Source of the DNA: a virus
Virus record (IMG/VR): IMGVR_UViG_3300009285_000883
Coordinates: 1-64,000 of that record
Length of the DNA stretch: 64,000 nucleotides
Reading direction: 5' to 3' (one strand)
The translations under genes were made by a program, and so were the position numbers. The notes beneath the pieces were generated by a model. That model did no database searches. It had not been told where the DNA came from and was given only the letters and a program-made list of their open reading frames with translations. Positions 1-64,000 of this stretch are shown here, one piece after another; the stretch's first letter is position 1, and the number at the start of each line of letters is the position of its first letter.

Positions 1-1098
1 CAGCTTGCCGACGTGTTTGGGCTTGTAACTTACGTTCCCGAAGAAGCCCACTCCCCACAGCCACGACCAGAGCGTACGCGGGTCTTTGTCCGGGCCTTCC
101 ATCCAGAACAGCTCGGGCATGAGGCTGGAGATCGTCACGTGCGACGTGTTCAACATGTAGCCGGTGTTGGCCGGGCAGTCGAAGTCGCTGACAATGGCGC
201 AACCGTCCTGGTTGAGCACGTTGCCGAAACCGAGATCGTTGGCGCCCTTGTGCGGGACGCTGATGCGTCGGATGGCCTCTTCGTGGTTCTTGTAACCGGT
301 GAAGAGGTTCGGCGCGAGAACGCACACATCGGGCATGCCATCTTCGCCACCGGTCGTGGTCAACCACGTGATCAGTTGGCTGATGGCGCGCCAGCAGTTG
401 GCTTCCCAGGTCGTGGCACCGGTTCCCCAGGCGGACGAGGACCAGTTGACGAGCTTCGGCGCGTTGAAGTCGTACTCACTCGAACCCTGACCGTGCGGCC
501 AGTCCGTCGCCAGGGTGGCGTTCGGGAACGTCGTCAGGTTGGCGGACCACGATCCACCGTAGGTCCCCAGCACCGTGGACAGCGAATCCAAGCCGTACGT
601 GTCGTTCGGCGTGGCGAGGATGTCCGTGGCGGCGGGCGTGGTCTCGGTCAGGAACGTCTCCAGACCATGCACGCAGTTCTCGCGCCCGGTCGAGTCACCA
701 TCCTTGTAAAGCTCGCCGCTGAAGTTGTCCTTGATGGACTTCATCAGCCGATTCGACTTGGTCTGGAACAGGTTGATCAGGGCTTCCTGACCGCTGTTCA
801 TGGCGTTCTGCTTCTTGGTCAGGGTGTCGGTCGCGACGTATCCACGCCAGTCGATGCGCACCTTGCGGAATGCGTCGTGGTTGGAGAAGTCGACCACACC
901 ACCATCGCTGTAGCTCTCAACCGGAGGCTGCGAGTATTCGAGTTGCCACTGGCACTCGTCGCCGCTTTGGTTGTAGAGGATGCGACCCTTCTGACGGTAG
1001 CGAGCCAGCAGATACCGGCTGCGCAACGTGAGATCCGATGCGCCCTTCATGTACTTGGGGCGCGTTGTGTTGGCTATGCCAACCCATTCATCAGACAT
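1..1098 (-). CDS. Major capsid protein, N-terminal part (cut by window edge)
   Basis: The minus strand is open from an ATG at 1098 to the window edge, giving 366 residues without a stop. The start follows AGAGGTG at 1103-1109, four bases upstream. The protein is soluble, with no membrane segment and many aromatic residues, and its composition and phrasing resemble major capsid proteins of environmental tailed phages. It lies 13 bp after a scaffold-like gene, the usual scaffold-then-capsid order. The assignment rests on family resemblance and context. The C-terminus is outside the window. Confidence 0.7.
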   Translation of the reverse strand, partial: MSDEWVGIANTTRPKYMKGASDLTLRSRYLLARYRQKGRILYNQSGDECQWQLEYSQPPVESYSDGGVVDFSNHDAFRKVRIDWRGYVATDTLTKKQNAMNSGQEALINLFQTKSNRLMKSIKDNFSGELYKDGDSTGRENCVHGLETFLTETTPAATDILATPNDTYGLDSLSTVLGTYGGSWSANLTTFPNATLATDWPHGQGSSEYDFNAPKLVNWSSSAWGTGATTWEANCWRAISQLITWLTTTGGEDGMPDVCVLAPNLFTGYKNHEEAIRRISVPHKGANDLGFGNVLNQDGCAIVSDFDCPANTGYMLNTSHVTISSLMPELFWMEGPDKDPRTLWSWLWGVGFFGNVSYKPKHVGKL

Positions 1099-1111
1099 GT
1101 TTCACCTCTGT

Positions 1112-2377
1112 TTAACGTGGGCCCAAGCCTTGGGCGGAACGAAAAGCGGTTGCGAACATGCTGTTCAGTTCGTTCTCATTGACGCTCACCGGATCATCAG
1201 GTGCATGCGCAGAGGCGCCGCCCGCCTGGGGAGAGTGCGAGGCTCTTTGCAGGGCAGTCTGCAAAAACGTTGCCTGCTGAGTCGCACTCGCCACTTTCGG
1301 ATCGATCGCAGGCGGGGGCACGGGAGGTGCCTGCTGCACACCCTGTGCTGCGGCCTGCATGTTCGGCGTGGGTTGTGGTGTCGGGGTTGCCTGCGCGCTG
1401 GGGTTGCCCATCCTTCGCATCGCGAGGGAGATCAGCCGAGTCGGGTCGGTGACTCCTGCCTCGCGCAGCGTGTCGATCTCGTCGTAGAAGTCCTGCCCGC
1501 GTTGCGTGAGGACGCGCTGACCGGTGCCGGGATCGACGGCATAAAGCCACGGGGCGTTCTCTTGCTCGAACGTGTTGACCCGCTGCTCGGTGCTCTGCCG
1601 GGCCAATTGCTCGGCCACCATCTGCTCGATGTCCGACTTCCAGGCGCGCTGGAGCGGCTCGCGCAGCACGTCGTAGAACTGCCGGTACGGGTTCCCGCGT
1701 GTGATTCCCTGCCACTGCTGAGCGGTCCACCCGGCAGCCTGATTGAGTCCAGACAGCAGGGGAATTGCCATGCTTTCACAGCCAGGCGCCGCCTCATACA
1801 AACCGGTCTCGGCGTTTCGCTGCACGATTCCCTGCTGGATGGCGTAGGTGTAGGTATCCTCCCACTTGGGAGACGCCCACTTCTCGCCGAAGTACCCATC
1901 CTCGGTCCATTCCGCTTCGGCGGGTTTTCCTTCCTGAGCGGCTTGCTGGGCCCGGCCCTGGTCTCCCTGCTGTTCGAAGTAGCCGCGAATCTGGTCCGCA
2001 TAGGGAGCCATCTGCTGACCGTAGTTCGCATAAGGACGCGTGCGGACAATGTGGTCCCGCATCACTTGTGCGATCTGCTCGTCCGACAGGCCCTCTACCT
2101 GGAAGCCCGCTTCACGTGCGGCATTGGCGAACGGAGACGGCTGACTCGGAACAGCCCCTTGTGTTGGCGGCGCAGACTGCTGACCATCAGGCTGAACAGG
2201 CGGGGATGCTTGTGCCTGTTGACCAGCACCCTGCGCTGCGGGTGCATCCGACTGCGGGGGAGCACTCGCAGCGGGTGGCGTCGTTGGTTGCACTGGCGTA
2301 GCGGCGCTGTTCGCCGCCATCGCGTCGGTAAACGCCGACTGGAAGTTTGAGTTGTCGTTTTCGTTTTCGAGTGGCAT
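1112..2377 (-). CDS. Probable capsid scaffold protein
   Basis: This 421-residue protein has an N-terminal quarter made almost only of Pro, Gln, Ala and Ser. A helical, acidic, Gln-rich middle follows, then another Pro/Ala/Gln linker and a short conserved-looking tail (VNENELNSMF). Low complexity with helical segments, placed directly before the capsid gene, is typical of phage scaffolds. I place the start at the ATG at 2377, followed by PLENENDN. An upstream in-frame start would add 23 residues of poor composition. The function is inferred from position and composition. Confidence 0.65.
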   Translation of the reverse strand: MPLENENDNSNFQSAFTDAMAANSAATPVQPTTPPAASAPPQSDAPAAQGAGQQAQASPPVQPDGQQSAPPTQGAVPSQPSPFANAAREAGFQVEGLSDEQIAQVMRDHIVRTRPYANYGQQMAPYADQIRGYFEQQGDQGRAQQAAQEGKPAEAEWTEDGYFGEKWASPKWEDTYTYAIQQGIVQRNAETGLYEAAPGCESMAIPLLSGLNQAAGWTAQQWQGITRGNPYRQFYDVLREPLQRAWKSDIEQMVAEQLARQSTEQRVNTFEQENAPWLYAVDPGTGQRVLTQRGQDFYDEIDTLREAGVTDPTRLISLAMRRMGNPSAQATPTPQPTPNMQAAAQGVQQAPPVPPPAIDPKVASATQQATFLQTALQRASHSPQAGGASAHAPDDPVSVNENELNSMFATAFRSAQGLGPR

Positions 2378-2455
2378 CGCAGATTCCGGTTTCGTTTTCG
2401 GGGTTGAGCTTCGGCCTGCTGTCACAATTGATACACCAACGAACACCGACCGGCT

Positions 2456-2482
2456 TTGACGTTTCTTATGATGTGGTATAGA
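2456..2482 (+). promoter_or_regulatory. Candidate promoter of the recombinase island
   Basis: TTGACG at 2456-2461 and TATAGA at 2477-2482 are 15 bp apart, in the divergent gap between the scaffold gene (minus) and the DUF1580-like gene (plus). The spacing is shorter than the ideal 17 bp, so this is tentative. Confidence 0.4.
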
Positions 2483-2517
2483 GTTGCGCAGGATGGGAGC
2501 ACATGGCGGGGAGCTGC

Positions 2518-2745
2518 ATGAAGATCAATCCTTTGACAGAACAGGTCATGCCATTGAGCCAGCTCGGAAGGAAACTTCCAGGTCGGCCCAAGTACACAAC
2601 GCTTTTGGATTGGTGCAAAAGAGGACGCATGAACTGGTGCACACGCAAGCGCGTCCGAATGGAAATCATCACGTTGCCTGGAGGGCAAGCGTCGTCGCTC
2701 GAAGCCTACTTGCGCTTCGTGGATAAACTAAATGAGGGCCGATGA
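2518..2745 (+). CDS. DUF1580-like small DNA-binding / excisionase-like protein
   Basis: The 75-residue protein reads 'IPLS-like' near the start (VMPLSQLGRKLPGRP), then a helix-turn-helix-like stretch (TTLLDWCKRGRM), then a strand and a C-terminal helix (SSLEAYLRFVDKL). This is the layout of DUF1580, a planctomycete family related to MerR/excisionase winged helices. The ATG at 2518 has GGGGAG five bases upstream; an alternative ATG is at 2503. It sits just before a serine recombinase, so a role as directionality factor is plausible but inferred. It is the main clue to the host. Confidence 0.65.
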   Translation: MKINPLTEQVMPLSQLGRKLPGRPKYTTLLDWCKRGRMNWCTRKRVRMEIITLPGGQASSLEAYLRFVDKLNEGR

Positions 2746-2821
2746 CTCTTTACAGAGCGTCGGAAATCTACTACCCTCAAAGGCGATTCACAACCGCATC
2801 TTTACCTCAGGAGGGCCAATC

Positions 2822-3694
2822 ATGCTCGCTCCCATTCGTCGTCCAATGGCGTTCGGATACGCCCGCGTCTCGGACATTTCCCAGATCAAGAAGGATGACA
2901 GCGTTCCGTTTCAAGAGGGCCGCATAGAAGCCTACTACCGCTACCAACTCGCCGAGAAAGGCGTGGACTGGGGCGGCGTGCACTACGACAAAGTCGCCGT
3001 CAGCGCTTACACAAAGCCATTTCATCGGCGCAAGATCGGCGCCAAACTGATGGAAATCATGCAGGATGGCGACCACCTCATCATCGATAAGATCGATCGT
3101 CTCTCACGCAAGACTCGCGATTTCTACTCGATCATGGACTGGATGGACAAGCATCACATTTCGATTCACGTCTGTTCGTTTCAGGGAGGGACGATCGATT
3201 TCAGCTCTCCGATCGGGAGAATGCTGGTAGGAATTATCGCGATGTTCGCGCAGTTCGAATCGGAACAACTCTCCGAGCGCAAGCGCACCAACGATGCGGA
3301 GCTACGCAGGCTCGGGCGATGCACGACGAAGTATCCGCCGCCCGGCACGAAGTACATTATGAAGAAGGGGTCCGATGGGAAGAAGCTCCGGTACGCGATC
3401 TGGGAAAAGAACGATCGCGCCATCATGGGAGAGATCGTGCGTCTCCGAGACGAAGAGAACATGAATTGGAGCGAGATCTCCGACGCAATCGAGATGCACC
3501 TCGCGCAGAAGAATGGGCGGGTCTTCAAGAAGTCGGCGTTTTATCCGAAGCGGTGGAAACGAGATCGCTGTCAAGACGCATACAATATCGAGCGGTATTA
3601 TCGCGACCACAACATTCGCGACGTGACCGAGATCCCTTCGAACCTGACAGTCGCCGCGCAGGAGCACGCTCGCAAGATGAAGTACATGTCGTAA
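2822..3694 (+). CDS. Serine recombinase (resolvase/invertase family)
   Basis: The 290-residue protein has an N-terminal resolvase fold. GYARVS places the catalytic serine at residue 17, DRLSR lies at 92-96, and an ERKR-bearing E helix at about 145-156 follows the conserved FAQFESEQLSER region. The remaining ~130 residues are basic, with no zinc ribbon, and are shorter than in large serine integrases. The ATG at 2822 has AGGAGG seven bases upstream; the open frame extends further 5'. It is the likely integrase or invertase of this phage. A bidirectional terminator closes the unit. Confidence 0.85.
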   Translation: MLAPIRRPMAFGYARVSDISQIKKDDSVPFQEGRIEAYYRYQLAEKGVDWGGVHYDKVAVSAYTKPFHRRKIGAKLMEIMQDGDHLIIDKIDRLSRKTRDFYSIMDWMDKHHISIHVCSFQGGTIDFSSPIGRMLVGIIAMFAQFESEQLSERKRTNDAELRRLGRCTTKYPPPGTKYIMKKGSDGKKLRYAIWEKNDRAIMGEIVRLRDEENMNWSEISDAIEMHLAQKNGRVFKKSAFYPKRWKRDRCQDAYNIERYYRDHNIRDVTEIPSNLTVAAQEHARKMKYMS

Positions 3695-3720
3695 TCACGA
3701 GCGACTCACCGACGCAACAC

Positions 3721-3748
3721 AAAAGGCCCGCAACTTGGCGGGCCTTTC
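3721..3748. terminator. Bidirectional intrinsic terminator
   Basis: A perfect 10-bp stem AAAGGCCCGC / GCGGGCCTTT (3722-3731 with 3738-3747) has a six-base loop and is A-rich on one side and T-rich on the other. It lies between the converging recombinase gene and the minus-strand gene that ends at 3769. Confidence 0.85.
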
Positions 3749-3768
3749 TCTTGTGACAAAGAGTATCC

Positions 3769-4236
3769 CTACGCTTTGGGAACAAACCGAATCGACTCGG
3801 GCATGATGACGGTGCGATTGATGAAGTCTGCTTGGAGATGGCCGACCACAATCTCTTCGCCCATATGGTACTTGTCCTTAAACCATCCGCCAAACTTGCC
3901 AGTCGCGCCAACTGCAGCGACCATCGGTTGCACCTCGAATCCGTTCGCACGCAACACGTCATCGCTGTTGTGTTCCTTGCGAGGGCATGCGTCCTGCTTG
4001 ACATCCACGTCATAGTCGTCCGCTGGCTGCTTCAAGTCCTCACCGTTCAGCTTCGCCAACAACTCCTTGTAGGGAATGTCGACTTCCCAGATCGGATACG
4101 CATCGATCGACCAGATCCAACAGGTCTTGTCAGGAGTACCTCCAGGCTTTACGACGTTAATCAGTTCCGAGTCGATCGCCTTCACCTCGAAGTCAGAGTG
4201 CCCGGCATCCTTCAGCTTCAGTTCAATCCACATCAT
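3769..4236 (-). CDS. Hypothetical protein, 155 aa
   Basis: I do not recognise this protein. It is acidic and soluble, with no membrane segment or signal. It is the last gene of the leftward operon 3.8-7.2 kb and ends 21 bp before the bidirectional terminator. Two ATGs in tandem give start alternatives one codon apart. Confidence 0.6.
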   Translation of the reverse strand: MMWIELKLKDAGHSDFEVKAIDSELINVVKPGGTPDKTCWIWSIDAYPIWEVDIPYKELLAKLNGEDLKQPADDYDVDVKQDACPRKEHNSDDVLRANGFEVQPMVAAVGATGKFGGWFKDKYHMGEEIVVGHLQADFINRTVIMPESIRFVPKA

Positions 4237-4257
4237 TCCGCTCCCCAGAAAGACAAC

Positions 4258-4473
4258 CTAAAAAGCATCTCGCACACGCTGGCACGCATCGCACGTCGCC
4301 TTGTACCGCCGAATGTCGTGACCTCCCTGCTCAACGTGCTTCATATGACCGCAGCGAACGCATACCGTCAGAGCTGCAAAGTTGCGGAGGTGCTCCACGA
4401 TCACGCGCCGATCGAACAGACTTGCAGCAGCGTCCTCCGCGCGAAACACGTATCCGCATCGCTCGCAGATCAT
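4258..4473 (-). CDS. Small zinc-finger protein, 71 aa
   Basis: It carries three CxxC pairs (CERC near residue 3, CVRC in the middle, CDAC near the C-terminus), enough for one or two zinc sites. The ATG at 4473 overlaps the stop of the upstream gene as ATGA, which fixes the start; the open frame extends 45 codons further upstream through that gene. The function is unknown. Confidence 0.6.
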   Translation of the reverse strand: MICERCGYVFRAEDAAASLFDRRVIVEHLRNFAALTVCVRCGHMKHVEQGGHDIRRYKATCDACQRVRDAF

Positions 4474-4730
4474 GTGATGACTTCCGCCTCCATTTTGGTG
4501 ATACTCAATCCCGTACACCCAGGCGCACACACCTGATAGAGTTTGCCAGCGAACAGCACGCCTTTTGACCCTCGCGAACCAAGGACAGCTTTGATAACAC
4601 GTTCGCACTCCAGGTATGCCGAGTGCTCATCCTTTTTGCACTCATCAAGTGCGGCATCCGCTGCCTCGCGATCACTTGTCGCATTGTTCAGTGCAATAAC
4701 CGCCGCCTTAACTTTGTCCATGCCGTTCAT
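4470..4730 (-). CDS. Hypothetical protein, 86 aa
   Basis: Unrecognised. It is helical and rich in Ala and Asp/Glu, with a short region resembling a nucleic-acid-binding turn (GSRGSKGVLFAGK). It is coupled by a 4-bp ATGA overlap to the downstream zinc-finger gene, and starts 4 bp after the upstream stop. Confidence 0.55.
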   Translation of the reverse strand: MNGMDKVKAAVIALNNATSDREAADAALDECKKDEHSAYLECERVIKAVLGSRGSKGVLFAGKLYQVCAPGCTGLSITKMEAEVIT

Positions 4731-4733
4731 CCG

Positions 4734-5012
4734 TCATACTCCGTGATAGGTCTTGAGTTCGTGGCAGTAATCGTGAAAGCGTTTGAGCAGTCTATCCTTC
4801 ATATCGACGATGCAACCATCCGCAACGCCAGGACCCATGTGCATGTCTCGGGTCACGTCGATTTCATCCTTCATCTCGTGAAGTGATCCGACCTTCTCAA
4901 CTTTGCACGTCGCGACGATTCGCAATCCTTGCCGTTCAACCAGTGTCTGGCGCCAGTATTCGACACCATCCATGAAGACCGTTTCAGTCTTGAGATACAG
5001 AGTCTCCCACAT
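4734..5012 (-). CDS. Hypothetical protein, 92 aa
   Basis: Unrecognised soluble protein. I chose the ATG at 5012 because AAGGA lies about seven bases upstream and the gene then begins just after the upstream stop. A longer reading would overlap the upstream gene by 65 bp. It has many His and Met residues near the centre and no recognisable domain. Confidence 0.5.
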   Translation of the reverse strand: MWETLYLKTETVFMDGVEYWRQTLVERQGLRIVATCKVEKVGSLHEMKDEIDVTRDMHMGPGVADGCIVDMKDRLLKRFHDYCHELKTYHGV

Positions 5013-5022
5013 TGCCATGTCC

Positions 5023-5523
5023 TTACGCTTTCGGTGTGTACCCGCAGTCACACGCTTCCTCGACCTTGCTCTCGACGGACCACGCACTACTCGGATTCAG
5101 AATCGTCGTGATGAACAACTCGCCAAGGCCCATCTGCTTCCACGCGTTATGGCCGTTAGGAATGTACACGCGAATAATCTGCGCGTTCACGATCTTCCCG
5201 TGCACGAAGTCGACTGCAAGGACAAAGGTCGCGTCCTTGACATTAGTGACAGCGGCTTTCAGCGAATGACTCCAACCGCTTAATCCACCCAACAGTGAGA
5301 CCGCCATGTACCGCACCTGCGTGGGCGGCTTGATGTTGAATCCACCATTCGTTCCGCTTGTCCCATCGTCTGTCCATGACATCAAAACGCTTTTCCCGCT
5401 GTCCTTCAGTTCCGCATAACCAAACCACACATACGTCCCGTTGGCAGGATTCGGAAGCCTTCCGACAACCACCGCCTTGCAGCCGTTCTCGCACTCAAAC
5501 TCCCCCGCCTTCATCCACGTCAT
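5023..5523 (-). CDS. Hypothetical protein, 166 aa
   Basis: Unrecognised. It is a mostly beta protein by composition, with Cys residues near both ends (ECENGC and ACDCGY) that could bind a metal. The start overlaps the stop of a 35-codon upstream ORF as ATGA, suggesting coupled translation. Confidence 0.6.
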   Translation of the reverse strand: MTWMKAGEFECENGCKAVVVGRLPNPANGTYVWFGYAELKDSGKSVLMSWTDDGTSGTNGGFNIKPPTQVRYMAVSLLGGLSGWSHSLKAAVTNVKDATFVLAVDFVHGKIVNAQIIRVYIPNGHNAWKQMGLGELFITTILNPSSAWSVESKVEEACDCGYTPKA

Positions 5524-5627
5524 AGCTCGATCTCCGGTCTTTGGTACTCGTGTTGAACACCCAATCGCTCACACTGCTCGGGCGTCAGATCATGCAACGC
5601 CGACTGCAACGAGTCATGGAACTCCAT
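5520..5627 (-). CDS. Very small ORF, 35 aa
   Basis: The peptide begins MEFHDSLQSALHDLTPEQ and looks helical and acidic. Evidence for expression is its position: it fills the gap between two genes and its stop overlaps the next start by ATGA. No strong ribosome binding site is visible, so it may rely on coupling to the upstream gene that ends 15 bp earlier. Confidence 0.4.
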   Translation of the reverse strand: MEFHDSLQSALHDLTPEQCERLGVQHEYQRPEIEL

Positions 5628-5642
5628 GACACCACAGGCACG

Positions 5643-5900
5643 TCAGCCCCAGCCTGTGTAATCGCATCCTGCACTCATCACCGCGAACGGTCCTTCCTCT
5701 CCGCTCCACGACACGACTGCGAGCCAGTCATCGCCTTCGTTCTCACCTTCAACCGCGTAATGAACCTCCGTCACTTTCGTGACTGGGTTATTGTGGATGC
5801 GATCTGAGTACGGCATGTGGCAATGATGGTAAGCCTCGTAAAACGCACAGGACCAATCGTAATCATCTAGCATTTCAGCGGGCGTGATCTTGCTCGTCAT
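5643..5900 (-). CDS. Hypothetical protein, 85 aa
   Basis: Unrecognised acidic protein rich in Tyr, His and Trp. The ATG at 5900 has GGAG seven bases upstream, inside the end of the preceding gene. A longer reading from 5921 would overlap that gene and lacks a site. Confidence 0.5.
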   Translation of the reverse strand: MTSKITPAEMLDDYDWSCAFYEAYHHCHMPYSDRIHNNPVTKVTEVHYAVEGENEGDDWLAVVSWSGEEGPFAVMSAGCDYTGWG

Positions 5901-5904
5901 CGCA

Positions 5905-6297
5905 TTACTCCATCCCAGCAAGCGTCTTTTTCAGCGACTCAACCAGCCTATCGGACGACTTGGCAAACGCTGCATAGATCGCATCGAGTTGCTCCTGCGT
6001 CACTCCGCGCCGCTTGAGTTCAGCGTGAAACTGATCGAACGTGTCTGGCACATGACGGTCTGGACGATAGAGCGGATGAATACGTTCCGTGACCACCCGC
6101 TCTATCTCCAGGTCGTGCTTCTCAAGCCAATCCTGATTCGGCCACACGTACGTCCAGATCCACACGCGCCGAATCAGTATCGCCACGTAATGCAATCCAA
6201 TCGGATAGCACCACGCGACTTGCCGCATCACGTCGTAGTACACGACGCGGTATCCACGTGGAATCATCTCGCCATGCTTCGTCATCTTCCAAAACAT
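5905..6297 (-). CDS. Hypothetical protein, 130 aa
   Basis: Unrecognised. The N-terminal half is rich in Tyr, Trp and Val and could form a beta or membrane-surface segment; the C-terminal half is helical. The ATG at 6297 has AAGGAGG six bases upstream and overlaps the stop of the small upstream gene (TGATG). A GTG one codon earlier is possible. Confidence 0.55.
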   Translation of the reverse strand: MFWKMTKHGEMIPRGYRVVYYDVMRQVAWCYPIGLHYVAILIRRVWIWTYVWPNQDWLEKHDLEIERVVTERIHPLYRPDRHVPDTFDQFHAELKRRGVTQEQLDAIYAAFAKSSDRLVESLKKTLAGME

Positions 6298-6473
6298 CAC
6301 TTGCCTCCTTGTTCTTCCATGTGTTTCTTGAACTCACGCATCGACTGGCAATACTCGCTCATGTCCCGCAGGTCATAATCTTCCATGTACCACGACAGCG
6401 TGATCGCAAGGATGCTGGCAGACTCCGAGTCGCGGCGCCACAGGAAGCGAAGCATTGAGTTGATCAACTTCAC
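6297..6473 (-). CDS. Small ORF, 58 aa, GTG start
   Basis: A continuous ORF fills the space between two neighbours, starting with GTG at 6473 after AGGTGA and ending in a TGATG overlap with the next start. The product has a hydrophobic stretch near the middle (ASILAITLSWYM) and an acidic helical tail. There is no family call. The coupling and site support a real gene. Confidence 0.5.
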   Translation of the reverse strand: MKLINSMLRFLWRRDSESASILAITLSWYMEDYDLRDMSEYCQSMREFKKHMEEQGGK

Positions 6474-6482
6474 GGCATCACC

Positions 6483-6704
6483 TCACTTAGGCAGCGACTT
6501 GAACGTCAGCGAGTACGATCCATCCTCGAACGTCTCCAACGTCGCATGCACGTCCCGCGTGTGATCCTCCAACAGGTCCTGCAGCTCCGTCTTGGAGTTG
6601 TCCTCAAACGACTTCGCATACTCCCCACCACACTGATTGATCACCACCTTCCCGTTCTCAATCACCGTCCAACTCACATTCCGTTCCGTGTTGTTCTCAA
6701 CCAT
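6483..6704 (-). CDS. Hypothetical protein, 73 aa
   Basis: Unrecognised acidic protein with a predicted beta start and helical middle. The ATG at 6704 has GAGGAG nine bases upstream and lies 25 bp downstream of a leftward terminator, so this gene probably begins a unit of its own. The longer open frame runs through that terminator and is unlikely. Confidence 0.55.
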   Translation of the reverse strand: MVENNTERNVSWTVIENGKVVINQCGGEYAKSFEDNSKTELQDLLEDHTRDVHATLETFEDGSYSLTFKSLPK

Positions 6705-6728
6705 CGCTATCAACTCCTCACTTCTTTG

Positions 6729-6766
6729 AAAAAAACCGCGCCGCCCGTTGTCAGAGAGCGGCGCGG
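6729..6766 (-). terminator. Intrinsic terminator (leftward)
   Basis: On the minus strand a 9-bp GC stem (CCGCGCCGC / GCGGCGCGG; plus coordinates 6736-6744 and 6758-6766) is followed by seven T residues at 6735-6729. It follows the gene ending at 6803. Confidence 0.85.
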
Positions 6767-6802
6767 CAGAAAGCGTCCCTTTGATGTTGCCCTGTCGCAC
6801 CG

Positions 6803-7174
6803 CTACGGAGGGTGACGCCACTTGGGCCAACCAGGAACGACCTTTGACCCTACCACCTGCGCGGCCAGCAAGTGGCGGTCAGAGGACTCACACAACCGCT
6901 CCGCGCAAAGTGTACCAATGTGAATCTCGATCAGCGGAACATGCCGTCCATAACGCACACGCAGCTCCGACTCGATCTGCCGCTTCATCTCCACGCACAA
7001 TCGCAGGGCTTCCGACACGAACGCTACCGCAGGAACTTCCGCCGCGTCGAGATAGACAGGCACGATCTGGACCTGGGGGATTCCATTGCCATCCTGAAAC
7101 GTCACTGCGAAGTGTGACAAGATAGTGTCACTGCACTGACAGCACTTGCATTCAGATGATGAACTCCGTCTCAT
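6803..7174 (-). CDS. Hypothetical protein with N-terminal Cys cluster, 123 aa
   Basis: Residues 9-14 read CKCCQC, a possible metal site; the rest is an ordinary soluble sequence. The start is uncertain: an ATG at 7174, or a TTG at 7180 that is better spaced from a GGGAG. The gene is bracketed by terminators on both sides, so it may be a single-gene unit. Confidence 0.5.
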   Translation of the reverse strand: MRRSSSSECKCCQCSDTILSHFAVTFQDGNGIPQVQIVPVYLDAAEVPAVAFVSEALRLCVEMKRQIESELRVRYGRHVPLIEIHIGTLCAERLCESSDRHLLAAQVVGSKVVPGWPKWRHPP

Positions 7175-7200
7175 CGGCAAGCTCAGGTCTCCCGCAGTGT

Positions 7201-7248
7201 AAAAAACGCGTGGCGGGTCAGAAGCGATTCACAACCACCCGCCACGCG
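7201..7248 (-). terminator. Strong intrinsic terminator (leftward)
   Basis: A perfect 12-bp stem (CGCGTGGCGGGT at 7207-7218 with its complement at 7237-7248) is followed on the minus strand by six T residues. It would stop leftward transcripts coming from the control region to the right. Confidence 0.85.
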
Positions 7249-7717
7249 CCAAGACCTCAGGGACCCGCCCGTCCCCCATCCAAGATGGCTACACCTTACC
7301 CCAACTCGAAAACGTCGTCAAGTTCCGACACGTAGGAAACTCCCGACAGGAGGCCACCTGACTGGTAGGGTCCGCCCACCTTTCCCCACCTTTTCGCCCA
7401 CCTGTGGACACCACCCACCAGCGGCCCCCAGCTAAAAAAGTGCAAAATTCTTTTTGCGAACACAACTCCTTTTGTACCAACACCTTTCCGGCCATACCCC
7501 CCACCTCCAACACACCTCGCACCCACGAACCGGTGTTGATCCACTTGCAACACGTGTTAAATTCAACCTCAGCATACCGGCCAGCCGGTCAGTGCCGCCG
7601 CCCTCAGGGCTGAGTTCTACGCGGTCTCTACACCGCAACATGCTGGACGCTTCGAACAGACTCCGACTGCAGCACTAACGTCCCCTGTTCAACGTCCCTG
7701 CATCCAGCGTGTGTTTC
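7249..7717. other. Non-coding stretch, C-rich on plus strand
   Basis: I see no convincing gene here. The plus strand is C- and A-rich, with several CCCACC words between 7370 and 7430, so the minus strand carries GGTGGG runs. ACACGTGT occurs at 7550-7557. Short minus-strand ORFs exist but have unnatural composition. It is probably part of the control region. Confidence 0.5.
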
Positions 7718-8023
7718 ATGCCAAAAGACGAGTGGGAAGCAAAACGAGCCGATGACCTCGCCTGGAAGGTGACGGTCCTGGATCGCAAAGCTCTCAAACA
7801 CATTCGCGCCACAATCTACGCCGACAAGAAACGCCTGCAGTCACCCTCAACCGTCCTCTGGTTCGGCAAGTATCGCGGCCATTCCATCTCCACCATCCAA
7901 CTCAAGGACCCCGCCTACCTGCAGTGGCTGTCCCACCAATCTATCGCCGACAGCAACTGGCAAATGCAAGCACTCGTTGCGTACCTTCGAAGGCTCCCTT
8001 CGAAGTCCAACATAGCCCCCTAA
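7718..8023 (+). CDS. ExoX C-terminal-like protein, 101 aa
   Basis: The C-terminal half contains WFGKYRGHSISTIQLKDPAYLQWL, shown here only to mark the pattern FGKx-G-xS-I-xxPxYLxWL, which matches the small domain found at the C-terminus of exodeoxyribonuclease X and in DUF3820-type phage proteins. The N-terminal 50 residues are basic and helical. No clear ribosome site precedes the ATG at 7718. The domain call is good; the role (DNA binding or processing) is inferred. Confidence 0.55.
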   Translation: MPKDEWEAKRADDLAWKVTVLDRKALKHIRATIYADKKRLQSPSTVLWFGKYRGHSISTIQLKDPAYLQWLSHQSIADSNWQMQALVAYLRRLPSKSNIAP

Positions 8024-8386
8024 TGGGCAAGCCGGTGCAGCCCGGTGCATGGGAGGGGATGAAGCCCCCGTCACAACCAACAAAGCTGCGCAAACCCGTG
8101 TCCACCAGTCCTAAGTCGGCGCGGCTGCACCTGGGTGAATCACAATCGCGGACTCCCAGTCGATGCAGAGGGTTTGTACCACCCACGGACCTGTGACGAG
8201 CAGGCTTCCGTGGGAGGGGTTTGGGGAGGGTGCCTCCTAGCGAAGCGATTCCCCCGTCCGCTAGCGCGCAGCTCAATACGCCCTCCAACAAGGTCCGAGC
8301 AACGACCGCAACACGTGTGAACCGTCAAGCACCGGTTGACACTTCGAACTCCTCGAACAGTTCAACACCCAGCACCACACCAGAGC

Positions 8387-8420
8387 ACACCTCGAGCGCC
8401 GGCAACACACCTCGAGCGCC
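8387..8420. repeat. 14-bp direct repeat, 20-bp spacing
   Basis: ACACCTCGAGCGCC occurs at 8387-8400 and 8407-8420, in the non-coding control region. Confidence 0.8.
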
Positions 8421-8489
8421 ACACCCAAGACCCGGCAATCAGATAGTGCACCTGAGAACTGGCCGAGCTGGTAAAATAGGAAAGTTCCC

Positions 8490-8536
8490 AGTGAGGAAGG
8501 TCACTGATGCACGGTTGCCCGTGGGGACTGCCCCCC
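8490..8536 (+). ncRNA. Candidate structured RNA: three short hairpins in a row
   Basis: AGTGA/TCACT (8490-8505), CACGG/CCGTG (8510-8523) and GGGG/CCCC (8523-8534) follow each other with short loops. It could be a small RNA, leader or protein site. No promoter or terminator is clear, so the call is weak. Confidence 0.3.
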
Positions 8537-8686
8537 ATCAAGCCTATGCCTCAAACGACGCAAGCCCCTACGCTGTAACGGTTTAGTTGCGGCTAACTAT
8601 ACAGCACAATCATACACCCTGCTACGGTGTTACGAAAACCGCATGAATCAGCCCCAATCGTACTAGTTTGGGCCTTGTTTGCACTA

Positions 8687-8760
8687 CGTATAGGGTATAG
8701 CTTGCATAGCCACCATAGCTAGTTCCTATGTCGTATAGTTCCTACCATAGCTCATAGCTT
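8687..8760. repeat. ATAG/TATAGCT-rich cluster (iteron-like)
   Basis: Within 70 bp the word ATAG occurs about nine times, mostly as TATAG or CATAGC, in both a GTATAG and a CCATAGCT context, just before the palindrome GGAACACGTGTTCC. It is locally AT-rich compared with the surroundings. Confidence 0.6.
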
Positions 8761-9105
8761 GGAACACGTGTTCCGATTGTCTAGTCGGGCCCGTTCTGCG
8801 GTCGACCGATTGTCCCCCCTTGACTTTCGCGAGAATCGACCGAATCGACGATAACCTCTTTCGCGGGCCCGTGTTGCGTCATGCGGGTCGACCTATCGTC
8901 CCCATGTGTCCACCAAAGGGCCCGATATCGTCCAAGATTTTTTATCCTCTTCTGGGATAACGGCTTAGAATCGATTCGGCGAGAAATCCCGCAAACCGGG
9001 CTTGTGTCGGAAACTCACGACGCCGATGATAGGCGTGACGGTCGATGACGGTTTGCGATGCGAGCGGTCGACCCGCCCCGATTTCTCTCACTGGAGATTC
9101 GAACT

Positions 9106-9687
9106 ATGGCTAATGCAACTGCATCCCGCCCCGCTTGTGTCGTCCTGACAAATGTCATGTCCTGCAGTCAAGTCCGTACGTTGTTGGACAATGGCCAAAC
9201 TGACATAGACTCGTGTATCGTTTGGGCAAGTGAAACTAAACTCCCAGTTGGCGACGTAGTTACCTCGTTTGCGGGTATCTTTGATTCGGCCACTCTTGGT
9301 GCAGTGATTGGAGCCCAAACGGCATTCGCAATTGCAAGCGCCGTTAGCGCCGTCAAGCAATCAACTGCCCGAGGTATCACATGGAAAGTATCGAAGCGCG
9401 GTCTTATTAGTGTTTACGGTTTAAATGCTCGATTCCCTGTTAGCCTTTACCTTCCCCAATTGAAGCGCTTTGCTTCCAGCCTATTTGGGGTTGATGGCGA
9501 CAAGTTTGATAAGACCCCTATCGGCGTATGGGCGGCAACAAATCCCACTGAGGTATTCGCAACTGCCGATTATGAGTCCGAAGCTGATCAGACTTGGTTG
9601 CGTGATGCGCGGAGCGGGAAGTACGCCCACGTTATCGTGAAAGGCGATGGCGTTGCCGTATCGTTGTCCCTTGCCGCGCCAGAATAG
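9106..9687 (+). CDS. Hypothetical protein, 193 aa
   Basis: Unrecognised. A hydrophobic Ala-rich stretch (about residues 60-85) could be a buried helix or membrane-associated segment; the rest is soluble. The ATG at 9106 has the local leader TGGAGATT-N6-ATG, shared with the next two plus genes. Codon and base use are noticeably less GC-rich than in the late genes. It is the first gene of the rightward unit. Confidence 0.6.
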   Translation: MANATASRPACVVLTNVMSCSQVRTLLDNGQTDIDSCIVWASETKLPVGDVVTSFAGIFDSATLGAVIGAQTAFAIASAVSAVKQSTARGITWKVSKRGLISVYGLNARFPVSLYLPQLKRFASSLFGVDGDKFDKTPIGVWAATNPTEVFATADYESEADQTWLRDARSGKYAHVIVKGDGVAVSLSLAAPE

Positions 9688-9728
9688 CTTTCCCCTGCAC
9701 TCACTCTCTCACTTTGGAGATTAGATCT

Positions 9729-9959
9729 ATGTCACAACTGCTAAGCCGAGAACAAAAGTTTTCAGTCGCGTCAATGCTTGCAACGAATACCCTTCAGCCT
9801 ACGTTGAATCGACTACGTGCCGCATGCTTGGAACTTGGGATGGAAAGCGAACAATTTCTATCGTTTGCCATATTCGCCAATAAACGATATGCGAAGCGCG
9901 ATGGATACATTCCCCCTGCAGTTGTCGCGATGATAAACGACTCTGATTTGTTGCTCTAG
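9729..9959 (+). CDS. Hypothetical protein, 76 aa
   Basis: Unrecognised small helical protein. The ATG at 9729 follows TGGAGATT, the same leader as its neighbour, with TCACT words upstream. It is followed by a strong terminator. Confidence 0.6.
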   Translation: MSQLLSREQKFSVASMLATNTLQPTLNRLRAACLELGMESEQFLSFAIFANKRYAKRDGYIPPAVVAMINDSDLLL

Positions 9960-9989
9960 CTTTCCCCCACCTATCGTCAACCAATTGCG

Positions 9990-10016
9990 AAGGGCCCGAT
10001 TTTATGTCGGGCCCTT
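9990..10016. terminator. Intrinsic terminator
   Basis: A perfect 10-bp stem AAGGGCCCGA / TCGGGCCCTT (9990-9999 with 10007-10016) has a seven-base loop and is followed by a TTTGTGCGTTT stretch. It ends the unit of the first two plus genes. Confidence 0.75.
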
Positions 10017-10437
10017 TGTGCGTTTCTTGGACAATCAAAGCCCCTGCCAATTGCCACATGTGACACTTGGTTGGCTCTTTGATAACCCGGACAATTACCC
10101 CCGAACTATCGGGCCCGTTCATGCTGCGCCATCGTGGTGCGTCATGGGTCGATTCGGTCGACCGGACCTAATCGGTCGATTCGGCGAGAACCGTCCTAGC
10201 ATCGCCTAGAACGCGTTCGAATCGCTTGACCAGTCCGAACACGTGGGAACACGTGAAAACGCGACAGACGCGAAGCTAGGGCCCTTGTGTCGGACGATTC
10301 CGACTGCAGGACGATTCCGACTGCAAGTGATTCGGGCCCTTGCATGGTGGGCATGGTGGGGTGATTGCAGTGTAAGCGTAGGTACGTGTCACCCCTCACG
10401 TGCCGCCAGTTTGAGCGTAGGGGTTGGAGATTGTGTT
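10017..10437. other. Second non-coding control stretch with repeats
   Basis: It contains several TCGATTCGG and TCGACCGG words (10147-10190), the 15-mer TCGATTCGGCGAGAA (10176-10190) also found in the first control region, two near-identical GAACACGTG words (about 10224-10241), the 17-bp tandem repeat at 10292-10325 and a GCCGCCAG word at 10402. It probably holds a rightward promoter. I cannot pick one with confidence. Confidence 0.5.
10292..10325. repeat. Perfect 17-bp tandem repeat
   Basis: GGACGATTCCGACTGCA is present twice, end to end (10292-10308, 10309-10325). It is a likely protein-binding site. Confidence 0.85.
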
Positions 10438-10596
10438 ATGTCCGAGATTAGGACGCAACTAGCGTACCACACTGAGTGGTTGTCCAAGCTGCTGAGCTTT
10501 GGTTGTCCTCGCTGGAAACTAGAGCTTGTGAGTGTGGAGTTATCGGTGTGGGCCCAAGCATATGAGTGGGCCCAGTTTGATTCTGCGAATAGTTAG
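10438..10596 (+). CDS. Hypothetical protein, 52 aa
   Basis: Small helical protein, unrecognised. The ATG at 10438 is preceded by TTGGAGATTGTGTT, matching the leader pattern of the neighbouring plus genes. The open frame extends upstream through the repeats, which I do not regard as coding. Confidence 0.5.
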   Translation: MSEIRTQLAYHTEWLSKLLSFGCPRWKLELVSVELSVWAQAYEWAQFDSANS

Positions 10597-10610
10597 AGCG
10601 TAGTTCTACG

Positions 10611-10643
10611 CTGGCAGGTTAGGCACGTTGTTTAGCCTGCCAG
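10611..10643 (+). promoter_or_regulatory. Intergenic hairpin
   Basis: CTGGCAGG at 10611-10618 pairs with CCTGCCAG at 10636-10643, and the stem can extend three more pairs inward. It is one of the family of hairpins between plus-strand genes. Confidence 0.55.
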
Positions 10644-10702
10644 TGTGGGTGGGGTTGGTTTACGTGTGTTGATTGAGTGCCGCCAGACTAAGGGAGACAG
10701 AC

Positions 10703-10888
10703 ATGGACCCAGTAGCGTGCTTCAACGAATTGCATGACTTGGTTGTGTGTGGCGAGTTTACGGAGGCAAGTGAGCGATTGCTTGACCTGCGTGAATGGCT
10801 TGAGCGTGGTGGCTTTATCCCAGAAGAGATTACGCATCGAGCGTGGGCCAGCCTATTAGCAAAGGCTCTTGCTCAACTTCCTGTGTGA
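10703..10888 (+). CDS. Hypothetical protein, 61 aa
   Basis: Acidic helical protein of two to three predicted helices, unrecognised. The ATG at 10703 follows AGGGAGAC in the local leader context GCCGCCAGACTAAGGGAGAC. Confidence 0.55.
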   Translation: MDPVACFNELHDLVVCGEFTEASERLLDLREWLERGGFIPEEITHRAWASLLAKALAQLPV

Positions 10889-10906
10889 TGCAGCCAGGAC
10901 ACATTA

Positions 10907-10931
10907 CCAGCCATCTGCGTGTGGTGGCTGG
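10907..10931 (+). promoter_or_regulatory. Intergenic hairpin (TGCGTGTGG-type loop)
   Basis: CCAGCCA (10907-10913) pairs with TGGCTGG (10925-10931). The loop TCTGCGTGTGG resembles the TGCTTG-N-GG loops of the other leaders. Confidence 0.55.
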
Positions 10932-10973
10932 ACCTGTTACCTGTTTCATCACTTCTGATTTGGAGACTGTGCT

Positions 10974-11891
10974 ATGCAAACGACAACGATGAACGCAATG
11001 GTAAGTGGCTGCCTTGTGTGGTGGGAGCCTAAGGCTGCTCCTGCCGCCAGACTGCGTGAGGCATTGGAGGCAATTGGCTTGGATGCCTTTGCCCCGAACG
11101 CTGAGAGTGTGGAGGCCAGTTTGAAGCATGCGTTGTCAGATTATGGCGATGTGCTTGCCAAGCTGAACCGAGGGAGCACAACCAATAGCGATGGTGACAA
11201 GGAGAAGCGTAAGTACGAGGTTAAGAGCAGGCTCAGCGCAGCAGATGATGGTTTCGAGCTGGTGGAGGTTACACGCCGCAAGGCTGGGAATGGCTACAGA
11301 TGTGAGGTGGCTGTCAAGGTGGACAAGGTGACGGGTGGGCTTAGCGTGATTGACGGTTGGTTGTCAGGCTGGTCAGTGTGGGACTTGCAGGAACGCTTTG
11401 ATGAGTACCGCAGTATGGCGACTGGCGCCAGTGTAGGTCGCTCGCTTGTTGAGTTGACCAAACATTTGCATGGCACGTGCGTCAGGTTGGGTGGGGGTGG
11501 GAACTATTACCTGCCTGAGGATGTGGTGGCACAGTGGTCCGACGTGATTGATGCGTATGAGAAGTGCAGCCAGACACGTGTTCAGCGGATGCGTGTGGTC
11601 ATGGACGATCTGGCTGCTCGGGCTATCCGTGACGGTATCACGGCTGAGCTGCTCAAGGATGGCGCTGAGGTGGCTGATGAGCTTGCCAAGGGTGATTGCA
11701 AGGAGGAGGTGATTGAGCGTCGTAAGCTGCGGAGCCAGGAGCTGCGTAGCAAGTGTCGCCAGTATGAGGAGATTCTGCAGGACACGCTTGTGTCGGTTCA
11801 TGCTGTGCTTGATATGGCAGATCAGTGTGCGGCGGCAGCGATTGGTGTGCAGGAGTCTGGGACGGTGTTTGACGAGTCGTTGTTTGCTTGA
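10974..11891 (+). CDS. DUF6744-like protein, 305 aa
   Basis: The protein is helical with a central GGGGNYYLPE motif (about residue 173-182) after a TCVRLGG strand. That recalls the GGVYYVP signature of DUF6744-type phage proteins, which occur next to AAA ATPases. It is followed 97 bp downstream by a MoxR-like ATPase and then a metallopeptidase-VWA protein, so the three may work as one complex. The start follows TTTGGAGACTGTGCT. The family call is from memory of the motif and is moderate. Confidence 0.5.
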   Translation: MQTTTMNAMVSGCLVWWEPKAAPAARLREALEAIGLDAFAPNAESVEASLKHALSDYGDVLAKLNRGSTTNSDGDKEKRKYEVKSRLSAADDGFELVEVTRRKAGNGYRCEVAVKVDKVTGGLSVIDGWLSGWSVWDLQERFDEYRSMATGASVGRSLVELTKHLHGTCVRLGGGGNYYLPEDVVAQWSDVIDAYEKCSQTRVQRMRVVMDDLAARAIRDGITAELLKDGAEVADELAKGDCKEEVIERRKLRSQELRSKCRQYEEILQDTLVSVHAVLDMADQCAAAAIGVQESGTVFDESLFA

Positions 11892-11915
11892 TGGTGCCTG
11901 ACTGAGCCAAGCGAA

Positions 11916-11943
11916 CGCTGCCTGTGCTTGAAGGCAGGCAGCG
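11916..11943 (+). promoter_or_regulatory. Intergenic hairpin (TGCTTGAAGG loop)
   Basis: A perfect 9-bp stem CGCTGCCTG / CAGGCAGCG at 11916-11924 and 11935-11943 is followed by a T-rich stretch and then the GGAGACT ribosome site of the AAA gene. It could be an intergenic terminator/attenuator or an mRNA-stabilising structure. Confidence 0.6.
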
Positions 11944-11988
11944 CTGCTTGTTTCTGTTTGGTTCTGTTTTCCTTCACTGAGGAGACTG

Positions 11989-13119
11989 ATGATGCGTTAC
12001 GTGAATTGGGGCGCAGCGATTGCGCTACAGACAACCCCGTTTGGTGGGCCCGTGCCTTGCGTGGTAGGCGCGCCGGGTCAGGCTAAGACGGCGTATGGCA
12101 GAGCTGTGTCTGCCGCCAGTGGTCGACGTTTCATCCAGATGATTCTCAGGCAGATGATGCCTGAGGATATCAAGGGTGTGCCATCACCTGATGACATTGT
12201 GATTGATGGCAAGGTGTACCGTGGCTGCCGTTACCTGCTCAATGAGGACATGCTGGCAGCCAAGCACACGCCCAGTTTTGTGCTGATTGACGAGTTCAAT
12301 CAGTCTGGTGACGACGTGTTGGGTGCAGCGCAGGAGTGGATTAACAGCCCGCCCGAGACTGCCTGGGTGATGGCTGCCATGAACCCTGTGGAGATGAGCA
12401 CTGCGGGACGTGAGTTAGCGCCGCCAGTGGTCAACCGCATGTGCATCCTGCCTTGGGAGCGGTTGATTGTCACACGCCGTGCAGGCTGGCTGCGTGGGTT
12501 TAAGAACTACCCATGCCCTGAGTTCCCTATCGTGCCGCTTGATTTCCAAGACACGATGGGCCCTGCTTGGGGCCAAGTCATGTGTGACTTCGAGGATGAC
12601 AACACCGAGCTGTTTGGGGACGACGCATTCCCCAAGGATATCAACCTTGCGTGCAATCCTTGGCCGAGCGAGCGATCGTGGGAACACGTTGGAATCTTGA
12701 TGGCAGCCTGTGATGCGGTGGGGGCTGGCAACGACGTGAAGGCTCAGCTTGTGTCAGGATGTGTGGGTGAAGCGGCCATGCGTAAGTTCATGCTGCATCT
12801 CACGCATCGGGGGCTGCCAGACTTCGAGACGCTGTTGGCGATGCCGCACACGCTGAAGCTGGATGTGACACGTTACGATCTGTCGCGTGCGATTCTGACA
12901 GGCGTGATTGGCCGGGTGAACGCTGAGCAGACTCCCCAACGCTGGGAGGCTGCGTGTGACGTGATTGAGAAGGCGAGTGAGCAGTCAATGGAGACTGCCG
13001 CCACGGTGTACGGTGGGTTGATGAAGGCGAAGCCGCAAGGTTACATGCCACGCTCACGCAATGGGCAGTGGAAGGATCTGCAAGGGCTCATGCTGAATGA
13101 CGCTCACAAGCAGGCGTGA
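11989..13119 (+). CDS. MoxR-type AAA+ ATPase
   Basis: The 376-residue protein has Walker A GAPGQAKT (27-34), Walker B FVLIDEFN (97-104), a sensor-1 region WVMAAMNP (126-133) and a VVNR segment (about 147-150) like the arginine-finger region. This is the MoxR/RavA-like AAA+ layout. MoxR ATPases remodel or activate partners carrying VWA domains, and the next gene encodes exactly such a protein, so a chaperone-like pair is likely. It starts at ATG 11989 or 11992 after GGAGACTG. There is no obvious C-terminal helical lid beyond about 370. Confidence 0.85.
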   Translation: MMRYVNWGAAIALQTTPFGGPVPCVVGAPGQAKTAYGRAVSAASGRRFIQMILRQMMPEDIKGVPSPDDIVIDGKVYRGCRYLLNEDMLAAKHTPSFVLIDEFNQSGDDVLGAAQEWINSPPETAWVMAAMNPVEMSTAGRELAPPVVNRMCILPWERLIVTRRAGWLRGFKNYPCPEFPIVPLDFQDTMGPAWGQVMCDFEDDNTELFGDDAFPKDINLACNPWPSERSWEHVGILMAACDAVGAGNDVKAQLVSGCVGEAAMRKFMLHLTHRGLPDFETLLAMPHTLKLDVTRYDLSRAILTGVIGRVNAEQTPQRWEAACDVIEKASEQSMETAATVYGGLMKAKPQGYMPRSRNGQWKDLQGLMLNDAHKQA

Positions 13120-13141
13120 TTTCACGAGCGACGGCCCGACA

Positions 13142-13168
13142 CTCAGCCTGTGCTTGGGGCAGGCTGAG
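13142..13168 (+). promoter_or_regulatory. Intergenic hairpin (TGCTTGGGG loop)
   Basis: A perfect 9-bp stem CTCAGCCTG / CAGGCTGAG at 13142-13150 and 13160-13168, then a T-rich stretch and GTGGAGGCTC ahead of the next start. Same layout as at 11916. Confidence 0.6.
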
Positions 13169-13208
13169 ACTCGGTTTGTTTCTCACTCACTCAGTGGAGG
13201 CTCTGATT

Positions 13209-14768
13209 ATGGGCAAGCTCAAAGTACCGATTGAGCTATCGGAGGCACGTTTAGCAGCGTGTCGAGTGTGGCCTGAAGCGTCACACGTGATTATGAGCAT
13301 GGTTCCGGTTGAATCACCGGGGCTGGCGCAGCGGGCAGCAGGCTCGATCTGCGTGGACCAGTATTGGCGACTGTACTTTGACCCCCAAGCATTCTTGGAG
13401 CGGTCAGTGGTGCAGCGTATCGCCACGATATTGCATGAGACGGCGCATCTGCTTGGGCGGCATCATGTGCGTGCCAAGCGGTACGTGGCGCCAGACGATC
13501 GGCAGGCATGGTTTGATTGGAACTGTGCTTGTGACATGGCAGTGTGGGGCCTGATTAAGGCTGCTGGGATGCCTGTGCCTGAGACGGCTGTGACGGCTGA
13601 GCGGGCAGGCTTCTCTGAGAATCTGTCTGCGGAGCAGTATTTCAGGCTGATCCGAGACAAGCGTGAGCAGGAGCGTCAGCAGGCTCAGGAGCAGGCTGAG
13701 CAGGATGAACAAGAGAACCAAGGAGACAGCGATGGTAACGACAGCCAAGAGCCTGACGATGGAGATGGAGCTGGAGATTCTCAAGCGTCAGATGAAGACA
13801 GTGATCAGTCAGATGATCAGTCTGAATCAGACAGTCAGGGAGATCAGGCTGGAGAGTCAGGAGAAGGCCAGTCTGACGACGGATCAGATTCGGACGCTGG
13901 ATCGCAGGATGACGCTGACGAGTCAGGCAGTGACAGCGATGACGGATCAGATGGTGGAAACGCTGGAATGCCTCAGCCAGGAGCCGGGGTAGAGGGTGGG
14001 TCGTGCGCTGATGGGGTGGCCCGAGACTGGGAGCTGCCTGCGCCTCAGGGTGATGACAGCGCCGCCAGTCAGGCTGACAAGCAGGAGGACACGCCTCCTG
14101 TGGTCGAGCAGTGGAAGCAGGAGATTCTGCTGCGTAACGCTGCCGATCGGTTGGCTGCCAGTGGTAAGGGCAGTGGCTCAGGCATGTGGCGTGAGATGGT
14201 CGAGCACTATCAGGAGCCTAAGCTGGACCCGCGCAGGCTGTTGCAGAAGACGCTGAGCAGGCAGCTTGGCAACTTGCAGGCTGGGTGTGGCCGGTTCACG
14301 TATCGTCGACCAGCGCGCCGCCCTTCTTTGGGTGGCACACTCAGGCCGCGCAGCTTTCAGCCTGTGCCAAGGATTCTGGTCATCATCGACACGTCAGGCA
14401 GCATGAGCAGCGAGGAGATGCGTCTGGGCGTGGGGCTCGTGAGCAAGTGCATCAACGCGCTCAGGCTGCAAGACGGTGTGCGTGTCATGGCTGGCGATGA
14501 CATGGCGCAGTGGGACGAGCAATGCTTCAACCCGCGTCACATCAGCCTGATCGGCGGGGGTGGGACGGACATGGCTTGTCTGATCGAAGCTGCCGCCAGC
14601 AAGCCTCAGCGTGAGCGTCCCGAGCTGATTGTGGTTGTTACGGACGGAGAGACAGGGTGGCCGAAAACACGTGTTGCGATGCCTGTGGTGGTGGCGCTGA
14701 CACGTGATTCGGAGTATGCCCGATTCTTCCCGGTGCCTGACTGGATGGAGAGTGTCAAACTTTACTAA
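13209..14768 (+). CDS. DUF2201-type metallopeptidase-like / VWA protein
   Basis: The 519-residue protein has an N-terminal metallopeptidase-like domain with HETAH (76-80) and H85-H86. A very acidic Ser/Asp/Gln-rich linker spans about 155-260. The C-terminal VWA-like domain has a MIDAS pattern D394-T-SGS, T453-D454 and D479. This matches the two-part DUF2201 family, partners of MoxR ATPases. The ATG at 13209 follows GTGGAGGCTCTGATT; the longer frame starts inside the previous gene and is rejected. The acidic linker is unusually long and made of short tandem codon repeats. Confidence 0.85.
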   Translation: MGKLKVPIELSEARLAACRVWPEASHVIMSMVPVESPGLAQRAAGSICVDQYWRLYFDPQAFLERSVVQRIATILHETAHLLGRHHVRAKRYVAPDDRQAWFDWNCACDMAVWGLIKAAGMPVPETAVTAERAGFSENLSAEQYFRLIRDKREQERQQAQEQAEQDEQENQGDSDGNDSQEPDDGDGAGDSQASDEDSDQSDDQSESDSQGDQAGESGEGQSDDGSDSDAGSQDDADESGSDSDDGSDGGNAGMPQPGAGVEGGSCADGVARDWELPAPQGDDSAASQADKQEDTPPVVEQWKQEILLRNAADRLAASGKGSGSGMWREMVEHYQEPKLDPRRLLQKTLSRQLGNLQAGCGRFTYRRPARRPSLGGTLRPRSFQPVPRILVIIDTSGSMSSEEMRLGVGLVSKCINALRLQDGVRVMAGDDMAQWDEQCFNPRHISLIGGGGTDMACLIEAAASKPQRERPELIVVVTDGETGWPKTRVAMPVVVALTRDSEYARFFPVPDWMESVKLY

Positions 14769-14783
14769 GAACAGGGTAATACG

Positions 14784-14948
14784 ATGGACAGATACTTTGT
14801 CGAGCATACAGAAGCAGACCAAGATGATCAGACGCTCTACACGTTCATGTGCGAGGCTGGTGATCCAGACCATGCAGAACGTCAATGCAAAGCAGCGCAC
14901 CCAGGGTGCAACGTGACCAGGGTGTACTTGGCGTCGAGTGTTTTCTGA
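14784..14948 (+). CDS. Hypothetical protein, 54 aa
   Basis: Small acidic protein (MDRYFVEHTEADQ start, three Cys residues), 15 bp after the VWA gene and probably translated from the same mRNA. The upstream AGGGTAATACG is a weak site. Unrecognised. Confidence 0.5.
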   Translation: MDRYFVEHTEADQDDQTLYTFMCEAGDPDHAERQCKAAHPGCNVTRVYLASSVF

Positions 14949-14963
14949 GCCGGGCCCCTGCTA

Positions 14964-14988
14964 CCCGCCAGTGCTTGTGGCTGGCGGG
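14964..14988 (+). promoter_or_regulatory. Intergenic hairpin (TGCTTGTGG loop)
   Basis: An 8-bp stem CCCGCCAG / CTGGCGGG (14964-14971, 14981-14988) precedes TTTTGGAGACTGAATC and a start codon. Member of the leader family. Confidence 0.6.
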
Positions 14989-15032
14989 GTGTTGGTGTTC
15001 GTTTCACTGGTCACTGTTTTGGAGACTGAATC

Positions 15033-15371
15033 ATGGGTTACGAGATGAAGCGTGCGCGTCTTAACTGCGATGCCAAGGCGATTGCTGAGGGGTTGGTCAA
15101 GCTGATGGAGGAAGAGGACCCCAACAACGTGGCGTTGATTCGATTCGGGATGCTGCCAGCGCAGTGGATGGACCGCGTTAAGAAGTCATGCCAGGAGCTG
15201 CTTGTTGACAGGCTGCACGTGAATCCTCGCGCCGATCAGGAGGTAGTCACGTTCGCCGATAAGGACGAGCGTGGCGAGTGGATCGTAGTAGTGCATCCCA
15301 AGAAGATTGTGTCGGAGATGGTGCACGATATCAGTCTGGCGTTGTATGGGTGCGTTGAGATGGTCGTTTAG
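15033..15371 (+). CDS. Hypothetical protein, 112 aa
   Basis: Unrecognised mixed alpha/beta protein. The ATG at 15033 follows the leader TTTTGGAGACTGAATC, identical over its core to that of the gene at 17493. Confidence 0.6.
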   Translation: MGYEMKRARLNCDAKAIAEGLVKLMEEEDPNNVALIRFGMLPAQWMDRVKKSCQELLVDRLHVNPRADQEVVTFADKDERGEWIVVVHPKKIVSEMVHDISLALYGCVEMVV

Positions 15372-15384
15372 TAGGGGAATGAGC

Positions 15385-15528
15385 ATGGATATGACACTGA
15401 AACAAGCTGTGACGTTAGTCCTAGAAATGGCACGAGACTGTGCCGACACAGGAGTCGAGGAACAAGCTATCGATCAGGTTGGAGAGTTCTTTAAGGACTA
15501 CTTCCGCAACTACCCTGATCACGATTGA
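15385..15528 (+). CDS. Hypothetical protein, 47 aa
   Basis: Short acidic helical protein. The ATG at 15385 (or 15379) follows GGGG at a usable spacing. Its end overlaps the palindrome ACACGTGT by one base. Confidence 0.5.
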   Translation: MDMTLKQAVTLVLEMARDCADTGVEEQAIDQVGEFFKDYFRNYPDHD

Positions 15529-15544
15529 CACGTGTTCCGATCAA

Positions 15545-15610
15545 CCAGCCGTGCCGCCACAATGGCAACCAAGCTCATTGAGCAACGGGACGACAGTGGC
15601 ACACGGCTGG
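15545..15610 (+). promoter_or_regulatory. Long intergenic stem-loop
   Basis: CCAGCCGTG (15545-15553) pairs with CACGGCTGG (15602-15610). The stem continues inside as GCCAC (15556-15560) with GTGGC (15596-15600). It lies before the leader AAGGAGACTGTT of the next gene. Confidence 0.55.
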
Positions 15611-15651
15611 CTATCGGGTTTCGTGTTTTCACTCTCACTAAGGAGACTGTT

Positions 15652-15948
15652 ATGTCACACACACCGGGACCGTGGTTCAACGACGAGTATTTTGTCAGGG
15701 TCATCAAGCCCGAGCGTGAGTACCTTGGAGCAGGAGCTGCAGAGACAATCTGCGAGATGCAGTCGTCTGTCAGTCCTGAGGAGACTTGTTACAACCAGAT
15801 TTTAATTGCCGCAGCGCCAGACCTACTCGAAGCTGTGCAGGAGTGCATGCGACGATTTAAGCACTTCGAGTTCTACGAGGATGAGGCATCGTCGATCTGC
15901 AAGATACTGCGCCCTGTCATCGCTAAGGCGACAGGGGGTGCAGTATGA
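15652..15948 (+). CDS. HTPGPW-type conserved phage protein, 98 aa
   Basis: It begins MSHTPGPW and contains NQILIAAAPDLLEAV in the middle, the two hallmarks of a very common family of small phage proteins of unknown function. The ATG at 15652 follows CACTAAGGAGACTGTT. The downstream gene overlaps by 4 bp. Confidence 0.75.
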   Translation: MSHTPGPWFNDEYFVRVIKPEREYLGAGAAETICEMQSSVSPEETCYNQILIAAAPDLLEAVQECMRRFKHFEFYEDEASSICKILRPVIAKATGGAV

Positions 15949-16355
15949 GCGCCAAGACAGTGTTTGCCTGCACGCACATTGATAAAGACGCGACCGTGGA
16001 CAACTGGGAAACTGGTTGTCGCATCGACCGAACATGTGTGATGAGCGAATCAGTCAACTACACGGCTGACACGCTGGAGAACCTCGTCAAGAAGGTGTGC
16101 GACGTGTACGGGCTGGATTTCCCGACTCACGTGTCGCACGACGAGGTGTACGATGCGAACGACAGCATCAACGTGATTCAATTCGACAGACTGGAGACCG
16201 CCAGCGGCGACGTTCCTACCGAAGAGGAAATCGCTCGGTGGAAGGATGGTCGGCTTGAGTTGTACGTCGCAGATTACACACTGCACGTTGAGAAGCGGCG
16301 AGTCGAGAACGTGACAATCAACGACGTGGAGGGGCTGCCATGCGACGTTGCCTGA
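15945..16355 (+). CDS. Hypothetical protein, 136 aa
   Basis: Unrecognised acidic protein with paired Cys residues in the first third. ATGA overlap with the previous gene; it also overlaps the start of a small exported protein by 16 bp. Confidence 0.55.
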   Translation: MSAKTVFACTHIDKDATVDNWETGCRIDRTCVMSESVNYTADTLENLVKKVCDVYGLDFPTHVSHDEVYDANDSINVIQFDRLETASGDVPTEEEIARWKDGRLELYVADYTLHVEKRRVENVTINDVEGLPCDVA

Positions 16356-16501
16356 TCCTGCTGGCCTGCCTGTTGTGTTGTGCTGGGTGCATTCATGGGC
16401 GGACGACGCTCTGCGCCAGCACGACGATTGACGACGTGGACTACCGCTTTGAGTGGAGTACGGATGATGTCATACGACACGATGTGCCGCCGCGCCGCTA
16501 A
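16340..16501 (+). CDS. Small exported, lipoprotein-like peptide, 53 aa
   Basis: MRRC, then a hydrophobic run (LILLACLLCCAGC), then a short soluble part. This is a signal peptide with a cysteine at the likely cleavage site, close to but not a perfect lipobox. Size and type would fit an outer-spanin-like or immunity lipoprotein, but no lysis partner lies next to it, so the role is open. Confidence 0.45.
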   Translation: MRRCLILLACLLCCAGCIHGRTTLCASTTIDDVDYRFEWSTDDVIRHDVPPRR

Positions 16502-16754
16502 GATTGCGGCCAAGTACAACTGGCCTGCTGAGGCTGAGCAGTTGGCGGAAGGACACGTGCCGCCAGGGTTTGGCCGGGAGGTGGGCCAGACGATTGCCTT
16601 GTTCAAGCGGGACTTCCCGTTTGGCCGGGCCGAGCGTAAGCGTGACGACGAGATCGCCCGTGAGTTGTCGGAGCTGCGCATGTACTGTGCGCACCTCAGC
16701 TTGTGGGAGTTGATGGGTTCGGAAAAGGTACTGCAGCGAGGGGACATGGCGTAA
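16464..16754 (+). CDS. Hypothetical protein, 96 aa
   Basis: Basic helical protein; two start codons in tandem (16464, 16467) follow TGGAG. It overlaps the exported peptide by 38 bp in another frame. Unrecognised. Confidence 0.5.
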   Translation: MMSYDTMCRRAAKIAAKYNWPAEAEQLAEGHVPPGFGREVGQTIALFKRDFPFGRAERKRDDEIARELSELRMYCAHLSLWELMGSEKVLQRGDMA

Positions 16755-16771
16755 GGAGTAGCCCCGGCGAA

Positions 16772-16796
16772 CCAGCACGTGCTCTTGGCGTGCTGG
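16772..16796 (+). promoter_or_regulatory. Intergenic hairpin (TGCTCTTGG loop)
   Basis: CCAGCACG / CGTGCTGG, 8 bp perfect (16772-16779, 16789-16796), before CTTGGAGGACTTGGT and a start codon. Confidence 0.6.
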
Positions 16797-16846
16797 CTGC
16801 CAGCATTACTTTGGGACCGCCAGACTGAACACTTGGAGGACTTGGT

Positions 16847-17146
16847 ATGAACTGCACGCGATGTGACGGAACTGGATTCCTGAACTTGCATCAGGTGGAC
16901 AAGGAGACTTTGGCCCGCTTTGATGCGGAGGGCGATGCGGACGTGATCCTTAAATGGATCGCTGACAGGGCCGAGGTGCAAGCAAACGGCTGCTACTGCG
17001 CCGCTACTCACCCACCTTGTCTGTATTGCGAGTCGTTTCACGACGTGTCGGTGTGTGACTGCTGTGGGGATGGCGAGGACTGGTACGGGGAGCCTGGACG
17101 GCACGACCTGAGCGACACGACAGTCCCGTTCCCGCAGTGCTATTGA
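16847..17146 (+). CDS. DnaJ-like zinc-finger protein, 99 aa
   Basis: It starts CTRCDGTGF, a CxxCxGxGx element as in DnaJ zinc domains and many small phage proteins. Further pairs are CYC, CLYC and CDCCGDGEDWYG. It probably binds two zinc ions and acts in protein or nucleic-acid binding. The start follows TTGGAGGACTTGGT. Confidence 0.65.
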   Translation: MNCTRCDGTGFLNLHQVDKETLARFDAEGDADVILKWIADRAEVQANGCYCAATHPPCLYCESFHDVSVCDCCGDGEDWYGEPGRHDLSDTTVPFPQCY

Positions 17147-17171
17147 TGACCGCCAGAAACACGTGTTTCAA

Positions 17172-17220
17172 CTGCCGCGTGGCAGGGGTATATTGCTTCG
17201 TGGTCGCAGCGTGCGGCCAC
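17172..17220 (+). promoter_or_regulatory. Two intergenic hairpins
   Basis: CTGCC-GCGT-GGCAG (17172-17185) is followed by GTGGTCGCA / TGCGGCCAC (17200-17208, 17212-17220; one G-T pair). They precede the leader TTAGGGGAGACTTTCA. Confidence 0.55.
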
Positions 17221-17245
17221 ATCACTTTCTTAGGGGAGACTTTCA

Positions 17246-17455
17246 ATGTCTAAATTCCATGAACTGACGTTTGAGACGCCTGAGCGGAACAAGGGCCAGA
17301 TCGTCACGTACAGTTACGCCACGACTCCGCGCGGCGCAGTCATCGAATGCCGCCACGACGGGTGCGACAACTCGGTCCACTACTACTGGCGGAAGTCGGG
17401 GAACCGATTGACAGAGTCGGAGTTGGCACGATACGGACTGGTCGAGCGCGGTTAG
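17246..17455 (+). CDS. Hypothetical protein, 69 aa
   Basis: Beta-rich small protein with ECRHDGC in the middle, a possible partial zinc site. The start follows GGGGAGACTTTCA. Unrecognised. Confidence 0.55.
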   Translation: MSKFHELTFETPERNKGQIVTYSYATTPRGAVIECRHDGCDNSVHYYWRKSGNRLTESELARYGLVERG

Positions 17456-17492
17456 GCTACCTACTTACCACTTTCTTTGGGGAGACTGAATC

Positions 17493-18377
17493 ATGTCCAA
17501 GACGATTCGCAACATCAATGACCGCTGGGGAGATCCCGTTACGTTCACGGGCGAGGACGTAGCCGCTTGTATCGCCGAAATGCTGGAGTGCATCGCTAAC
17601 TGCGGCTACGAGGGAGGGGAACTGCGAGAGGGCGTAGACTACGAGGTAGTTCACGACGACACCGACACCACTCGCCTCGGCGATCTTGGAACCGCCCACG
17701 TCTGGTTCATCTCAGTCGGGTGTCCGGCTGGATGCGACCTGATCGCTGATGATAGCGAGTCTCCGGTGCCTGATGCGTGGGCTGACCTCAACGGCACGAT
17801 TGCTGAAAATAAGTGGACGTGGGATGGCGAGGGGAATCCTACTGACGCGAACGCAAATACAGTCACTAACATCGTGGCGTTTGTGCCGGGGTCGTACACA
17901 CTTGCGATGCGGTGCGAGGACGGCGGCACGTGCGATGCCTTCTTCGATGACATTCCAACGGTGGACGAGATCCGGGAGGAGTTGGAGGAGTGGATTCAGG
18001 GAGGGGCATGGGGAGACAACGGTGCCAGCGTGTCTTGCACATACGACATTCTCGACAGCTCTAGCAATGTCATCGACAGCGGTGGCATGACTGTCGAAAT
18101 TGAGCCTAATCACGAGGCCCTTATTACCGAGGCCGTTGGCCGATATAACCTCGGTACGATCTGCGGAACGTCCCCCGACGACCATGACTGGACCAGTGAG
18201 GGCGAGGGAGGGTGTGACGAGAATCCGGGTGTGTGGTCCACCGGAGGCACGTCGATGGCGTTTAAGTCGCACTGCCGCAAATGCGGACTCAAGCGTACCG
18301 AGCAATCCACGGGCTCGCAGCGCAACCCTGGCGAGCATGACACCGTGGAGTACGAGATTCCGGAGTCTCTCTCCTAG
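17493..18377 (+). CDS. Hypothetical Cys-containing protein, 294 aa
   Basis: Unrecognised acidic protein. It has Cys pairs near the C-terminus (SHCRKCGLKR) and several CxxxC spacings upstream. Residues 150-210 look like a repeated beta unit. The start follows TTGGGGAGACTGAATC. The last base of its TAG stop is the first base of stem I of the hammerhead ribozyme that follows. Confidence 0.6.
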   Translation: MSKTIRNINDRWGDPVTFTGEDVAACIAEMLECIANCGYEGGELREGVDYEVVHDDTDTTRLGDLGTAHVWFISVGCPAGCDLIADDSESPVPDAWADLNGTIAENKWTWDGEGNPTDANANTVTNIVAFVPGSYTLAMRCEDGGTCDAFFDDIPTVDEIREELEEWIQGGAWGDNGASVSCTYDILDSSSNVIDSGGMTVEIEPNHEALITEAVGRYNLGTICGTSPDDHDWTSEGEGGCDENPGVWSTGGTSMAFKSHCRKCGLKRTEQSTGSQRNPGEHDTVEYEIPESLS

Positions 18378-18429
18378 CCTCACTGACGAGTCCTGAGGGA
18401 CGAAACGCGTGGAAACACGCGTCTGGGGC
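18377..18429 (+). ncRNA. Hammerhead ribozyme, type I
   Basis: All core elements are present in order. Stem I 5' strand GCCUCA is 18377-18382 and CUGACGA is 18383-18389. Stem II is GUCC-UGAG-GGAC (18390-18401), then GAA (18402-18404). Stem III is ACGCGUG-GAAA-CACGCGU (18405-18422) and the cleavage-site C is 18423. The stem I 3' strand UGGGGC (18424-18429) pairs with GCCUCA with one G-U. Cleavage after 18423 would leave a 28-base leader with a free 5'-OH upstream of the next ATG, keeping its AAGGAGACT site. The structure is read directly from sequence; activity is not shown. Confidence 0.9.
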
Positions 18430-18451
18430 CACAACACAAGGAGACTTTAAG

Positions 18452-18922
18452 ATGAGTACAAGAACGATCAGACTGTTTGACGGTGACATGGGAAGCTGTG
18501 CAATGCTGGTGCGCTGCAATCTGGCGGAAGCGTCTGCGCCTGTCGAGGTGAATCACGGTGAGGGCGACGGCTGGCAGACGACTCAGTACCAGTGTGCCGA
18601 TTGCCGCCACACGATTGACGGTCTTGTCGAGATCGGCAAAGAGCTGGCAGCGGTCGCAATGGAGTCGCCTGCCGAGGACTTTGACTGCGACTGGTACGAG
18701 GTTGAGGAGAAAAGGTCGGAAGCGTTCATGTCGTACGATGAACTGTCGAAGCGAATTGAGACCCATGGTGATTTGACGGAGGAAGGACATCAGCGATGGT
18801 GCGGCTGTGGACGCGAATCGACGGACGAGTATTGCAGGATCGCCAGCCTTGACGGAATCGACGCGGCCATTCAGGCAATCAATGACGACGCTGCTGAGAA
18901 TGGGGAGGATGACGATGAGTGA
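18452..18922 (+). CDS. Hypothetical zinc-ribbon-like protein, 156 aa
   Basis: Acidic protein with CADC (about residue 49) and CGCG (about 113) clusters and a very acidic C-terminus. Unrecognised. It starts 28 bases after the predicted ribozyme cleavage site, after AAGGAGACTTTAAG. Confidence 0.6.
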   Translation: MSTRTIRLFDGDMGSCAMLVRCNLAEASAPVEVNHGEGDGWQTTQYQCADCRHTIDGLVEIGKELAAVAMESPAEDFDCDWYEVEEKRSEAFMSYDELSKRIETHGDLTEEGHQRWCGCGRESTDEYCRIASLDGIDAAIQAINDDAAENGEDDDE

Positions 18923-19172
18923 GTTTACGGGGAGAAAGTATTTCACGATCCACCGTAATGACGTTGGGCTTGAATCGCACTCCAGTAAGTACGTGCACTA
19001 CCTTGAACAGCGGCTGTCTATCGTTGATCCGCTGATTGCGCGTTGGCACCAGGAGGCAGACGGAGGAAAGCTGGACGGCGTGGATCTCGCGCTGATGTGC
19101 GACACTGACGATTACGTGCTCACGTACCTATCCGAAGGCGAGAGTGAGGGAGCGTGTGATGGCCCGAGCTAA
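18915..19172 (+). CDS. Hypothetical protein, 85 aa
   Basis: Unrecognised; the start overlaps the end of the preceding gene by 8 bp and follows GGGGAGGATGACG. Mixed alpha/beta composition. Confidence 0.55.
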   Translation: MSEFTGRKYFTIHRNDVGLESHSSKYVHYLEQRLSIVDPLIARWHQEADGGKLDGVDLALMCDTDDYVLTYLSEGESEGACDGPS

Positions 19173-19452
19173 GCGTAAGTACAAACCGAAGCCGCGCAGC
19201 ACGTGTGATTTCGTATTCAGGAACGACTTTCACAACACGAGTTACACGATGCGAACGAGGTACTACAAGCCGCTCACGCCGGATCAGATGAGGATGTGCC
19301 GCAAGACACTGTGCGGTGTTGCAGACTGCAAGTGCGGCGGGAAGTTGGGCGAGAGGGGGCCTCAAGACGCGGTGATTGTGGTCGGCTGGGATTTGACGGG
19401 CCGAGAGGTTGTGACGTTGGAACCCCTTCGCGGATCGTTCATGCAGCGGTAG
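19159..19452 (+). CDS. Basic protein, 97 aa
   Basis: The N-terminus is strongly basic (MARAKRKYKPKPRS) and the centre has CRKTLCG and CKCGG, so nucleic-acid binding is plausible. The ATG at 19159 follows GAGGGAG and overlaps the previous gene. It is the last gene of the rightward unit, ended by a structured terminator. Confidence 0.55.
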   Translation: MARAKRKYKPKPRSTCDFVFRNDFHNTSYTMRTRYYKPLTPDQMRMCRKTLCGVADCKCGGKLGERGPQDAVIVVGWDLTGREVVTLEPLRGSFMQR

Positions 19453-19467
19453 AATGGGAAACGTTGA

Positions 19468-19564
19468 GCCCACCTGGGTAGCCGGAGTAGTGACCCGGCG
19501 ACATGCTTGCACGGGTAAACTTTCGAGTCTCCACCGTGCATGTGTGGTCCAGGTGGGCTTTTTT
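19468..19564 (+). terminator. Structured terminator / possible small RNA
   Basis: An outer 10-bp helix GCCCACCTGG / CCAGGTGGGC (19468-19477, 19549-19558) followed by six T encloses two inner hairpins: GCCGG/CCGGC (19481-19499) and GCACGG/CCGTGC (19509-19539). A three-way junction closed by a terminator stem is unusual for a plain terminator. Confidence 0.7.
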
Positions 19565-19575
19565 GTTGCGTCTCG

Positions 19576-19737
19576 TTAGGTGCCGCCAGAGTCGCTGTCT
19601 TCTTTGCTGTCGAGTGGCTTCCTTGCAGCTTCGATATTGCGTGCCAACTGAGCCGCCTTCTCACGGCATTCGTCGCAGAGGATTCCGAAGTAGGAGTCAC
19701 GCGGCTTACGGCAGAAGTAGCATGGTTCAGGTGCCAT
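19576..19737 (-). CDS. Small zinc-finger protein, 53 aa
   Basis: CYFC and CDEC 17 residues apart make one zinc site; the tail is helical and charged. The ATG at 19737 overlaps the upstream gene's end by 11 bp, with GGAG upstream. It is the last gene of the long leftward block. Confidence 0.55.
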   Translation of the reverse strand: MAPEPCYFCRKPRDSYFGILCDECREKAAQLARNIEAARKPLDSKEDSDSGGT

Positions 19738-20197
19738 TGCTTTCCGACTCCACGTAGAAGAACACTTTTCCGTCCCAGACGTAGGTTGCGCCGCCTTCGA
19801 GGGTGAGACGCGTCTTACTCTGGTCCACGACGTACTCTTTGCCATCGTAGGGACCGCCAGAGAACTTAGCGATGCGTGGGGGCAGTGTGTCTACGGTGGG
19901 GTCGAGCGAGATCAGCAGGGGGATGTCCTGTTCTTCCATCCATGTCAAGTCCAGCGTCGGGATGATTCCTCCTTGGTCGCCCAGGATGGCGAATATCTTC
20001 CCGAGTCTGCTGACGATGACGTGGTACATGTAGACCACGATTGATTCGATCATCCGTGTCACGAACTTGCTGAATCCCTTCCGTGGTCGGATCGTAAACC
20101 CGACGCCATCCTTGAGGTCCGCCACGAGATCCTTGGCATAGTCGATGCCCTCGTTCGCGTTGTCCAGTGTGCTGTTAAGACGTTTGATCACTCTCAT
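19727..20197 (-). CDS. Protein with GGPYDG motif, 156 aa
   Basis: The C-terminal third contains KFSGGPYDGKEYVV, a short motif seen in many small phage and actinobacterial proteins and also in the gene at 37814 here. The N-terminal two thirds are helical with one moderately hydrophobic helix. The function is unknown. Confidence 0.55.
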   Translation of the reverse strand: MRVIKRLNSTLDNANEGIDYAKDLVADLKDGVGFTIRPRKGFSKFVTRMIESIVVYMYHVIVSRLGKIFAILGDQGGIIPTLDLTWMEEQDIPLLISLDPTVDTLPPRIAKFSGGPYDGKEYVVDQSKTRLTLEGGATYVWDGKVFFYVESESNGT

Positions 20198-20429
20198 TGT
20201 GAATCCTGCCTTCCTTCGCTATCGCGTCGTAAACTTGGCGGCTGACGACAATCTGATTGTCACGTAGCCAGTCGCACGGAATTATGCTGAATCCAACGCC
20301 AAGCAGGCTCATGGCGAACTGCTTGTTGTGTTCTTGGGTAATCCGCTTGCCTTCATGGACAAGACGCTTGAGTTCGTCGATGTCCATTAGTTGCTCCGTG
20401 GAACGTCGCTTCTTTTCGGTGCCACTCAT
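20175..20429 (-). CDS. Hypothetical protein, 84 aa
   Basis: Charged N-terminus, then a helix-rich body ending IAKEGRIHNES. The AAAGEG-like codons near its end carry the ribosome site of the next gene (AGCGAAGGAAGG), a junction type that recurs through this block. Unrecognised. Confidence 0.5.
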   Translation of the reverse strand: MSGTEKKRRSTEQLMDIDELKRLVHEGKRITQEHNKQFAMSLLGVGFSIIPCDWLRDNQIVVSRQVYDAIAKEGRIHNESDQTS

Positions 20430-20436
20430 AACACAC

Positions 20437-20547
20437 TCACCTCCACTTCCTCCAGCAGCATGGGCAGTGCCCTGTGATTATGGAGATCAGCCCCAATCCG
20501 ACCAAAATACCCAGTGCATTCAAGACAATGCGTTGAATCATTTCCAT
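20437..20547 (-). CDS. Small membrane peptide, 36 aa
   Basis: MEMIQR, then a clear transmembrane segment (IVLNALGILVGLGLISIIT), then a short Cys/Trp/Arg-rich tail. No strong ribosome site. It could be a tiny membrane toxin-like or accessory peptide; the prediction rests on composition. Confidence 0.4.
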   Translation of the reverse strand: MEMIQRIVLNALGILVGLGLISIITGHCPCCWRKWR

Positions 20548-20573
20548 ATCTGCGACTCACTTTCGAACTTCTC

Positions 20574-20831
20574 TCACCGAGCCTTCTCATGCTCGTGCTG
20601 CTGTAGGCGAGCCTCCAGCACGCGCAGGTACGTCGCCATCGCCCACCACTGCATGTTGAGCAACGCTTCATGCTGCTTTGACACTGAGCAACTACAGTTG
20701 AACTGCAGGAGCTTTCCCATGTCGCGCTGAATGCGTGCCGCTTCCTGCCGCACACGATTGACCCACGCCTCAACCTTCACTTTCTTGGCGGGGCGCTTCT
20801 TGACTGCCTTCCGTGTCGCCGTTGTTTTCAT
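20574..20831 (-). CDS. Basic helical protein, 85 aa
   Basis: Lys/Arg-rich first 22 residues, then a long helix with CSC in the middle. AAGGAG upstream; ATGA overlap with the preceding gene. It could bind nucleic acid. Unrecognised. Confidence 0.5.
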   Translation of the reverse strand: MKTTATRKAVKKRPAKKVKVEAWVNRVRQEAARIQRDMGKLLQFNCSCSVSKQHEALLNMQWWAMATYLRVLEARLQQHEHEKAR

Positions 20832-21025
20832 CGCTTCATCTCCTTGTGGTCATCTTCAAGAACCTCGACGCCAACCACCTGGACGCTGTTCCACGCATCC
20901 TGATTGCGCAGGTGTTTTTCGGCTTCCGGTAGCGCGAAGTCGAACGTGTGAACACGTGTAACCACTGGACCACCGAGATTGGCGGCATCTCCCGTGTGAA
21001 CTCTCTGAAGAACAAGACGTAGCAT
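20828..21025 (-). CDS. Hypothetical protein, 65 aa
   Basis: Small soluble protein with no recognisable motif; 4-bp overlap with the next gene supports translation coupling. Confidence 0.45.
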   Translation of the reverse strand: MLRLVLQRVHTGDAANLGGPVVTRVHTFDFALPEAEKHLRNQDAWNSVQVVGVEVLEDDHKEMKR

Positions 21026-21031
21026 GTCTCA

Positions 21032-21550
21032 CTAACCTTCCTTTGCTACCTCGTAGCCTGCGGTTTGGTCAATTGACACGTTGAACACCAGTGCCCAGTA
21101 TCCATCGCCCCGGTTTAGCCATTGACCGAGTCGAATACTCTTTCCATCTGGAGTTTCGACTTCGACAAACCGCCCACTTTCATGGCTTGGTGGACCGTCG
21201 AAGATGACGTGTACCGGGACCACTGCCGACTCCGCTGCGGCGAGCGACAACCAAAGGCCATCGTTCTCTACCAATAGTCTCTTGTTGCATTCAACGACGT
21301 GCTTCAATCCGTCGTACTCCCGCTCGGCAGCCGCGAGCCGCTCCTCTGCCGCGTAGATCGCAGCTTCCGCGTTCGCGAGCAAACCGAGGGCACGGTCACG
21401 CTCGGCCTCGACTTCTTCAATGTGCTTCTCATTGACGATCAGCAGTTGAACCAGTTCCGACTCGTCTGCCTTGAGTAGCTTCTCCGCTTCGGCGAGCCGC
21501 TCCTCCAATCCCCTCAATACTCCCACACCAATCAGCACTTGTCCGCTCAT
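21032..21550 (-). CDS. Coiled-coil protein, 172 aa
   Basis: Residues about 10-100 form a heptad-rich coiled coil (LAEAEKLLKADE, ERLAAAEREYDG). The C-terminal 60 residues are beta-rich. LAEAEKLL-type segments recur in three neighbours, suggesting exchange of coiled-coil modules. The end reads VAKEG, with the next gene's ribosome site embedded. Confidence 0.5.
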   Translation of the reverse strand: MSGQVLIGVGVLRGLEERLAEAEKLLKADESELVQLLIVNEKHIEEVEAERDRALGLLANAEAAIYAAEERLAAAEREYDGLKHVVECNKRLLVENDGLWLSLAAAESAVVPVHVIFDGPPSHESGRFVEVETPDGKSIRLGQWLNRGDGYWALVFNVSIDQTAGYEVAKEG

Positions 21551-21571
21551 GGTTACTCTCTCCTTTCGCTG

Positions 21572-21790
21572 TCACAGAAGGTACTTCAGAATCGTCTTAG
21601 CTTCGTCAGTGAGGCGAATACGATGCTCGCCGTCAATCACCACCGTCTCGATCAACTCTGCGGGCATACGCGATACCAACTGCTCGTAGATCAACGGTGC
21701 GCATCTAGAGAACCCGTCCGCACCAACTGGTGTTCTGGCACACAGCCTGAGCGTATTCATCTGGTGTTGTGTTAATTTAGCTGATTCCAT
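21572..21790 (-). CDS. Winged-helix-like small protein, 72 aa
   Basis: Short helix-turn-helix-like arrangement ending in a strand and hydrophobic tail (LTDEAKTILKYLL). It could be a small DNA-binding protein; the call is by shape only. The start lies inside the codons GGRDGIS of the preceding gene. Confidence 0.45.
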   Translation of the reverse strand: MESAKLTQHQMNTLRLCARTPVGADGFSRCAPLIYEQLVSRMPAELIETVVIDGEHRIRLTDEAKTILKYLL

Positions 21791-22004
21791 CCCGCCCTCC
21801 CTTCGCTGCTTTCAGGGTCGCGTCTACTCGCCTCCACCAATCGGGTGTATGCCCATTTCCTTCACGGGCTTCACGCAATAGCTTCTCCGCCTCGGCGAGC
21901 CGGGCGGCGGCTTCACGTAACATGTCTACATCCGCGTCACACCAATACGGGTTAACGTCCCCTAGGCTGTCTGCCAAATGGCGTAGTTCATTGACGTAAT
22001 TCAT
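21777..22004 (-). CDS. Coiled-coil plus DWWRRV tail protein, 75 aa
   Basis: A short helical N-terminus, then LAEAEKLLREA and DWWRRVDATLKA, ending AAKGGRDGIS. A related tail (WWNRVTAALEV) is found in the gene at 24167. Its last codons encode the ribosome site of the following gene. Confidence 0.5.
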   Translation of the reverse strand: MNYVNELRHLADSLGDVNPYWCDADVDMLREAAARLAEAEKLLREAREGNGHTPDWWRRVDATLKAAKGGRDGIS

Positions 22005-22040
22005 GGCTCACTCCCCTCCTTTCGCTGCTTATGTGACTCG

Positions 22041-22217
22041 TCAGATACTGTAATCATGCACATCCGGTAATTCACGTTCCCACCAGTAGGCAAACGGATT
22101 CTTCCCTCGCCCGTTGCTCGGACAGGTTGGGCAGTAGCAGTCACCGGCTTTGACAGCTCCAGCATAATACTGAGCTTCGCTTGTAATGCACCAACGCCTG
22201 GAGCGTCCGAGTATCAA
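22041..22217 (-). CDS. Partial second copy of the zinc-ribbon gene at 22535, 58 aa
   Basis: About 120 bp (22041-22162) are nearly identical to 22538-22660. Both encode AVKAGDCYCPTCPSNG and FAYWWERELPDV. Here the N-terminal CPQC half is replaced by unrelated sequence, and the only start is a TTG overlapping the stop of a 21-codon ORF. It may be a decayed duplicate or a shortened working copy. The remaining CYCPTC could still bind zinc with other residues. Confidence 0.5.
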   Translation of the reverse strand: MILGRSRRWCITSEAQYYAGAVKAGDCYCPTCPSNGRGKNPFAYWWERELPDVHDYSI

Positions 22218-22279
22218 AACCCGTACACCTTGCTCAGTGCTTCCATAATCAGGCCGATCTCTTTTGCAGTCAGATTCAT
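22214..22279 (-). CDS. Tiny ORF, 21 aa
   Basis: MNLTAKEIGLIMEALSKVYG with a good upstream GGAG; overlaps the TTG start of the next frame. It may be a leader peptide or the remnant start of a longer gene. Confidence 0.3.
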   Translation of the reverse strand: MNLTAKEIGLIMEALSKVYGF

Positions 22280-22302
22280 CACGTTACTCCACGGTTGCTT
22301 TA

Positions 22303-22515
22303 TTACCGATACTCGACTTCGATCAGTTCGCGCTGATCTTCCGACACTTCCAGAATCGAACACGTCAGGTCGATAATCTCTCGCTCACTCCAGTCTGCGA
22401 CAGACTCGTCATGTGACATACAGCCAGTCACGAACGCCCCGTCCACACGGTACTCCCACGAAAGCTCGCCGCAATCAATAATGGCCTTGACGTACTCGTA
22501 TCGTTCCTCGCTCAT
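22303..22515 (-). CDS. Hypothetical protein, 70 aa
   Basis: Acidic small protein of beta then helix character; preceded by AAGGGAGG. Unrecognised. Confidence 0.5.
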   Translation of the reverse strand: MSEERYEYVKAIIDCGELSWEYRVDGAFVTGCMSHDESVADWSEREIIDLTCSILEVSEDQRELIEVEYR

Positions 22516-22534
22516 CCAGCCCTCCCTTCACTCG

Positions 22535-22741
22535 TCAAATACAATAGTCGTACACATCCGGTAGTTCGCGCTCCCACCAGTAGGCAAACGGATTCTTCCC
22601 TCGCCCGTTGCTCGGACAGGTTGGGCAGTAGCAGTCACCGGCTTTGACAGCGTCAAATTGATCGCTATTGAGTGGTGAGTTCGGGCTCTGCGAAACCCAC
22701 TTAATCGGACCTTGGCATTGGGGGCAGATCAGTTGCTTCAT
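22535..22741 (-). CDS. Zinc-ribbon protein, 68 aa
   Basis: CPQC near residue 6 and CYCPTC near 36-41 form a zinc ribbon; the C-terminal FAYWWERELPDV is shared with the shorter copy at 22041. Likely a nucleic-acid or protein-binding accessory. The function is unknown. Confidence 0.6.
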   Translation of the reverse strand: MKQLICPQCQGPIKWVSQSPNSPLNSDQFDAVKAGDCYCPTCPSNGRGKNPFAYWWERELPDVYDYCI

Positions 22742-22756
22742 CTCACTCTCCTCGGC

Positions 22757-23041
22757 TCATCGCGGATCGCATGTATCGCAAAAATGACCGTGCGGTTTCG
22801 GACCATAATCGATGCAGGTTCCGCCACTGCGTGTGTCGAATAAGTCTCCACAGGAGACACAGCGTTCAATGGTGTCAGGGATTGCGTGATACAAATTTCC
22901 GAGATACCACACCACCGTCCACGCCTTGGCGGCTGTCAATCGTGGAATCTCCCTCGCGGGAACTTTGTAGCCGTCAGGTAGTGTGCCCTGAAGGAACTTA
23001 AACAGTTCTTCAACCACGTCTAAGTCACTTTTGTCACTCAT
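22757..23041 (-). CDS. Zinc-binding protein, 94 aa
   Basis: CVSCGDLFD and FCDTCD make a CxxC...CxxC site in the C-terminal half; the N-terminal half is helical. ATGA overlap at 23038 fixes the start. Confidence 0.55.
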   Translation of the reverse strand: MSDKSDLDVVEELFKFLQGTLPDGYKVPAREIPRLTAAKAWTVVWYLGNLYHAIPDTIERCVSCGDLFDTRSGGTCIDYGPKPHGHFCDTCDPR

Positions 23042-23382
23042 CCCGCCCCACCTCCCTTCGCTGCTCGGTATTTGTCCATCCACTCGGGCACTGTTTTCGG
23101 CCCGCTGATACCTCCGATGTTCAGATAGTTCAGCAGCGAATACGAAACAGCGGAACGTTTCCCATGCTCACGATTCAGGATTGCGCAAGCCACTTCATAC
23201 GCGAGTTTGTCAGCGTGGCGAATGGCAGCCTCCGCCTCGGATTGCTTCTGTGACATTGAGTCACACAAGTAGCGCAATGTCCGCTCGCGATACTCCGCAG
23301 CGTCGAGATGATTGCGAACTTCGTTAGCAAACGCACGCGAACATCTGTCGTCTTTCACTGCTTGGTTAATCCAATTTGTCAT
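23038..23382 (-). CDS. Helical protein, 114 aa
   Basis: Long helix in the first 70 residues, ending RAAKGGGAG where codons provide the next ribosome site. Unrecognised. Confidence 0.5.
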   Translation of the reverse strand: MTNWINQAVKDDRCSRAFANEVRNHLDAAEYRERTLRYLCDSMSQKQSEAEAAIRHADKLAYEVACAILNREHGKRSAVSYSLLNYLNIGGISGPKTVPEWMDKYRAAKGGGAG

Positions 23383-23615
23383 GGCCTCCCTTTCGCTGCT
23401 TCGTCTGCCAAAAACTTCATGTCATTCGCCCAGTCGGTTCCCTCGTTGTCGATGGCGGTCTGCCAAAGCAATTCAGCCTCGGTGAGCCGGGCGGCGAGGT
23501 CGTCGATAGTGACGAGTGCCCAATTCATGGCTTTGCGGACCTCGTTACTTCCACTCCAACCAGCGACGGCACCTTCGAGGATCGGTCGCATGTGTGTCGG
23601 CTTAGCTTTTTTCAT
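23379..23615 (-). CDS. Helical protein, 78 aa
   Basis: Contains IDDLAARLTEAELLWQ, related to the LAEAEKLL modules of neighbours, and ends DEAAKGRP. ATGA overlap with the next gene. Confidence 0.5.
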   Translation of the reverse strand: MKKAKPTHMRPILEGAVAGWSGSNEVRKAMNWALVTIDDLAARLTEAELLWQTAIDNEGTDWANDMKFLADEAAKGRP

Positions 23616-24015
23616 CCCGCCCTCCCTTCGCTGCTTGCTCGCTACCTCCAGAGTAAGCGTCTTCGATACCGGCCAGCGAATTATTCAGCACTTGATTGAG
23701 CCGCTTAATTTCGGCTTCCGATTCCGAGAGTCTGTCTCGCAGTGCCAGCATCTCAAACTCTGCGGAGACACGATCACTACTCTCTAGGTCCCGCTCAGCC
23801 TCCGCCTCGGCGAGCCGGGCGTTGAGGCGATCAACCGACACCAGTGGAAGTTGGTTGTTGTCGTAACCGCAACGACGATTCACGCCGTCACTAACCGCCT
23901 TCAGTTGCTCGCGTGCCTGCTCCAGTTCCTCCAGGGCGTCGTTCAGGAGGTCCCTCTCCTCGCAGGGTCGTTTGTTCCATTCCAACCACACAATCAGTCG
24001 TTCGGTGATGTTCAT
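23602..24015 (-). CDS. Coiled-coil protein, 137 aa
   Basis: Long coiled coil over nearly the whole length (LNARLAEAEAERD, RLSESEAEIKRLNQVL), ending EQAAKGGRDEKS. The ATG at 24015 overlaps the upstream stop. It may be an oligomeric adaptor; function unknown. Confidence 0.5.
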   Translation of the reverse strand: MNITERLIVWLEWNKRPCEERDLLNDALEELEQAREQLKAVSDGVNRRCGYDNNQLPLVSVDRLNARLAEAEAERDLESSDRVSAEFEMLALRDRLSESEAEIKRLNQVLNNSLAGIEDAYSGGSEQAAKGGRDEKS

Positions 24016-24170
24016 GCTTGCCCCTCCAGGGCTGCTTCGTCCGAGATACAGAACACGACAGTCAACTCCACAGAGCACCTCGGGCACACAATGCGATCAG
24101 ATGGGATGATGTGCCACCACACAAAACCACACTCAGGGCATAAGCAGTGCCTGAACATAGGCTCGCTCAT
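24012..24170 (-). CDS. Zinc-ribbon protein, 52 aa
   Basis: CPECGFVWWHI and CPRCSVEL, a compact CxxC-CxxC ribbon. ATGA overlaps on both sides. Confidence 0.55.
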   Translation of the reverse strand: MSEPMFRHCLCPECGFVWWHIIPSDRIVCPRCSVELTVVFCISDEAALEGQA

Positions 24171-24505
24171 GGCTTTACCTCCAGTGCTGCGGTGACTCGA
24201 TTCCACCAGCTCGCTGTCAGCCCGTATCCGTTTTTCACTTCCCGCAGAAGACCACGTAGGCGGGTGTTGTCGTTCGTCAGTTCCTTTCGCATGTTGAACC
24301 AACTCACGGCATCTATTCCCGCAGCGATTTCCATCTCCTCCACGCGAGCCTCCAGTCGCTTACACGCCGCTTTCCACGTATCGCCGTCGCCAACAGCGTC
24401 GAGTTGGGCCTTTAGTTCAGCCACCTCCTGATGTGCCAAACAAAGCTGATGCACTCTGTCGCCATCCCAGGAACACATGATGCACTTGTTTAGGTCAACG
24501 CTCAT
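24167..24505 (-). CDS. Coiled-coil protein with Cys N-terminus, 112 aa
   Basis: Starts MSVDLNKCIMCSWDGDRVHQLC (possible zinc site; listed as a pattern C-xx-C...C). Then a coiled coil and a WWNRVTAALE tail like that of the gene at 21777. The start overlaps the upstream stop by 4 bp. Confidence 0.5.
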   Translation of the reverse strand: MSVDLNKCIMCSWDGDRVHQLCLAHQEVAELKAQLDAVGDGDTWKAACKRLEARVEEMEIAAGIDAVSWFNMRKELTNDNTRLRGLLREVKNGYGLTASWWNRVTAALEVKP

Positions 24506-24804
24506 GGCGTACCTCCCACTATCAGCAGCAACGCACGATCCCATGCCGCTCGTCCACTCACGTCGCTTGGCGGCAGTCCATACGTGCGGAATATCCAGCA
24601 CGCTTCCTTGAGCCTCGCCACTTCCCTCTCCAGCCTCACCACCGGGTCCGGGCTGGGGGAGGTGGTGTCGCAGGGCTCCTTGTTCATGCGGCTGGCGAAC
24701 CACCTCAGGCACGCCTCCAGGTCCTTGGCGTTAGTAAACGCGGCTGTCTGCCACTCCCTCTCCGCGTACTCGGTGATCCAGTCGGATTGTTTTGATTCAC
24801 CCAT
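24502..24804 (-). CDS. Hypothetical protein, 100 aa
   Basis: Helical, with a Pro-rich turn in the middle and a short coiled coil (RLEREVARLKEA). Unrecognised. Coupled to its neighbours by overlap on the downstream side. Confidence 0.5.
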   Translation of the reverse strand: MGESKQSDWITEYAEREWQTAAFTNAKDLEACLRWFASRMNKEPCDTTSPSPDPVVRLEREVARLKEACWIFRTYGLPPSDVSGRAAWDRALLLIVGGTP

Positions 24805-24807
24805 TGG

Positions 24808-25188
24808 TTACTCCATCCATGAAAGGCAGTCTTCAGTTTCGCAACGTCCATGAACATGCCCGTTGTACGCCGCATGGCTGACATGCAAGTTACCTTCGCA
24901 CACCGGGCACGTAATCACGCCAACCCAGTTCTTTCCCTTGTGTTGACGCTTGACCTCGACGATGGCCGCACCCGCTTTGCGGTGCATCTCCATGCGGGCC
25001 TGGATGTACGCCTCATCGTCGGCCACTTCCTCGTCGGTAGGTTCCTCGTAACGCTCGCACGTCGGCGAATTCTCACGCCGGTACTTTGTCAGGCACGGAA
25101 TCGGACGAACGTCGTCGTAGCATACTCCCGCCTTGCATACGTCGTTCTGGATTCCGGTAAAGTGCTTGCACTTACCTTTTTTTCTCAT
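24808..25188 (-). CDS. Conserved Cys-rich phage protein, 126 aa
   Basis: Pattern CKHF-x-GIQND-x-CKAGVCYDDV at the start, then PCL...TCERYEEPTDEEV, then CPVCEGNLHVS and RCETEDCLSWME. This order is common in small phage proteins of unknown role and gives two or three zinc sites. The ATG at 25188 has GGAGG seven bases upstream. Confidence 0.65.
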   Translation of the reverse strand: MRKKGKCKHFTGIQNDVCKAGVCYDDVRPIPCLTKYRRENSPTCERYEEPTDEEVADDEAYIQARMEMHRKAGAAIVEVKRQHKGKNWVGVITCPVCEGNLHVSHAAYNGHVHGRCETEDCLSWME

Positions 25189-25205
25189 CAATCAGCCTCC
25201 AAGTG

Positions 25206-25228
25206 AAGCGCCGACACGTTTCGTCGGC
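25206..25228. other. Short perfect hairpin
   Basis: GCGCCGAC / GTCGGCGC around 25207-25229 with a seven-base loop, in the gap upstream of the gene at 24808 and next to an ACACGTGT palindrome (25240-25247). No T-run, so it is not a typical terminator. Confidence 0.5.
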
Positions 25229-25248
25229 GCGTGGTTACGACACGTGTT

Positions 25249-25602
25249 TCAGTCAGCGCTTTCGAACACTGCCTCAGCGCTCTCGGTCTTCTTGACCGTG
25301 ATCTTTTCCTTGTTGGTGGATATGATCTTGACTATGTAGCCGTCCAATTCGCACTCCTGTACGTCGTGTTCGTGCATCCGTTCGAGCAGGGTAGCGCGGG
25401 CCACTCGCTCTTTCTGCTCGATTGCCATCCGTGACGTGAGCAGCTCCACGTACTCCTGCGCGGCTTCCTGTACGGCTGGATCGGGTGGATCGAACGTGCC
25501 GGGAATCCGTTGTTGCACGAGTTTCTCCTGCGATTCCTCCACAGGTTCAGCAGCTTCCGCGATCGGTGCTCCCTCGATCACGATGGTTTCTTCTTCGCCC
25601 AT
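25249..25602 (-). CDS. Hypothetical protein, 117 aa
   Basis: Acidic, with disordered first 50 residues, then a long helix (about 60-90) and a short beta C-terminus. The ATG at 25602 is preceded by only a weak site. Unrecognised. Confidence 0.5.
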   Translation of the reverse strand: MGEEETIVIEGAPIAEAAEPVEESQEKLVQQRIPGTFDPPDPAVQEAAQEYVELLTSRMAIEQKERVARATLLERMHEHDVQECELDGYIVKIISTNKEKITVKKTESAEAVFESAD

Positions 25603-25721
25603 TGTTTTTGATCCGTCTTTGATGCGAGTGACAAAGACAGGCCAGCAGGGGGTTGTCGTCCATGTCGCTGGCCGGAAGTGAATTGCTTGTCCTTGCGTCG
25701 AATCTCTGGTTGGCTCGCGCC

Positions 25722-25817
25722 CTACTTTTTGCCGCCCTTTTTCGGTTTCGGAGCGGCCTGTGCCTTCGGGGTTCCCTTGCTGGCCTTCGCGGGCTTCGAG
25801 CACTTCTTACCTGCCAT
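25722..25817 (-). CDS. Small Lys/Pro/Ala-rich basic peptide, 31 aa
   Basis: MAGKKCSKPAKASKG and similar; nearly half the residues are Lys, with Pro and Ala, like tails of histone-H1-like proteins. GGAG lies about ten bases upstream. Likely nucleic-acid binding if expressed. The 119 bp before the next gene hold only a GGCCAGC/GCTGGCC dyad (about 25638-25671). Confidence 0.45.
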   Translation of the reverse strand: MAGKKCSKPAKASKGTPKAQAAPKPKKGGKK

Positions 25818-25841
25818 CGGATCGTTCTCCACACACGTGGT

Positions 25842-26081
25842 TTAGGACTCGTCTGGATCGGACACATTGTCCGACATACCGCAGGCGAGTCTCAACTCTC
25901 GCAGCGCGTGCTGCGTTTTCTCCAGTTCCAACGCAAGGGCAGTTTCAAGTGCGCTTGCGTTCTCACAAAACATCCGTCCTTCGTACACAGCGACGTGATT
26001 GATCGGTCCATCGAGCCTCACGAGATCGTAGCGTCTCTTGTGTAGCGTGATCGTCGCAAGTAATCGTCCTGCCGATTCCAT
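25842..26081 (-). CDS. Hypothetical protein, 79 aa
   Basis: Beta-rich first half and a helical second half ending in an acidic tail. Unrecognised. It begins 3 bp after the preceding stop. Confidence 0.5.
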   Translation of the reverse strand: MESAGRLLATITLHKRRYDLVRLDGPINHVAVYEGRMFCENASALETALALELEKTQHALRELRLACGMSDNVSDPDES

Positions 26082-26083
26082 AG

Positions 26084-26404
26084 TCAGGCTGGTCCCACTT
26101 CAATGCGTGTCATCCTGCGGTTGTGCCATGAAGTGACTCGCGCCATCACCGGGAGTGATTCCACTTGCGAATGCGCCCAGGCTGCGCGCTTGATCCTCAC
26201 CTCCGTGCTCCACTTCCTGCGGATCGCTTGAGCTTCCTTGCGAATCTGCTTCAGGCTCGGAATGTAGAGGGCATAGTCGATCGACCCGCAACTGGGGCAC
26301 TCCGGTTCCGGTGTAGTCCAGTCGTATCCGCATTGGTCGCAGAATTTCTTCTGGAACACGGGTTCGGGTCCACTCGGATTCTCGCTCGATGATGACGATG
26401 ACAC
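26084..26404 (-). CDS. Zinc-ribbon protein inside the 3' half of the RusA gene frame, 106 aa
   Basis: GTG start with GGGGAG seven bases upstream, both located inside the RusA-like frame. CDQCGYDW and CPSCGSIDY form a clear zinc ribbon at about residues 22-41; the rest is basic and helical. It overlaps the RusA frame by 305 bp in another frame. The zinc ribbon is strong evidence that this frame is coding. Confidence 0.6.
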   Translation of the reverse strand: MSSSSSSENPSGPEPVFQKKFCDQCGYDWTTPEPECPSCGSIDYALYIPSLKQIRKEAQAIRRKWSTEVRIKRAAWAHSQVESLPVMARVTSWHNRRMTRIEVGPA

Positions 26405-26837
26405 ATTCAGGCTCCCCGAATACTTTATCCGCTTCGAGACTCACGGTGCGCGAGTCGTCGCGATAGATCACGCCAGTCAACGCGTCCTCCACACCGCGAG
26501 CCAACTTGAGTACGTCAGGTTTCGGTGTCGGCTGAGTTGGCGCGTCGTCCCTGAGTAGATGCGCGTTCTTGCCAGTGCGGTAGTGTCCCTTCGGTCGCAC
26601 ACGCACAAACGTCATACGCACACGCAACGGTTCATCCAAGAGCGGTCCCGAATACGTTCGACGCGCGACCTCCTTGACTTCCTTCTTCCAGCCTGCCGAT
26701 TTCTTATTGCTGTCCACAACAGGTACGACGAGCTTCCCTGTCGCCGTCGTCACGTACGAACCATCCTTGCTTCGAGCAGGCATCGCTGTCTTGCTTCCTG
26801 CTGGTTGCGCATGCCCGAGTACGATGAATTGAATCAA
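26100..26837 (-). CDS. rusA: RusA-type Holliday junction resolvase
   Basis: The first ~154 residues follow RusA: an N-terminal strand FIVLGHAQPAGSK, then KPDVLKLARGVEDALTG (about 107-123) and YRDDSRTV (125-132), with the acidic catalytic residues at D108, D127 and D128. A TTG start at 26837 has GGAGG six bases upstream, just after the preceding stop. RusA proteins are usually near 120-150 residues. Here the frame runs on for about 90 residues of poor composition, over the zinc-ribbon gene in another frame, so the true end may be near 26380 by an unseen frameshift or the extension may be real. Confidence 0.75.
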   Translation of the reverse strand: MIQFIVLGHAQPAGSKTAMPARSKDGSYVTTATGKLVVPVVDSNKKSAGWKKEVKEVARRTYSGPLLDEPLRVRMTFVRVRPKGHYRTGKNAHLLRDDAPTQPTPKPDVLKLARGVEDALTGVIYRDDSRTVSLEADKVFGEPECVIVIIERESEWTRTRVPEEILRPMRIRLDYTGTGVPQLRVDRLCPLHSEPEADSQGSSSDPQEVEHGGEDQARSLGAFASGITPGDGASHFMAQPQDDTH

Positions 26838-26838
26838 C

Positions 26839-27348
26839 TCACACCTCCACGAGTGTCTCACAGTGACCGTTGAGAATGCGTTCGAGAATGACCGCACCCA
26901 TGTGATTGTCCGAAGCGCGACACGTGTACGTGAGTGATCCGCTTCCAACGTCCTCAGGAAGAAATCCCAACGCGAGCATGAGTCCTTCACACTCACGCGA
27001 ACTACTCATCGGGTACGTGGTTGCATACTTCGCTTGCTGCGTTGACAAAACCGCATAGATCGCTAATCGCATGGAATCTGTGATATCCGCGCACAACTTG
27101 TCATTAACGACTGCAGCTTGCACAAGCAGATGCTTGTCCCACGAGAACGTGTCAGGCGCCTCCATGACCACGTATGCGAACACGCCGACGATCTCGCGCC
27201 GCTCGTTCAACGTGACGAGAATCTTGCCTCCGTGTCGATTGAACGCGATCACACTGACTGAGGTGGTCAGCACTCCGCACTGATGCGACCGCATGTACTT
27301 GGAGACCGTTCGCAATTCAGTCAGCTTGGTGTAGCGAGTTTCGTACAT
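26839..27348 (-). CDS. Hypothetical protein, possible acetyltransferase fold, 169 aa
   Basis: Alternating strands and helices with a central run (KILVTLNERREIVGVFAYVV) that recalls the core strands of GNAT acetyltransferases, but no clear acetyl-CoA loop. I rank it as unknown with a weak GNAT suggestion. It sits between the resolvase and helicase genes. Confidence 0.45.
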   Translation of the reverse strand: MYETRYTKLTELRTVSKYMRSHQCGVLTTSVSVIAFNRHGGKILVTLNERREIVGVFAYVVMEAPDTFSWDKHLLVQAAVVNDKLCADITDSMRLAIYAVLSTQQAKYATTYPMSSSRECEGLMLALGFLPEDVGSGSLTYTCRASDNHMGAVILERILNGHCETLVEV

Positions 27349-27365
27349 GGCATTCCAGCCCCTTC

Positions 27366-28766
27366 CTATTCGAAACCGAGCGTTGGTTGAGACCCGTGGG
27401 TGTCGTCATCGCGGAACGTGGTATAGTCCCCCTCCCAAATGACGGGGCATTCCCTCGTGGGGCCGTTTCTCTGCTTGGCGACGATGATCAAAGCCGACTT
27501 CGGATCTGGCATCTCACCAGACGCACCAGAATGCGTCAGGTAGTACGCATCGCGGTGGACGAACAAAACCACGTCCGCGTCCTGTTCGATCGATCCTGAC
27601 TCACGTAGGTGGCTTAAACGGGGCTTCCTGTCTGCCGTGCTGTCTGGTTGCCGGTTTAGCTGGGCCAAACAGACCACCGGAACCCCCAATTCGCGGGCCA
27701 GCGCCTTGAGGCCCGCCGAGATCTTCGCAACCTGCTCCTGGCGGGGGGTTTTCGAACTGCCATGCTCTGGCGTGACGATCTGCAGGTAGTCCACGACGAT
27801 CAGCCCGAGGCCGTCGCGCCGCTTCATGCGACGAGCCAGCGCGCCGATCTCCGAAACGCCCCGCGTCGGCGCGTCGTCGATCCACAACGGCATCTGCGCA
27901 ACCGCCGCCGCAATCTCCACCAGCTTCCGCCGTTCGTCGTTCGTGATCAGGCCGTTGCGAACCTTGTACGTGCTCACTTCGCCGACCGAGCACATGATCC
28001 GTTCGACGATCTCAGTGCGCGTCATTTCCAACGACACGACCAGCACCGGAGTGACACGTGAAGCCACGTTCGTTGCTATATTCACGGCGAGTGAAGTTTT
28101 GCCCATGCTGGTCCTTCCAGCAACGATGATCAACTGACCCGGCAACATGCCGCCGAGCGTTTCATCCAGCGACGTGAAACCCGTGAGCACTCCCGCCACG
28201 CGTCCTTCACGCTGTCGCGTCTCGATCGATGCGAGCGACTCCATGACCACGTCACGAATCGACACGCACCGTTCTGCCGTGATGTTCGCGGCGCCCACCT
28301 CCATGACGATCGCTTCCGCTTTCGAGAGCAGTTGGTCCACCTCCGCGTTCCCGTCATGTGCGAGGATCGCGATGTCCCTGCTTGCGTTGATGAGCTTCCT
28401 GCGCACCGACGCATCACGAACCAACTGCGCGTAGTAGACCGCATTCGCGGCATTCGGTACAGCCTGCGTAATCTGCGTGAGCCGTGAGATTCCGCCGATC
28501 TCTTCGAGGTGCTTCTCCTTTCGCAGTCTCGACACGAGCAACGCAATGTCAATCCGCTTCCCTGCGACGTGCATCGCTCGCAACGTCTCGAACAAGATTC
28601 CATTCGCGTCATCGTAGAAGTCCTGCGACCGCACGTGTGACATGATGTCGTCAATCGCGTCCGGTTTGAGAATCACGCTTCCAAGTAGCGCGGTCTCAGC
28701 CTGCTGATCATTCGGCGGCATCATGCCGTCATGGTTGTCATCGTCCTGGGTCTTGGTCTTCGTCAC
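27366..28766 (-). CDS. dnaB: Replicative DNA helicase DnaB
   Basis: The 466-residue protein is in full DnaB form. The N-terminal domain (about 15-110) starts PPNDQQAETALLGS. Walker A GRTSMGKTS is at 217-225 and Walker B GLIVVDYLQI at 321-330, followed by a KALARELGVPVVCLAQLNR segment and a late FVHRDAYY region near the arginine finger. It unwinds the phage replication fork. No primase gene is seen, so it may recruit the host's. The preceding gene probably loads it. Confidence 0.93.
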   Translation of the reverse strand: MTKTKTQDDDNHDGMMPPNDQQAETALLGSVILKPDAIDDIMSHVRSQDFYDDANGILFETLRAMHVAGKRIDIALLVSRLRKEKHLEEIGGISRLTQITQAVPNAANAVYYAQLVRDASVRRKLINASRDIAILAHDGNAEVDQLLSKAEAIVMEVGAANITAERCVSIRDVVMESLASIETRQREGRVAGVLTGFTSLDETLGGMLPGQLIIVAGRTSMGKTSLAVNIATNVASRVTPVLVVSLEMTRTEIVERIMCSVGEVSTYKVRNGLITNDERRKLVEIAAAVAQMPLWIDDAPTRGVSEIGALARRMKRRDGLGLIVVDYLQIVTPEHGSSKTPRQEQVAKISAGLKALARELGVPVVCLAQLNRQPDSTADRKPRLSHLRESGSIEQDADVVLFVHRDAYYLTHSGASGEMPDPKSALIIVAKQRNGPTRECPVIWEGDYTTFRDDDTHGSQPTLGFE

Positions 28767-28767
28767 G

Positions 28768-29550
28768 TCACAGGTCTCCGTTCATGGGTGCGCGAGATAG
28801 CAACTCATCGAAGTTGCTAATCTCGTTTTTGAGAATCTTCACGAAGTAGCCCACAGCATTGCGTGGGCTGCGCTCAGCCGTGCGAACTCCATTCGCGGCG
28901 CTGAACGCGGATGCCTGAGAGATCAGGCCAGCCGAAACACACCAAGCGACCCGGCGCACGATGGCGTGGTCGCCCTTGGCTTTGATGATGCTCAGGAGGG
29001 ATTGCTCCAGTCCGTGGACCTCCCCCCGCCTCTTAATCTGATCAGATAAATCCTGTTCCTGATCCTGTTCCTGTTCCTGATCCTGGATGAGGCATTCCTT
29101 TGCCAATGGTATTTCTGATACCTTTCCGAATGCTTTGCTAAAGGCATCCGCAAAGGAATTGCCTAAGGTATTCGCGAAAGACCTAAGTCTTTGCTCCACA
29201 AGGACTTTCGTCTCACATTCGGGAAGCATGTCCAAGCACTTGACCCACGCCGTCATCTGGTTCGGGCAACTTGGCCGGTTGTACTTGAACCAATTCGTCA
29301 AAACGATGAGCCGTTTGTCGTCGTACTCGATGCACCCGATTTTGCGCAGTTCGGAGAAGCACTTTTGAAGCTCCTTGAAAGGCATTGCCAATGCCTCTGC
29401 CAATACCATTGGCGATGCCTTGAGGCATCCTATCGCCGTGGTCTCAGGGCTGGTCAGGAGATACAGAAAAAGGAGACGACCGTTCCTGGATAATCCCAGG
29501 AACTTTTCGTCGTGCCAGATCCTGACATCAACAATTCTGAACCGAGACAT
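28768..29550 (-). CDS. Replisome organiser / helicase loader-like protein
   Basis: The first ~110 residues (SRFRIVDVRIWHDEKFLGLS...LFLYLLTSPE) match the N-terminal winged-helix start of phage replication initiators. A Gln/Glu/Asp hinge (QDQEQEQDQEQ, about 170-182) leads to a C-terminal helical domain. Position directly before dnaB fits an origin-binding loader. The hinge is encoded by tandem CCTGTTC/CCTGATC units. The ATG at 29550 begins the conserved part; upstream codons look non-coding. Confidence 0.7.
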   Translation of the reverse strand: MSRFRIVDVRIWHDEKFLGLSRNGRLLFLYLLTSPETTAIGCLKASPMVLAEALAMPFKELQKCFSELRKIGCIEYDDKRLIVLTNWFKYNRPSCPNQMTAWVKCLDMLPECETKVLVEQRLRSFANTLGNSFADAFSKAFGKVSEIPLAKECLIQDQEQEQDQEQDLSDQIKRRGEVHGLEQSLLSIIKAKGDHAIVRRVAWCVSAGLISQASAFSAANGVRTAERSPRNAVGYFVKILKNEISNFDELLSRAPMNGDL

Positions 29551-29605
29551 AGTTATAGTCCCACGTGTTACGCCGACATTGATTCGGCAATACATTCGTT
29601 GTTGA

Positions 29606-31135
29606 TTAACCGTTTTGCATGGCGTTCAGCTCGCGCCCGAGATTCTCATCACGTGTCGCTTCGGCAGTCAGAATGAACACGCCACGCTGTTTGGCATGCT
29701 CGTGAATGAACTTGCGGTTCCACACGTCCACGCCTTCCCACGCCTCCTGCGGAATGAACAGCAGACCACCCTGGCCGACGCGCTCAACACCGATCTCAAT
29801 GGCGATAGCCCATTTTTCCGTGGCACTCAGCTCGTGATACGGGGCCCACGTGTCTTTGCTTTCCACGAAGCCATACACACGCTTTCCACCGGGCTCCGTG
29901 GCGATCTTGACCCACTTCGATTCGATCGCGTCCGACAGCACGTGATCGGTAGCAGAAGCGATATTACGGAGTTTTTCCGCCGTCTCGCGCCGCATCGCCG
30001 CCGAGTCCTCGAACGCCTTGACGGACGCTTGTTTCATGCGCGCATCCCGCACGCGCACGCCATCCTCCATTGCCGACTTGGCCGCATGAAACGCGACCTT
30101 CCACTCCTCGATCTGCTCGGGCGTCGGACACTCGTACTCCTCAGCTTCCGTAATCGCCTTGAGACAAGCAGTGCGGCGCGCCACGTGTGTTTCGACGTTG
30201 TTGGCGTTATCGCTCGCCAGCCTCAGCTCAGCGCCAGCAGTCGCGATCTCACGCTGGCACAGTGCGATCGACTGCTCCAGTTGACGAAGCTGCAACACTA
30301 ATTCGTCGTGATGCTTAATCAGACCTGCGTGTTTTTCTTCCGAGTCCTTGAGCGCCTTTTTAGCGACCTTATTGTCGGTCGGCACGTTGCGCTCATCCCA
30401 GTTCTTCAGCTCACGCTTGGCCTCTTCCGCACGCTTGGCCTTGTCCGCTGCTGTGTCCACACGCTGGCAGCCTGTGGCGTAGTTCCGCTGAGCGGTGAAG
30501 TACGCATCGTTCAGCTTCTCCGCGTCGTGCTCCTTGGTCATGTCCACCAGGGCGAGCTGCTCACGCAAGGAGTCGGCTGCCACCTGATCGCGGTCGGCAC
30601 CTCCCTCCCAAGTGCGAGCCTCAGCCTGATAGTCCCGAGCAATGCGGGTCGCCATCTCGACCAGATCCGAGCACTTGAGCGCCTCTTGCGACACGATCCG
30701 CTCGAAATCATCCTCATTGAACTCGGGGCGGGCCTCAAACAGGGCACGGTCGGCCTCCACTCCGGTCAAGGAGATGAGCGCCTTAATCCGCCGCTTGTCG
30801 GCTGCCACCTCATCCTTGACGCCGGGGTCCACCAGGGAGGCGAGGTTCAGCTTGCCCTCCAGGTGGTCACACGCGAACTCACCAGCGGTTCTGGTCTGTT
30901 TCGGGTTCAGCGACACGTGCACTCCGAGCCCGTCGATACGGCCCTTCTCCGTGCCATTACGGAGAGGTAATCCACCCTCTCCTGCTGCCACGCTAGCCAG
31001 CGACTTGATCAAGATGGACTTGCCGCATCCGTTCGGCGCCACGATGGTCGTCACTCCGGGCGACTCCAGCTTGAACGTGAAGTTCTCGATGGGGCCAAGG
31101 TTTTCGACCTCGATTTGCTGATGTTTTTCTTTCAC
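29606..31135 (-). CDS. SbcC/RecF-like ATPase
   Basis: The 509-residue protein has an N-terminal head with Walker A APNGCGKS (33-40) in an IENFTF-type context and a central coiled coil (about 170-350). The C-terminal head has LSATEKWAIAIEIGVE as the signature-like motif and GGLLFIPQEAWEGVD in place of a classical Walker B, so the acidic pair is weak. It is in the replication-recombination block and may handle DNA ends. Its start is 29 bp from the first repeat array. Confidence 0.75.
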   Translation of the reverse strand: MKEKHQQIEVENLGPIENFTFKLESPGVTTIVAPNGCGKSILIKSLASVAAGEGGLPLRNGTEKGRIDGLGVHVSLNPKQTRTAGEFACDHLEGKLNLASLVDPGVKDEVAADKRRIKALISLTGVEADRALFEARPEFNEDDFERIVSQEALKCSDLVEMATRIARDYQAEARTWEGGADRDQVAADSLREQLALVDMTKEHDAEKLNDAYFTAQRNYATGCQRVDTAADKAKRAEEAKRELKNWDERNVPTDNKVAKKALKDSEEKHAGLIKHHDELVLQLRQLEQSIALCQREIATAGAELRLASDNANNVETHVARRTACLKAITEAEEYECPTPEQIEEWKVAFHAAKSAMEDGVRVRDARMKQASVKAFEDSAAMRRETAEKLRNIASATDHVLSDAIESKWVKIATEPGGKRVYGFVESKDTWAPYHELSATEKWAIAIEIGVERVGQGGLLFIPQEAWEGVDVWNRKFIHEHAKQRGVFILTAEATRDENLGRELNAMQNG

Positions 31136-31163
31136 TGCAATTCTCCTAAAAGTTGGGGTTGAA

Positions 31164-31690
31164 AATGGACGCTCTATCGTTCTGTTTCAATCGCGAAGAC
31201 TGGCTGCGCTCAAAGGTTATGATTCAGTCCAACAGCTTGGCTGCGCTCGTTCTTTATGGTTCAGTCTGAGAGAATGACTACGATCTGGCATTTTCGTTCC
31301 ATCATTGAATCTGACTTCGTTCTTCTATTGAGGTTCAATCCCACGGAATGGCTACGTTCATCACCGATGCTTCAGTCCCGTAAATTGGCTGCGATCCCAG
31401 AAGTTGTTTCTGTCCTTTGGTTTGTCTGCGATCGGTCAAGATGTTTCGATCAGGAGTTTTGGCTGCGATCCCAAGGCGTGGTTCTATCGCCCGAATAGGC
31501 TGCACTCTCTGGCAATGATTCAGTCCTGGACTTTGGATACATTCTCTCGACATGGTTCGATCAACCAATTTGGTTGCGCTCAAAGGGACTGGGTATCCGC
31601 AGGCTTGGCTGCGTTCAACATTGCTGGTTCGGTCTGCGGGCTTGGCTGCATTCGTCTTGTGTGTTTCTGTCGAGAAGCATGATTGCGCTC
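31164..31690. repeat. 37-bp bipartite degenerate repeat array 1 (about 14 units)
   Basis: The unit is block A, G-N-TTC-NN-TC (9 bp), eight free bases, block B, TGGCTGCG-N-TC (11 bp), nine free bases. A blocks start at 31184, 31221, 31258, 31295, 31332 and so on every 37 bp to 31663, with one 2-bp shortening near 31591. Spacer sequences differ in every unit while their lengths are fixed. The array begins with a partial B block (31164-31174) close to the ATPase start and its last B block ends on the stop codon of the gene at 31689. Confidence 0.92.
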
Positions 31691-31934
31691 ACTGTGTTGT
31701 GCGAATCTTCTTCAGTGCCTGCTTCGCCTCACGTGCCAAATTCATCATCACTTCAGGGTCATACACAGATCCCTTCAGTGCGTTGTGCATGCGAAGCACA
31801 AACATGCGCAAATGTTGCAGGTCTTCCAAGGCTATGCGCAGTTCCTCGTTGACGATCGGCAACTCCTTAGCAAGATGGTCTCGCTCGTCGCGGAGATGCC
31901 GTATCCAAGCAGCGTCAACTTTTTGTGTGGCCAT
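31689..31934 (-). CDS. Coiled-coil protein between repeat arrays, 81 aa
   Basis: Helical throughout (HLRDERDHLAKELPIVNEELRIALEDL pattern, given only in part), with a Lys/Arg C-terminus. The ATG at 31934 has GGGAG eight bases upstream, and that site coincides with the first partial B block of array 2. The stop codon lies in the last B block of array 1. Unrecognised. Confidence 0.5.
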   Translation of the reverse strand: MATQKVDAAWIRHLRDERDHLAKELPIVNEELRIALEDLQHLRMFVLRMHNALKGSVYDPEVMMNLAREAKQALKKIRTTQ

Positions 31935-31935
31935 A

Positions 31936-32012
31936 AAAATCGCTCCCAATGCGTGTTTCAATCATTGAACTTGGCTGCGCTCACGCTCTAAGATTCAATT
32001 CCTGAGCATGGC
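31936..32012. repeat. 37-bp bipartite repeat array 2 (two units)
   Basis: Partial B (31936-31946), then A GTTTCAATC (31956-31964), B TGGCTGCGCTC (31973-31983), A GATTCAATT (31993-32001) and a B start TGGCT that runs into the stop codon of the gene at 32013. Same spacings of 8 and 9 as in array 1. Confidence 0.85.
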
Positions 32013-32201
32013 TTAATGACGTTGCAGATAAACGAACCAGTTCGGCGCAGGTGTCCCTCCCCAAACGGTTCCATCCTGACGCACTAAGAACACCGGTATG
32101 TCGCGCTTGCAAAACGGACAGATGCTGTTCTTTGGAGACTCGGGCTTGCGGTCGCTCTTTTCAATGACACGACCAGTAAAGTGCCTGTAGTTGACACACA
32201 T
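32013..32201 (-). CDS. Small protein with CPFC motif, 62 aa
   Basis: One CPFC pair at about residue 28 and a Pro/Trp-rich C-terminus. The ATG at 32201 follows GGAGG encoded in the Glu-rich end of the previous gene. Unrecognised. Confidence 0.5.
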   Translation of the reverse strand: MCVNYRHFTGRVIEKSDRKPESPKNSICPFCKRDIPVFLVRQDGTVWGGTPAPNWFVYLQRH

Positions 32202-32204
32202 CAC

Positions 32205-33137
32205 TCACTCCTCCTCTTCGGCAAGAGCTTCCTCCTGCACTTCATCACGCGACCTGCGTTTGACCTTCTCACCTTCCTTGAGGTCGCGCAACGACTTCCC
32301 CGTCATCGGCCAAGGCCAATTGGGAATCTCGATGAAGTGACGGTGATCTCCGGGGCAGTGCTCGAACACGTACGGAACTGGCGGGTCTTCACCAAAGAAG
32401 TCGTAGTACATCACGTGATGCAAGTGAGACAGGAAGATCTTCACTGCAAAGCGGCGCGCACGTGCATGTAGATGGCCTGGAGGAAGCGTACCGTCCTTGT
32501 AGTGCTTGTAAGCAACTGTCGTCTTACCGACCTTCTCAGCACGCTCAGCGGCCAACGTCTTGAACTTCCCCTCACCGCTGGCAGCAATCTCCGCATCCTT
32601 GCGCTGACGATAGAGCTGCCCGTACACAGCCCCATCACGGTTCTGCGTCTTGCAAAAACTTTCTCCGCATTTAAAAGCGCATAAACAGCGAAGGAAAGCA
32701 TTCCACGGACGCGGCTTTCCCTTCTCCCAAACCATCGTCGGGTCCAACCCGGCGAACCTCCAGAAGTGTCCAGCCGTCTTGCACTTGCTCACATCCAAGT
32801 GAGAGAGAAGACCAGCAGAGATTACCGGGCCGATGCCAACCTGAGACTGCATCCACTGCCCCACCGAATACTCGCTCGCAAACGCGCCAAGAGCACGCTT
32901 GATCGCGTTTTCCACACGCGTCATTTCGTCGTTGACCCACATCAAAACGCGGCCCGGCTCACCTGCGCCAAGCGAGCGCAACTGGTTCGCAGTCGAAATC
33001 CTGTAGGCTTGGATACTGTAAAAGTTATCGACGAGATAACGAGCCTGCGCGCGATCCATGAGCCTCGACGCGGCCATGAGATCCTTTGTGAGTTTACGTG
33101 CGATTTCGATAGGTGTGTCGTAATCACTTCTGTCCAT
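32205..33137 (-). CDS. IS110-transposase C-terminal-like phage protein
   Basis: The 310-residue protein has an N-terminal helical region (1-95), then GIGPVISAGLLSHL (101-114, a helix-hairpin-helix), then HFWRFAGLDP (124-133) and RPWNAFLR (143-150). A helical tail contains HLHARARRFAVK. This order matches the C-terminal (Tnp_20-type) domain of IS110 transposases. The N-terminal DEDD nuclease domain is absent, so it cannot be a complete transposase. Similar stand-alone proteins occur in other phages. It lies between repeat arrays 2 and 3. Confidence 0.7.
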   Translation of the reverse strand: MDRSDYDTPIEIARKLTKDLMAASRLMDRAQARYLVDNFYSIQAYRISTANQLRSLGAGEPGRVLMWVNDEMTRVENAIKRALGAFASEYSVGQWMQSQVGIGPVISAGLLSHLDVSKCKTAGHFWRFAGLDPTMVWEKGKPRPWNAFLRCLCAFKCGESFCKTQNRDGAVYGQLYRQRKDAEIAASGEGKFKTLAAERAEKVGKTTVAYKHYKDGTLPPGHLHARARRFAVKIFLSHLHHVMYYDFFGEDPPVPYVFEHCPGDHRHFIEIPNWPWPMTGKSLRDLKEGEKVKRRSRDEVQEEALAEEEE

Positions 33138-33170
33138 TTCAAGTCTCCTGAGGTTTGTCTACGAATCGTC

Positions 33171-33608
33171 TTAAAAGTTGTTGTCAATCGCGGCCTGAAC
33201 TACTGACAGCGGAATGGAACGACGCACCAGTTCCGCACACTCGCGGCGTGCTGTGGCGCGCGCGGCAGCGGCATCGGCAGCGGCATAGGCATAGGCAGCG
33301 GCAGCGGCAGCGGCAGCGGCCTTGCGAACTTGTTCGATAGTCGCCTCACCGCGCGTCCATGCTCGTGCCATCTCAATCGCCGCGCGTGGTCGATCCTCTC
33401 CCTCAGGCACGTACTTCAATGCCGTCTCGGCGCAGTCGCACGCTGCCAATACGACCAACTTGCGATCTACTCCGACGCGCGCCGCAAACCACAGCATCCA
33501 ATCGCCGCGCTCGCATTGCGCGTAGGCTTCCTCCAGCGTCTTTCCATCACACCAATTCTGCGCGTCGCAACACGCATGCAACTTGGACAGTAACCTTGAT
33601 AGGTCCAT
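33171..33608 (-). CDS. Imm5-like helical protein with alanine tract, 145 aa
   Basis: WMLWFAARVGVDRKLVVLAACDCAET and KYVPEGEDRPRAAIEMARAW (shown in parts) are the signature of a family often labelled putative immunity protein, common in phages. After VRKAAA a tract of Ala with Tyr and Asp (about 98-118) is encoded by GGCAGC/GGCATA hexamer repeats (33264-33320). The tract length probably varies between isolates. The function is unknown. Confidence 0.65.
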   Translation of the reverse strand: MDLSRLLSKLHACCDAQNWCDGKTLEEAYAQCERGDWMLWFAARVGVDRKLVVLAACDCAETALKYVPEGEDRPRAAIEMARAWTRGEATIEQVRKAAAAAAAAAYAYAAADAAAARATARRECAELVRRSIPLSVVQAAIDNNF

Positions 33609-33627
33609 TTCAAATCTCCTAAGTTAG

Positions 33628-34231
33628 AAAAAACGCTCCACCAAACTGCTTCAATCATTCCACTTGGCTGCGATCTGCAATATAGATTCACTAGACACTT
33701 TTGGCTGCACTCGTCTCCTACGGTTCTGTCCCGAAATGTGATTTCGATCACACGGCATGATTCATTCGTAAGACTTGTCTGCACTCTCCCAAAATGCTTC
33801 TTTCAGTTCATATGATTACGTTCCGTGTTGTTGCTTCTGTCGAGGCAGATGGCTTCGTTCATCTACGCTGGTTCGTTCGCCTTCCACGGCTTCACTCGCT
33901 CCGCGTGATTCGATCTTCTGGTGAGGTTGCGTTCGTGGCGATTGATTCATTCGTTTTCCCTGGCTGCACTCCGTGACTGTGTTTCATTCATCGACGAAGA
34001 TTGCGTTCCAACAGTATGATTCCGTCTTCGATCGCGACTTCGATCCTATGGTTTGCTTCTATCAACAAGAATGGCTGCATTCTGGGTTTATGGTTCATTC
34101 CTAAATCTTGATTTCGCTCCGCATATCTGTTTCAATAGCGCGGCTTGGCTACGCTCATCGTCAATGCAAACTCGGTGGTCCTGGCTGCGCTCTGGAGGTT
34201 TGTTGCGATCCTGTTATGTGGCTAAGCTCAG
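33628..34231. repeat. 37-bp bipartite degenerate repeat array 3 (about 16 units)
   Basis: Same unit as array 1. It starts with a partial B block (33628-33638), the first full A block is GCTTCAATC at 33648, and A blocks follow every 37 bp to about 34202, with one 1-bp shortening near the end. It fills the whole gap between the genes at 33608 and 34232. B blocks vary more here (TGATTTCGATC, TGGCTTCGTTC, TGGCTGCACTC), but the terminal TC and block lengths hold. Confidence 0.9.
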
Positions 34232-34507
34232 CTAGGAGATTGTGATTCCAGGGTGATTGTTGTTCTGGTTGAACACACAGTTTTGAATCGAGACAAACGG
34301 CTTCGCTGGTTCCAATGCTTTCGCAAGCGACTGGCACGCATGGGCGACAGCTACAATTGCTTCAGCGCGTTTGTCCTCGTCCATCTGCTTTCCAGTTTCC
34401 AGCCAGATTCCAGGGAACTCTTTGCACAACGGTGATGAAGCAGCGTCGACCTTGTTTTCTGTCTTCGCGGTTCGTCGTCGTGGTTGTGCAGGTTTCTTTT
34501 TTGCCAT
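34232..34507 (-). CDS. Hypothetical protein, 91 aa
   Basis: Basic N-terminus (MAKKKPAQPRRRTAK), then a helical centre. Unrecognised. It starts 56 bp before the recombination gene, in a gap holding a GCTGCC/GGCAGC hairpin (about 34535-34556). Confidence 0.5.
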   Translation of the reverse strand: MAKKKPAQPRRRTAKTENKVDAASSPLCKEFPGIWLETGKQMDEDKRAEAIVAVAHACQSLAKALEPAKPFVSIQNCVFNQNNNHPGITIS

Positions 34508-34562
34508 CTTGTTTCTCCAGGTAGTTGTGGTGCTGCCGATTGAACGCTGGCAGCGTGGCGTT

Positions 34563-35657
34563 TTACGATTCCTCAGGCAACGATTTCAAGTGCGCATCGC
34601 GGTATTCATTCGCCTTGGCGTACAACGCTTCAGGCATTTCGTCCTTGTGATCAAAGACGTGCGTGCGCCAAACGAAGCGAGCATCGACTTGATTCTGAGT
34701 GCGCCCCAACTCGTACACGAACTCGCGAAGTCTATCGGGCACCTCCTCTAGCGACTTCTCCTCCGTCGCCTCGGCGGTCTTCTGAGGCTCCGTTTCTTTC
34801 TCCTTTTTCGGGGCCTTTTCCTTCTTCAACTCTTTCGCCGCCTTCTCTGCTTTTGACTCACCCTTGGGGGCCTCCGCGTTCTCAGTGCCGGGCACCTTGA
34901 ACTCGAAGTAATCCTCGGGGTTCGCCATGCCGTCCTTGATCGACACGAAGATCTTCCGCAGAGACAGCATGTGTTGCTCGGTGAAGCTCTCCACTTTGCG
35001 CTGCATGCGTTCTTCGATCATCTCGGAGGTGACGCCGAAGTTTTTGTAGACTTCAAGCATCTTGCGAATGCGATCGACAAGCGGTTCCTTGTGTCCTTCC
35101 GTGAGCGTCTTCTCGCACTGCTCGACCGCGATGTCCTGCACGTCCTTGGGGATCACCGCGAGGATGCACGAGCGCTTGCGACGGGCACCTTGGTTCAGGA
35201 TCATCTCGCTGATGTCACGCGGATCGGTCAGGATGTAGCTTCCACGCTTGGTATGCCGCATGTGCTTGACCGTGAACATAGTCGAAGATCGTACGTTAGT
35301 TTGCATGTCCCAGGCGAAAGCCTCACACACGCTCTCACCGTTGACCTGAGACAGCTCGCGAATGCCGTACTCGATATTGCCCCAGCCCTGCGCCATCGCC
35401 TCAGCCAGACGCACAGACGGCCCTGTGACCGTCTCGTTGCCGCGCGGGTACTGGTACATACCCACCTCAGCCAGACCACGACGCTGACATGCCGTGGTGA
35501 TCTCGCCGATCGACGTGTTCACGTCACGCGGGAACTTCTTGGCGATCACGATCATCGCCTGCACCTCCTGCGCCTGCCGACTCGCAGCCACTTCCATCAG
35601 GTTGTTCTGTCCACGCCGATCAGGTTCATCGACGTGGGTTGTCAATTCCGTACTCAT
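34563..35657 (-). CDS. Probable phage recombination protein, 364 aa
   Basis: Residues about 30-230 (AKKFPRDVNTSIGEI, GPSVRLAEAMAQGWGNIEYGIREL, NQGARRKRSCILAVIPKD) match a conserved phage family found next to YqaJ-type nucleases, probably single-strand annealing proteins of the RecT type in a broad sense. A long Lys/Glu linker (about 265-310) leads to a short C-terminal domain. Neighbours at 35664 and 36114 complete a recombination cassette. The annealing role is inferred from context. Confidence 0.6.
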   Translation of the reverse strand: MSTELTTHVDEPDRRGQNNLMEVAASRQAQEVQAMIVIAKKFPRDVNTSIGEITTACQRRGLAEVGMYQYPRGNETVTGPSVRLAEAMAQGWGNIEYGIRELSQVNGESVCEAFAWDMQTNVRSSTMFTVKHMRHTKRGSYILTDPRDISEMILNQGARRKRSCILAVIPKDVQDIAVEQCEKTLTEGHKEPLVDRIRKMLEVYKNFGVTSEMIEERMQRKVESFTEQHMLSLRKIFVSIKDGMANPEDYFEFKVPGTENAEAPKGESKAEKAAKELKKEKAPKKEKETEPQKTAEATEEKSLEEVPDRLREFVYELGRTQNQVDARFVWRTHVFDHKDEMPEALYAKANEYRDAHLKSLPEES

Positions 35658-35663
35658 GTGTTA

Positions 35664-36071
35664 CTAGCCTTTGTGTTGCAGAACGATACTTAAAGAACAA
35701 TTCTCAAGCGACTTTTCAGCTCCAGTGAGAATCGCCTCGGCAAACATGCCACCACGTCGCTTAGAAAGCAACGCAACAATCTGCTTCTTAATCAACTCGC
35801 GATGATCTTGGACATACTCACGAATGAGTTTCTCCGCTTCTTCGCGAATCAGTTTGTGGGAGAGGGCTTCCAGGAAAGGTTGCGTGTTGTCATATGAGTA
35901 ACTTGACACTTTTCCAGACTTGTCGACCTTGATATCCAAGGCACGTGTCACAATCGCATTGATGATCTTTGCCGGATCACCCATTGCAGCAGCAATCGCT
36001 GCCGATAACTGTTGTCGCACGATCGGGTCAATCACATCCTTTGGGATGTTTACGGTTGCGTTATCAGCCAT
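35664..36071 (-). CDS. Hypothetical protein in the recombination cassette, 135 aa
   Basis: Helical, with an N-terminal VIDPIVRQQLSAAIAAAMGD and a LIREEAEKLIREYVQDHRE helix. It lies between the recombination protein and the nuclease and could be an accessory. Unrecognised. Confidence 0.5.
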   Translation of the reverse strand: MADNATVNIPKDVIDPIVRQQLSAAIAAAMGDPAKIINAIVTRALDIKVDKSGKVSSYSYDNTQPFLEALSHKLIREEAEKLIREYVQDHRELIKKQIVALLSKRRGGMFAEAILTGAEKSLENCSLSIVLQHKG

Positions 36072-36113
36072 GTTGTGGGTCCCTTTCGCTCCGCGATCAC
36101 ACGCGAAGATTGG

Positions 36114-37112
36114 TTACTTGGTCTTGCGTTCCAACAACCGTTCGTACGCCTTCCGCTTCACGGAACCGATCTTGGAGCGAACCTCCTCAGCGTCGGCCTC
36201 CGTGTAAATCGACTCCTTGACGAGCAGACGGCGCAATTCCTTTTCGCCACGTGGAAATCGTCCAAGTTCAGCCGATTCCATCTTGTGAATCAGGCGGTTG
36301 CGCGCCTCGGTACGTTCCACCTCCAGGGCAGCGATCTCCTCACCGAGCACCTTGTAGCGCAGCCACAGTTGAAGATCGTCGTCGTCCAGATGAACAGCGG
36401 TGTTCGCCACGACGCCGTTGACGATCGACAGCAGTTCCTTCGTGCGCGGATGCGTCCAGTTCGGCTCTGGCGGTTCGTTGTTCGCGATCCGCTCGACCAG
36501 CTCACGCTCGGCCTCCGTGATCGCGTCGATCAGGTCATCGTTGCGCAGCACGGGGTAGACTCGCAGCGTGAAGATCCCGAACATCGCGGCCACATCCACC
36601 TGATCCCAGCCCATCACAGCCATCTGCTGCTGAGCCTGAAACAGCACGTCGTCAGGAACCGAATCCGTCCCCTCCTGACCGTACTTACTTTCGTCCTCAA
36701 CCGAGTACATCCGTGCGGTGGTTGCCTTGACTTCCAAACCCTTCCGCTTCTCGCTCAGCACGATCGCATCAGGGGTCGCAGCCATGAACGCATGCTGCGG
36801 GTGAAAGAACATGCGGCTGTTCTCAACGCAGTCCACGCCCATCTCCGAGGCGTACTCGTTGACGATCACCGACTGCATGCGCCTTCCGCGCCGCATCCGC
36901 GTCTCCTGCTCCTCCGTAAACGCCACTTCCATGACTCGGCGCGCACGCAGAAACAGGTCCAGCGACGTGCGGTAATCACTCCTGTTGCACGCCGCCGCCG
37001 CGTCCGAAGCGCCAATGACGAGCTGCTTCCCTGGCTCGTAAAAGCGTCCTTCCAGCCAAGCAGGGTCGCCTTCCAGCGGTCCCTCGATCGGAACATGTGT
37101 TGATGTCACCAT
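36114..37112 (-). CDS. YqaJ-type exonuclease
   Basis: The 332-residue protein has GASDAAAACN (34-43), RRGRRMQSVIVNEYA (74-88), TPDAIV (113-118), GLEVKAT (125-131) and FQAQQQMAVMGW (158-169). These are the alpha-exonuclease motifs of the YqaJ family: the E near 81-86, D115, E127 and K129 active-site residues and the conserved Q of the helix that follows. It would resect double-stranded ends to feed the annealing protein. The C-terminal half is helical. The start overlaps the upstream stop region by one base. Confidence 0.85.
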   Translation of the reverse strand: MVTSTHVPIEGPLEGDPAWLEGRFYEPGKQLVIGASDAAAACNRSDYRTSLDLFLRARRVMEVAFTEEQETRMRRGRRMQSVIVNEYASEMGVDCVENSRMFFHPQHAFMAATPDAIVLSEKRKGLEVKATTARMYSVEDESKYGQEGTDSVPDDVLFQAQQQMAVMGWDQVDVAAMFGIFTLRVYPVLRNDDLIDAITEAERELVERIANNEPPEPNWTHPRTKELLSIVNGVVANTAVHLDDDDLQLWLRYKVLGEEIAALEVERTEARNRLIHKMESAELGRFPRGEKELRRLLVKESIYTEADAEEVRSKIGSVKRKAYERLLERKTK

Positions 37113-37471
37113 TATGCGAATTGCCTTTCCACGTGAATGCCGTCGTCCTGTGCGGACACGTGTAATCCGCGACGACGACCCGCCACAAACTCCACCAACG
37201 CAAGGTTGGCAACGTCCACAAGATGCTCCAAGTTGGCATCACGCTCGTACAAGTCGAGACGCGCACGCATCGACTCCACAATGCGGAATGCAAACTTGTC
37301 AGGATTGCAGAACAGCCCGTAACGAAACGCACCCAACACAAGCCGGTTGCGCATGAGCTGCTCAAATTGATCGTCCCACTCCGACTTGCGGAGGGATTCG
37401 AGAGACGGCAGTTGCGAAGGAAACGCCGCCTTCTCAAGGTGCTCGCGAATGTGCTGCGATACTGTTTTCAT
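37112..37471 (-). CDS. Conserved small phage protein, 119 aa
   Basis: The pattern FEQLMRNRLVLGAFRYG...DVANLALVEF...DDGIHVERQ is a familiar family of small phage proteins of unknown function, often near replication genes. All helical with a short beta end. Confidence 0.6.
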   Translation of the reverse strand: MKTVSQHIREHLEKAAFPSQLPSLESLRKSEWDDQFEQLMRNRLVLGAFRYGLFCNPDKFAFRIVESMRARLDLYERDANLEHLVDVANLALVEFVAGRRRGLHVSAQDDGIHVERQFA

Positions 37472-37475
37472 GGTG

Positions 37476-37568
37476 TCACCTCAGGTTGTCCGTGAGGCGC
37501 ATCAATCCAACCAGCAACAACAGCGCGAGCCCGCCGAATAGAATCTCAAGCCACGTCACTTCGACCAT
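37476..37568 (-). CDS. Small membrane peptide, 30 aa
   Basis: MVEVTW, then a transmembrane segment (LEILFGGLALLLLVGLM), then a short basic tail. It overlaps the end of csrA by 23 bp in another frame. AAGGAGG lies some ten bases upstream. Function unknown. Confidence 0.4.
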   Translation of the reverse strand: MVEVTWLEILFGGLALLLLVGLMRLTDNLR

Positions 37569-37749
37569 CGCACTCACCTCCTTGCGAACGTGACTTCTTG
37601 ATCTCGATCTCAAGGCGGTTGACCTGGATGTCTTTGGGTGCGTCAATACCGAGACGCACCTTATCCGCCTTGATCTCCACGACCGTGATCGTGATCAGCC
37701 CTTCAGCAATCACGATCTTCTCGCCTATCTTGCGAGCTAGAACGAGCAT
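37546..37749 (-). CDS. csrA: CsrA-type RNA-binding regulator
   Basis: The 67-residue protein begins MLVLARKIGEKIVIAEG and carries VRLGIDAPKDIQVNRLEI, the standard CsrA layout. R6 and the R of VNR (R44 position) that contact RNA are present. CsrA dimers bind GGA in mRNA leaders and control translation or stability. The C-terminal tail (about 55-67) is longer and unrelated. The ATG follows GGGAGG. A phage copy is rare, and it may act on phage or host messages. Confidence 0.92.
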   Translation of the reverse strand: MLVLARKIGEKIVIAEGLITITVVEIKADKVRLGIDAPKDIQVNRLEIEIKKSRSQGGECDGRSDVA

Positions 37750-37813
37750 AAGTTTCCTCCCTGCCTACCAGAGTCCTCGCGCCCAAATTCGATGGACGCT
37801 ATCGCAAAAAAAA

Positions 37814-38047
37814 CTACTCCCGCAACGTTCTGGGGGTGATGAAAGATGGATCGTGGTACATCATCAGAAAGTCACACGGTCCAAATAGATCGAAAGGCAC
37901 GTCCGACTCGTAGCGGTGAAAAGCCATCTCGGTCAGGTGCGTGAGTCGCGCCTTGCCGGAGTCGTCCACTACCGGGTGCAGCCATTCCGCAGCCCCGTCA
38001 TAAGGGCCACCAGAAAACCGCATGAGTCTCGGGTGCGTCGAGATCAT
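37814..38047 (-). CDS. Small protein with GGPYDG motif, 77 aa
   Basis: RFSGGPYDGAAEW near the start is the same short motif as in the gene at 19727; the rest is soluble. The start codon follows GAGGTGG, which is part of a perfect hairpin (38052-38073). The function is unknown. Confidence 0.5.
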   Translation of the reverse strand: MISTHPRLMRFSGGPYDGAAEWLHPVVDDSGKARLTHLTEMAFHRYESDVPFDLFGPCDFLMMYHDPSFITPRTLRE

Positions 38048-38051
38048 TGGT

Positions 38052-38073
38052 CCACCTCAGAGAAGCGAGGTGG
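38052..38073 (-). promoter_or_regulatory. Hairpin holding the ribosome site of the gene at 37814
   Basis: CCACCTC and GAGGTGG form a perfect 7-bp stem with an eight-base loop. The GAGGTGG strand is the ribosome site, followed by ACCA and the ATG on the minus strand. The fold would hide the site, and the GGTGGACC at its base contains a GGA, so control by CsrA or by unfolding is possible. Confidence 0.6.
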
Positions 38074-38095
38074 CGGTCGGGGTCAGCAACCCCTG

Positions 38096-38119
38096 AAAAC
38101 CGCCGATTGCCTACGGCGG
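38096..38119 (-). terminator. Intrinsic terminator after the repressor gene
   Basis: CCGCCG/CGGCGG (38100-38105, 38114-38119) followed by TTTT on the minus strand. Short stem, weak but well placed after the stop at 38134. Confidence 0.6.
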
Positions 38120-38133
38120 GAAATGTAGTAAAT

Positions 38134-38415
38134 CTACGACGCTCGGTCAATAAGAATTTCCCGGCTTTCCTGGACGGAGATCTGCTTAGGTGCGCGTAAC
38201 AGCCTACCGGGACTGACTTTAAGGGCGGTCGAAATTTTCTCAATTTGCAGCAGGGAAGGGCAATTCCTCCCGCGCTCCAGATCCGCCACGTAAGACCGCG
38301 AACTGTCCAGCAACACCGCAAAGGCGTCCTGAGTCATGCGTTTTTTGGCGCGGATATCGCGGAGATTGTGGCAAAAAGCGGCGTGCAAAAGACTGTCACC
38401 AACGAACTGTGTCAT
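38134..38415 (-). CDS. XRE-family repressor
   Basis: The 93-residue protein has a helix-turn-helix at about 16-72: LRDIRAKKRMTQDAFAVLLDSSRSYVADLERGRNCPS (shown in parts only) with the typical MTQ-A-S-YV-LERG pattern. It fits a small CI/Cro-type regulator. The ATG at 38415 follows GAGG. It has its own promoter (38447-38475) and terminators on both sides, so it is a separate unit between late and early blocks. Confidence 0.85.
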   Translation of the reverse strand: MTQFVGDSLLHAAFCHNLRDIRAKKRMTQDAFAVLLDSSRSYVADLERGRNCPSLLQIEKISTALKVSPGRLLRAPKQISVQESREILIDRAS

Positions 38416-38446
38416 CTTTGAATCCTCATGTTGTGTCTGGCACGAA

Positions 38447-38475
38447 ATAGTAGCGGATTCACGACACTTTCGCAA
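38447..38475 (-). promoter_or_regulatory. Promoter of the repressor gene
   Basis: On the minus strand TTGCGA (38475-38470) and TACTAT (38452-38447) are 17 bp apart, 32 bp upstream of the start codon. Both hexamers match the sigma-70 consensus at four of six positions. Confidence 0.6.
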
Positions 38476-38480
38476 ACGAC

Positions 38481-38518
38481 AAAAAAACGCCCCGCACGTC
38501 GTAACACATGCGAGGCGT
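38481..38518 (-). terminator. Intrinsic terminator of the late operon
   Basis: A 10-bp stem ACGCCTCGCA / TGCGGGGCGT (one G-T pair; 38509-38518 with 38487-38496) followed by seven T on the minus strand. It ends the leftward transcript after the gene at 38546. Confidence 0.85.
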
Positions 38519-38545
38519 CATCCACAGCGGCGCGGACGGTAGAAC

Positions 38546-38950
38546 TCAGTTGGTCGAGGCCACGTCAGGCTGCACACCAAGACGCTGTTTGATGACCTCC
38601 AAGGACACGACGATATGGGTCAGGCTTTCAGTCGTTTTCCTCAGGTCGGATTCAATCGACGAAATGCGGTCCTGCCACACCTTCGGCGGCTGCCCATCAA
38701 GTCGCTGATCCACCTCCTTGAACTCAGATCGCACGACCGCCATATCCACTTGGTGCTCTTTGCAAATCACCTCAATGCGATCCACGATCTTATCGCCGTC
38801 CTTGATGGCAGCAGAGCAGTCCCACAGAGTCGTCGTGACCCAAATGGCCCAAGGCAAAAAACAAGCGTTGATCACCGGCAGGATTACTACTCCAGCTTTG
38901 AACATGAAAGCCCACTTCCCGTTCAGGTCGCCTACTCTTTGCCCTGCCAT
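38546..38950 (-). CDS. Membrane protein with coiled coil, 134 aa
   Basis: One transmembrane segment (about 17-38) followed by a long helical coiled coil (EFKEVDQRLD, ISSIESDLRKTTESL). The ATG at 38950 has AAAGGA eight bases upstream. The layout would suit a holin-like or antiholin-like protein at the end of the late operon, but the evidence is topology only. Confidence 0.5.
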   Translation of the reverse strand: MAGQRVGDLNGKWAFMFKAGVVILPVINACFLPWAIWVTTTLWDCSAAIKDGDKIVDRIEVICKEHQVDMAVVRSEFKEVDQRLDGQPPKVWQDRISSIESDLRKTTESLTHIVVSLEVIKQRLGVQPDVASTN

Positions 38951-39128
38951 CGACATTCCTTTCTCTGCCAAGTCCCTGCGGCCCAGTGTCCCGAACCGCA
39001 GGGCGATCTTCATCTTGGGAACTCGTGTAAGTTTGTCACTGCTACATCGTGACTTGGTCCTCCTCTGGCGAATGAACGACTTCAAACACCTATGAGAACC
39101 GCACTCTGCGGATTCTTCCCGCTTCCAA

Positions 39129-39536
39129 TTAGGATCGCGCCTCCGCGATTACCGCGTCAATATCGTCATTGCTCGCGACAGCCGCTTGCGCAAAAACCTC
39201 ATCGACAACGCGCGAAGATTGCCGTCTCCATTTCCATCCGAAGCAATCATCGCACTCACGCCGAATCTGGCGTTTGGCGAGTATCCTCTGACCGCGATCG
39301 GGCTTCTTGACCGACTCGCGCAGCTCGACATTGTTCTGCGGGCAATTATCAAAGATCCCGCTGAGCGCTGCCATGACGGCTTCGATCAACTCCATCCACC
39401 CAATCGCCGAGTAGCCCGCGATGATGCGGGGAGGATTACCAGCGTCGTAATCGTCGATTCCATCCGACACTTCCTTTTTCGATGCGCCAATCGCACTGGC
39501 CGCAACACTGATCGCAAACGCTTGCAGTAACTTCAT
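39129..39536 (-). CDS. Hypothetical protein, 135 aa
   Basis: A moderately hydrophobic N-terminus (FAISVAASAIGAS), then acidic and basic stretches and CDDCFGW. Possibly exported or membrane-attached. Unrecognised. The 91-bp gap before it holds no clear signal. Confidence 0.45.
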   Translation of the reverse strand: MKLLQAFAISVAASAIGASKKEVSDGIDDYDAGNPPRIIAGYSAIGWMELIEAVMAALSGIFDNCPQNNVELRESVKKPDRGQRILAKRQIRRECDDCFGWKWRRQSSRVVDEVFAQAAVASNDDIDAVIAEARS

Positions 39537-39627
39537 CTCATTCTCCAGTTTGAACTAAGGGGTTTTCTATTTGATTCCTGCGGACGGGTGGGTGTGATTC
39601 TGCGTCACCGCGCTGAAAAGTATTCCG

Positions 39628-40434
39628 TTACGCAGCTTCGATCATCACGGTCGAAATAAAGAAGAACAGTTCGCTGGGAATCGCACGTGATCCAGTCAGT
39701 TCGATCAGCTTGCCTTGGTCGCTCGCGTGGCTGTTGGAAATAATCCAATACCACTTTCCATCCCTGATGACGATGCCAACCAACTCCAACGCATGTTGCC
39801 ACCAATCGTAAGCGATATACCCGCTGCATCCTGCGCACAACCCAGTCACGGCGTGCTGAGTCATATTACGTGCATCCGTGTCCCAAACATCCTTGAGGCG
39901 GTAGAGCTTTCTCTGGCTGGCGAACTCGTTCCAGTACGCCTTGCTGCGGTTGGTAGTGTTCCAGTTTCCGTCCTGAGCCGGGCACACTCCTTGCTCGCGG
40001 GCACCCTTAATGAAACTCTCCAGATAGTTTCCTTGGTTGCTCCATCCAACCAAGTATCCCATCGACGCAGGGGCAAGTATGACGGTGGGCTTCTTTTCAA
40101 CAGCCCGCGTGGTCATCAAACAGCCTGTTCCACTCCACGTCCAGCAATAATTCAAGCTTGACTGGTCCCACTTGAATCCTGGTGGTCGCCACGTCGCCTG
40201 CTGATGATACATCGGCATGATCTGCTCGGCGTTCGCCTCCGCAATACGATCCTCGTATTCGTTCGGAGGAATCAGCGAATCAAGCCCCGCTTCGATCGGA
40301 GTCAAGCCGCGTTCACTCGCCTCTGCACTGGCATAGGTGGTTTCGCGCGGAATGTACCCAGACTCGGGAATCGCGTGCATCTCCAGCAATCGCTGGAAGT
40401 CAACGCCATTGTCAGTGTCGAAGATCAAGCTCAT
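39628..40434 (-). CDS. Papain-like (C1-type) cysteine peptidase, 268 aa
   Basis: QSSLNYCWTWSGTGC (91-105) gives the Gln-...-Cys-Trp of a papain active site with C97. HALELVG places His at 214, and WIISNSHASDQG puts Asn at 234, the third member of the triad. The N-terminal ~80 residues are an extra domain. Similar stand-alone C1 proteins occur in phage late regions and may process virion proteins or act on the host envelope. The role is inferred. Confidence 0.7.
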   Translation of the reverse strand: MSLIFDTDNGVDFQRLLEMHAIPESGYIPRETTYASAEASERGLTPIEAGLDSLIPPNEYEDRIAEANAEQIMPMYHQQATWRPPGFKWDQSSLNYCWTWSGTGCLMTTRAVEKKPTVILAPASMGYLVGWSNQGNYLESFIKGAREQGVCPAQDGNWNTTNRSKAYWNEFASQRKLYRLKDVWDTDARNMTQHAVTGLCAGCSGYIAYDWWQHALELVGIVIRDGKWYWIISNSHASDQGKLIELTGSRAIPSELFFFISTVMIEAA

Positions 40435-41165
40435 TTCAACAGCTCCGTCGTGAGTAACTTTTCGGTCGCGTCCTCATCGACCGGAAGCGGCATCGCAACG
40501 CACTTTCCTCCCTGCATCGACGAGACGACCAAGCACGGAAGCGGAACATTTTTAGCGGCTTCGAAATAGGCCGCGTGTTTGGACGCTGTTGGATCTGTAA
40601 GTGACTGTGCCGCACTGACCCCCAGGACACGATGTCCCGCTTTCTCCAACCGCATCCGAAAGGTCAGACTCCCCAGCACCGCCAATTGCTGCTTGCTCAG
40701 GTTGTCCTTCGTCTCCGCGTCGTAGAGCAAGAATATCTGATAGGGTCCGCCCACTACGGGCGGCGGGAGAGGGGGGTCTATGGGTGTACCCCCGACCACC
40801 TTGAACGTCGCCTTTTCGTCAATGTCGCCACTTCCCAAATAGTTCTGGAATGTGACTTCCTTGCCGTCGAAGTCCTTGAACGTGATCGGCACAATGTGAA
40901 TCCACCTGACCTGATAGGTGATCGTGTACTCACCCGGTGCAGCACACACGACCCACTTTCCGGGGCCGACTTCGAGCTTGTTGACTCCATCCGGCCAGAC
41001 GAGTCTAGATCCACTCTGAATTGTGGCACCCTCAGGAACCATCGCCTTGAGCGTCACGGGAATCGGCGTATCCCGCTTTGTTTCAGCGGGGACCTCGATC
41101 TGCGCGAACGCTTGACACGTCATCACGCACAGAGCGAACAGGGTTGCAATAATGCGAAAGGACAT
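40431..41165 (-). CDS. Exported protein, 244 aa
   Basis: The signal peptide is clear (MSFRIIATLFALCVMTCQAFA, cleavage after AFA at about 21). Then comes a beta-rich domain, a PPLPPP linker and a C-terminal domain with a CLVVSSMQGGKCVAMP segment, thioredoxin-like in general shape but without CxxC. ATGA overlap with the peptidase gene. Together they suggest an envelope-directed late function. Confidence 0.6.
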   Translation of the reverse strand: MSFRIIATLFALCVMTCQAFAQIEVPAETKRDTPIPVTLKAMVPEGATIQSGSRLVWPDGVNKLEVGPGKWVVCAAPGEYTITYQVRWIHIVPITFKDFDGKEVTFQNYLGSGDIDEKATFKVVGGTPIDPPLPPPVVGGPYQIFLLYDAETKDNLSKQQLAVLGSLTFRMRLEKAGHRVLGVSAAQSLTDPTASKHAAYFEAAKNVPLPCLVVSSMQGGKCVAMPLPVDEDATEKLLTTELLK

Positions 41166-41172
41166 GATTACC

Positions 41173-41454
41173 TCATAATCCCAGTTTTCCAAGCACGACA
41201 ATGCCGAAACACGCGTGCAGGTTGATGGACGTACAGGGCACAATCATCACGGGCTGCAACCACAGGCTGAGCGGGAACTCGAACATTCCAAGCGGTTCTC
41301 CTCGCTCAACGACTGCCATGATCTCGGAACGATCCATTGTGTGATCGCTGTAGTTGATAGCTTCCCTACATGCTTGGCAGAACTTATAGCGATCATCGAA
41401 CGACTTGCATTCGACGATAACGCTGTTCTGCTCTCGTTTTACGGTAAGTTCCAT
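41173..41454 (-). CDS. Hypothetical protein, 93 aa
   Basis: CKSFDDRYKFCQAC at the start, then a hydrophobic C-terminal 40 residues (WLQPVMIVPCTS, ACFGIVVLGKLG) that could span a membrane. Unrecognised. Confidence 0.45.
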   Translation of the reverse strand: MELTVKREQNSVIVECKSFDDRYKFCQACREAINYSDHTMDRSEIMAVVERGEPLGMFEFPLSLWLQPVMIVPCTSINLHACFGIVVLGKLGL

Positions 41455-41459
41455 AACAG

Positions 41460-41666
41460 TTATTTTCTACCTCGAAACAGGCGGCGCAGAGGGCGACGAG
41501 CGACAGCCTTGCGCTCGACCTTGACGACCGCCTTGGTGATCGTGCTGATAGGTCCGTTTTCCGTGCGGACCAACACTGAAACCTTGGGGCGCTCCGGCGC
41601 AGCACAACGCCCTCCAGGGCACTGCATGGGTAACGCCATCGCAAGCAGTAATACGAGACTCGTCAT
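41460..41666 (-). CDS. Small exported CPGGRC peptide, 68 aa
   Basis: A short signal peptide (LVLLLAMALPMQ) then CPGGRC and a very basic C-terminus (RRPLRRLFRGRK). Small exported proteins with CPGG-C are a habit I associate with planctomycete genomes; this supports the host guess but is weak. It overlaps the next gene by 4 bp. Confidence 0.5.
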   Translation of the reverse strand: MTSLVLLLAMALPMQCPGGRCAAPERPKVSVLVRTENGPISTITKAVVKVERKAVARRPLRRLFRGRK

Positions 41667-41902
41667 TTCGACTCCTTCTCAGGTCGCACGCCAGATTCTT
41701 GATCGTTCACCACCGCGTCACGCGCCATGAGAGCGACCCACGCCAGCGTCAGGAACGAGACTACCTCGTTCCAATCGGGGTTCGTAGCAGGATCTCCATC
41801 GACCAACAATCTGATCGCCTGCAACAGGGTGATAACTGCCAACAAGACGGCTCCTGCCGTGGTTTGCTTGCTGGCAACGATTGCTTTGAATGTCCCGTTC
41901 AT
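41663..41902 (-). CDS. Holin-like membrane protein, 79 aa
   Basis: Two hydrophobic segments (about 15-32 and 45-62) separated by an acidic turn (DGDPATNPDWN), with a charged C-terminus. Size and two-helix layout suit a class II holin, and it sits in a late cassette with exported proteins. No endolysin is recognised next to it. Confidence 0.6.
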   Translation of the reverse strand: MNGTFKAIVASKQTTAGAVLLAVITLLQAIRLLVDGDPATNPDWNEVVSFLTLAWVALMARDAVVNDQESGVRPEKESK

Positions 41903-41922
41903 GCGTTTTCCTTGTCGCTATT

Positions 41923-44900
41923 CTAACGACCGCTCGTAGCTTTCCGCGCCTCAGCCCGAGCTTTTGCGCGCTTGGCAAGTGTGTTGATCAGCGCCTCCAG
42001 CTTCTGTGAGTCCTCCAATTCCTTGGGGCTCATGTTCGCTTCGACTTCCTCGGGGATGTACGAACGCACGAATGTCTTGCCACCAGCCTGCCGCATCATC
42101 TGCTGCACGCGCTCACGCAACAGAGACTCCTGCGCGGCGGGCGATACGTTCGTGACTCGCATGCCGGTCAGCAGGTTCGTCGCCGCCTTGCCGATCTCGG
42201 GCAGAGCCTGACCCTTCATCTGCGGGTCCGTGAACGGGCGGGCCAGACCGCTCAACTGCCGCCCAGTGGACAGCGCACGTGATGCCGGGGAGTTTCCTGC
42301 GAGGTACTCGATTGCATCCGAGCCGGGGAACTTCACCGGGTCGCGCTGACCGGTCAGGTTCGCCAGTGTTCGCCCGATCGTCGGGTCGAGATCCTCCAGC
42401 GACCGACCGCCCATCGGACCCTTCTGGAAGAAAGTTTGACCGGTTCCCCATTCCAAAGGCATCTTCAAAAGCGGATTCAAGCGGCTCCCGCCTTCGAGCA
42501 GGGCCCCGCGCACGCCGCCCCCGAGAAACGACAGCGGGTCCTCGAACATGAGCCCGGCACCAGTCAGGTATCGCTGTGACCCGTCAGGCGAGTCACCCAG
42601 CGGAACAGACGTGGTTTCAGCCACGTAGTCGGGCGTCATTACGTCCGGGTTCCGCGCACGGTTCGCCGCGCGCAGCATCTGAGCCAGCTTGCCGCCCGGT
42701 TTCTCTTTCAGTTCGGAGAACATCCAGATCGGCATGCTTTTTGAAAACTTGAAAAAAGGCATGACGCGGCTCATCGTTTCACGCTCGAACGGCGTGAAGT
42801 AACGCGAGTCATAAACCGCCTGCGCCTTCAGTACGTTGGCAGCCGCCTCGGTGGGATCGACACCGCGCTTGAGCTGCTCGATGAAAGGGCTGATCCGGTT
42901 GAACGACTCGATTGCGTAGGCGAGTTCCTCACCGGCTGCTGCGGGGCCAAACTCGGAAGCAGTCCGTCCACCGACTCCACGCATCTTGATCGGATTGAGC
43001 GACGTGCCTTTCTTTCGCCCGGTCAGTTTGGAAAGCACGCTCTTGAAACTGAACCCATCGAAACCGGTGCGCGGAATCTCAGACGCCAGATCGGCTAGCA
43101 GCTTCGGGTTGTTGAGCCCCTCGACTCCCGCGACCGACGCGGCCTCCCCGGCTGCGCGGCTGGTCATCCCGTTCGAGAACGCAATCTCACCCAGCAGATC
43201 CGTTGCCAATTCGGGCGTGAGTTGAATGCCTCTCTGAGACGCAAGTTGTTGCACAGCAGGGATTTGCATCGCACTGGCGACGGTCTTTCCATGCAGCAAA
43301 GCGTTTGTTTCTTTGACTGAATCCAGCGACCACATGCCACTCAGCCAGTTGTTGACCTGACCCGACAGAAGGTTGCGCGAATGGAAGGCGGGCCACAGTC
43401 CAGTCTGCCAGCCTTTCCAGAAGTTGGTGACGTTGTCGACTGCCTTCAGGATTGCGCCAGCGGGCTCAGGACGTGCGAAGCCGTTGGCGATCCTGCCCAT
43501 CGCCGTAGCCGTCTCATCGCTCACGCGGTGCGTCAGGAGGTCTTTCAGGAGGTACGTGTCGTCCAGAGTGCTGACCGGTTGCCCGAGACGCTGCGCCACG
43601 TCCTGCATGTACTGGTTCAGCTCCTGCGGATTCATCGTCGCCTTGAAGTCGGCGAGCAGCTTCGCGCCGAACGCATCCGGTTGTAGCGTGCCTTGCGCGC
43701 CCTGGAATGCTTCCTCCAGAGTCTGCCAGCCACGCTGGTTGGCGGCGGTTCCTGGCGGGAACATCGTGCCCTTGGACAGCAGCATTTCGCGGATCGAGCG
43801 CAGGGACCCGGCCTGACCGATCCCTCGGATCGTGTAGGACTCCAGATCACGCACCGGGTGATTAGCGAAGAACCCGATCTTGCGTTGCTCGGGCGTCATG
43901 TTCGCCGCCCAGTCGGCGAGCGCCTCGTAGCGGTTCTTCATCGTTCCGCTCGGGGATGCGTCGGCCTCTCGGAACCACCTTGGGATCTTGTTGCCGTACT
44001 TCCGCTCGATGATCTTGGCGATGTCCTTCTTATCGGCCATTGCCTCAATCGCATCGTTGATGTCCGTGTCCTGAAGCATCTGCCTAATGGTGGTCGTTTC
44101 GTCCTTAATGCCTTCCTTTGCGCCAATGTACGGCTCGAATGGCGCCAATATCGGATTGCGACGTTGGGCGAACTCGTTTCTTACGTCGTGCAAACCCGGC
44201 GTGGATGATGTGGGTGGAACAAACTCTTCTGTCACGCCCTGACGCGGGAAGTACCTGCTTTCTGGGCTGTTGTACTCGTGGATCACACCGCCTTCGTTCT
44301 CGACAGCCTGCTTGACCTTGTCCTTCAGGTCGTGCATCTCTTTGAGAATCGCCTGCGCCTGTGGATTCAACTGCGCCGTGGCGGGGCCCGGAGTCACTTC
44401 TTCCAGGGCCTGACTAATCAGCGGGCCAAAGCTATCATCGCCCTGGCCGGATGCCATCAGGCGCCGAGTCAGGTCGGCCAGTGGCAGCTTGGCCTTCGCC
44501 AGATCCATCTCACGTGTCGCGAACTGCTTCTTGGCGAAGATCTGCCCGAACTCGCCCATCACGCCGCCCAGCTTCGAGTTGAACTGCGTTGCGAGCGCGT
44601 CGACCGGCGAGAAGTCGGTGCCGGGGATCTTGCCGTAGCGGACGGTGCGGCCCATGTCGTCCAGCTTTGTCGCGACCTTCTCTGCGGTCTGCCCAAACCC
44701 CATCACCTTCTTTGGCGTGCCCATGAAACCCAACCCAAAGCTGCCACGGAGCGGTTCCGATGCCAGATCGTTGAGGTTCAGTTTCGCCTTCGAAGCAGCC
44801 GTCTGCAGCGCGGTCATCTCCTCGGGGCTCGCCTTCGCCATCACGTCCCCGAGCGTCGTCTTGAGCATCGCCTGACGCGGGCCGATCTTCGTCGGGTTCA

Positions 44901-45357
44901 CCTTCGCCACGTCAGCAGCAATGGTGCGCACCTTGGGGATCATCCCCGCCTTCTTGACCAGACTGCCGCCCTTGGTCAGCGCGCCGAACGGGAACACGTA
45001 GGTCAGCGGGTCGGTGAGGATGTCCACACCGAGCCCGCCAGCGAAGTTTCCCCACGAGTCTTTCTTCCCAGCCATGCCGTACTTGCGCAGCAGATCACGA
45101 CCGCTCGTGCGCGACTCACCTGAGAATGGATGCAGGAGCTGATCGAGCGGGTTCTCCATCGCCAGCACGTCGCGCACCATCGACCCCGGCAGATCGAGCA
45201 CGTTCCCGACAGCCGCGATCCCTCCGAGCGTCTTGCGACCAGCCTTGCGGATGATCGACTCTTCATCCTCGGGCGAGAACGAAGAAACGCCCGGCGCCCG
45301 GCGAGCTGCTGTACCGCCGAGCGTCGGGAGTGACGGAAGTTCAAACATGTTTGCCAT
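41923..45357 (-). CDS. Large virion protein, 1144 aa
   Basis: The longest gene in the window. Residues about 50-130 (NVLDLPGSMVRDVLA, SGRDLL, GLGVDILTDPLTYVFPFGALTKG) resemble the N-terminal part of the 379-residue protein at 47424. The rest is long and mostly helical without membrane segments. Phage proteins with this start are usually large internal or ejected virion proteins. I do not see tape-measure repeats, but it could fill that role. The ATG at 45357 follows the upstream stop directly. Confidence 0.65.
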   Translation of the reverse strand: MANMFELPSLPTLGGTAARRAPGVSSFSPEDEESIIRKAGRKTLGGIAAVGNVLDLPGSMVRDVLAMENPLDQLLHPFSGESRTSGRDLLRKYGMAGKKDSWGNFAGGLGVDILTDPLTYVFPFGALTKGGSLVKKAGMIPKVRTIAADVAKVNPTKIGPRQAMLKTTLGDVMAKASPEEMTALQTAASKAKLNLNDLASEPLRGSFGLGFMGTPKKVMGFGQTAEKVATKLDDMGRTVRYGKIPGTDFSPVDALATQFNSKLGGVMGEFGQIFAKKQFATREMDLAKAKLPLADLTRRLMASGQGDDSFGPLISQALEEVTPGPATAQLNPQAQAILKEMHDLKDKVKQAVENEGGVIHEYNSPESRYFPRQGVTEEFVPPTSSTPGLHDVRNEFAQRRNPILAPFEPYIGAKEGIKDETTTIRQMLQDTDINDAIEAMADKKDIAKIIERKYGNKIPRWFREADASPSGTMKNRYEALADWAANMTPEQRKIGFFANHPVRDLESYTIRGIGQAGSLRSIREMLLSKGTMFPPGTAANQRGWQTLEEAFQGAQGTLQPDAFGAKLLADFKATMNPQELNQYMQDVAQRLGQPVSTLDDTYLLKDLLTHRVSDETATAMGRIANGFARPEPAGAILKAVDNVTNFWKGWQTGLWPAFHSRNLLSGQVNNWLSGMWSLDSVKETNALLHGKTVASAMQIPAVQQLASQRGIQLTPELATDLLGEIAFSNGMTSRAAGEAASVAGVEGLNNPKLLADLASEIPRTGFDGFSFKSVLSKLTGRKKGTSLNPIKMRGVGGRTASEFGPAAAGEELAYAIESFNRISPFIEQLKRGVDPTEAAANVLKAQAVYDSRYFTPFERETMSRVMPFFKFSKSMPIWMFSELKEKPGGKLAQMLRAANRARNPDVMTPDYVAETTSVPLGDSPDGSQRYLTGAGLMFEDPLSFLGGGVRGALLEGGSRLNPLLKMPLEWGTGQTFFQKGPMGGRSLEDLDPTIGRTLANLTGQRDPVKFPGSDAIEYLAGNSPASRALSTGRQLSGLARPFTDPQMKGQALPEIGKAATNLLTGMRVTNVSPAAQESLLRERVQQMMRQAGGKTFVRSYIPEEVEANMSPKELEDSQKLEALINTLAKRAKARAEARKATSGR

Positions 45358-45359
45358 CG

Positions 45360-47393
45360 TTAGTTCCCGAGCATCCACTGGGCCATATTGAACGGCATTT
45401 GTGTTGGGCTACTCAGCGCACCCAAAAACGTCATACCTTCCGGGTACTTGCGATTCGCGCTGGATTTTCCAGACAGTTTTCGATAGAGATCGTCTATGTC
45501 GAGTCCCATGCCCCGTGCCATCTGCTCGAACCCTGCGAAATCACCAGCCTTGTAAAGGTCAGAGAGACGGCCATCTACATCCCCTGGTGCTGGCGCAGGC
45601 TGGACCTGACCAGCACCCTGCCCGGTTCCTCCCTGTGTTGCATTCGGGTCTGTCGCTGGGGCACCGGTACGGCGATTGAGTTCCTGCATGATCTGGTTGT
45701 GCGTCCATCCAGGGTTCTGCCCTGCAATGTCTCGGTAATTTGCAGAGAACTCGCCACGCTTCTGTTGCTGGATCTCAGCGTCATAGCGACTACCCTGAAT
45801 CTGCAGCTCTTTCTGTCTATCCTCGTGCTGCATCTGGTCTTGAGCGAGCCCAGCCCGCCCCAGTTCACCAGACTGGTCGAGTTGTTGTTTCTTCAACTCG
45901 TTGTCGGCCTGCTGCATCTTCATGGCTTGCAGCCGAGTCTCGCGCCGCTCGTCTACGTCGCCTTTCAAGGCATCCTTGCGAATGGCGAGTTCCTCGCGCT
46001 GGATATCACGGTCGAGATTTGCCTGCTGAGCGTCCAAGGCAATTCTCTGCATGCCGAGCGCGAAAGCCGGATTCCGCATCGCCATCTGCTGCATCGGGTT
46101 CATCGGCATGTTCGCGTTCTTGCGCGCCTCAATGCGTGCTGTGCGGTTCGCAGCCTGTGCCATCCCACGCTGCGCGATCAGCTCACGCGCCGCATCACGT
46201 CGTCCCTGACGCTCCTCCCTAGCGGCCATCCAACGCGAGTTACTGGAGTCAGCACGAGGCCCAGTAGCGGGCGCAGCTTGGCCTGACAGGCGAGCCATGA
46301 GATTCTGCTGCTTGGTCGCCTGAGCAGCGTCGTAACGCTTCTGCATGGCATCTCGCAGCGTCTGCGCCTGCGGGTTGAGCGGAGTCGGCTCGGTAGTCTG
46401 GTTGGGATTCCAGCCACCGACAGGCTCGACCATGCGACTGCCATCGGGTCGGTAAACCGGAGATCCGTCACCTCCGACAGAGCCTTGCACCGTGTTTGGA
46501 AGCGGCGCGCCGGACGAGTTTCGGATCGGCATACCGTTCTCACCAATCGCCCGCGTTCCGTTGCCGCTCAGCATGTCCTGTACGCTAACCGCGCGCCGCT
46601 GTCCTGCCAGTTCGTTCTGGCGGGCCTGCTTGGCCTCCCAGCCTTGCTGCGTGGTCGGGATGTAGTTCGGGTCGTCAAGTTGGCCCTGCGCCTCACCACG
46701 AGCCTTGGCAATCACCTGATCGGACGTGAGACCAGCATACTCAGGATTCCCAGGGGCAGGACGCGGGATCGCTGCCATCGGTCCCTGCCCCTGCGACTGC
46801 ATGAGCGGCGAGACGAACGGCCCCGTGATACGGCTTCCATCCTTGTTGATCGGATTCCCATGGAGGTCCTGCCGATAGACAAGGTCATCGACGATCGGCT
46901 TGGACGAGTCAGGTCCAGAGGGAATCCCCTGCCCATTGTTCCAGATCTCCTGCGCACTGATCGGAGCTGGGGTTCGACGCCCTTGCGCGTTCGGCGGTCC
47001 ACCTGTTCGCGGGAACGAGCCTTGACCACCAAGCAGTTCAGGCAGCAAGCTCACCGCTGTACGCTGTCCGGTTGGCGCGGTAGACGCTTGCGGTTCCTGA
47101 GGCATCGACGGCAGACGCGACGGTAGAGCCGTGTTCTGGGGAGACGGGCTAACTAGTGGCGGTTGCTGTGGAGGAGTGGGTCCCATGATCCGACCCATCA
47201 GACTTGGATTCTGTCCGCCTGAACTCGGAATAACCGGCTGAGCCGGAAAAGGTGCTCGTGTTCCGTTGTATGGTGCCGCGTTAGGAGTTGGGGGGCGCAG
47301 CGTCTGCGTTCCCCACTGACCGCTGTAAGGCGGCTTCTTCGTCGGTGCGGGAGGAGAGTAGTGGCTGGCAAGTGGAAATCGCGGTAACGGCAT
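45360..47393 (-). CDS. Pro/Gln-rich virion protein, 677 aa
   Basis: The first 250 residues are rich in Pro, Gly, Ser and Gln. The middle (about 350-560) is a long coiled coil with many Gln, Arg and Met (ARLSGQAAPATG, REERQGRRDAARELIAQRG). The C-terminus is globular. AAGGAG is well placed before the ATG at 47393. Position between two virion proteins suggests an internal or scaffold-like structural role. Unrecognised. Confidence 0.55.
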   Translation of the reverse strand: MPLPRFPLASHYSPPAPTKKPPYSGQWGTQTLRPPTPNAAPYNGTRAPFPAQPVIPSSGGQNPSLMGRIMGPTPPQQPPLVSPSPQNTALPSRLPSMPQEPQASTAPTGQRTAVSLLPELLGGQGSFPRTGGPPNAQGRRTPAPISAQEIWNNGQGIPSGPDSSKPIVDDLVYRQDLHGNPINKDGSRITGPFVSPLMQSQGQGPMAAIPRPAPGNPEYAGLTSDQVIAKARGEAQGQLDDPNYIPTTQQGWEAKQARQNELAGQRRAVSVQDMLSGNGTRAIGENGMPIRNSSGAPLPNTVQGSVGGDGSPVYRPDGSRMVEPVGGWNPNQTTEPTPLNPQAQTLRDAMQKRYDAAQATKQQNLMARLSGQAAPATGPRADSSNSRWMAAREERQGRRDAARELIAQRGMAQAANRTARIEARKNANMPMNPMQQMAMRNPAFALGMQRIALDAQQANLDRDIQREELAIRKDALKGDVDERRETRLQAMKMQQADNELKKQQLDQSGELGRAGLAQDQMQHEDRQKELQIQGSRYDAEIQQQKRGEFSANYRDIAGQNPGWTHNQIMQELNRRTGAPATDPNATQGGTGQGAGQVQPAPAPGDVDGRLSDLYKAGDFAGFEQMARGMGLDIDDLYRKLSGKSSANRKYPEGMTFLGALSSPTQMPFNMAQWMLGN

Positions 47394-47423
47394 GTGTTTC
47401 TCCTTTGTGGGCAATTATACAGG

Positions 47424-48563
47424 TCAGGCAGATGGTGATCGGCCACCCGCCTGTGATGCTGCGAGGGCGGCGCCACCAACGACCGGAATGGCTGGTAAGA
47501 CTCTGAGCATGTGATTCACGAGTTTTGGGCCATACACTTGCATCAGCAATTCTGCGTTCTGACGTGCCTCCAGCGGCATGTCGTCTAGCTCTGCAGCACT
47601 TAGCTGGAACGATCTCTTGGGAAGGAATCTTCCTGTTCCGTCAATCATATCTTGCCGTCGATAATACGTCGGAGTAAATGACTTTACTCCAGCCTCCTCC
47701 ATCGCCTGCCTCGTTCCAGCAATCCTTGCGAGCACCTCATCATCATTCATTATGTAATCAACGAACGATTTTCCATTCACGTCAGGACGCTTACGCATGT
47801 GCACTGGTCCTGAATAGCCACGATTCTTCCACATGCGCCTCGCAGCATCATTTACACGTGACAGGTGTAGTTTCAGATTCGGGTGAATATTACGATCGTT
47901 TAGATAGTGCTGTCCCTCGTGAATCCCAGTTGGCTTAAGCGTCTTGTAATTTCGTGCTCCGGCAGGGCTGTATTCAATTGCCCGAGTCGACGGCCTATAC
48001 TGCGCCACATAATCAATCGGCATATCCGGGTTTGCCTTAACGTCAACACTGCGACGTTCAAGGTTAGCAAGGTCCGATTCGCCTTTTATTCCATCTTCCC
48101 ACAGAGGCAGACCAGATCGCTCGTTAATTACATTTGTCCTCCCCGTGGCCTTCTTTGTTTTCGCCATCTTCTCGCCATAGTGTTTGGCAAGCCACGCTGT
48201 CCCCTGTTCAATCTCCCCAACACGCGGATCAATGGCAGCAACCAGCGGCTTTGTAGCCGCCGCCATCGTCTCGGCGGACTTCGCTGCCGCGGAGGTGGCT
48301 TTCGACGCGGCACGTGCTTTCCTGGCCTTACTCAGGTACTTGACACCCTTGGCGATCCCAGCACCACCGATGAGGTTCACGGGATCGAGTAGAAGCTCAG
48401 CCAGGAACCCAGGGATGTCGCCCGAGTCGAACCCCGGCTTGTTCGGACCAAGATGCAGAGCCTCTCGCCCGGTCGCCCGAGATCCAGGCTTGCCAGCGAG
48501 AAGACCTCTCAGCAAGGCCCCTGGTGTATCAGCGACGTACGACAGGGTATCAAGCATGGACAT
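47424..48563 (-). CDS. Virion protein with HExxH motif, 379 aa
   Basis: Residues 8-75 (VADTPGALLRGLLAG, GREALHLGP, IPGFLAELLLDPVNLIGGA) share their plan with the N-terminus of the 1144-residue protein. At 215-219 HEGQH followed by YL gives a zinc metallopeptidase HExxH motif preceded by GI, as in many peptidases. The rest is helical, and a C-terminal hydrophobic run (LPAIPVVGGAALAA) may contact membrane. It could be an ejected protein with a peptidase activity. The start follows AAGGGAG. Confidence 0.6.
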   Translation of the reverse strand: MSMLDTLSYVADTPGALLRGLLAGKPGSRATGREALHLGPNKPGFDSGDIPGFLAELLLDPVNLIGGAGIAKGVKYLSKARKARAASKATSAAAKSAETMAAATKPLVAAIDPRVGEIEQGTAWLAKHYGEKMAKTKKATGRTNVINERSGLPLWEDGIKGESDLANLERRSVDVKANPDMPIDYVAQYRPSTRAIEYSPAGARNYKTLKPTGIHEGQHYLNDRNIHPNLKLHLSRVNDAARRMWKNRGYSGPVHMRKRPDVNGKSFVDYIMNDDEVLARIAGTRQAMEEAGVKSFTPTYYRRQDMIDGTGRFLPKRSFQLSAAELDDMPLEARQNAELLMQVYGPKLVNHMLRVLPAIPVVGGAALAASQAGGRSPSA

Positions 48564-48987
48564 TCTTAAGCTCCCTTCGTGCGCGCCAAACAGCGATACG
48601 AACCATCGCCCGCGCCGCCTTCTGAACGAACGGGAGGCTACGCTCCTTCGCCTCCAGCTCCATCCACTCCACAATGTCATCCATGCGATTGAGGCACTCG
48701 TCAGGCCCCCAGTTGTCCATCAACACCGCGTGTTCCTTGCAGTGGCATCCAGCCCGATCGCGAATCCAGAACTTCGCCAGCAGGCGCGACAGGTGGCAAC
48801 CGGGACCGCAATGCTTCAGCTTGGTCTTTGACTTGCGTTCGAGAGGATCGCCCTGCCCAGGACCATTGCCGCGTTCCCACGCATCAAAGTACGCTTGATT
48901 CGTCTGACACAGTTCATGCCATCGCGAGTGCTTCTGACACTGATGCCTTTCGCACCAACCAGGTTCCTTGCATTGACAATCTGTCAT
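48550..48987 (-). CDS. Cys/His-rich protein, 145 aa
   Basis: CQCKEPGWCERHQCQKH at the N-terminus, then HCGPGCHL and CHCKEH. At least two zinc sites are plausible. It sits among tail genes and overlaps the next gene by 14 bp. Unrecognised in role. Confidence 0.55.
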   Translation of the reverse strand: MTDCQCKEPGWCERHQCQKHSRWHELCQTNQAYFDAWERGNGPGQGDPLERKSKTKLKHCGPGCHLSRLLAKFWIRDRAGCHCKEHAVLMDNWGPDECLNRMDDIVEWMELEAKERSLPFVQKAARAMVRIAVWRARRELKNVHA

Positions 48988-50156
48988 GCCGTCACCTCGA
49001 TGTAATATTCACCAGAATTGTCGTACGGATCGAGGTCAAGAGGATCGGGTGGATAGCATAAGTAACACGTCAGATCAGAATCGTCGTGTGTCATTGGACC
49101 AAAACGCAATAGCAGCGGTGCACACGTCGATGCAGAAGTTGGTTCCCACACAGTAAGTGACCCACTTGGCCATGTTGATGCACATCCTGTTGCGCTGCAT
49201 AGCGACAGGTTGAAGTTCTGCCCCGGATTCGAGGGGTCGTTATCCCCTGCGCTTTCGCACGTCAGGCACCACTCAAAGAACTGTGAGCTTGCTCCGTTGA
49301 CAACCGTGTACGAACCTTTCCATCGCGACGTTCCTGCGTTCCACTCCCATGTCAGCGTGCACGTGTACCCACCTGCGCAACTTGCACGACCTGTCGCATC
49401 CACTACTGTGAGCGTCAGTTCCTTAGGTATGGCAATGCCAAGGCACCGACAAAAGCAGTCATCGCACGTGTCCCCGTTCGAGTCTCGCAACTCAGCCACT
49501 CGGTAGTTATCAAAGACATTCAGATGGCCGATGTTGTTGTGCCCGATCGCTGAAAACCTACCAGTCCCGACAGTCGCGCCCTCAACCCACAGGCCCTCCT
49601 CGGCGCTCTGGATGACCCACGCCTTCGCCATGTCGGCATCAGCGTCAACGCATGCACCGAGACCAACAAATCCAAGCCCGTTGGCGGTCACTGCCGTGTA
49701 ATTGACGGAATCAGTCCCAATCGTGACCGTCCACTGTGATGGTGCAGTTGTGCATTCAAAGATGACTTCGACGCCACCGCCGACAGAGGTTGAACTGGTG
49801 TTGCAGAGCCACAGATAGTAAATGTCGCCCGTCTCGGGCGAGACCTCGACATACAACTGTTGCTCACCAGCGTGGTCTGCGGGTTGCTCTTGAGTGCAGA
49901 TGATCTTGGCGTTCGCTGTGCCATCTGTTCCCGTCGAGTAATCTTCCACGAGCGTGAAACCTGAAATACCCCAGTCCGCAGGCGACACCTCATAGAAGTT
50001 CGGCGGTGTGGTTGTGTCGGCGATGTTGAAATTGTCGTAGTAGAACCAGCAACCGCAGGGGCAGCAGGCGATGCTAAACGCAACGCCCACATGGCCTGGA
50101 TTGCTGGGGGAACCCCAGAACTGGATCTCACCGTTTTTGACGTAGATGCTACCCAT
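48984..50156 (-). CDS. Virion surface protein, Cys-rich, 390 aa
   Basis: Beta-rich with many Cys, including CCPCGCWFYY and CDDCFCRC, and Ser/Thr/Gly-rich stretches typical of adhesion or receptor proteins. The start overlaps the upstream stop (TAATG). It is in the distal tail region; a receptor or fibre role is inferred. Confidence 0.5.
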   Translation of the reverse strand: MGSIYVKNGEIQFWGSPSNPGHVGVAFSIACCPCGCWFYYDNFNIADTTTPPNFYEVSPADWGISGFTLVEDYSTGTDGTANAKIICTQEQPADHAGEQQLYVEVSPETGDIYYLWLCNTSSTSVGGGVEVIFECTTAPSQWTVTIGTDSVNYTAVTANGLGFVGLGACVDADADMAKAWVIQSAEEGLWVEGATVGTGRFSAIGHNNIGHLNVFDNYRVAELRDSNGDTCDDCFCRCLGIAIPKELTLTVVDATGRASCAGGYTCTLTWEWNAGTSRWKGSYTVVNGASSQFFEWCLTCESAGDNDPSNPGQNFNLSLCSATGCASTWPSGSLTVWEPTSASTCAPLLLRFGPMTHDDSDLTCYLCYPPDPLDLDPYDNSGEYYIEVTA

Positions 50157-50758
50157 TACGCACACTCGGTAAAATCGAACGGTTCAGCGACTAAGTCTGT
50201 CCAGCCAGGATAGTACGTCCAGCGCACGCGCAACCCCGACGGCAGAGCTACCTCGTGCGGATTCAGCACCGTGAAGTGATTGCCTGTCGCGCTCCACAAT
50301 TGGTCGTGCTGCTCCACGTCTCCTGTTGTCTCAACAGCGATGACCTCAGTGGTCTTGCCGATCCACCACATGGACCCTGCGGAAGCATCGTTGACGCAGA
50401 CGATGCCGCGCTCCGTGTCGATGCCACCAAGAATCACGAGACCGAGATTCCCCTTCTTCGCCTCGAACGAACCGGACTGCGGACCCCACAGTTCGCCTGT
50501 CGCTGGAGTCGCCGCATTGTCGTAGAGTGCGAACACGGGACCGGTGAGCGATACTAGCCCGTAGCCACCACTTGGAATCGGCTTGTGCGAGTTGATGGCG
50601 AACGGTGACACACTGTCTTCACTCGGCTGCGACACCAGCAATACCGTACGGTTCGGTTCCTCCCACGTGGCGCCGGTGATTTCCACCACGCCGAACGCGG
50701 GAATGTCCCCGGAGGCAAGCGCTTCGATCCAGCGAGTTTTGTGCCATTGGCCGATCAT
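50156..50758 (-). CDS. Hypothetical virion protein, 200 aa
   Basis: Beta-sandwich-like composition; VVEITGATWEEPN and GLVSLTGPVFALYD suggest a structural domain. Overlaps both neighbours by a few bases. Probably a tail accessory. Confidence 0.5.
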   Translation of the reverse strand: MIGQWHKTRWIEALASGDIPAFGVVEITGATWEEPNRTVLLVSQPSEDSVSPFAINSHKPIPSGGYGLVSLTGPVFALYDNAATPATGELWGPQSGSFEAKKGNLGLVILGGIDTERGIVCVNDASAGSMWWIGKTTEVIAVETTGDVEQHDQLWSATGNHFTVLNPHEVALPSGLRVRWTYYPGWTDLVAEPFDFTECA

Positions 50759-52326
50759 AGGTGAAGCGCCCTCGCTGATTCGTACCGCAGTCGCTTCTCG
50801 GAGCGAGACATGGTCTGGTAGTGATACTCCAAGTTCTTACCGCCCCAAGTCGTAGCCGCCTTGCCACCGACAAGCCACCGCAGCATGTGCACGTTTCCGT
50901 CAACGTCGATCGGGTACAGTCCGTTCCACTGCATCGACATGGTCGGCAGGGCCGTGTAGATCTTGGCGTGCGACTCGGCCAGCATGCGCGCCTGATCGTC
51001 CACGTCGTTCTTGCTGTCGCTAAGCGTGGTCTTGCTCAGATCGCTGTAGTGCTGGATCAAACAGCGGAACATGTCGAGTTGCTCGACCTGCGCATCTCCG
51101 TACCCGGTGGACGACTGCGGGTTGATCTCGTGTGAATACTCGTGCAGCCACCGGGAATAAGTCGGCCCCTTGCGGGCATAAAAGGCGGCTGTCAGGAATA
51201 ACTCTGCTGGGTCCTGGTGGCCGGTCTCCAGCACCTTGAACACGGCGTACGGCAGCTTCACGATGCCACGTTCAGTATCCAGCTCGAACTCGTCATCGAA
51301 CCGGGCGAAGTCGCCTTCTTCTTCGTTGATCCCCTTCAGGTCCGAGTTGAACAAGTACCCTTCGACGAACGGAGTCTCAGCCGTATCGTCGGACACGTCG
51401 GCGAGCTGCGGAAGTAGCGGAAGAATATCCTCGATCGCAGAGAGTGTGTACTCAGGAACCGGGAGATCGAGCGAACCGTCGGAGAACGTCTTGATTCGAT
51501 ACCAGCGATAGACCGTGTCTCGGGCGAGTTGTCGTTCCTCACCGTCCGGCACATTCGAGAACACGCCTGGAATCTCATACTGCCATCCCGCAGTTGGCTT
51601 GTACGTCAGTTCGTCGATGGGCTTAATCGAGCCGTCATAGTCAACGCCTACCGCCTCCAGTTTGATCTTCATCTGGAACTTAGTTGGACCGAGTGTGGCG
51701 ACGACGTTCTTGGGCAGTGCTGACGGGTTGGTGTCGATGACCGGGTTCAGCTCAAACCCTGTCGTGGGATAGGTCGGGCCTTCTCCGTACGGAACGATCT
51801 TGATCGTGTTGTCGAGCCTCAGGACGATCAGGCACCCGATGCGATCGCACAAGTAGGCGAGCTGCAGATCGGCGCGCTGACGTGACCAGTTGACCTCGGG
51901 CGGTTCGAGACCTTCCGCCGTCAAGCGAATGTCGTAGCTCGTCTCACCAAGCGCCTTCAGGAGGATCTCCAACACCTCCTTATAGGTCTTCTTTGTGTCG
52001 GCCTTGATCGTGCCATCGGCGAGCCGCACGTTGTACCGGCCCGAGATCAGGCAGTGCTTCCACTTCCACCGTCGATCGAGGATCAGCACGCGATACCGGA
52101 ACCCGCGCCGCACTGCCGGTGGCGTGATCGTGTACTGATCGATCGCACAATCCTTGAAGCTCAGGATCGGCGTGGCGCCGTCCGTGAAGGCGAGATCGCC
52201 ATACATGGCACTGGTCGGCTCAGCCACCGCATAGGCCACGCACACTGACGGAGCGATCCCATGCGTCAGCAGCATGTCGCCGCGCGTGAGCTTCAGTTCA
52301 GGAAATGTGACGCCGAAGTTCGGCAT
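50755..52326 (-). CDS. Tail hub / baseplate-like protein, 523 aa
   Basis: Alternating beta domains with a KHCLISGRYNVRLADGTIK-type turn and CDRIGCLIVLRLDNTIKIVPYG, similar in feel to gpD-type hub proteins that cap tail tubes. The C-terminal third is helical. The assignment is by shape and position and is moderate. Confidence 0.5.
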   Translation of the reverse strand: MPNFGVTFPELKLTRGDMLLTHGIAPSVCVAYAVAEPTSAMYGDLAFTDGATPILSFKDCAIDQYTITPPAVRRGFRYRVLILDRRWKWKHCLISGRYNVRLADGTIKADTKKTYKEVLEILLKALGETSYDIRLTAEGLEPPEVNWSRQRADLQLAYLCDRIGCLIVLRLDNTIKIVPYGEGPTYPTTGFELNPVIDTNPSALPKNVVATLGPTKFQMKIKLEAVGVDYDGSIKPIDELTYKPTAGWQYEIPGVFSNVPDGEERQLARDTVYRWYRIKTFSDGSLDLPVPEYTLSAIEDILPLLPQLADVSDDTAETPFVEGYLFNSDLKGINEEEGDFARFDDEFELDTERGIVKLPYAVFKVLETGHQDPAELFLTAAFYARKGPTYSRWLHEYSHEINPQSSTGYGDAQVEQLDMFRCLIQHYSDLSKTTLSDSKNDVDDQARMLAESHAKIYTALPTMSMQWNGLYPIDVDGNVHMLRWLVGGKAATTWGGKNLEYHYQTMSRSEKRLRYESARALHL

Positions 52327-52328
52327 GA

Positions 52329-53615
52329 TTACACCGCGCCGATCGTGTACTTCTTAATGGCAGGGAGATCGAGGAGCACATTAGACAACTTTGTGTAGAG
52401 GCGGATTCCATTCGTGAATGTGATCGTCCCTGACGGGTCCTTGACTCCACCGCCGTACATGTAGAAGTTCGTGAACGTCTTGCTGGCACGCGCATCTCGC
52501 GTGCAGTCAATCGTCCCCTTGGACTGAGTCACGGTGGCATAGGTGCCGATCGTCTTGGGGAAGAATGTGCCACCGTTCATGTTGAGGGTTGTGCCGCCGA
52601 TATTGCCGCCGACATGCTCCACAGTCCCGCCGTTCTGCGTGAGCGTCGTGAAGGCTGTGCGGAGCTTGGCAGATCCGCTGTCGATGGTGACTGCACCCAG
52701 CGTGACGGTGTCGCCTGTTTCCACGACAGGGCTGCCTTGGCCACCAATCACGAGCGTACCAAGGTTGCCAGCAGTGGTCGGTTCCACGCACACACCCACA
52801 CGCCCATCGTTCACGGTGAGGTTGTTGGAGGCGTGATTCCCCTTAATGAGCAGCGGGGCCACGTTGGTTTCGTAGCTCTGCCCGGTGGCATCGACAACGA
52901 TCGTGGAAGCCGCCGACCCGAAGTCGAGTTTGATATTCTTCGCGGAGGGAGCATCCACCCTCACATTGGCACACGACGTGAACGTGAGGTACTGTCCGTT
53001 CGGCTCATCGAACGGTGTCGATGCGTTCAGCGTGTTGACAGCCGGGAGGCCGATCTCGTGCTTGTACCCCTGCGTAACGGTGATACTCGCAGGGGCATAT
53101 GCGAGGCTGATATTGAACTGAGGTCCAGCCGACGCCCGGTGATCGAACACGATGTCATCGGCAGCCACTGGAACGGTATCAGCGTCCCAGTTGTCCACGT
53201 TGTCCCAGTGGTTCGGCCCGGTTCCTGTGCGGTCAGTTCCACCGCCTGACGCAAATGTGCCTGACGCAGCCGTTTCACCGACAGTCACCGTTCCTGTTGG
53301 GCGCCCGTTCGCCTTGCCTTCCAAGCGAATCCAGTACGCCGATGCACTGTAGGACAAGGACAGCGTTGCGAACTCGCCGACGCTCGTACCCAGGCAGTCA
53401 CGGACCTCACCGTTCACAGCCGCACCACCAGTCAGCATGTTATACATCGCCTGCGCCATCTGCGCCAGCGTCATCGTGGCAGTGAGTGTCATCGTCAGAC
53501 GCTTGCCGTTGATCTCGACATATGCCGTCTCCGTGGACGCCCACGTGCCAGCGAATACGAAGTATTTCACATCCGTAACGGGAGCCGCCGCGCCGAGCCA
53601 ATAGCGAGTAGTCAT
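52329..53615 (-). CDS. Beta-helix fibre-like protein, 428 aa
   Basis: Residues about 160-410 consist of short strands with Asn, Thr, Gly turns (NLTVNDGRVGV, GTLVIGGQGSPV, GGTVEHVGGNIGGTTLNMNGG in parts), typical of parallel beta-helices of tail spikes. The first 100 residues are a more ordinary domain. Likely host-surface binding. Confidence 0.6.
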   Translation of the reverse strand: MTTRYWLGAAAPVTDVKYFVFAGTWASTETAYVEINGKRLTMTLTATMTLAQMAQAMYNMLTGGAAVNGEVRDCLGTSVGEFATLSLSYSASAYWIRLEGKANGRPTGTVTVGETAASGTFASGGGTDRTGTGPNHWDNVDNWDADTVPVAADDIVFDHRASAGPQFNISLAYAPASITVTQGYKHEIGLPAVNTLNASTPFDEPNGQYLTFTSCANVRVDAPSAKNIKLDFGSAASTIVVDATGQSYETNVAPLLIKGNHASNNLTVNDGRVGVCVEPTTAGNLGTLVIGGQGSPVVETGDTVTLGAVTIDSGSAKLRTAFTTLTQNGGTVEHVGGNIGGTTLNMNGGTFFPKTIGTYATVTQSKGTIDCTRDARASKTFTNFYMYGGGVKDPSGTITFTNGIRLYTKLSNVLLDLPAIKKYTIGAV

Positions 53616-53627
53616 CGAATCACCTTC

Positions 53628-54353
53628 TTAGACATTAGGAGGGGCAATGCCCTCGTTCGAGATCGAGTACGGGAGTGAGAACCGATACGCCCATTGAGTC
53701 GGCCAGAGCAAACTCTGCAGTCGCCCCTTCTTTTGACACGTGCCACGCAGGATGGATCGGCGGTTTCCGTGCTCAAACTGCGGCCAGTACGGTGCGGGAG
53801 GCTGAATGTAACCAGTGACTCCTACCGACTCGCCAGACTGAATGATGATCTGGGGAGTCAGCTCGCAGTTCACTTGGAGCAGCGGGGGTCCCATGAACTG
53901 TGGGATGTACTCCCAGTCAGGACCACCTGTACCGATGATCTGAATCGTCTCTTCCCAACTGAATACTTCGTTCTCAGTGAGCAGATAGTCCGCCTGAAAC
54001 ACGGCTCGATAGCTTCGTCCCGTTGCGTACTCTCCACCGTCCTCTTTGGGATAGTCGAGCGTCAACAACCTGATGCCATTCAGTGACGAGTTGAAATCGA
54101 GCACGTGCGCAGACGGTGTATTGTCATCGTGGTACAGCCCGACCGTGTGCCATTCGTAGCGGTATGCGTCCTCAAGTTCATCAATCGCTGCTTTGATGGT
54201 GGATTGCCCAGTGACGCACAGATGGCCCTGAACGGTGAGCGTTTTGCGGATGAAGGCGTACCGGTTGCGCGGAGAGAAAATGCGCTGCTGCTGGATGTAC
54301 GTCACATCCACTTCACCAGCGTCGTGTTGGTAGGCGTCCCACTTGAAATACAC
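53628..54353 (-). CDS. Distal tail-like protein, 241 aa
   Basis: Beta-rich, with FIRKTLTVQGHLCVTG and LLTLDYPKEDG segments; the C-terminus is Pro- and Arg-rich. It lies two genes after the tail tube, where distal tail proteins are expected. Weak call. Confidence 0.45.
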   Translation of the reverse strand: MYFKWDAYQHDAGEVDVTYIQQQRIFSPRNRYAFIRKTLTVQGHLCVTGQSTIKAAIDELEDAYRYEWHTVGLYHDDNTPSAHVLDFNSSLNGIRLLTLDYPKEDGGEYATGRSYRAVFQADYLLTENEVFSWEETIQIIGTGGPDWEYIPQFMGPPLLQVNCELTPQIIIQSGESVGVTGYIQPPAPYWPQFEHGNRRSILRGTCQKKGRLQSLLWPTQWAYRFSLPYSISNEGIAPPNV

Positions 54354-54364
54354 GCGTCACTCTC

Positions 54365-54718
54365 CTAGCGAAGGCGATCAAAATACCCCTCAAGCGCTTC
54401 GATGCGATTGGTCGTTTCGAGCAGCAACTTCTGAATCGTCGTCAACATCCGAACCAATTGATCCTGGTATGTCGCCATCGCACCAGCCACATCATCACCG
54501 GCACGAATTGCGTCAAACCCAGGAGCACGTTCGCCGACTTGCGTCCCGAACGGAAGCTCCGGTCCCACAGGAGACTCTTGCCCGAATGAACCTTGATCGT
54601 TCTGCAGCCAACGCACATCCACTTCGGAGTAGGCAGTATCACCTTTGGCGGGGTGATCGAACGGGTCCGCTTGAGGCAGCAGATTGTCGATCGCCTGTCG
54701 TACTTGTTCGTCGGCCAT
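54365..54718 (-). CDS. Helical tail assembly protein candidate, 117 aa
   Basis: A disordered acidic start, then a C-terminal coiled coil (TIQKLLLETTNRIEALEGYFD). Immediately after the tail tube gene, the site of assembly chaperones. The function is inferred from place. Confidence 0.45.
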   Translation of the reverse strand: MADEQVRQAIDNLLPQADPFDHPAKGDTAYSEVDVRWLQNDQGSFGQESPVGPELPFGTQVGERAPGFDAIRAGDDVAGAMATYQDQLVRMLTTIQKLLLETTNRIEALEGYFDRLR

Positions 54719-54722
54719 GTGG

Positions 54723-55643
54723 TTACACCGTTGAATCGTTGGTCCAAATCAGTTCTGCGTCAGTCCCCTTTTTGCGCACTGAGAACTCCAGCGTCAGCGG
54801 GATCTCGGTCTTGCCGCGTACGGTCGGAGTCTGGTCAGCCCACTGCAACCCAGGCATCGCGATTGTCGCCGACACCGTTCCGTTCGTGAGCTTCAGTTCT
54901 CCCACGATCCCGCTGATTGCGTTGGCGTTTCCGTAAAGTGCTGCATACTCAGTGGCCGTGAACGGGTTGTCCGTGATCAGGCTGATCTTGCGACCGCGCG
55001 GGCAGATCTGCGTGGGTGTTACACTGTTGACCCACCGTGGCTGGAGCATGTTGTCGATCACGAGCGCGAACTGCTTGATCTCGTAGGACACCGTGTTCAC
55101 CTTGAACGTGCCCTCGTAGAACGTGTAGGGGACACGATTCGTCCCTGTCCCCAGCGCGGGGATCGTCCCTGCCCAGGATGCCCCACCTGTCTCGGTCTGA
55201 CCCATCACCTCCAGCACGAGATCAATCAGCTCTTGATCCTCGTCACCAGTGCCCGCCACGCCTCTCAGGATCGCTCGGTTCGTCTTGCATTCGTCGAAGC
55301 GGAAGATAGACCCCACCTTGTCAATCAACAGGCTGTAAGACGGCAGAGCTTCAGCCAAGGCAAATACGTCCGCGACTTCGGCTTCACCGAGGATACGCGG
55401 CAACAGGTGGTCGTAATCGGCTGGTCCCGGCTGCATGCCGATCCTGCCCGATACGAGGTAACAGCTATTGCGCCCCCGCTCGACACTCTCTGAGCGTGTC
55501 CCCGTGATCCCGTTCCCACCTACGACGCGTTGATTCTTCTGCACAGACTCGTACAAAAAGTCCATGCGATTCGACGAAGCATCGAACGTGGAGTCCGCGT
55601 CAAACGCCAGTCGAGCAAATGCGCCCTGCGAGCAACCGCCCAT
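54723..55643 (-). CDS. Tail tube protein
   Basis: A long beta-rich protein of 306 residues. Its order resembles the phage tube family with a duplicated barrel: SQGAFARLAFDADSTFD, then VVGGNGITGTRSE, SGRIGMQPGPADYDHLLPRILG, and a C-terminal LTLEFSVRKKG strand. Many copies would form the tail tube of a long-tailed phage. It follows the neck and adaptor genes in the expected order. Confidence 0.65.
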   Translation of the reverse strand: MGGCSQGAFARLAFDADSTFDASSNRMDFLYESVQKNQRVVGGNGITGTRSESVERGRNSCYLVSGRIGMQPGPADYDHLLPRILGEAEVADVFALAEALPSYSLLIDKVGSIFRFDECKTNRAILRGVAGTGDEDQELIDLVLEVMGQTETGGASWAGTIPALGTGTNRVPYTFYEGTFKVNTVSYEIKQFALVIDNMLQPRWVNSVTPTQICPRGRKISLITDNPFTATEYAALYGNANAISGIVGELKLTNGTVSATIAMPGLQWADQTPTVRGKTEIPLTLEFSVRKKGTDAELIWTNDSTV

Positions 55644-55651
55644 TCATCACC

Positions 55652-56107
55652 TCACAATCGTGTTTCTTGCACAAATGGCCGGATGCACAACGCACACGCG
55701 TCAAGGTTGTCATGCTTGAGTCGGTTCCAATCCAGCACTTCCTCGTGCTCCACCTTGAGCGTATACACGTCACCGGAAGTCACTCCTGTCAGGGCGCCCT
55801 TCTCGACGAACTTACGCCTGATCGTTTCCCTCCACGTCAGCAGTCGGTCGAGCAAGTAATCCTTGTCGTTGTCGTTGTTGACTATCATCGTCACAGCGCA
55901 GCCATATCCAACCGCTTCACGAGCAGTCGTACCGCCCGAGTATCGCTCCTGCGATGGATGGACCGTGATGCCGGGATAGTAGTTCGACCCATCATGCGGG
56001 CGGCGGCGGATGACCACGCAATTATCTGGCAGGCCGGTCAGGTCGAGCGCGCGAATCACATCGCGGACACCTTCCAAGCACTGCATAAAGATAGACACAC
56101 CGGCCAT
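55652..56107 (-). CDS. Tail terminator / neck-like protein, 151 aa
   Basis: Mixed alpha/beta with LDRLLTWRETIRRKFVEKGALTG; size and position between adaptor and tail tube suit a tail terminator. Weak family evidence. Confidence 0.5.
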   Translation of the reverse strand: MAGVSIFMQCLEGVRDVIRALDLTGLPDNCVVIRRRPHDGSNYYPGITVHPSQERYSGGTTAREAVGYGCAVTMIVNNDNDKDYLLDRLLTWRETIRRKFVEKGALTGVTSGDVYTLKVEHEEVLDWNRLKHDNLDACALCIRPFVQETRL

Positions 56108-56110
56108 CGT

Positions 56111-57286
56111 TTACTCCCCGAGAACGTTCACGTTACCAATGCGGTCGCGCGCCTCGTAAGACTGCGGCACCTGATCAATTCTCCGATCCGAGTCCTTCGC
56201 CTCAAGCAGTGCTCGCTCCGCCAACTGCAAGCGTTCGATGCGATCCTTAGAGTCACGTTTCGTCAGGATCGCAAACGCCGACTCGCAGAGACGCTGATAG
56301 GCTGTCAGCATCGCATTCGTCTCCACGTCGATCGGATCGCTGACCGTGAACTTGACAGCCGAGATCGCGGCAGCGGGCGCAGCGTCCAATGTGCAGGACG
56401 TACCGTTCGAGGCGACCGACACGATGGTTCTCTCGTCCGTGTACGTGTTAGTCGTGTCACTAAGACCACCGAATACGTTATCGGGTTCGTTCGCGCTCGA
56501 CCCAAAGCGAATAATGCACCCGACATGAGCCTGCGTGAAAGCACCCGTGGTGATGCTGCACGTTGTCGATCCGCCAGTGACCGTGACTGTGCCGGTTGAA
56601 TACTTCTCAGTCACAAGCGGGCGTGGCGAGCGCTGGAAGTCGTAGCGAAACACGAGCGCCGAGTCCGGTGGCGGCAGGAACACCAGCGACATGTTGTTGA
56701 TGTAATCGCTGTCTCCCGTCACGTAGGCGTACTCGGGATCTCCCGGTTCCGCAGAATCGGACACCGAATCGCGTGACGCCTGATCGGGAAACACCACGTC
56801 CAGTGCTTCGTCCTGGGTGACGTTCCAAAGCTGACCCATCGTCTTGAACCCGACAGGCAGCGGATACTCGTCGCGGTAGATCGAGTAGACCGTTAATGCC
56901 GCTACGTCCGCACCGGGATTCACGTTCGCGTCAAGCACGACGTGAGTTGAATCGACGTAGCTTTCAACGGGATAAGCCACGCCAGCAATGAGCAGTTTCC
57001 CGAATGCAGCCCACGATGGGAACGTTCCACCTGTCAGCGTGACGAGTCGCTCAGAGGCACCGCCTGTATGGTCATATGCGAGCGTTCCCGTTGCATACTT
57101 TGCAACCGTATTGATGTACCGCGTGCCGTTGTACATCGCCCACGCATGCGCCGTGTGCAACGAACGCAACGCCTCCTTTGCGGCGCGTTTCGCCATCCGC
57201 AACGGGCGACCTTCGCGCGCGTCGTTATACACGTCGAGAATATGCTCAACGATGTCTTGGTATGTCCAGATTTCGGTTGTTGCCAT
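56111..57286 (-). CDS. Head-tail adaptor-like protein, 391 aa
   Basis: Helical first 60 residues (YQDIVEHILDVYNDAREGRPLRMAKRAA in part) as in adaptor proteins that bind the portal, then a beta-rich insertion with GTVTVTGGSTT and a helical end (RIERLQLAERALLEAK). It overlaps the upstream gene by one base (TAATG). The adaptor idea agrees with its place between fibre and neck genes and is moderate. Confidence 0.55.
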   Translation of the reverse strand: MATTEIWTYQDIVEHILDVYNDAREGRPLRMAKRAAKEALRSLHTAHAWAMYNGTRYINTVAKYATGTLAYDHTGGASERLVTLTGGTFPSWAAFGKLLIAGVAYPVESYVDSTHVVLDANVNPGADVAALTVYSIYRDEYPLPVGFKTMGQLWNVTQDEALDVVFPDQASRDSVSDSAEPGDPEYAYVTGDSDYINNMSLVFLPPPDSALVFRYDFQRSPRPLVTEKYSTGTVTVTGGSTTCSITTGAFTQAHVGCIIRFGSSANEPDNVFGGLSDTTNTYTDERTIVSVASNGTSCTLDAAPAAAISAVKFTVSDPIDVETNAMLTAYQRLCESAFAILTKRDSKDRIERLQLAERALLEAKDSDRRIDQVPQSYEARDRIGNVNVLGE

Positions 57287-57477
57287 TACTGTGCCCTATG
57301 CTGATCTGGAACCGTTCCAACCATTCTCGCGCTGTCCACTGCCACACGCGCTGATATGCGGCCATCACCAGTCAACGCTGATGCGCGACGGCCATCACCA
57401 ACTGCATACAACGGAACTGCTGGCGCTGCAGCAGCGCTCGCACTCCAATCTAACAACATCAGCACCGCAGGCAGCAT
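57286..57477 (-). CDS. Small Ala/Gly/Asp-rich protein, 63 aa
   Basis: A hydrophobic start (MLPAVLMLLDW) followed by AVGDGRRASALTGDGRISARV, partly encoded by two copies of CGGCCATCACCA. The TAATG overlaps at both ends argue that it is translated. Unrecognised. Confidence 0.45.
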   Translation of the reverse strand: MLPAVLMLLDWSASAAAAPAVPLYAVGDGRRASALTGDGRISARVAVDSARMVGTVPDQHRAQ

Positions 57478-58640
57478 TACGCGACCTCCACGTAGGTCAC
57501 AGCCCAGATCACCGGGGTTGCCGCACCCAGATTGATCGCGAGTGCCTCGTTGACCGTGTCGGTCTGAAACCAGCCGCCTTGATTAAATGGCATCACCAAT
57601 CCAGCAGGTCCACCGACGCCATCCATGTCGAGCGTGATCTTGTTCGTGCCGTCACCCAGCAACATGTAATCAGCGTTGTACAGGTAGAGCACCACTGCTG
57701 TGGCACTGGTGGCTAACAGCGAAAGAGCCAGCACGCGAATCTTCTTGTCCGTCACCGCTGCGATGATCGTGTTGGCACCCGAGGCCGTCGCAATCCCACT
57801 GAGCCGCTTGATCGTGCAGGCCGTCGTGCCATCGTAGGCTGCACTGGTTGATGCTTGGCTGATCACACCGCCAATCGTGTTGGTGCCCGCCGAGATGCTC
57901 GTCACGTCCACGTCGCCAATGTCCACGCCGCTATTTGCCGCGAGCTTGCCAATGGCCGCAGTTCCAGCAGGCAGTGATTCACCGAACTTGATGTCGCCAA
58001 TGTACGTGGCGTCGGTGATGTTATTGGCGGGCACCATCGACAGCGAAGCAGCCATCGCCTGCATGCCCAAGTTGCCGGAGGGCAGGCTCACGATGTCAAC
58101 ATTGCCGATGTTGTTGTCGCCTGCGGGAAGTGCGTTGGTGATCGACGTGACCGCACCCACGGTCGTGACAGTGGCCAGCGTCTGTGCCGCAGCGACGTTG
58201 ATTGTGCCGATGACCTTCGTCGTCTCGGCAGCCAGAGTGGCGTCTACTGTGAGCGATCCGCCGTTGTCGTCAACGCTCACCACGCCCGTGGAGTCGGTGG
58301 CCAGCGTCACACGCACGGCTGCGGCTTCCGTCCCTGCACCAATCGGTACAGACGCACCGCCTAGTTGCGTGATGTTGAACCCGGCACCACTGATGGCATT
58401 GTCGATGAGCTGCAAAGCTGTGACAGCCGGATCGTCACTCGCAAGCGTCATACGCTGTACGCCAGCCGCTACGGCACCCGCTCCACCTACGATCTGGGTA
58501 GCGGTCCAGGCACCCTCGCTGCCGCTGATGATGAGTTGGAAAACACCCGATGCGATCGCGGTGTCACCGGAGAATGTGAGCGAGGCCCCAACAAATGTGG
58601 AGCCGCCGACCCCGGCATTGCAAACGAAGTTGTCACTCAT
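57477..58640 (-). CDS. Beta-repeat virion protein, 387 aa
   Basis: Almost entirely short strands with Gly, Thr, Ala and Asn (VTSITNALPAGDNNIGNVDIVS in part, ATSATAVVLYLYNADY). N- and C-terminal parts look globular. A decoration or fibre protein is likely. It starts one base after the stop of its upstream neighbour. Confidence 0.5.
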   Translation of the reverse strand: MSDNFVCNAGVGGSTFVGASLTFSGDTAIASGVFQLIISGSEGAWTATQIVGGAGAVAAGVQRMTLASDDPAVTALQLIDNAISGAGFNITQLGGASVPIGAGTEAAAVRVTLATDSTGVVSVDDNGGSLTVDATLAAETTKVIGTINVAAAQTLATVTTVGAVTSITNALPAGDNNIGNVDIVSLPSGNLGMQAMAASLSMVPANNITDATYIGDIKFGESLPAGTAAIGKLAANSGVDIGDVDVTSISAGTNTIGGVISQASTSAAYDGTTACTIKRLSGIATASGANTIIAAVTDKKIRVLALSLLATSATAVVLYLYNADYMLLGDGTNKITLDMDGVGGPAGLVMPFNQGGWFQTDTVNEALAINLGAATPVIWAVTYVEVA

Positions 58641-59741
58641 TTATCCACCTATGATTTTTGCGCCACCACCACCGCCTGCCGCAGTAATATTTCCGCTATC
58701 CGAGTCGAGTAGCATCGACATCCACGGAACATGCGTATTCGTCTCTGCAAATGATGGTGGCGCACCAGTTGCATCCGTCGTGTACGTCCGCTGCCATTCG
58801 CCAAGCCATAGACACGCCCGGCTATCTGCGTTGTCGTGGCACGTAGCATAACCGAGAGAGTAATAATTGGACGCATCACCCGCAGCACCTGAGTGACGGC
58901 ATGTGATTCTGTACTGCGATGACTGGTCTAAAACGCGGCTCGCCGTAAATAATGCCATTGTCTGAACGGTCGATTGGATATTCCCGACTAGCACCACCTT
59001 GCTGGTGTCGATGAGAGTCGTGCCTTTGTAAAGTCGGAACTGAACGCCGCTCCCAGGCGACCCTACGATCCTTACATTGCCACACACGCCAGCAAGAACG
59101 AACTGCCCATTAGCGGGAGTCGTGAATAGAGCGCCGTCCTCTCGGTTGCTGTAAATCGCGTACGAGGCAGAACCTGACGACGATCCCGACAGCGGCATCC
59201 CACTAAAGCCATCCGAGTACTCAAGCCGCAGTGATCCGGTGCGATATCGCACACTCGTAGCCCACGCAGTGCCGGCATCCAGCGTTTGCACGGACTTCGT
59301 TGGACCAACAGACGAATAGTGACCGGTCGCATCGCTACACACTAGAAACGTAGGGTAGTTGCTGGCTGGTGTTCCTGTCGTGTTTTTGAGCACAATCCAA
59401 TACTGCGCGCCACCCGTCAATGCGTAGCTGAGTCCAGTAAACTCGACCCAGGCCGCTCCGGTTGGGAGGGCCGTCACCGTGGAGGTGGATGCCAGTGACG
59501 TACCCGGCACACCGTTGCTATCGCTGAATATGTGGCACTCTAGGCCAGTCAGCGTCCCCGCCACAGCCGATGCGTACGCGAGCACCTTATTGAGCGTTGC
59601 GCCTCCAGGTGGCGCGAGAAACGCGATCCCCAGCCATGCGTTCGCAGAATTGAGAACGTATGACGTAGTAGACGGGTACTGAATAGCATGACTAGCAGGC
59701 CCAACCCAAATCTGATTGTGGTAGTGGTACCCGAATCCCAC
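58641..59741 (-). CDS. Beta-sandwich virion protein, 366 aa
   Basis: Three beta-rich parts, with Gly/Ser linker GSSSGSASYAIYS and an extreme C-terminal GGGGGAKIIGG run. Composition of an adhesin-like tail or fibre protein. No family recognised. No gap to the next gene. Confidence 0.5.
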   Translation of the reverse strand: MGFGYHYHNQIWVGPASHAIQYPSTTSYVLNSANAWLGIAFLAPPGGATLNKVLAYASAVAGTLTGLECHIFSDSNGVPGTSLASTSTVTALPTGAAWVEFTGLSYALTGGAQYWIVLKNTTGTPASNYPTFLVCSDATGHYSSVGPTKSVQTLDAGTAWATSVRYRTGSLRLEYSDGFSGMPLSGSSSGSASYAIYSNREDGALFTTPANGQFVLAGVCGNVRIVGSPGSGVQFRLYKGTTLIDTSKVVLVGNIQSTVQTMALFTASRVLDQSSQYRITCRHSGAAGDASNYYSLGYATCHDNADSRACLWLGEWQRTYTTDATGAPPSFAETNTHVPWMSMLLDSDSGNITAAGGGGGAKIIGG

Positions 59742-59779
59742 CTCACCCTCCCTCTCGCCCGGCGTGCCGGGGGTTCGTG

Positions 59780-60424
59780 TTATGCCGCCTTCAGTTCGTT
59801 GCGATACACTTCCACCACTGGCTGGTTCGGCGGCTCGTAGAGCACAACCGAAGCGACGTTACTTGCCAGCCATCGCGTGATTGTTCTCCAGTACGACAAC
59901 TCCAGCAGTTCGCCTTTGCCACCCATGTGATACGACACAAACGGGACGATTGGCTTAGTGTGTGCGTACCGTCTTCCACACTCTTCGGCCATCAAGTCAG
60001 CACCGAGAAGCCACGATCTCGGGTTAGGCGTGCGTGGATACAATTCCGGGCACCACACGCCGAGCATGGATACGTCTACCGCATCAGTCCACGCTCGCCA
60101 CCGTGCAATGCGTGATTCGAGCGTTGGCTTGGGAACGTCCATCGCCGCCATCGAACGCTGCACGCCCATCCACGATTCTGTTACCGGGCACCCGTAGATG
60201 CCGAGTCGCTCAGGCATGGCGAACGAGCGGACTGTTAAGTTGATTGCCTCCGGTGTCCGCCCGGGCAGTCGATGGTCCCAGCGTTCGCAATCGACGAAGA
60301 TTGGCCCGATAAGCGGAAGTCGCTCTTTGGCAGCAGCAATCTTGTCCGCGTCTGGCTCGCCATCGCTGCCGCGAATTTGCCAATTTCGAACTGACTCAGC
60401 CCCGCCCCAATGGTAAATCTTCAC
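59780..60424 (-). CDS. Hypothetical virion-region protein, 214 aa
   Basis: GTG start at 60424 overlaps the upstream stop as GTGA. Rich in Trp and Tyr (IYHWGGAES, DVSMLGVWCPELYP). Possibly a sugar-binding or hydrolase-type domain, since FVDCERWDH and GYRRY-type turns occur, but I cannot name a family. The 38-bp gap after it holds nothing notable. Confidence 0.45.
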   Translation of the reverse strand: MKIYHWGGAESVRNWQIRGSDGEPDADKIAAAKERLPLIGPIFVDCERWDHRLPGRTPEAINLTVRSFAMPERLGIYGCPVTESWMGVQRSMAAMDVPKPTLESRIARWRAWTDAVDVSMLGVWCPELYPRTPNPRSWLLGADLMAEECGRRYAHTKPIVPFVSYHMGGKGELLELSYWRTITRWLASNVASVVLYEPPNQPVVEVYRNELKAA

Positions 60425-61899
60425 TTCACCACCTTCATAATGCGGTGATCCATGCGGCCCATGAAGCGTGGCACAAACGAAAACGAGTGATCTCCAAATA
60501 CGTGTGACTGAGCGTCCCATTCAGCCAGTGTTCTGCTTGTTCCCTCGTCATTCCAGTTGCTGCCAAACGCCGTTGTTTTGGAGTAGTAGTTGTTCCCGTA
60601 GAAGTTGATCGTTTGATTTACATCAACCACCTCTACGAGATCATCCGGCACAGTCTGGCCAGGATAGATATAGACCGCGTTTCCAGCGAAGATGCAGCCC
60701 GTTGAATGGACCAGCGCATCAGACTGGACGTAGAGGAAACGCGGAGACGATGCACTGCTGATAATGTAGGTGTTGCCGGTAACGACACAATCAGCCGCAC
60801 CCTTCAAGTGATGAGCGGCCGTTCCGGTGAGGAACTCGGACACGTTGTGCGACTGAACGCCTCGCACCGTATCTTTGTGGATGTACCCAATGACAGCATA
60901 TCGGACTCGGTTGTTCCATACTTCTATGTCATCGCCATCGCGCGCCATGATTCCGTGCAGCGATGTCGGTGCGGCCGGGCCGCGCACGTCGTTGTTGTAG
61001 ATCAAGCCCGCGTCAGGGCCTGCACCGTACGTGTCGTGCCCAATACCGAGGATGATTCCCGCTGGCGAGTTGCAGCGACCCAGGTTGTCGTAGATGGCCG
61101 GAGCGGCGACGGCAGTGATGTTCGGATTGGCGATCGTGTAGAGCGAGCCGGATGCTGAGGCGTGCGTCGTCAAGTCCAGATTGCACCCGTGAATCTTCGC
61201 CGTGCCAATGTCGATCAGCAGGACACCATTGCAGTACCCGCTGTTGGTGGACGATACGATAGTCCCAGTGACTCCCGCAATGTCTGCCTCGGTGTTGGCG
61301 TGGTTGCCCTCAATAATCACGCCACCCCGGTTCGCGGCAATCGCACCCGTCATGGTCAGGTCGAGGCCATCCACAACAATCGAATCGCCGTCCGCACTGT
61401 TGTAAATGTACAGCCCAGCCCCAGTGCTGGCGCCGCCGTCCTGCATGTCGCAGTCCGTCATTCCAAGCAGAGCGCCGCTGACCGAGTAGATGCCGAAGAC
61501 AGCAAACTTGATTCCAACTCTCGTGAGCGTTATCTGCCCAGCCTTGAATGTGCTGTCGATCCGCAGCGCGGCGGATGTTGAGGCTAGGCCATTAAAGATC
61601 ACATCCGTCGCGGTCAGTGTTTTACCGGCCGCCCAAGTGATGCCAGAGGCACCGGCACCAGCTGCCAGCAGCGTGATTGTGGGTCGCCCGCTGGCGGTCG
61701 GATCTTTGAGGATGGTGATATTGTTGTCGATGTCGAATCGAGCATTGCATACTACGTCACCGTTGACGTAGACGGTATCGTCGCCGGACCACGTAAAACC
61801 TGCCCCGTTCACCGGGTTGAGCGAGGCCCACGGGGTGCCTTCCGAGCCATCGCCCGTCGTGTCATTGCCCGTTGCCGCATTCACATAGTACGTCGCCAT
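60421..61899 (-). CDS. Right-handed beta-helix tail spike-like protein, 492 aa
   Basis: Begins MATYYVNAATGNDTTGDGSEGTPWASL, the common start of pectate-lyase-like beta-helix proteins (YYV.. TGxD..GDG.xxxPW; only the pattern is meant). Repeating strand-turn units follow with Asn ladders (DCDMQDGGAS, NNDVRGPAAP). It probably binds or degrades surface polysaccharide. No clear catalytic set is visible. Confidence 0.65.
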   Translation of the reverse strand: MATYYVNAATGNDTTGDGSEGTPWASLNPVNGAGFTWSGDDTVYVNGDVVCNARFDIDNNITILKDPTASGRPTITLLAAGAGASGITWAAGKTLTATDVIFNGLASTSAALRIDSTFKAGQITLTRVGIKFAVFGIYSVSGALLGMTDCDMQDGGASTGAGLYIYNSADGDSIVVDGLDLTMTGAIAANRGGVIIEGNHANTEADIAGVTGTIVSSTNSGYCNGVLLIDIGTAKIHGCNLDLTTHASASGSLYTIANPNITAVAAPAIYDNLGRCNSPAGIILGIGHDTYGAGPDAGLIYNNDVRGPAAPTSLHGIMARDGDDIEVWNNRVRYAVIGYIHKDTVRGVQSHNVSEFLTGTAAHHLKGAADCVVTGNTYIISSASSPRFLYVQSDALVHSTGCIFAGNAVYIYPGQTVPDDLVEVVDVNQTINFYGNNYYSKTTAFGSNWNDEGTSRTLAEWDAQSHVFGDHSFSFVPRFMGRMDHRIMKVVK

Positions 61900-61903
61900 G
61901 AAA

Positions 61904-62134
61904 CTACGCCTCCCCGCTCCGCTTTAGCCACTCAAGCATCATGCCCAAGTCGCCGTTTTCCAACTTGTTAATTAGCCGAGCCGTCGCCCACTCCTCAAAC
62001 AGTGGCAGCAGGTCCTCCTCACCCAGGTCAACTTTTTCGCCACTGGGTGTCTCGACTTTGATCCATAGGCTGCCGCCTCCTCGCGTCCAGATGTAGCCAC
62101 GGCCGTCGCTTAGTGTTTGCCGACTGAACCCCAT
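61904..62134 (-). CDS. Hypothetical protein, 76 aa
   Basis: Small acidic protein with a beta start (GRGYIWTRGGGSLWIKVE in part) and a helical end. GGGGAGG lies upstream in the right place. Unrecognised. Confidence 0.5.
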   Translation of the reverse strand: MGFSRQTLSDGRGYIWTRGGGSLWIKVETPSGEKVDLGEEDLLPLFEEWATARLINKLENGDLGMMLEWLKRSGEA

Positions 62135-62137
62135 GTC

Positions 62138-62308
62138 TCACGCCTCCCCGATGATGCGTTCGATCGAATCACGATTTCCATCGATATGCTTTAAACAGTC
62201 ACCGCACAAGCATTCTGTAAGAAGATCCATAACCTGATGCACTTGCGACTCATTCAGTCGCATTGCACGTAGCTTTCTTTCAAGCAGTGTTACTGCATCT
62301 TCTTTCAT
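62138..62308 (-). CDS. Hypothetical protein with CLCGDC motif, 56 aa
   Basis: The ORF runs from ATG at 62308 to TGA at 62138: a helical start (MKEDAVTLLERKLRAMRLN), then CLCGDCLKH, which could bind zinc with H, and a helical end. It fills the gap between neighbours and encodes the next gene's ribosome site in its last codons. Confidence 0.55.
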   Translation of the reverse strand: MKEDAVTLLERKLRAMRLNESQVHQVMDLLTECLCGDCLKHIDGNRDSIERIIGEA

Positions 62309-62315
62309 GTGTTTA

Positions 62316-62627
62316 TTACCCTGCTCGATTCAACGCCACTTCCGTTTCGGTGCCAACCAGCTTGATCCATTTGATGCTGTGAATAGGCGGCAAGTCAAAC
62401 AGACCTGCGGCAGCAGCCACGATCGACTTCTCAACACCGTCCACGTCGTAGCACTGTACGAACGTGCGGTTCCGTGGGTCCTCGTAATTGCACCCGTAGA
62501 CGTTGATCGTCAGCGCGCCCGGAACCTGCACCGAAGCGCCTGCCCAGACACTTGCTTCCAGAACCACCGCGTCGGCCTCGGCATCCACAATGTATAGATC
62601 CGGTGTCGACTCACGCGTTATCTTCAT
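62316..62627 (-). CDS. Hypothetical protein, 103 aa
   Basis: Beta-rich small protein (LYIVDAEADAVVLEASVWAG in part). The ATG at 62627 or a GTG at 62633 starts it; both have weak sites. It may be a virion decoration or neck accessory. Confidence 0.5.
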   Translation of the reverse strand: MKITRESTPDLYIVDAEADAVVLEASVWAGASVQVPGALTINVYGCNYEDPRNRTFVQCYDVDGVEKSIVAAAAGLFDLPPIHSIKWIKLVGTETEVALNRAG

Positions 62628-62639
62628 CGCCACTTCTCG

Positions 62640-63320
62640 CTATTTGGTAGGTCCGAATTTGTCGACAGCCATGTCTCGCAGTTCCTTCCGTGATCGAGTC
62701 TTGAGTGACGGGTCTTGTCGCACCATGTTCGCCACGGAGGCGTTCACAAGGTCATTCGCGAGCGGGACGGTTTGCTCCCACGGATCGCGATCGGGTTGAC
62801 GTGCTTCAACTTCGACAGCGCCGTTACACGCTGTCCCGCGACTTTCGCAGAGACGCTTGATGTACCCGCGTCCCATCGCTCGCGTGACGAATGCCTCGGG
62901 ATCTCCCTTGAACCGTGCGAGTCCAGAGTGATACACCGCATCCGGCGAGGGCGTGAACCCATGTCGCTTGGCACCGGCAACTACCGACTTCAATTCGGTC
63001 GGTGACATTTGATCGGCCAGTCTCGGCATCCCTGCGAAGAACACGTCATCCGTCATGCACTGCGGGGGCCGCTGCATGGCCACCATCTCAGCGAACCGAT
63101 GCGTCTGTCCACTCCTGCGCGCGAGCATGTAAACGGCCCCGCGCGTCGTTCCGAATGAGGTCAGCGCTTCGGCGGTGCGTGTGATCTCCATGCCTGCCGC
63201 GTCGGGAAACTCCTCGGTGATGTCCTCGGCGGTTGGGGGAGCGCACACGAGGTCAGCGTTGCCACGCCACTCGGGATGCTCCTCAAACCATTTGGTAAGT
63301 CGTACGTCCATTGCCATCAT
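62640..63320 (-). CDS. Hypothetical protein next to the portal gene, 226 aa
   Basis: Mixed alpha/beta, with CAPPTAEDITEEFPDA and MSPTELKSVVAGAKRHGF segments. The start overlaps the portal stop by 4 bp. Genes of this size next to portals can be internal peptidases or accessory proteins, but no motif supports that here. Confidence 0.45.
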   Translation of the reverse strand: MMAMDVRLTKWFEEHPEWRGNADLVCAPPTAEDITEEFPDAAGMEITRTAEALTSFGTTRGAVYMLARRSGQTHRFAEMVAMQRPPQCMTDDVFFAGMPRLADQMSPTELKSVVAGAKRHGFTPSPDAVYHSGLARFKGDPEAFVTRAMGRGYIKRLCESRGTACNGAVEVEARQPDRDPWEQTVPLANDLVNASVANMVRQDPSLKTRSRKELRDMAVDKFGPTK

Positions 63321-64000
63321 GCCTTACGGGGTGTTGGTTTCGCTGTTGGCTTCGGCTTAGCCTTGGCTTGTGCTTGTGCCAACTTCATTTTGAGCTGACC
63401 CATTTGCGCCTGTTGAGTCATATCGAGCTGGAACTTTTGGCGATCTTGAACTAAATTCATCACGTGAGCGGCTTGGTCCTGTGCCATTCCTGCGGCTGCC
63501 GCCTCGGCATCCATGTCCATCTGTTGTTGCTTGGTCGACAACTCAAGCGATGACTGAGCCTGTCGCGCCTGCAAATCCATTTGTTTGGCCTGCATGTCGA
63601 TCTGCTTGCCTTGAAGATCTGCCTGGATCTTCTGCATCTCCATCTGCATCTTCTGCTGTTCCATCTCCTGAGCCGCTTGGTCTCCCTCAATGGGTTCCAG
63701 CATGGCTCCATCCAGATCGTCATCATGCAGCGTGGCCCATTTCTTCACGAGGTAGTTGTAGGCAGAGTAATTGCCTGTCTGTTGACCGTACTCCTGAGAA
63801 ATCGGAGCGAAGTATTGCATCACCTGTTGGAAATTGGCGATGTCCCGATCGCGGTTCGGTCGGCGGATGCTCGACGCTTCGATCGTGTACTGCATCTGCC
63901 GCACGACACGCTCCACGTCGGTGGACATGATGTGCCGTTCCCAGAGGTAACGTCCGACTGGGCCGATCAAGCCTTCGACGCTCTCGCCATCCACAAACCA
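63317..64000 (-). CDS. Portal protein, C-terminal part (cut by window edge)
   Basis: The minus frame is open from the right edge to the TGA at 63317. It reads VRQMQYTIEASSIRRPNRDRDIANFQQVMQYF (in parts) and a KKWATLHDDD segment, then a long Gln/Met/Lys coiled coil (about 130 residues) and an Ala/Lys/Pro tail. This is the C-terminal layout of many tailed-phage portals. The start lies outside the window. Confidence 0.7.
   Translation of the reverse strand, partial: WFVDGESVEGLIGPVGRYLWERHIMSTDVERVVRQMQYTIEASSIRRPNRDRDIANFQQVMQYFAPISQEYGQQTGNYSAYNYLVKKWATLHDDDLDGAMLEPIEGDQAAQEMEQQKMQMEMQKIQADLQGKQIDMQAKQMDLQARQAQSSLELSTKQQQMDMDAEAAAAGMAQDQAAHVMNLVQDRQKFQLDMTQQAQMGQLKMKLAQAQAKAKPKPTAKPTPRKA

Follow-up and report, generated by a model that had tools for sequence, protein, structure and literature searches.

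In the polycistronic message of phage T7, RNase III signals are irregular hairpins of ~60 nt that lie between genes; cleavage is proven for one of them, R1.1, whose internal loop is an asymmetric 4/5 loop (PMC6121014). Start-linked elements of another kind are known from cluster K mycobacteriophages, where the 13-bp SAS GGGATAGGAGCCC stands at the starts of many non-structural genes with an inverted repeat 5' of about half of them; the ESAS is one constant sequence in which hairpin formation is poorly supported, and it contains a SigA-like promoter (PMC3203893, PMC11373665). In haloviruses HF1 and HF2 a hammerhead lies 13 nt 5' of the helicase start (PMC3088659).

The window analysed here is a stretch of 64,000 nt of a viral genome (IMG/VR record IMGVR_UViG_3300009285_000883), and the host of the virus is probably a planctomycete bacterium. 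Its plus-strand operon has a covarying helix at most gene boundaries and a predicted self-cleaving ribozyme at one. To our knowledge, the way in which balanced protein output is obtained from one long phage message in planctomycetes has hardly been studied.

Results

The operon spans 9.1-19.4 kb of the plus strand, and 20 starts were considered in it. Exact GGAGACT was counted at seven of these (10962, with the first copy at 10962..10968, then 11981, 15021, 15642, 17235, 17481 and 18440), in agreement with the earlier note, which had reported at least seven. GGAGATT is linked to starts at 9093, 9716 and 10426, GGAGGCT at 13196, GGAGGACT at 16835 and GGAGACA at 10693, all on the plus strand, and the motif or a near variant is thus present at ~12-13 of the 20 starts. 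The leader family is therefore real, but the claim that it precedes nearly every gene was too strong, as ~7 of the 20 starts (14784, 15386, 15945, 16340, 16470, 18909 and 19159) have no leader; these mostly belong to overlapping or tightly packed genes. GGAGACT stands at just ~1 of the 78 minus-strand starts listed with a ribosome-site-like word, that of the gene at 33137, and the heptamer hence belongs to the plus-strand operon. CACT lies 0-8 bases 5' of GGAG at 10 of the 13 motif-bearing starts, bearing out the remark that TCACT words usually precede the ribosome site (SD), whereas the distance from the SD to the ATG, given earlier as 4-8 bases, is mostly 3-5.

A strong hairpin was found in eight stop-to-start gaps, where the earlier note had counted six or more, and a complete hammerhead core in a ninth. 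Hairpins of at least 8 bp are uncommon in the genome at large, occurring in 25 of 400 segments of 95 nt drawn at random. With a crude gene caller applied to the window and to its sole close relative, the 69-kb virus contig G001, such hairpins were present in 7 of 10 operon gaps versus 3 of 23 gaps elsewhere. The common architecture is a lower stem, a small internal loop (2x2, 3x2 or 3x3) and an upper stem of 9-10 bp, giving a near-continuous helix of ~16-25 bp; the upper stem ends 40-50 nt 5' of the ATG in all six comparable leaders. Mean folding z-scores are -2.1 for the leaders of the window, -3.3 for those of G001 and -0.2 for coding controls, and several leaders of the window score modestly (16776, -0.3; 17147, -0.6; 10907, -1.2).

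All leaders described here are on the plus strand. The leader of gene 10703 (10607..10647) is a long near-perfect stem, with 11 bp at 10611-10643 or ~19 bp including wobbles, and its loop is ACG/ACGT in the window and G001; four of its pairs are changed on both sides in G001 and one is broken. The leader of gene 10974 (DUF6744; 10893..10945), with its upper stem at 10907-10931, also entered the comparison with G001. In front of the MoxR-like AAA ATPase gene (11992..13119, plus strand, start listed as 11989), the leader at 11907..11953 consists of a lower stem CAAGC/GCTTG, an internal loop GAA/CT and an upper stem, and the hairpin 11916-11943 has the loop TGCTTGAAGG. The leader of gene 13209 (metallopeptidase-VWA protein; 13130..13182) has the internal loop CA/AC, and the terminal loop of its hairpin 13142-13168 is TGCTTGGGG, with TACCCCTGA as the G001 counterpart. 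The hairpin 14964-14988, with loop TGCTTGTGG, belongs to the leader of gene 15033 (14951..15002), which is near-identical in G001 though both flanking genes differ. The leader of gene 16847 (16763..16804) again has the internal loop GAA/CT, its hairpin 16772-16796 has the loop TGCTCTTGG, and in G001 it precedes a different gene. The leader of gene 17246 (17200..17220; 9 bp, loop GCG) lies in a block that is absent from G001.

Seven leader hairpins are kept in G001. When the structures were predicted from only one of the sequences, 13 pairs turned out to have changed on both sides between the two viruses with pairing kept, where 2.8 were expected and the maximum in 20,000 simulations was 9, and 7 pairs were broken versus 32 expected. 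The MoxR gene was used as query for finding relatives, and the same architecture with a different sequence was found 5' of the homologous gene in four planctomycete loci, where the leaders have a CA/AC internal loop and two compensatory pairs; in ~1,000 planctomycete genomes the gene has few further carriers. The covariation is thus drawn from two viral genomes and four planctomycete loci, the latter being two pairs of near-identical sequences. This comparison of sequences shows that the leader hairpins are under selection as helices and that their layout is conserved. As the fold is kept while the letters change, the leaders are real RNA punctuation marks. It had been reasoned that hairpins whose stems do not covary and whose loops are not conserved may be plain short terminators; the stems do covary, and an RNA structure is favoured. 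Arm sequences also vary among copies within one genome while pairing holds, which makes a repeated protein-binding DNA palindrome unlikely.

The loops are less constant than the stems. A loop of the form TGCT...GG is common to 4 of the 64 plus-strand hairpins of at least 8 bp, where ~0.02 would be expected from letter frequencies, so that the related loops of the earlier note do exist; the conservation of loops is only partial, as two of four (13142 and 11916) are rewritten in G001 with the stems retained, the one at 11916 being replaced by ~9 extra base pairs. An exact-loop pattern scan of viral contigs gave a match in G001 only. A covariance model, R1, built from five hairpins recovered the leader 11907..11953 at E 0.023 though it is outside the training set, and below E 0.1 the search returned only leaders of the two phages, the loop family not being found in other relatives. 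No credible Rfam match was obtained for the plain leaders of the window, G001 and the planctomycete loci, and DnaB-related viruses (L006-L022) showed no comparable leader family. Part of the leader conservation could be due to recombination, because several leaders sit at boundaries of gene swaps. Between the window and G001, leader 14966 shows 95% identity across 58 nt (98% in a BLAST match of 65 nt); the upstream genes are unrelated and the downstream genes just 59% identical.

The leader of gene 15652 (15529..15625, plus strand) is more elaborate. Closing stems, with 9 bp at 15545-15610, surround a conserved core RATGRCAACCA-hairpin-AYGGGACGACA. In G001 all 23 of its 23 pairs are kept, six of them changed on both sides and none broken, compared with 28-33% paired in slid controls. 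Rfam gave no credible match for this element, and its microRNA matches were far below gathering. Fourteen other matches to the core pattern of 15545 have no closing stems, look like chance in coding sequence and are not the element.

The leader of gene 18452 contains a predicted type I hammerhead ribozyme (18377..18429, plus strand; RF00163, 31.3 bits, E 1.5e-4, against a gathering score of 34). By eye the core CUGANGA...GAAA...UH is intact, with three stems of which stem I is open. The predicted cleavage site, 18423/18424, lies 28 nt 5' of the ATG. The ribozyme occupies the same slot between stop codon and SD as the hairpins of the neighbouring genes. It was suggested earlier that one leader had become, or been replaced by, a hammerhead; its position makes this plausible, though G001 is without the block that holds it.

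Discussion

Our data suggest, with a probability of roughly 0.48, that the leaders are intercistronic RNA modules of a polycistronic message, in which the helices would mark points of cutting or protection and are joined to a start-linked ribosome site. Each module opens with a two-tier hairpin close after the upstream stop codon, followed by ~20-30 mostly unpaired pyrimidine-rich bases with TCACT, the GGAGACT-type ribosome site and the ATG. The helix could mark the site at which a double-strand endonuclease of the host, for instance RNase III, cuts the message, or act as a barrier to exonucleases; each gene would then have a leader that is short and clean and a ribosome site that is accessible. 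In the same slot the hammerhead would make this kind of cut by itself, leaving a leader of 28 nt. An RNA-processing or protection system had been proposed in the earlier note; with covarying stems it stays the best reading, and that interpretation is, as a whole, partly supported. A broader possibility is that the leaders form a modular RNA platform, a fixed gene-to-gene connector with swappable cores (plain helices, the hammerhead and, at 15529-15625, a new small structured RNA acting as ribozyme or as ligand or protein sensor), but we give it little credence.

The hairpins could instead be transcription terminators or attenuators without a U-tract, cutting read-through gene by gene. They lie directly 3' of stop codons, and PMC8355165 cites Ingham 1995, where U-less Rho-independent terminators are reported for the phiC31 (actinophage) early region, and argues that hairpin clusters are able to terminate. 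Among the leader hairpins, however, a lax U-tail rule is passed only by 11916, and marginally, terminator-like sites are not enriched (9 versus 7.8 in shuffles), and the phage has hairpins with proper A/T tails elsewhere (3722-3747 and near 19546). Termination would not require a covarying internal loop and lower stem either, and the gaps of 18-30 nt between hairpin and SD are too short for a promoter to fit. With U-tracts and sigma-70-like promoters absent, plain terminators are unlikely. Less likely again are leaders that work mainly at the level of DNA, as recombination joints between gene cassettes or as promoters. The conservation of 14966 between dissimilar flanking genes and the different genes that follow 16776 in the two viruses would suit joints, and for the cluster K ESAS repeats, initially seen as inverted repeats linked to starts, the later interpretation was that of promoters (PMC3203893, PMC11373665). 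Neither function would be expected to produce compensatory changes in stems, nor arms that differ from copy to copy. Moreover, sigma-70 matches number 0 versus 4.4 expected. CTCACTAAGGAGA resembles the T3 promoter, and a promoter of T7 type (CACTA-AGGGAGA with fixed spacing) was therefore considered. It was rejected, as anything from 0 to 8 bases separates CACT from GGAG and a PF00940 search for a single-subunit RNA polymerase found no match in the phage, the control genomes being equally silent.

A trans-acting factor (a small RNA, or a protein with affinity for RNA such as the phage CsrA) could also bind the leaders and coordinate translation of the operon, which we regard as doubtful, about as much so as termination. 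Both viruses encode a CsrA above the Pfam cut-off, that of the window being a 67-aa candidate partner (37546..37749, minus strand) under the NCBIfam equivalog cut-off; the loop TGCTTGNGG is found in three to four leaders, and the conservation of GGAGACT extends beyond anti-SD complementarity. CsrA recognises ANGGA, as a rule presented by the loop of a hairpin. Outside the SD, though, the leaders show no enrichment of GGA (7 versus 9.9 expected in the window, 3 versus 7.4 in G001), and their simple hairpin loops have none. With a gene in both viruses, the CsrA idea of the earlier note was a good guess. That G001 rewrote two of four loops and kept the stems argues against any regulator that reads loops; with the loop model matching nothing outside the two phages, the common regulator once proposed is weakened in this form.

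Message processing or protection, if it holds, gives a testable case in which phage hammerheads would be message-processing sites interchangeable with nuclease-cut hairpins. Compared with the phiC31 terminators, as cited in PMC8355165, the leaders are similar as hairpins without U-tails in a phage early region, but they have a lower stem with an internal loop, a conserved distance to the next start and no evidence of termination. They share with cluster K SAS and ESAS a short conserved sequence that stands no more than a few bases from many starts and extends beyond the ribosome site, and an upstream inverted repeat. The motif here is GGAGACT/GGAGATT/GGAGGCT and not the 13-bp SAS, and, unlike the ESAS, the arms vary and covary and no sigma-70 match was found. 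T7 RNase III signals such as R1.1 (PMC6121014) are likewise irregular hairpins between genes, built from a lower and an upper stem around an internal loop; the leaders differ from them in their small loops (not 4/5) and in that cutting by RNase III is putative here. The hammerheads of HF1 and HF2 (PMC3088659) are also viral and also lie just 5' of a start codon; here the hammerhead occupies a slot that is held by plain hairpins before the neighbouring genes.

Leaders of the operon

In the plus-strand operon, start-associated ribosome sites and covarying hairpins stand in a fixed layout (hairpin, pyrimidine-rich stretch, GGAGACT-type site, ATG) that is common in outline to planctomycete elements. 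The seven GGAGACT starts of the earlier note were all found, with their variants, CACT words and hairpins with named loops. Its statement that nearly every plus-strand gene has such a leader was too strong, as about 7 of 20 genes, mostly overlapping or tightly packed, have none. The heptamer is largely limited to the operon and precedes one start on the minus strand. Of 400 random 95-nt windows, 25 have a hairpin of at least 8 bp, against most long operon gaps of both this virus (71,638 bases in total, of which the window takes in bases 1-64000) and its one close relative in the viral collection, IMGVR_UViG_3300025073_000048 (G001; 69,402 bases), whose operon lies in locus L003.

Other conserved features were observed in this region. 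The stretch 8465-8545 (L003 6715-6800), about 600 bases upstream of the first operon gene, holds non-coding TAAAATAGGAAARTTCCCRGTGAGGAAGGT followed by GC-rich arms and is a possible structured RNA. Within the non-coding gap 9960-10437, an imperfect inverted repeat, CAAAGCCCCTGCCAATTGCCA...TTGGTTGGMTCTTTGA, lies behind a terminator-like hairpin at 10024-10101 (L003 8015-8094). At the operon end (19450-19565; L003 15490-15605) a long terminator-like structure has a conserved inner GTAGCCGGAGTAGTGACCCGG between GAGCCCRCYTGG and a complementary arm, behind which TTTTTT follows.

Covariation of the stems

The earlier note had proposed covariation of the stems as a check, and pairing is indeed largely kept between the two viruses. 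Hairpin domains were folded from the window alone and the pairs projected onto its sequence alignments with G001: 94 pairs were unchanged, 10 had one-side and 13 two-side changes that still pair, 7 were broken and 9 fell at gaps. Random placement of the same number of substitutions (20,000 trials) gave at least 18 broken pairs (32 expected) and at most 9 double changes (2.8 expected), a comparison of two genomes with independent simulated substitutions and hand-chosen domain ends. Sliding the partners by 1-3 columns broke 70-94 pairs. In the complex leader 15545, all 23 named pairs are kept with 6 double changes, against pairing in 28-33% of cells once the partners are slid. Leader 11916 has the lower stem CAAGC/GCTTG in the window and CGAGT/ACTCG in G001 around the same internal loop GAA/CT, and four pairs of the 10608 stem are rewritten. 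Mean folding z-scores were -2.1 (window) and -3.3 (G001) for leaders, certain single ones being unremarkable, and -0.2 for coding controls.

Conservation of the loops held in part. That of 14966 is identical and that of 16776 differs by two letters, but loop 13142 changes from TGCTTGGGG to TACCCCTGA, and in G001 about 9 additional base pairs replace the loop of 11916. The conserved part is the helix. This argues against a regulator that reads the loop; the RNA would rather be recognised as a double strand or serve a structural purpose only.

Leader 15529-15625 (L003 13695-13792) has a core, RATGRCAACCA-hairpin-AYGGGACGACA, conserved inside covarying closing stems; it found no credible match in Rfam and is a candidate new structured RNA. 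It opens with ACGTGTTCCGA, seen again at 8766. Over the whole record, the palindrome ACACGTGT occurs 11 times (about 1 expected), for example at window positions 8764, 15528 and 17159, and it occurs 8 times in G001.

Deeper relatives and host

The MoxR-like ATPase is 86% identical between the two viruses. More distant versions (40-42% identity) of the AAA ATPase/DUF6744-like/MoxR/metallopeptidase-VWA operon are present in the viral contig L005/L028 and in planctomycete genome bins (L029 and L030, Pirellulaceae; L031, Candidatus Anammoximicrobium; L032 and L033, Planctomycetota), from which a planctomycete is probably the host. The MoxR gene was carried by 4 of 241 genomes in the family search and 4 of 396 in the order sample (2 of these weak matches), a rarity compatible with a mobile element.

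Before MoxR, L028, L032, L029 and L030 have the hairpin GTCA-CA-[CCGGCCACT TGCG AGTGGTCGG]-AC-TGAT or TTCA-CA-[CCGGCCGCT TGCG AGCGGTCGG]-AC-TGAA. Its upper stem has 9 bp, its internal loop is CA/AC, and its lower stem has 4 bp and is followed by a 1x1 mismatch; two of the pairs are compensatory (G-U to U-A, A-U to G-C). In leader 13142 of both phages the same CA/AC loop separates the upper stem from a lower stem of 4 bp. A comparable hairpin precedes VWA in L029, L030 and L033, and one of at least 14 bp lies upstream of MoxR in L031. Therefore the leader slot and layout are common to phages and planctomycete elements, and the sequence is not. A covariance model of five hairpins matched four leaders in the window, including 11916 from outside its training set, and three in G001; in 394 kb searched it found none of the TGCTTG loop family below E 0.1 outside the two phages.

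The word TGCCGCCAG was seen on the operon strand only (window 7/0, G001 6/0, L028 11/0, L031 5/0, L032 7/0), with window positions entered at 10402, 10679, 11043, 12112, 12420, 14061, 14592, 16559 and 19582. It is arrayed in L005/L028 (L005 about 13890-13460, minus strand); a longer pattern beginning GTGCCGCCAG was not enriched in planctomycete chromosomes. A second recurrent leader family of the planctomycete elements, TTTCCGGTTTTC...CTTCGACTTGTAG, often directly after stop codons (L028 4101, 5763, 6641, 7785, 9679; L032 7403, 8197, 9908, 11093), lies downstream of a gene whose product is sigma-factor-like by eye, with no Pfam hit, and is possibly the promoter of that factor, or a hairpin.

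Role of the leaders

A promoter role finds little room, as the 18-30 nt from hairpin to ribosome site are too short for one; sigma-70-like sites at 8.4-19.7 kb numbered 0 against 4.4 expected. Both viruses encode CsrA (window 37546-37749, minus strand, 67 aa, Pfam E 6e-19; G001 61642-61785, minus strand), as do the DnaB-related viruses L022 (5365-5505) and L008 (12498-12638), and R6 and R44 of its RNA-binding surface appear to be retained. GGA was neither enriched in leaders outside the ribosome site nor found in simple hairpin loops, so the leaders do not look like canonical CsrA hairpins; CsrA may act at the ribosome site itself. The hairpins could also be transcription terminators without U tails. 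Only one leader hairpin passed a lax U-tail rule, terminator-like sites were as many as in shuffles, and hairpins with A/T tails do exist in the window (3722-3747 and near 19546). Terminators lacking U tails are reported for phiC31, as cited in PMC8355165, so this explanation may still apply, with low probability.

Over 58 nt the viruses share 95% identity in leader 14966, with unrelated genes upstream and genes 59% identical downstream, and 16776 has different genes downstream; thus the leaders are located at cassette borders. This position fits homologous joints between cassettes, but the compensatory changes make the leaders more than joints. It also fits punctuation elements usable by any inserted gene.

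The hammerhead at 18377-18429 (RF00163, 31.3 bits, E 1.5e-4, slightly under the gathering score) has the full core and begins on the final base of the stop codon upstream. The predicted cut would leave a 28-nt leader carrying GGAGACT. It fills the slot that hairpins take elsewhere, within a block absent from G001, so that the earlier idea that one leader became, or was replaced by, this ribozyme stays a conjecture. The leaders would punctuate the long message, either for its processing or for its stability, and the hammerhead would be their self-cutting equivalent. The closest known arrangement is that of the SAS/ESAS repeats of cluster K mycobacteriophages, which differ from these leaders in sequence, promoter content and RNA covariation (PMC3203893, PMC11373665). 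In mechanism the leaders may come closest to the RNase III signals of T7 (PMC6121014).

What the first reader, a model, noticed from the sequence alone, without database searches (positions are those of the whole stretch)
31164..31690. A tandem array of 37-bp bipartite degenerate repeats with no known counterpart
Seen in the sequence: about 14 units of a 9-bp block (G-N-TTC-NN-TC), exactly eight variable bases, an 11-bp block (TGGCTGCG-N-TC) and exactly nine variable bases. The variable bases differ in every unit while spacing is kept. That suggests selection on the blocks and their spacing (18 then 19 bp between block starts) rather than recent duplication. The period is not a multiple of three, so it is not a repeat in a protein. 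It is not a CRISPR (conserved blocks and spacers both too short) and is unlike ordinary iterons (two alternating motifs). The two blocks look related to each other (GG-T/C-T...TC), so it may be an 18.5-bp half-unit. Candidate roles are a scaffold for an oligomeric DNA-binding protein, an origin or partition site, or a processed RNA. This is inference.
Basis: partly seen in the sequence, partly recalled or inferred. Interest (0 to 1): 0.93.

Follow-up and report, generated by a model that had tools for sequence, protein, structure and literature searches.

The report
Phage TIGR-TasA guide RNA arrays
The odd tandem repeat is a set of guide-RNA arrays beside a TasA gene, part of the recently described TIGR-Tas family of RNA-guided DNA-binding systems, here carried by a phage; relatives of it gave plausible natural targets, in sister phages that lack the system.

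Summary
The repeats are TIGR arrays (Tandem Interspaced Guide RNA; Faure et al. 2025, PMC12045711). Read on the other strand they are an 11-nt edge repeat GANCGCAGCCA, an 8-nt spacer A, a 10-nt loop repeat GANNGAANCA and an 8-nt spacer B, 37 nt in all. About 32 units lie in three modules. Each module is packed between a stop codon and the next ribosome-binding site of one minus-strand operon and ends in a half edge repeat. Between the modules lies a 310-aa Nop-domain protein, TasA; its model (pLDDT 90.8) matches TasH and TasR structures first and it has no nuclease domain. Of the 80 best viral loci encoding relatives (395 found), most carry such an array on the tas strand. Spacers carry no shared information, and none is shared with the closest relative (TasA 77% identical). 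No window guide has a target in its own genome or eight relatives. In one sister clade, the last guides of two phages match, 16 of 16 bases in the published geometry, one short element beside the cassette's own insertion point, in sister phages without Tas. That suggests rival targeting; it is not shown for the window.

The parts
31170..31690 (-). TIGR array 1, about 14 units (37 nt); starts at 31690 overlapping the TGA stop of the upstream ORF and ends in half edge GAGCG (31174-31170)
31941..32013 (-). TIGR array of two units: starts with half edge AGCCA (32013-32009) on the TAA stop of the upstream ORF, ends with half edge GAGCG (31945-31941)
33634..34229 (-). TIGR array 2, about 16 units; ends GAGCGTTTTTT just before the ribosome-binding site of the next gene
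32205..33137 (-). tasA: 310-aa Nop-domain Tas protein without nuclease domain (phrog_4285, labelled 'transposase')
31689..31961 (-). small ORF between array 1 and the two-unit array, no family
32013..32204 (-). small zinc-ribbon-like ORF directly downstream of tasA (weak, below Pfam cut-off)
33171..33608 (-). Ala-rich Imm5-like protein between array 2 and tasA; a similar Ala-rich ORF is also next to tasA in the closest relative G005, not found in 50 other TIGR phages
29606..31135 (-). SbcC-like AAA ATPase gene downstream of array 1 in the same operon

Best explanation
A TIGR-TasA system of a phage. The minus-strand replication/recombination operon transcript carries three TIGR modules (inferred from the layout). 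These are cut in the middle of each edge repeat into tigRNAs of about 36-37 nt: 5'-AGCCA, spacer A (8), loop GANNGAANCA, spacer B (8), GAGCG-3' (inferred by homology). A TasA dimer binds the repeats (box C-like CA ends, box D-like GA starts) and opens a 16-bp target in which A pairs one strand and B the other (published for TasR and TasH, inferred here). Having no nuclease, TasA most likely binds and blocks, or bends for recombination, the DNA of other mobile elements, above all related phages (weakest step, about even odds; supported only in a sister clade). The stated confidence is for the identity and the guide mechanism, not for this last step.
For: Tas: phmmer to TaTasR 9mty 1.3e-10 and TasH 1.1e-5; profile 8.6e-23 and 2.4e-12; AF2 model pLDDT 90.8, with the ten Foldseek hits at E<=0.001 all TasH or TasR. 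Array: alternating 10- and 11-nt repeats, 8-nt spacers, half edge repeats at array ends. In every array-bearing contig where a Tas gene was found, arrays lie on the tas strand (G006 also has one distant module on the opposite strand); most of the 87 Tas loci from the relative searches have an array. The last base of edge and loop co-varies across phages, A/A or G/G. One of the two repeats varies in length (10, 11, 12 nt) and the extra bases fall between GAGCG and AGCC(A/G), the break seen at array ends. Targets: two guides of a sister clade match sister phages exactly in the predicted geometry, 2 pairs against 0 in 60 permutations.
Against: No target was found for any of 29 window guides in its own 71.6 kb or in eight related contigs (0 of 16/16; 11 at 15/16 against 8.5 permuted, all contigs pooled). 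The pooled test over 1204 guide pairs shows no clear excess, and a wrong-geometry control scored as high. No terminator is predicted after the arrays on the minus strand. No RNA data. Box D here is GA, not the UG of TasR.
Confidence: 0.9

Rival explanations
1. The blocks are DNA sites (iteron, centromere or scaffold) for a DNA-binding protein; spacers are neutral filler.
For: Location in a replication operon near DnaB and a DnaD-like loader; strict spacing.
Against: Arrays lie on the strand of a tas gene in diverse phages; edge and loop ends co-vary as a Tas dimer would require; half edge repeats at array ends; the Tas fold.
Confidence: 0.03
2. The 310-aa protein is an IS110-like transposase and the repeats are related to its bridge RNA.
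For: PHROG label 'transposase'; weak PF02371 match; IS621 matches at lower score.
Against: No N-terminal DEDD domain match; TasH and TasR are clearly better matches by sequence and fold; tandem multi-unit arrays are unlike a single bridge RNA.
Confidence: 0.02
3. TIGR-TasA, but the guides regulate the phage's own genes or host genes.
For: Arrays are inside the phage's own operon; a nuclease-free protein fits regulation; gene regulation was listed as an option by Faure et al..
Against: No self target with 15 or more of 16 matches outside the arrays; complete spacer turnover relative to the closest phage argues against conserved own-gene sites. Host unknown, so host targets are untested.
Confidence: 0.15

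Closest known systems
TIGR-TasA (e.g. Flavonifractor plautii FpTIGR, Faure et al. 2025, PMC12045711)
   Same: Solo Nop-domain protein, dual-repeat array, two spacers per unit, half edge repeats at array ends, arrays on both sides of tas
   Different: 37-nt period (11-nt edge) and 8-nt spacers instead of 9; three modules spread through one operon, one separated from tas by two ORFs
TasH of Salicola phage CGphi29 (SpTIGR)
   Same: Phage-borne; 16 nt of spacer per guide; the solved TasH structures (PDB 21kl, 9w02-9w04, 9vzx) are the best fold matches
   Different: No HNH domain here; its repeat sequences were not compared here
TaTasR (PDB 9mty)
   Same: Nop domain, dual repeats with CA-ending repeats
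   Different: No RuvC domain; repeats start GA, not UG
IS110 transposases with bridge RNA (IS621)
   Same: Related Nop-like RNA-binding domain
   Different: No DEDD domain match, no single two-loop bridge RNA
CRISPR arrays
   Same: Conserved repeats alternating with unique spacers, probable guide function
   Different: Two different 10-11-nt repeats, 8-nt spacers, no Cas gene among the operon proteins scanned

Membership tests
TIGR-Tas | Two distinct alternating repeats of 8-12 nt | tested here: met
   11-nt edge and 10-nt loop
TIGR-Tas | Variable spacers of about 9 nt (8 nt per spacer in SpTIGR) | tested here: met
   8 nt each, about 0 bits, all distinct
TIGR-Tas | Array next to a Nop-domain Tas gene, same strand | tested here: met
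TIGR-Tas | Tas fold (Nop domain) | tested here: met
TIGR-Tas | Arrays begin and end with truncated edge repeats | tested here: met
   3' GAGCG in all three modules; 5' AGCCA in the two-unit module only (the two long modules begin with a whole edge)
TIGR-Tas | Terminator after the array | tested here: not met
   none predicted on the minus strand at array ends; described as typical, not as defining, and the arrays lie inside an operon
TIGR-Tas | Box C/D ends of edge and loop co-vary | tested here: met
   A/A or G/G by phage; both repeats start GA
TIGR-Tas | Processing to 36-nt tigRNA | not testable with these tools
   no RNA data
TIGR-Tas | Dual-spacer DNA targeting | tested here: inconclusive
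   no target for window guides; two guides of a sister clade match
TasA subtype | No HNH or RuvC domain | tested here: met
   310 aa, no such match in Pfam or PHROGs
IS110 transposase | N-terminal DEDD catalytic domain | tested here: not met
   no match; only a weak PF02371 stretch
CRISPR-Cas | One repeat of 25-36 nt with spacers of similar size | tested here: not met
   no cas gene among the operon proteins scanned

The most novel reading that the evidence does not exclude
TIGR-TasA cassettes act as rival-exclusion or homing-like elements: the last guide of the array targets the DNA beside the cassette's own insertion point as it stands in sister phages that lack the cassette, while the carrier's own copy has diverged (11 of 16 matches). 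If general, the last guides of the window's arrays should target phages of its own lineage that lack TIGR.
Probability: 0.3. Interest if true: 0.85.

Novelty: new member of a known kind. Interest (0 to 1): 0.55.

Why it matters
Natural targets, spacer origin and the role of nuclease-free TasA are stated as open in the founding paper, and no paper found in the searched library answers them. This locus and the hundreds of relatives found here show array layout, processing-point variation and complete spacer turnover. One sister clade offers concrete candidate target sites, with carriers, Tas-less relatives and empty sites, that can be tested directly. Microcystis phage Mvi-JY20 and Acidobacteriaceae KBS 96 are carriers with a known host or isolate.

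Tried and rejected
Rfam and tRNA scans: nothing. PADLOC: no match. Single-protein collection searches with window TasA: no relatives; the alignment found them. Self and cross targets of the nine phage contigs: none beyond permutation. Pooled target test over 2.66 Mb: no clear excess; a wrong-geometry control was equally high. Array flanks as general targets: none apart from the one clade. Imm5-like neighbour as a TIGR accessory gene: not found in 50 TIGR phages. One 37-nt clade of Tas: not supported, the tree needs two changes, with long branches. Collection scans with the target 16-mer and 15-mer also hit many unrelated contigs at about chance level; only those in the homologous element count.

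Full report
What was checked. The window is 64,000 of 71,638 bases of an IMG/VR virus record. The 37-bp bipartite repeats are real: 14 units in 31166-31690, two units in 31941-32013, and 16 units in 33634-34229. Most block columns reach 1.6-2.0 bits; spacer columns are near zero and all 58 spacers tabulated are distinct. The same scan on reversed sequence gives no unit in any of ten contigs.

Where they sit. All modules lie in gaps of a minus-strand operon: RecE-like exonuclease, phrog_3657 protein, small ORF, array 2, Imm5-like protein, tasA, zinc-ribbon-like ORF, two-unit array, small ORF, array 1, SbcC-like ATPase, DnaD-like loader, DnaB. Each module begins on or within a few bases of a stop codon and ends just before the next gene's start region, so the RNA strand is most simply the minus strand. 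Read that way a unit is edge GANCGCAGCCA, 8-nt spacer A, loop GANNGAANCA, 8-nt spacer B. The 3' end of every module is a half edge repeat, GAGCG, and the short module starts with the other half, AGCCA, as described for TIGR arrays (PMC12045711).

The protein. The 310-aa product of 32205-33137 matches TaTasR (9mty) and TasH (21kl) by sequence (profile 8.6e-23 and 2.4e-12). Its AlphaFold2 model has pLDDT 90.8, and all ten Foldseek hits at E of 0.001 or better are TasH or TasR; IS621 and ISCro4 come after. No nuclease domain was found, so it is of the TasA class. PHROG phrog_4285, labelled 'transposase', collects these proteins.

Relatives. A DNA pattern of the repeat found other phages with long arrays, up to 92 units. 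A Tas homologue lies in 8 of 11 such records, and the arrays beside it are on the strand implied above. An alignment of Tas proteins found 395 viral relatives, of which 80 loci were kept, and seven in bacterial genome contigs. Most carry dual-repeat arrays on the tas strand, usually with a 36-nt period; the window and a minority have 37, one has 38 and a few have 34. One repeat is GAGCG-AGCCA, GAGCG-C-AGCCA or GAGCG-GC-AGCCA: the additions fall exactly at the break seen at array ends. A mature 36-nt tigRNA is therefore still possible with a 37-nt period (inference). The last base of edge and loop changes together between phages, A/A or G/G, as a symmetric protein dimer would require. The closest phage (TasA 77% identical) shares no spacer with the window.

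Targets. From the published cleavage rule the target is A + 0-2 nt + revcomp(B) (my derivation). No window guide has a match of 15 or more of 16 in its own genome outside the arrays. Over nine related contigs there were 0 exact and 11 15/16 matches, against 8.5 in permuted pairings. Over 1204 guides and 2.66 Mb of phage DNA there was no clear excess, and a wrong-geometry control scored as high.

A clade-specific signal. In five TIGR phages with 96-100% identical TasA (G055, G039, G043, G036, G027) the last guide of G055 matches CGACTCAATCGTTTCT, and the last guide of G043 matches CGGGGCGTTCTCGTT(T/C). The two sites are seven or eight bases apart in one short element. The element lies directly 3' of the array in these phages. 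It also occurs in ten contigs without Tas: exact 16/16 for the G043 guide in five of them and for the G055 guide in two others plus the carriers G036 and G039. Some of the Tas-less contigs show the empty site, ATGAGCC(n)CTACCGACTC, where G043 has ATGA, then half edge AGCCG, arrays and tas, then half edge GAGCG. The carriers' own copies match at only 11 of 16. With gap 0 and pairing across the loop, exact pairs are 2 against 0 in 60 permutations, and pairing across the edge gives none. Caution: the Tas-less contigs were chosen because they hold the element, so their hits are not independent. The less biased evidence is the first match, its array-end location, and the second guide landing a few bases away. 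I read this as a credible natural target, suggestive of rival exclusion or a homing-like habit, in that clade only.

Verdict. The finding is a new member of a known kind, TIGR-TasA, with an 11-nt edge and modules spread through an operon. Processing and DNA binding are inferred by homology; the biological role is not shown.

Noticed in passing
L094:16055-18355 (contig G005, closest relative): TasA is interrupted by an intein with Hint and LAGLIDADG motifs (C...HN|C) at the conserved 'LC-CAFK' site.
   Followed up: partly
L115:4989-6110 (Microcystis phage Mvi-JY20, PP438412.1): Unannotated TasA and a 36-nt TIGR array (ATGCGAGCC, 9 nt, ACGAAACCC, 9 nt) in a phage of a named host.
   Followed up: partly
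L186:5209-5244; L163:4969-5004; L159:3750-3788; L323:9264-9311; L286, L291, L378, L402, L412, L417: Last guides of two TIGR phages match one short element beside the cassette insertion point in Tas-less sister phages.
   Followed up: yes
L018, L019, L020: Near-identical short arrays differ by loss of one period joined within the repeat, creating new A/B spacer pairs.
   Followed up: no
G006 (68 kb) and G008 (14 kb): TIGR units dispersed as several modules of 1-9 units along the contig, one module of G006 on the opposite strand.
   Followed up: no
L100:8931-10109 and L087:15352-16347: TasA proteins with Cys-containing insertions at the same place (near window residue 118), possibly zinc-binding.
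   Followed up: no
window 33262-33320: GCGGCA hexanucleotide repeat coding an Ala run in the Imm5-like gene; a longer Ala-rich ORF lies beside tasA in G005.
   Followed up: no
PHROG phrog_4285: Family labelled 'transposase, integration and excision' appears to be the Tas protein family.
   Followed up: partly

Follow-up and report, generated by a model that had tools for sequence, protein, structure and literature searches.

TIGR-Tas systems, in which strings of very small guide-RNA units (TIGR arrays) serve an RNA-guided DNA-binding protein, Tas, encoded nearby, were described in 2025 (Faure et al. 2025, PMC12045711). According to the main text of that report, TIGR arrays consist of two distinct alternating repeats of 8-12 nt with short variable spacers between them, and typically begin and end in truncated edge repeats; arrays of 5-15 units are the most frequent, and a terminator after the array is called only typical. 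The array RNA is processed to 36-nt tigRNAs that are bound by Tas and whose spacers pair with both DNA strands; in SpTIGR each tigRNA carries 16 nt of spacer (PMC12045711).

We analysed a stretch of 64,000 nt (the window, positions 1 to 64,000) of the 71.6-kb virus record IMGVR_UViG_3300009285_000883. Between about 29 and 37 kb the genes lie on the minus strand, and three repeat arrays occupy gaps between them. These repeats are an example of the recently described system and not a new kind of element: the phage very probably carries a TIGR-Tas system that lacks a nuclease (TasA type), with its arrays as cassettes in a tightly packed operon. Here we describe the anatomy of the arrays, the identity and fold of the Tas protein, the strand that arrays and genes share, the rule followed at their junctions and the slot conserved in a relative.

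Arrays and Tas protein of the window

Read on the minus strand, the arrays alternate an 11-nt edge repeat, GAGCGCAGCCA, with a 10-nt loop repeat, GATTGAAACA, each followed by an 8-nt spacer, for a unit of 37 nt. Array 1 (31170-31690) is parsed into 14 loop-centred units of ~37 nt with 8-nt spacers, array 2 (31941-32014) into two units, one with a degenerate loop, and array 3 (33634-34229) into 16 units. Over these 32 units the conserved repeat columns hold 0.5-2 bits of information, and the spacer columns all hold 0.3 bits or less. A pattern of 1.5 units has 17 copies in the window versus 0 in 100 shuffles; Tandem Repeats Finder, run on the window, did not detect the arrays. Edge and loop repeats both start with GA and end with CA, as they do in the relatives, and these shared ends can be recognized from their sequence as box C and box D ends. 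At the 3' end, all three arrays stop in GAGCG (31170-31174, 31941-31945 and 33634-33638 for arrays 1, 2 and 3), 8 bases from the nearest loop repeat. This is the 3'-truncated edge repeat that closes TIGR arrays. The 5' end is a truncated edge in array 2 and a full edge in arrays 1 and 3. An earlier sequence-only reading had likewise placed a partial block at the gene-start side of every array, but with nine bases to the next block; its description was otherwise correct save for the choice of strand, since arrays and flanking genes read on the minus strand. No terminator-like site was found 3' of the arrays on the array strand, promoter and terminator scans returned sites no more frequent than in shuffles, and Rfam and tRNA scans of the window found none.

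All three arrays lie within 1.1 kb of a gene (tas, 32205-33137, minus strand) for a 310-aa Nop-domain protein. This protein matches NCBIfam TIGR_Tas (NF052498) at 174 bits, against a cut-off of 100 bits, as well as phrog_4285 and, by sequence, the solved TasR and TasH (PDB 9mty, 1.3e-10). Its AlphaFold model (pLDDT 91), built from 53 relatives in place of a poor earlier model from five sequences, resembles TasH (Z 20), TasR (Z 18.8), IS621 (Z 13.6) and Nop5 (Z 7.4). The closest folds to the Tas core are thus the solved TasH structures (21kl, 9vzx, 9w04), whose HNH domain is absent here. Indeed, the model aligns only from residue 64-66 of TasH and residue 112 of TasR, just past their HNH and RuvC domains, which argues for a TasA-type protein. 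Family profile searches gave no HNH or RuvC match, and the N-terminal HNH or RuvC domain of the TasH and TasR subtypes is absent from both protein and model. By sequence match and predicted fold, then, this is a Tas protein of TasA type. PHROG 4285 names the family transposase and NCBIfam endonuclease; neither name suits a Tas without a nuclease.

The genes flanking the three arrays are all on the minus strand, the strand on which the arrays read. Between arrays 1 and 2 lies an 81-aa gene of unassigned function (31689-31934), and between array 2 and tas a 62-aa Cys-containing (CPFC) gene (32013-32204) for which a PHROG search gave no match. A 145-aa Imm-5-like gene (33171-33608; Pfam PF21805, 5.6e-10) separates tas from array 3, and a 91-aa gene (34232-34507) precedes array 3. 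A GCGGCA hexamer repeat (33262-33320) encodes the Ala-rich stretch of the Imm-5-like gene; its counterpart in the relative G004 is far larger (58288-58917). In a host search, the phage DnaB was <60% identical to every cultured record, and the search thus assigned no host.

The locus thus shares with TIGR-Tas of the TasA type, as set out in the main text of PMC12045711 and in NF052498, a nuclease-less Nop-domain protein carried by a virus, edge and loop repeats in alternation, random spacers and array ends with truncated edges. The usual TIGR-Tas spacers are 9 nt in a 36-nt unit, whereas here they are 8 nt in a 37-nt unit; SpTIGR-TasH of Salicola phage CGphi29 has the same 16 nt of spacer per tigRNA. 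Other differences from the published main text are that the arrays are split over three gaps of one operon, that stop codons are built into array ends, that no terminator follows the arrays and that the relatives G001 and G006 have six arrays each. CRISPR arrays also place variable spacers between repeats. In contrast to them, the repeats here are of two kinds and only 10-11 nt long, the spacers are 8 nt, and turnover occurs at internal units, not only at one end.

Junctions between arrays and genes

The first edge of array 1, GAGCGCAATCA, shares its GA with the TGA stop (31689-31691) of the 81-aa gene. Array 2 opens with a 5'-truncated edge, AAGCCA, which takes its AA from the TAA stop (32013-32015) of the 62-aa gene, and the first edge of array 3, GAGCTTAGCCA, starts 2 nt past the TAG stop (34232-34234) of the 91-aa gene. 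At the other end of array 2, the terminal GAGCG and the last spacer bases form GGGAGCG, a ribosome-site-like sequence just 5' of the ATG at 31934 of the 81-aa gene. The GAGCG end of array 3 sits 25 nt 5' of the start codon at 33608. From arrays 1 and 3 to the next start there are 34 and 25 nt, each with its own AGGAG; only array 2 itself supplies the ribosome site. The sequence-only reading had already noted the two shared stops and the ribosome site within the partial block of array 2, and had run array 3 from near the start of one gene to the stop of the next, all of which we confirm. Its statement that the arrays fill their gaps exactly goes a little too far, given the 34 and 25 nt left before the starts at arrays 1 and 3.

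When the gaps of relatives were inspected, the stop-codon junction recurred. Among 45 loci with distinct arrays, a count by eye gave 16 in which (G)CCA/CCG, the box C remnant, directly follows the tas stop; we estimate from base frequencies that chance would give ~1.6 of 45, for loci that are related and not independent. In 7 more of the 45, again by eye, the stop stands in for the three opening bases of the first repeat. A stop-to-array distance of 11-12 nt (3-4 bases plus an 8-nt spacer) is found at tas or other genes in G001, G002, G004, G006 and G008; non-tas cases occur in G001 and G006. The earlier suggestion that the unit is read together with gene boundaries fits these observations: the guide strand is the coding strand of the abutting gene here and in 75 related loci, and stop sharing recurs.

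By analogy with the described system, the arrays would be transcribed with the operon and their RNA cut within the edge repeats to tigRNAs of 36-37 nt, roughly one unit, with two spacers each; cutting of the mRNA inside units is thus expected. The tigRNAs would be loaded on a Tas dimer, and spacer A would pair with one strand of the target DNA and spacer B with the other, as in the literature. Tas would then bind, and probably bend, the target without cutting it, and would most likely keep a competing element or a host locus from being replicated or transcribed. An array would need only the box C remnant (CCA) at its 5' end and the box D remnant (GAG) at its 3' end, and could therefore run from a stop codon up to the leader of the gene that follows, which would explain why the arrays, as cassettes in a tightly packed operon, fill gaps. 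A functional role for the junction itself is conceivable but rather doubtful. In such a role, upstream translation would end exactly at the array, ribosomes would be kept off the guide region and, where the gene is tas, new Tas would load its own nearby transcript; truncated edges could also act as ribosome sites of the gene that follows, which would couple guide processing with expression of the operon.

Arrays, slots and spacers in relatives

A strict two-unit pattern occurs in eleven stretches of eight IMG/VR contigs and has no copy in cellular genomes, and cultured phages gave no blastn match to array DNA from two relatives. In all eight contigs except the 14-kb G006, tas adjoins an array. 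A Tas profile search found 9 relatives in genomes and 237 in viral contigs; 80 of the latter were retained. Dual-repeat arrays were parsed in 75 related tas loci (leaving out L090, a false array), with units of 34-38 nt, mostly 36, and none in the shuffled control. The arrays of these loci are all on the tas strand and mostly directly beside tas. A contrast with the published sizes is G002, where ~102 tandem tigRNA units fill 3.8 kb (L025:11536-15340) beside a single gene, far above the 5-15 units given as most frequent in the main text of PMC12045711. Coding by the G002 array was considered and rejected: one plus frame has 7 stops versus 23 +/- 4.5 in spacer-shuffled copies, but plus is the antisense strand there, and no frame is free of stops. 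Of the six arrays in G001, some are tens of kb from tas; they extend over 56 kb (L021-L024), one of them reads on the opposite strand, and the search for tas in G001 yielded a single gene.

The nearest relative, G004, is 68-78% identical in nucleotides over the aligned parts. Its gap between an AAA gene and tas is array sequence throughout, ~26 units, and the 81-aa and 62-aa genes are absent; relative to arrays 1 and 2 of the window, this slot reflects either an insertion in the window or a loss in G004. Its counterpart of array 3 likewise has its first edge two bases after a stop codon. The two phages thus have the slots in common but not the small genes: arrays stay in place while small genes are gained or lost. 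The Tas of G004 (protein P0001, L032:16055-18253, that is, G004 56055-58253) has an intein-like insert at a conserved site, starting CHPTTLVITKRG and ending VADGIAVHN before C. Those of G002 (L025:15352-16347) and G007 (L036:8931-10109) have extra Cys-containing or charged inserts just ahead of the conserved TAGH-W motif; the G007 gene looks interrupted but forms one reading frame of 392 aa.

Runs of spacers, with their order kept, are shared by relatives with tas genes that are 87-99% identical. Between anchors the shared spacers differ at ~3% of positions and the repeats at 1.2%; such near-intact spacers are as expected of selected guides. Gain and loss occur in internal blocks, in which, beyond single spacers, even numbers (i.e., whole units) are commoner. 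The window and G004 have no intact spacer in common. We searched for targets in which spacer A is followed, after 0-2 bp, by the complement of spacer B, as in the published geometry. Against their own genomes (1071 pairs, 19 genomes), spacer pairs matched no better than control geometries, and against 1.2 Mb of related phage DNA there was no excess over the controls; the two sets together are a small part of what a phage meets. A search over nine contigs gave 13 matches of 15/16 versus 4-9 in controls, an excess that we read as noise because the larger sets show none.

Other readings and the meaning of the system

Could the arrays be DNA-binding sites of a phage protein, such as a partition site, an origin or operator arrays? 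Regular spacing, conserved half-motifs and random spacers would also suit protein-bound DNA. Binding sites, however, would not account for arrays always on the tas strand, or for truncated ends that match those of TIGR arrays, and mere filler would not need to be inherited intact and in order between relatives; we regard this reading as very unlikely. The sequence-only reading had proposed that the unit grew out of gene boundaries. In that case the repeat would have arisen from gene ends (stop plus ribosome site) and would serve at operon boundaries to regulate translation or the processing of mRNA. The repeats do share bases with stop codons and with one ribosome-site-like sequence, and the junction recurs. 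Yet the partial blocks are the truncated edges that close TIGR arrays in the main text of PMC12045711, the repeats, with their box C/D ends, correspond to the edge and loop repeats of tigRNAs, and units of the identical kind lie beside many unrelated genes, up to ~100 of them beside one gene in G002. Moreover, in G004 a single array occupies the slot and the two small genes are missing; the arrays are therefore cassettes among operon genes rather than outgrowths of gene ends. An origin from gene ends therefore seems extremely improbable.

The PHROG name transposase and a weak Pfam match to Transposase_20 (18.9 bits, against a cut-off of 21.3 bits that it does not reach) might point to an IS110-type transposon with a bridge RNA, and the Nop-like RNA-binding fold is indeed shared with the IS110/IS621 transposase. 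The model, however, lacks the N-terminal RuvC-like domain of IS110 transposases and aligns with IS621 only from residue 125, the TIGR_Tas match is far above its cut-off, and long dual-repeat arrays stand in place of one bridge RNA. This reading has next to no chance of being correct. We therefore retain a TIGR-Tas system of the TasA type.

The junction at the stop codon, the scattering of arrays over one genome (G001, G006), unit-wise internal turnover and a named phage with an equal arrangement are apparently unreported in the main text of PMC12045711. The named phage is Microcystis phage Mvi-JY20 (PP438412.1), which has an unannotated Tas homologue (L166:3019-3970; 24.5% identity) and, right after the TAG stop of that gene, a dual-repeat array of 36-nt units. 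The 2025 description of TIGR-Tas left open its natural role, its targets and the way in which spacers are gained, and the present phage and its relatives form a set for testing them: the window and G004 have the array slot in common but not the spacers, spacers come and go in internal blocks and not only at one end, and the phages' own genomes give no match above controls. Mvi-JY20, with its Tas homologue and array, could be studied in culture.
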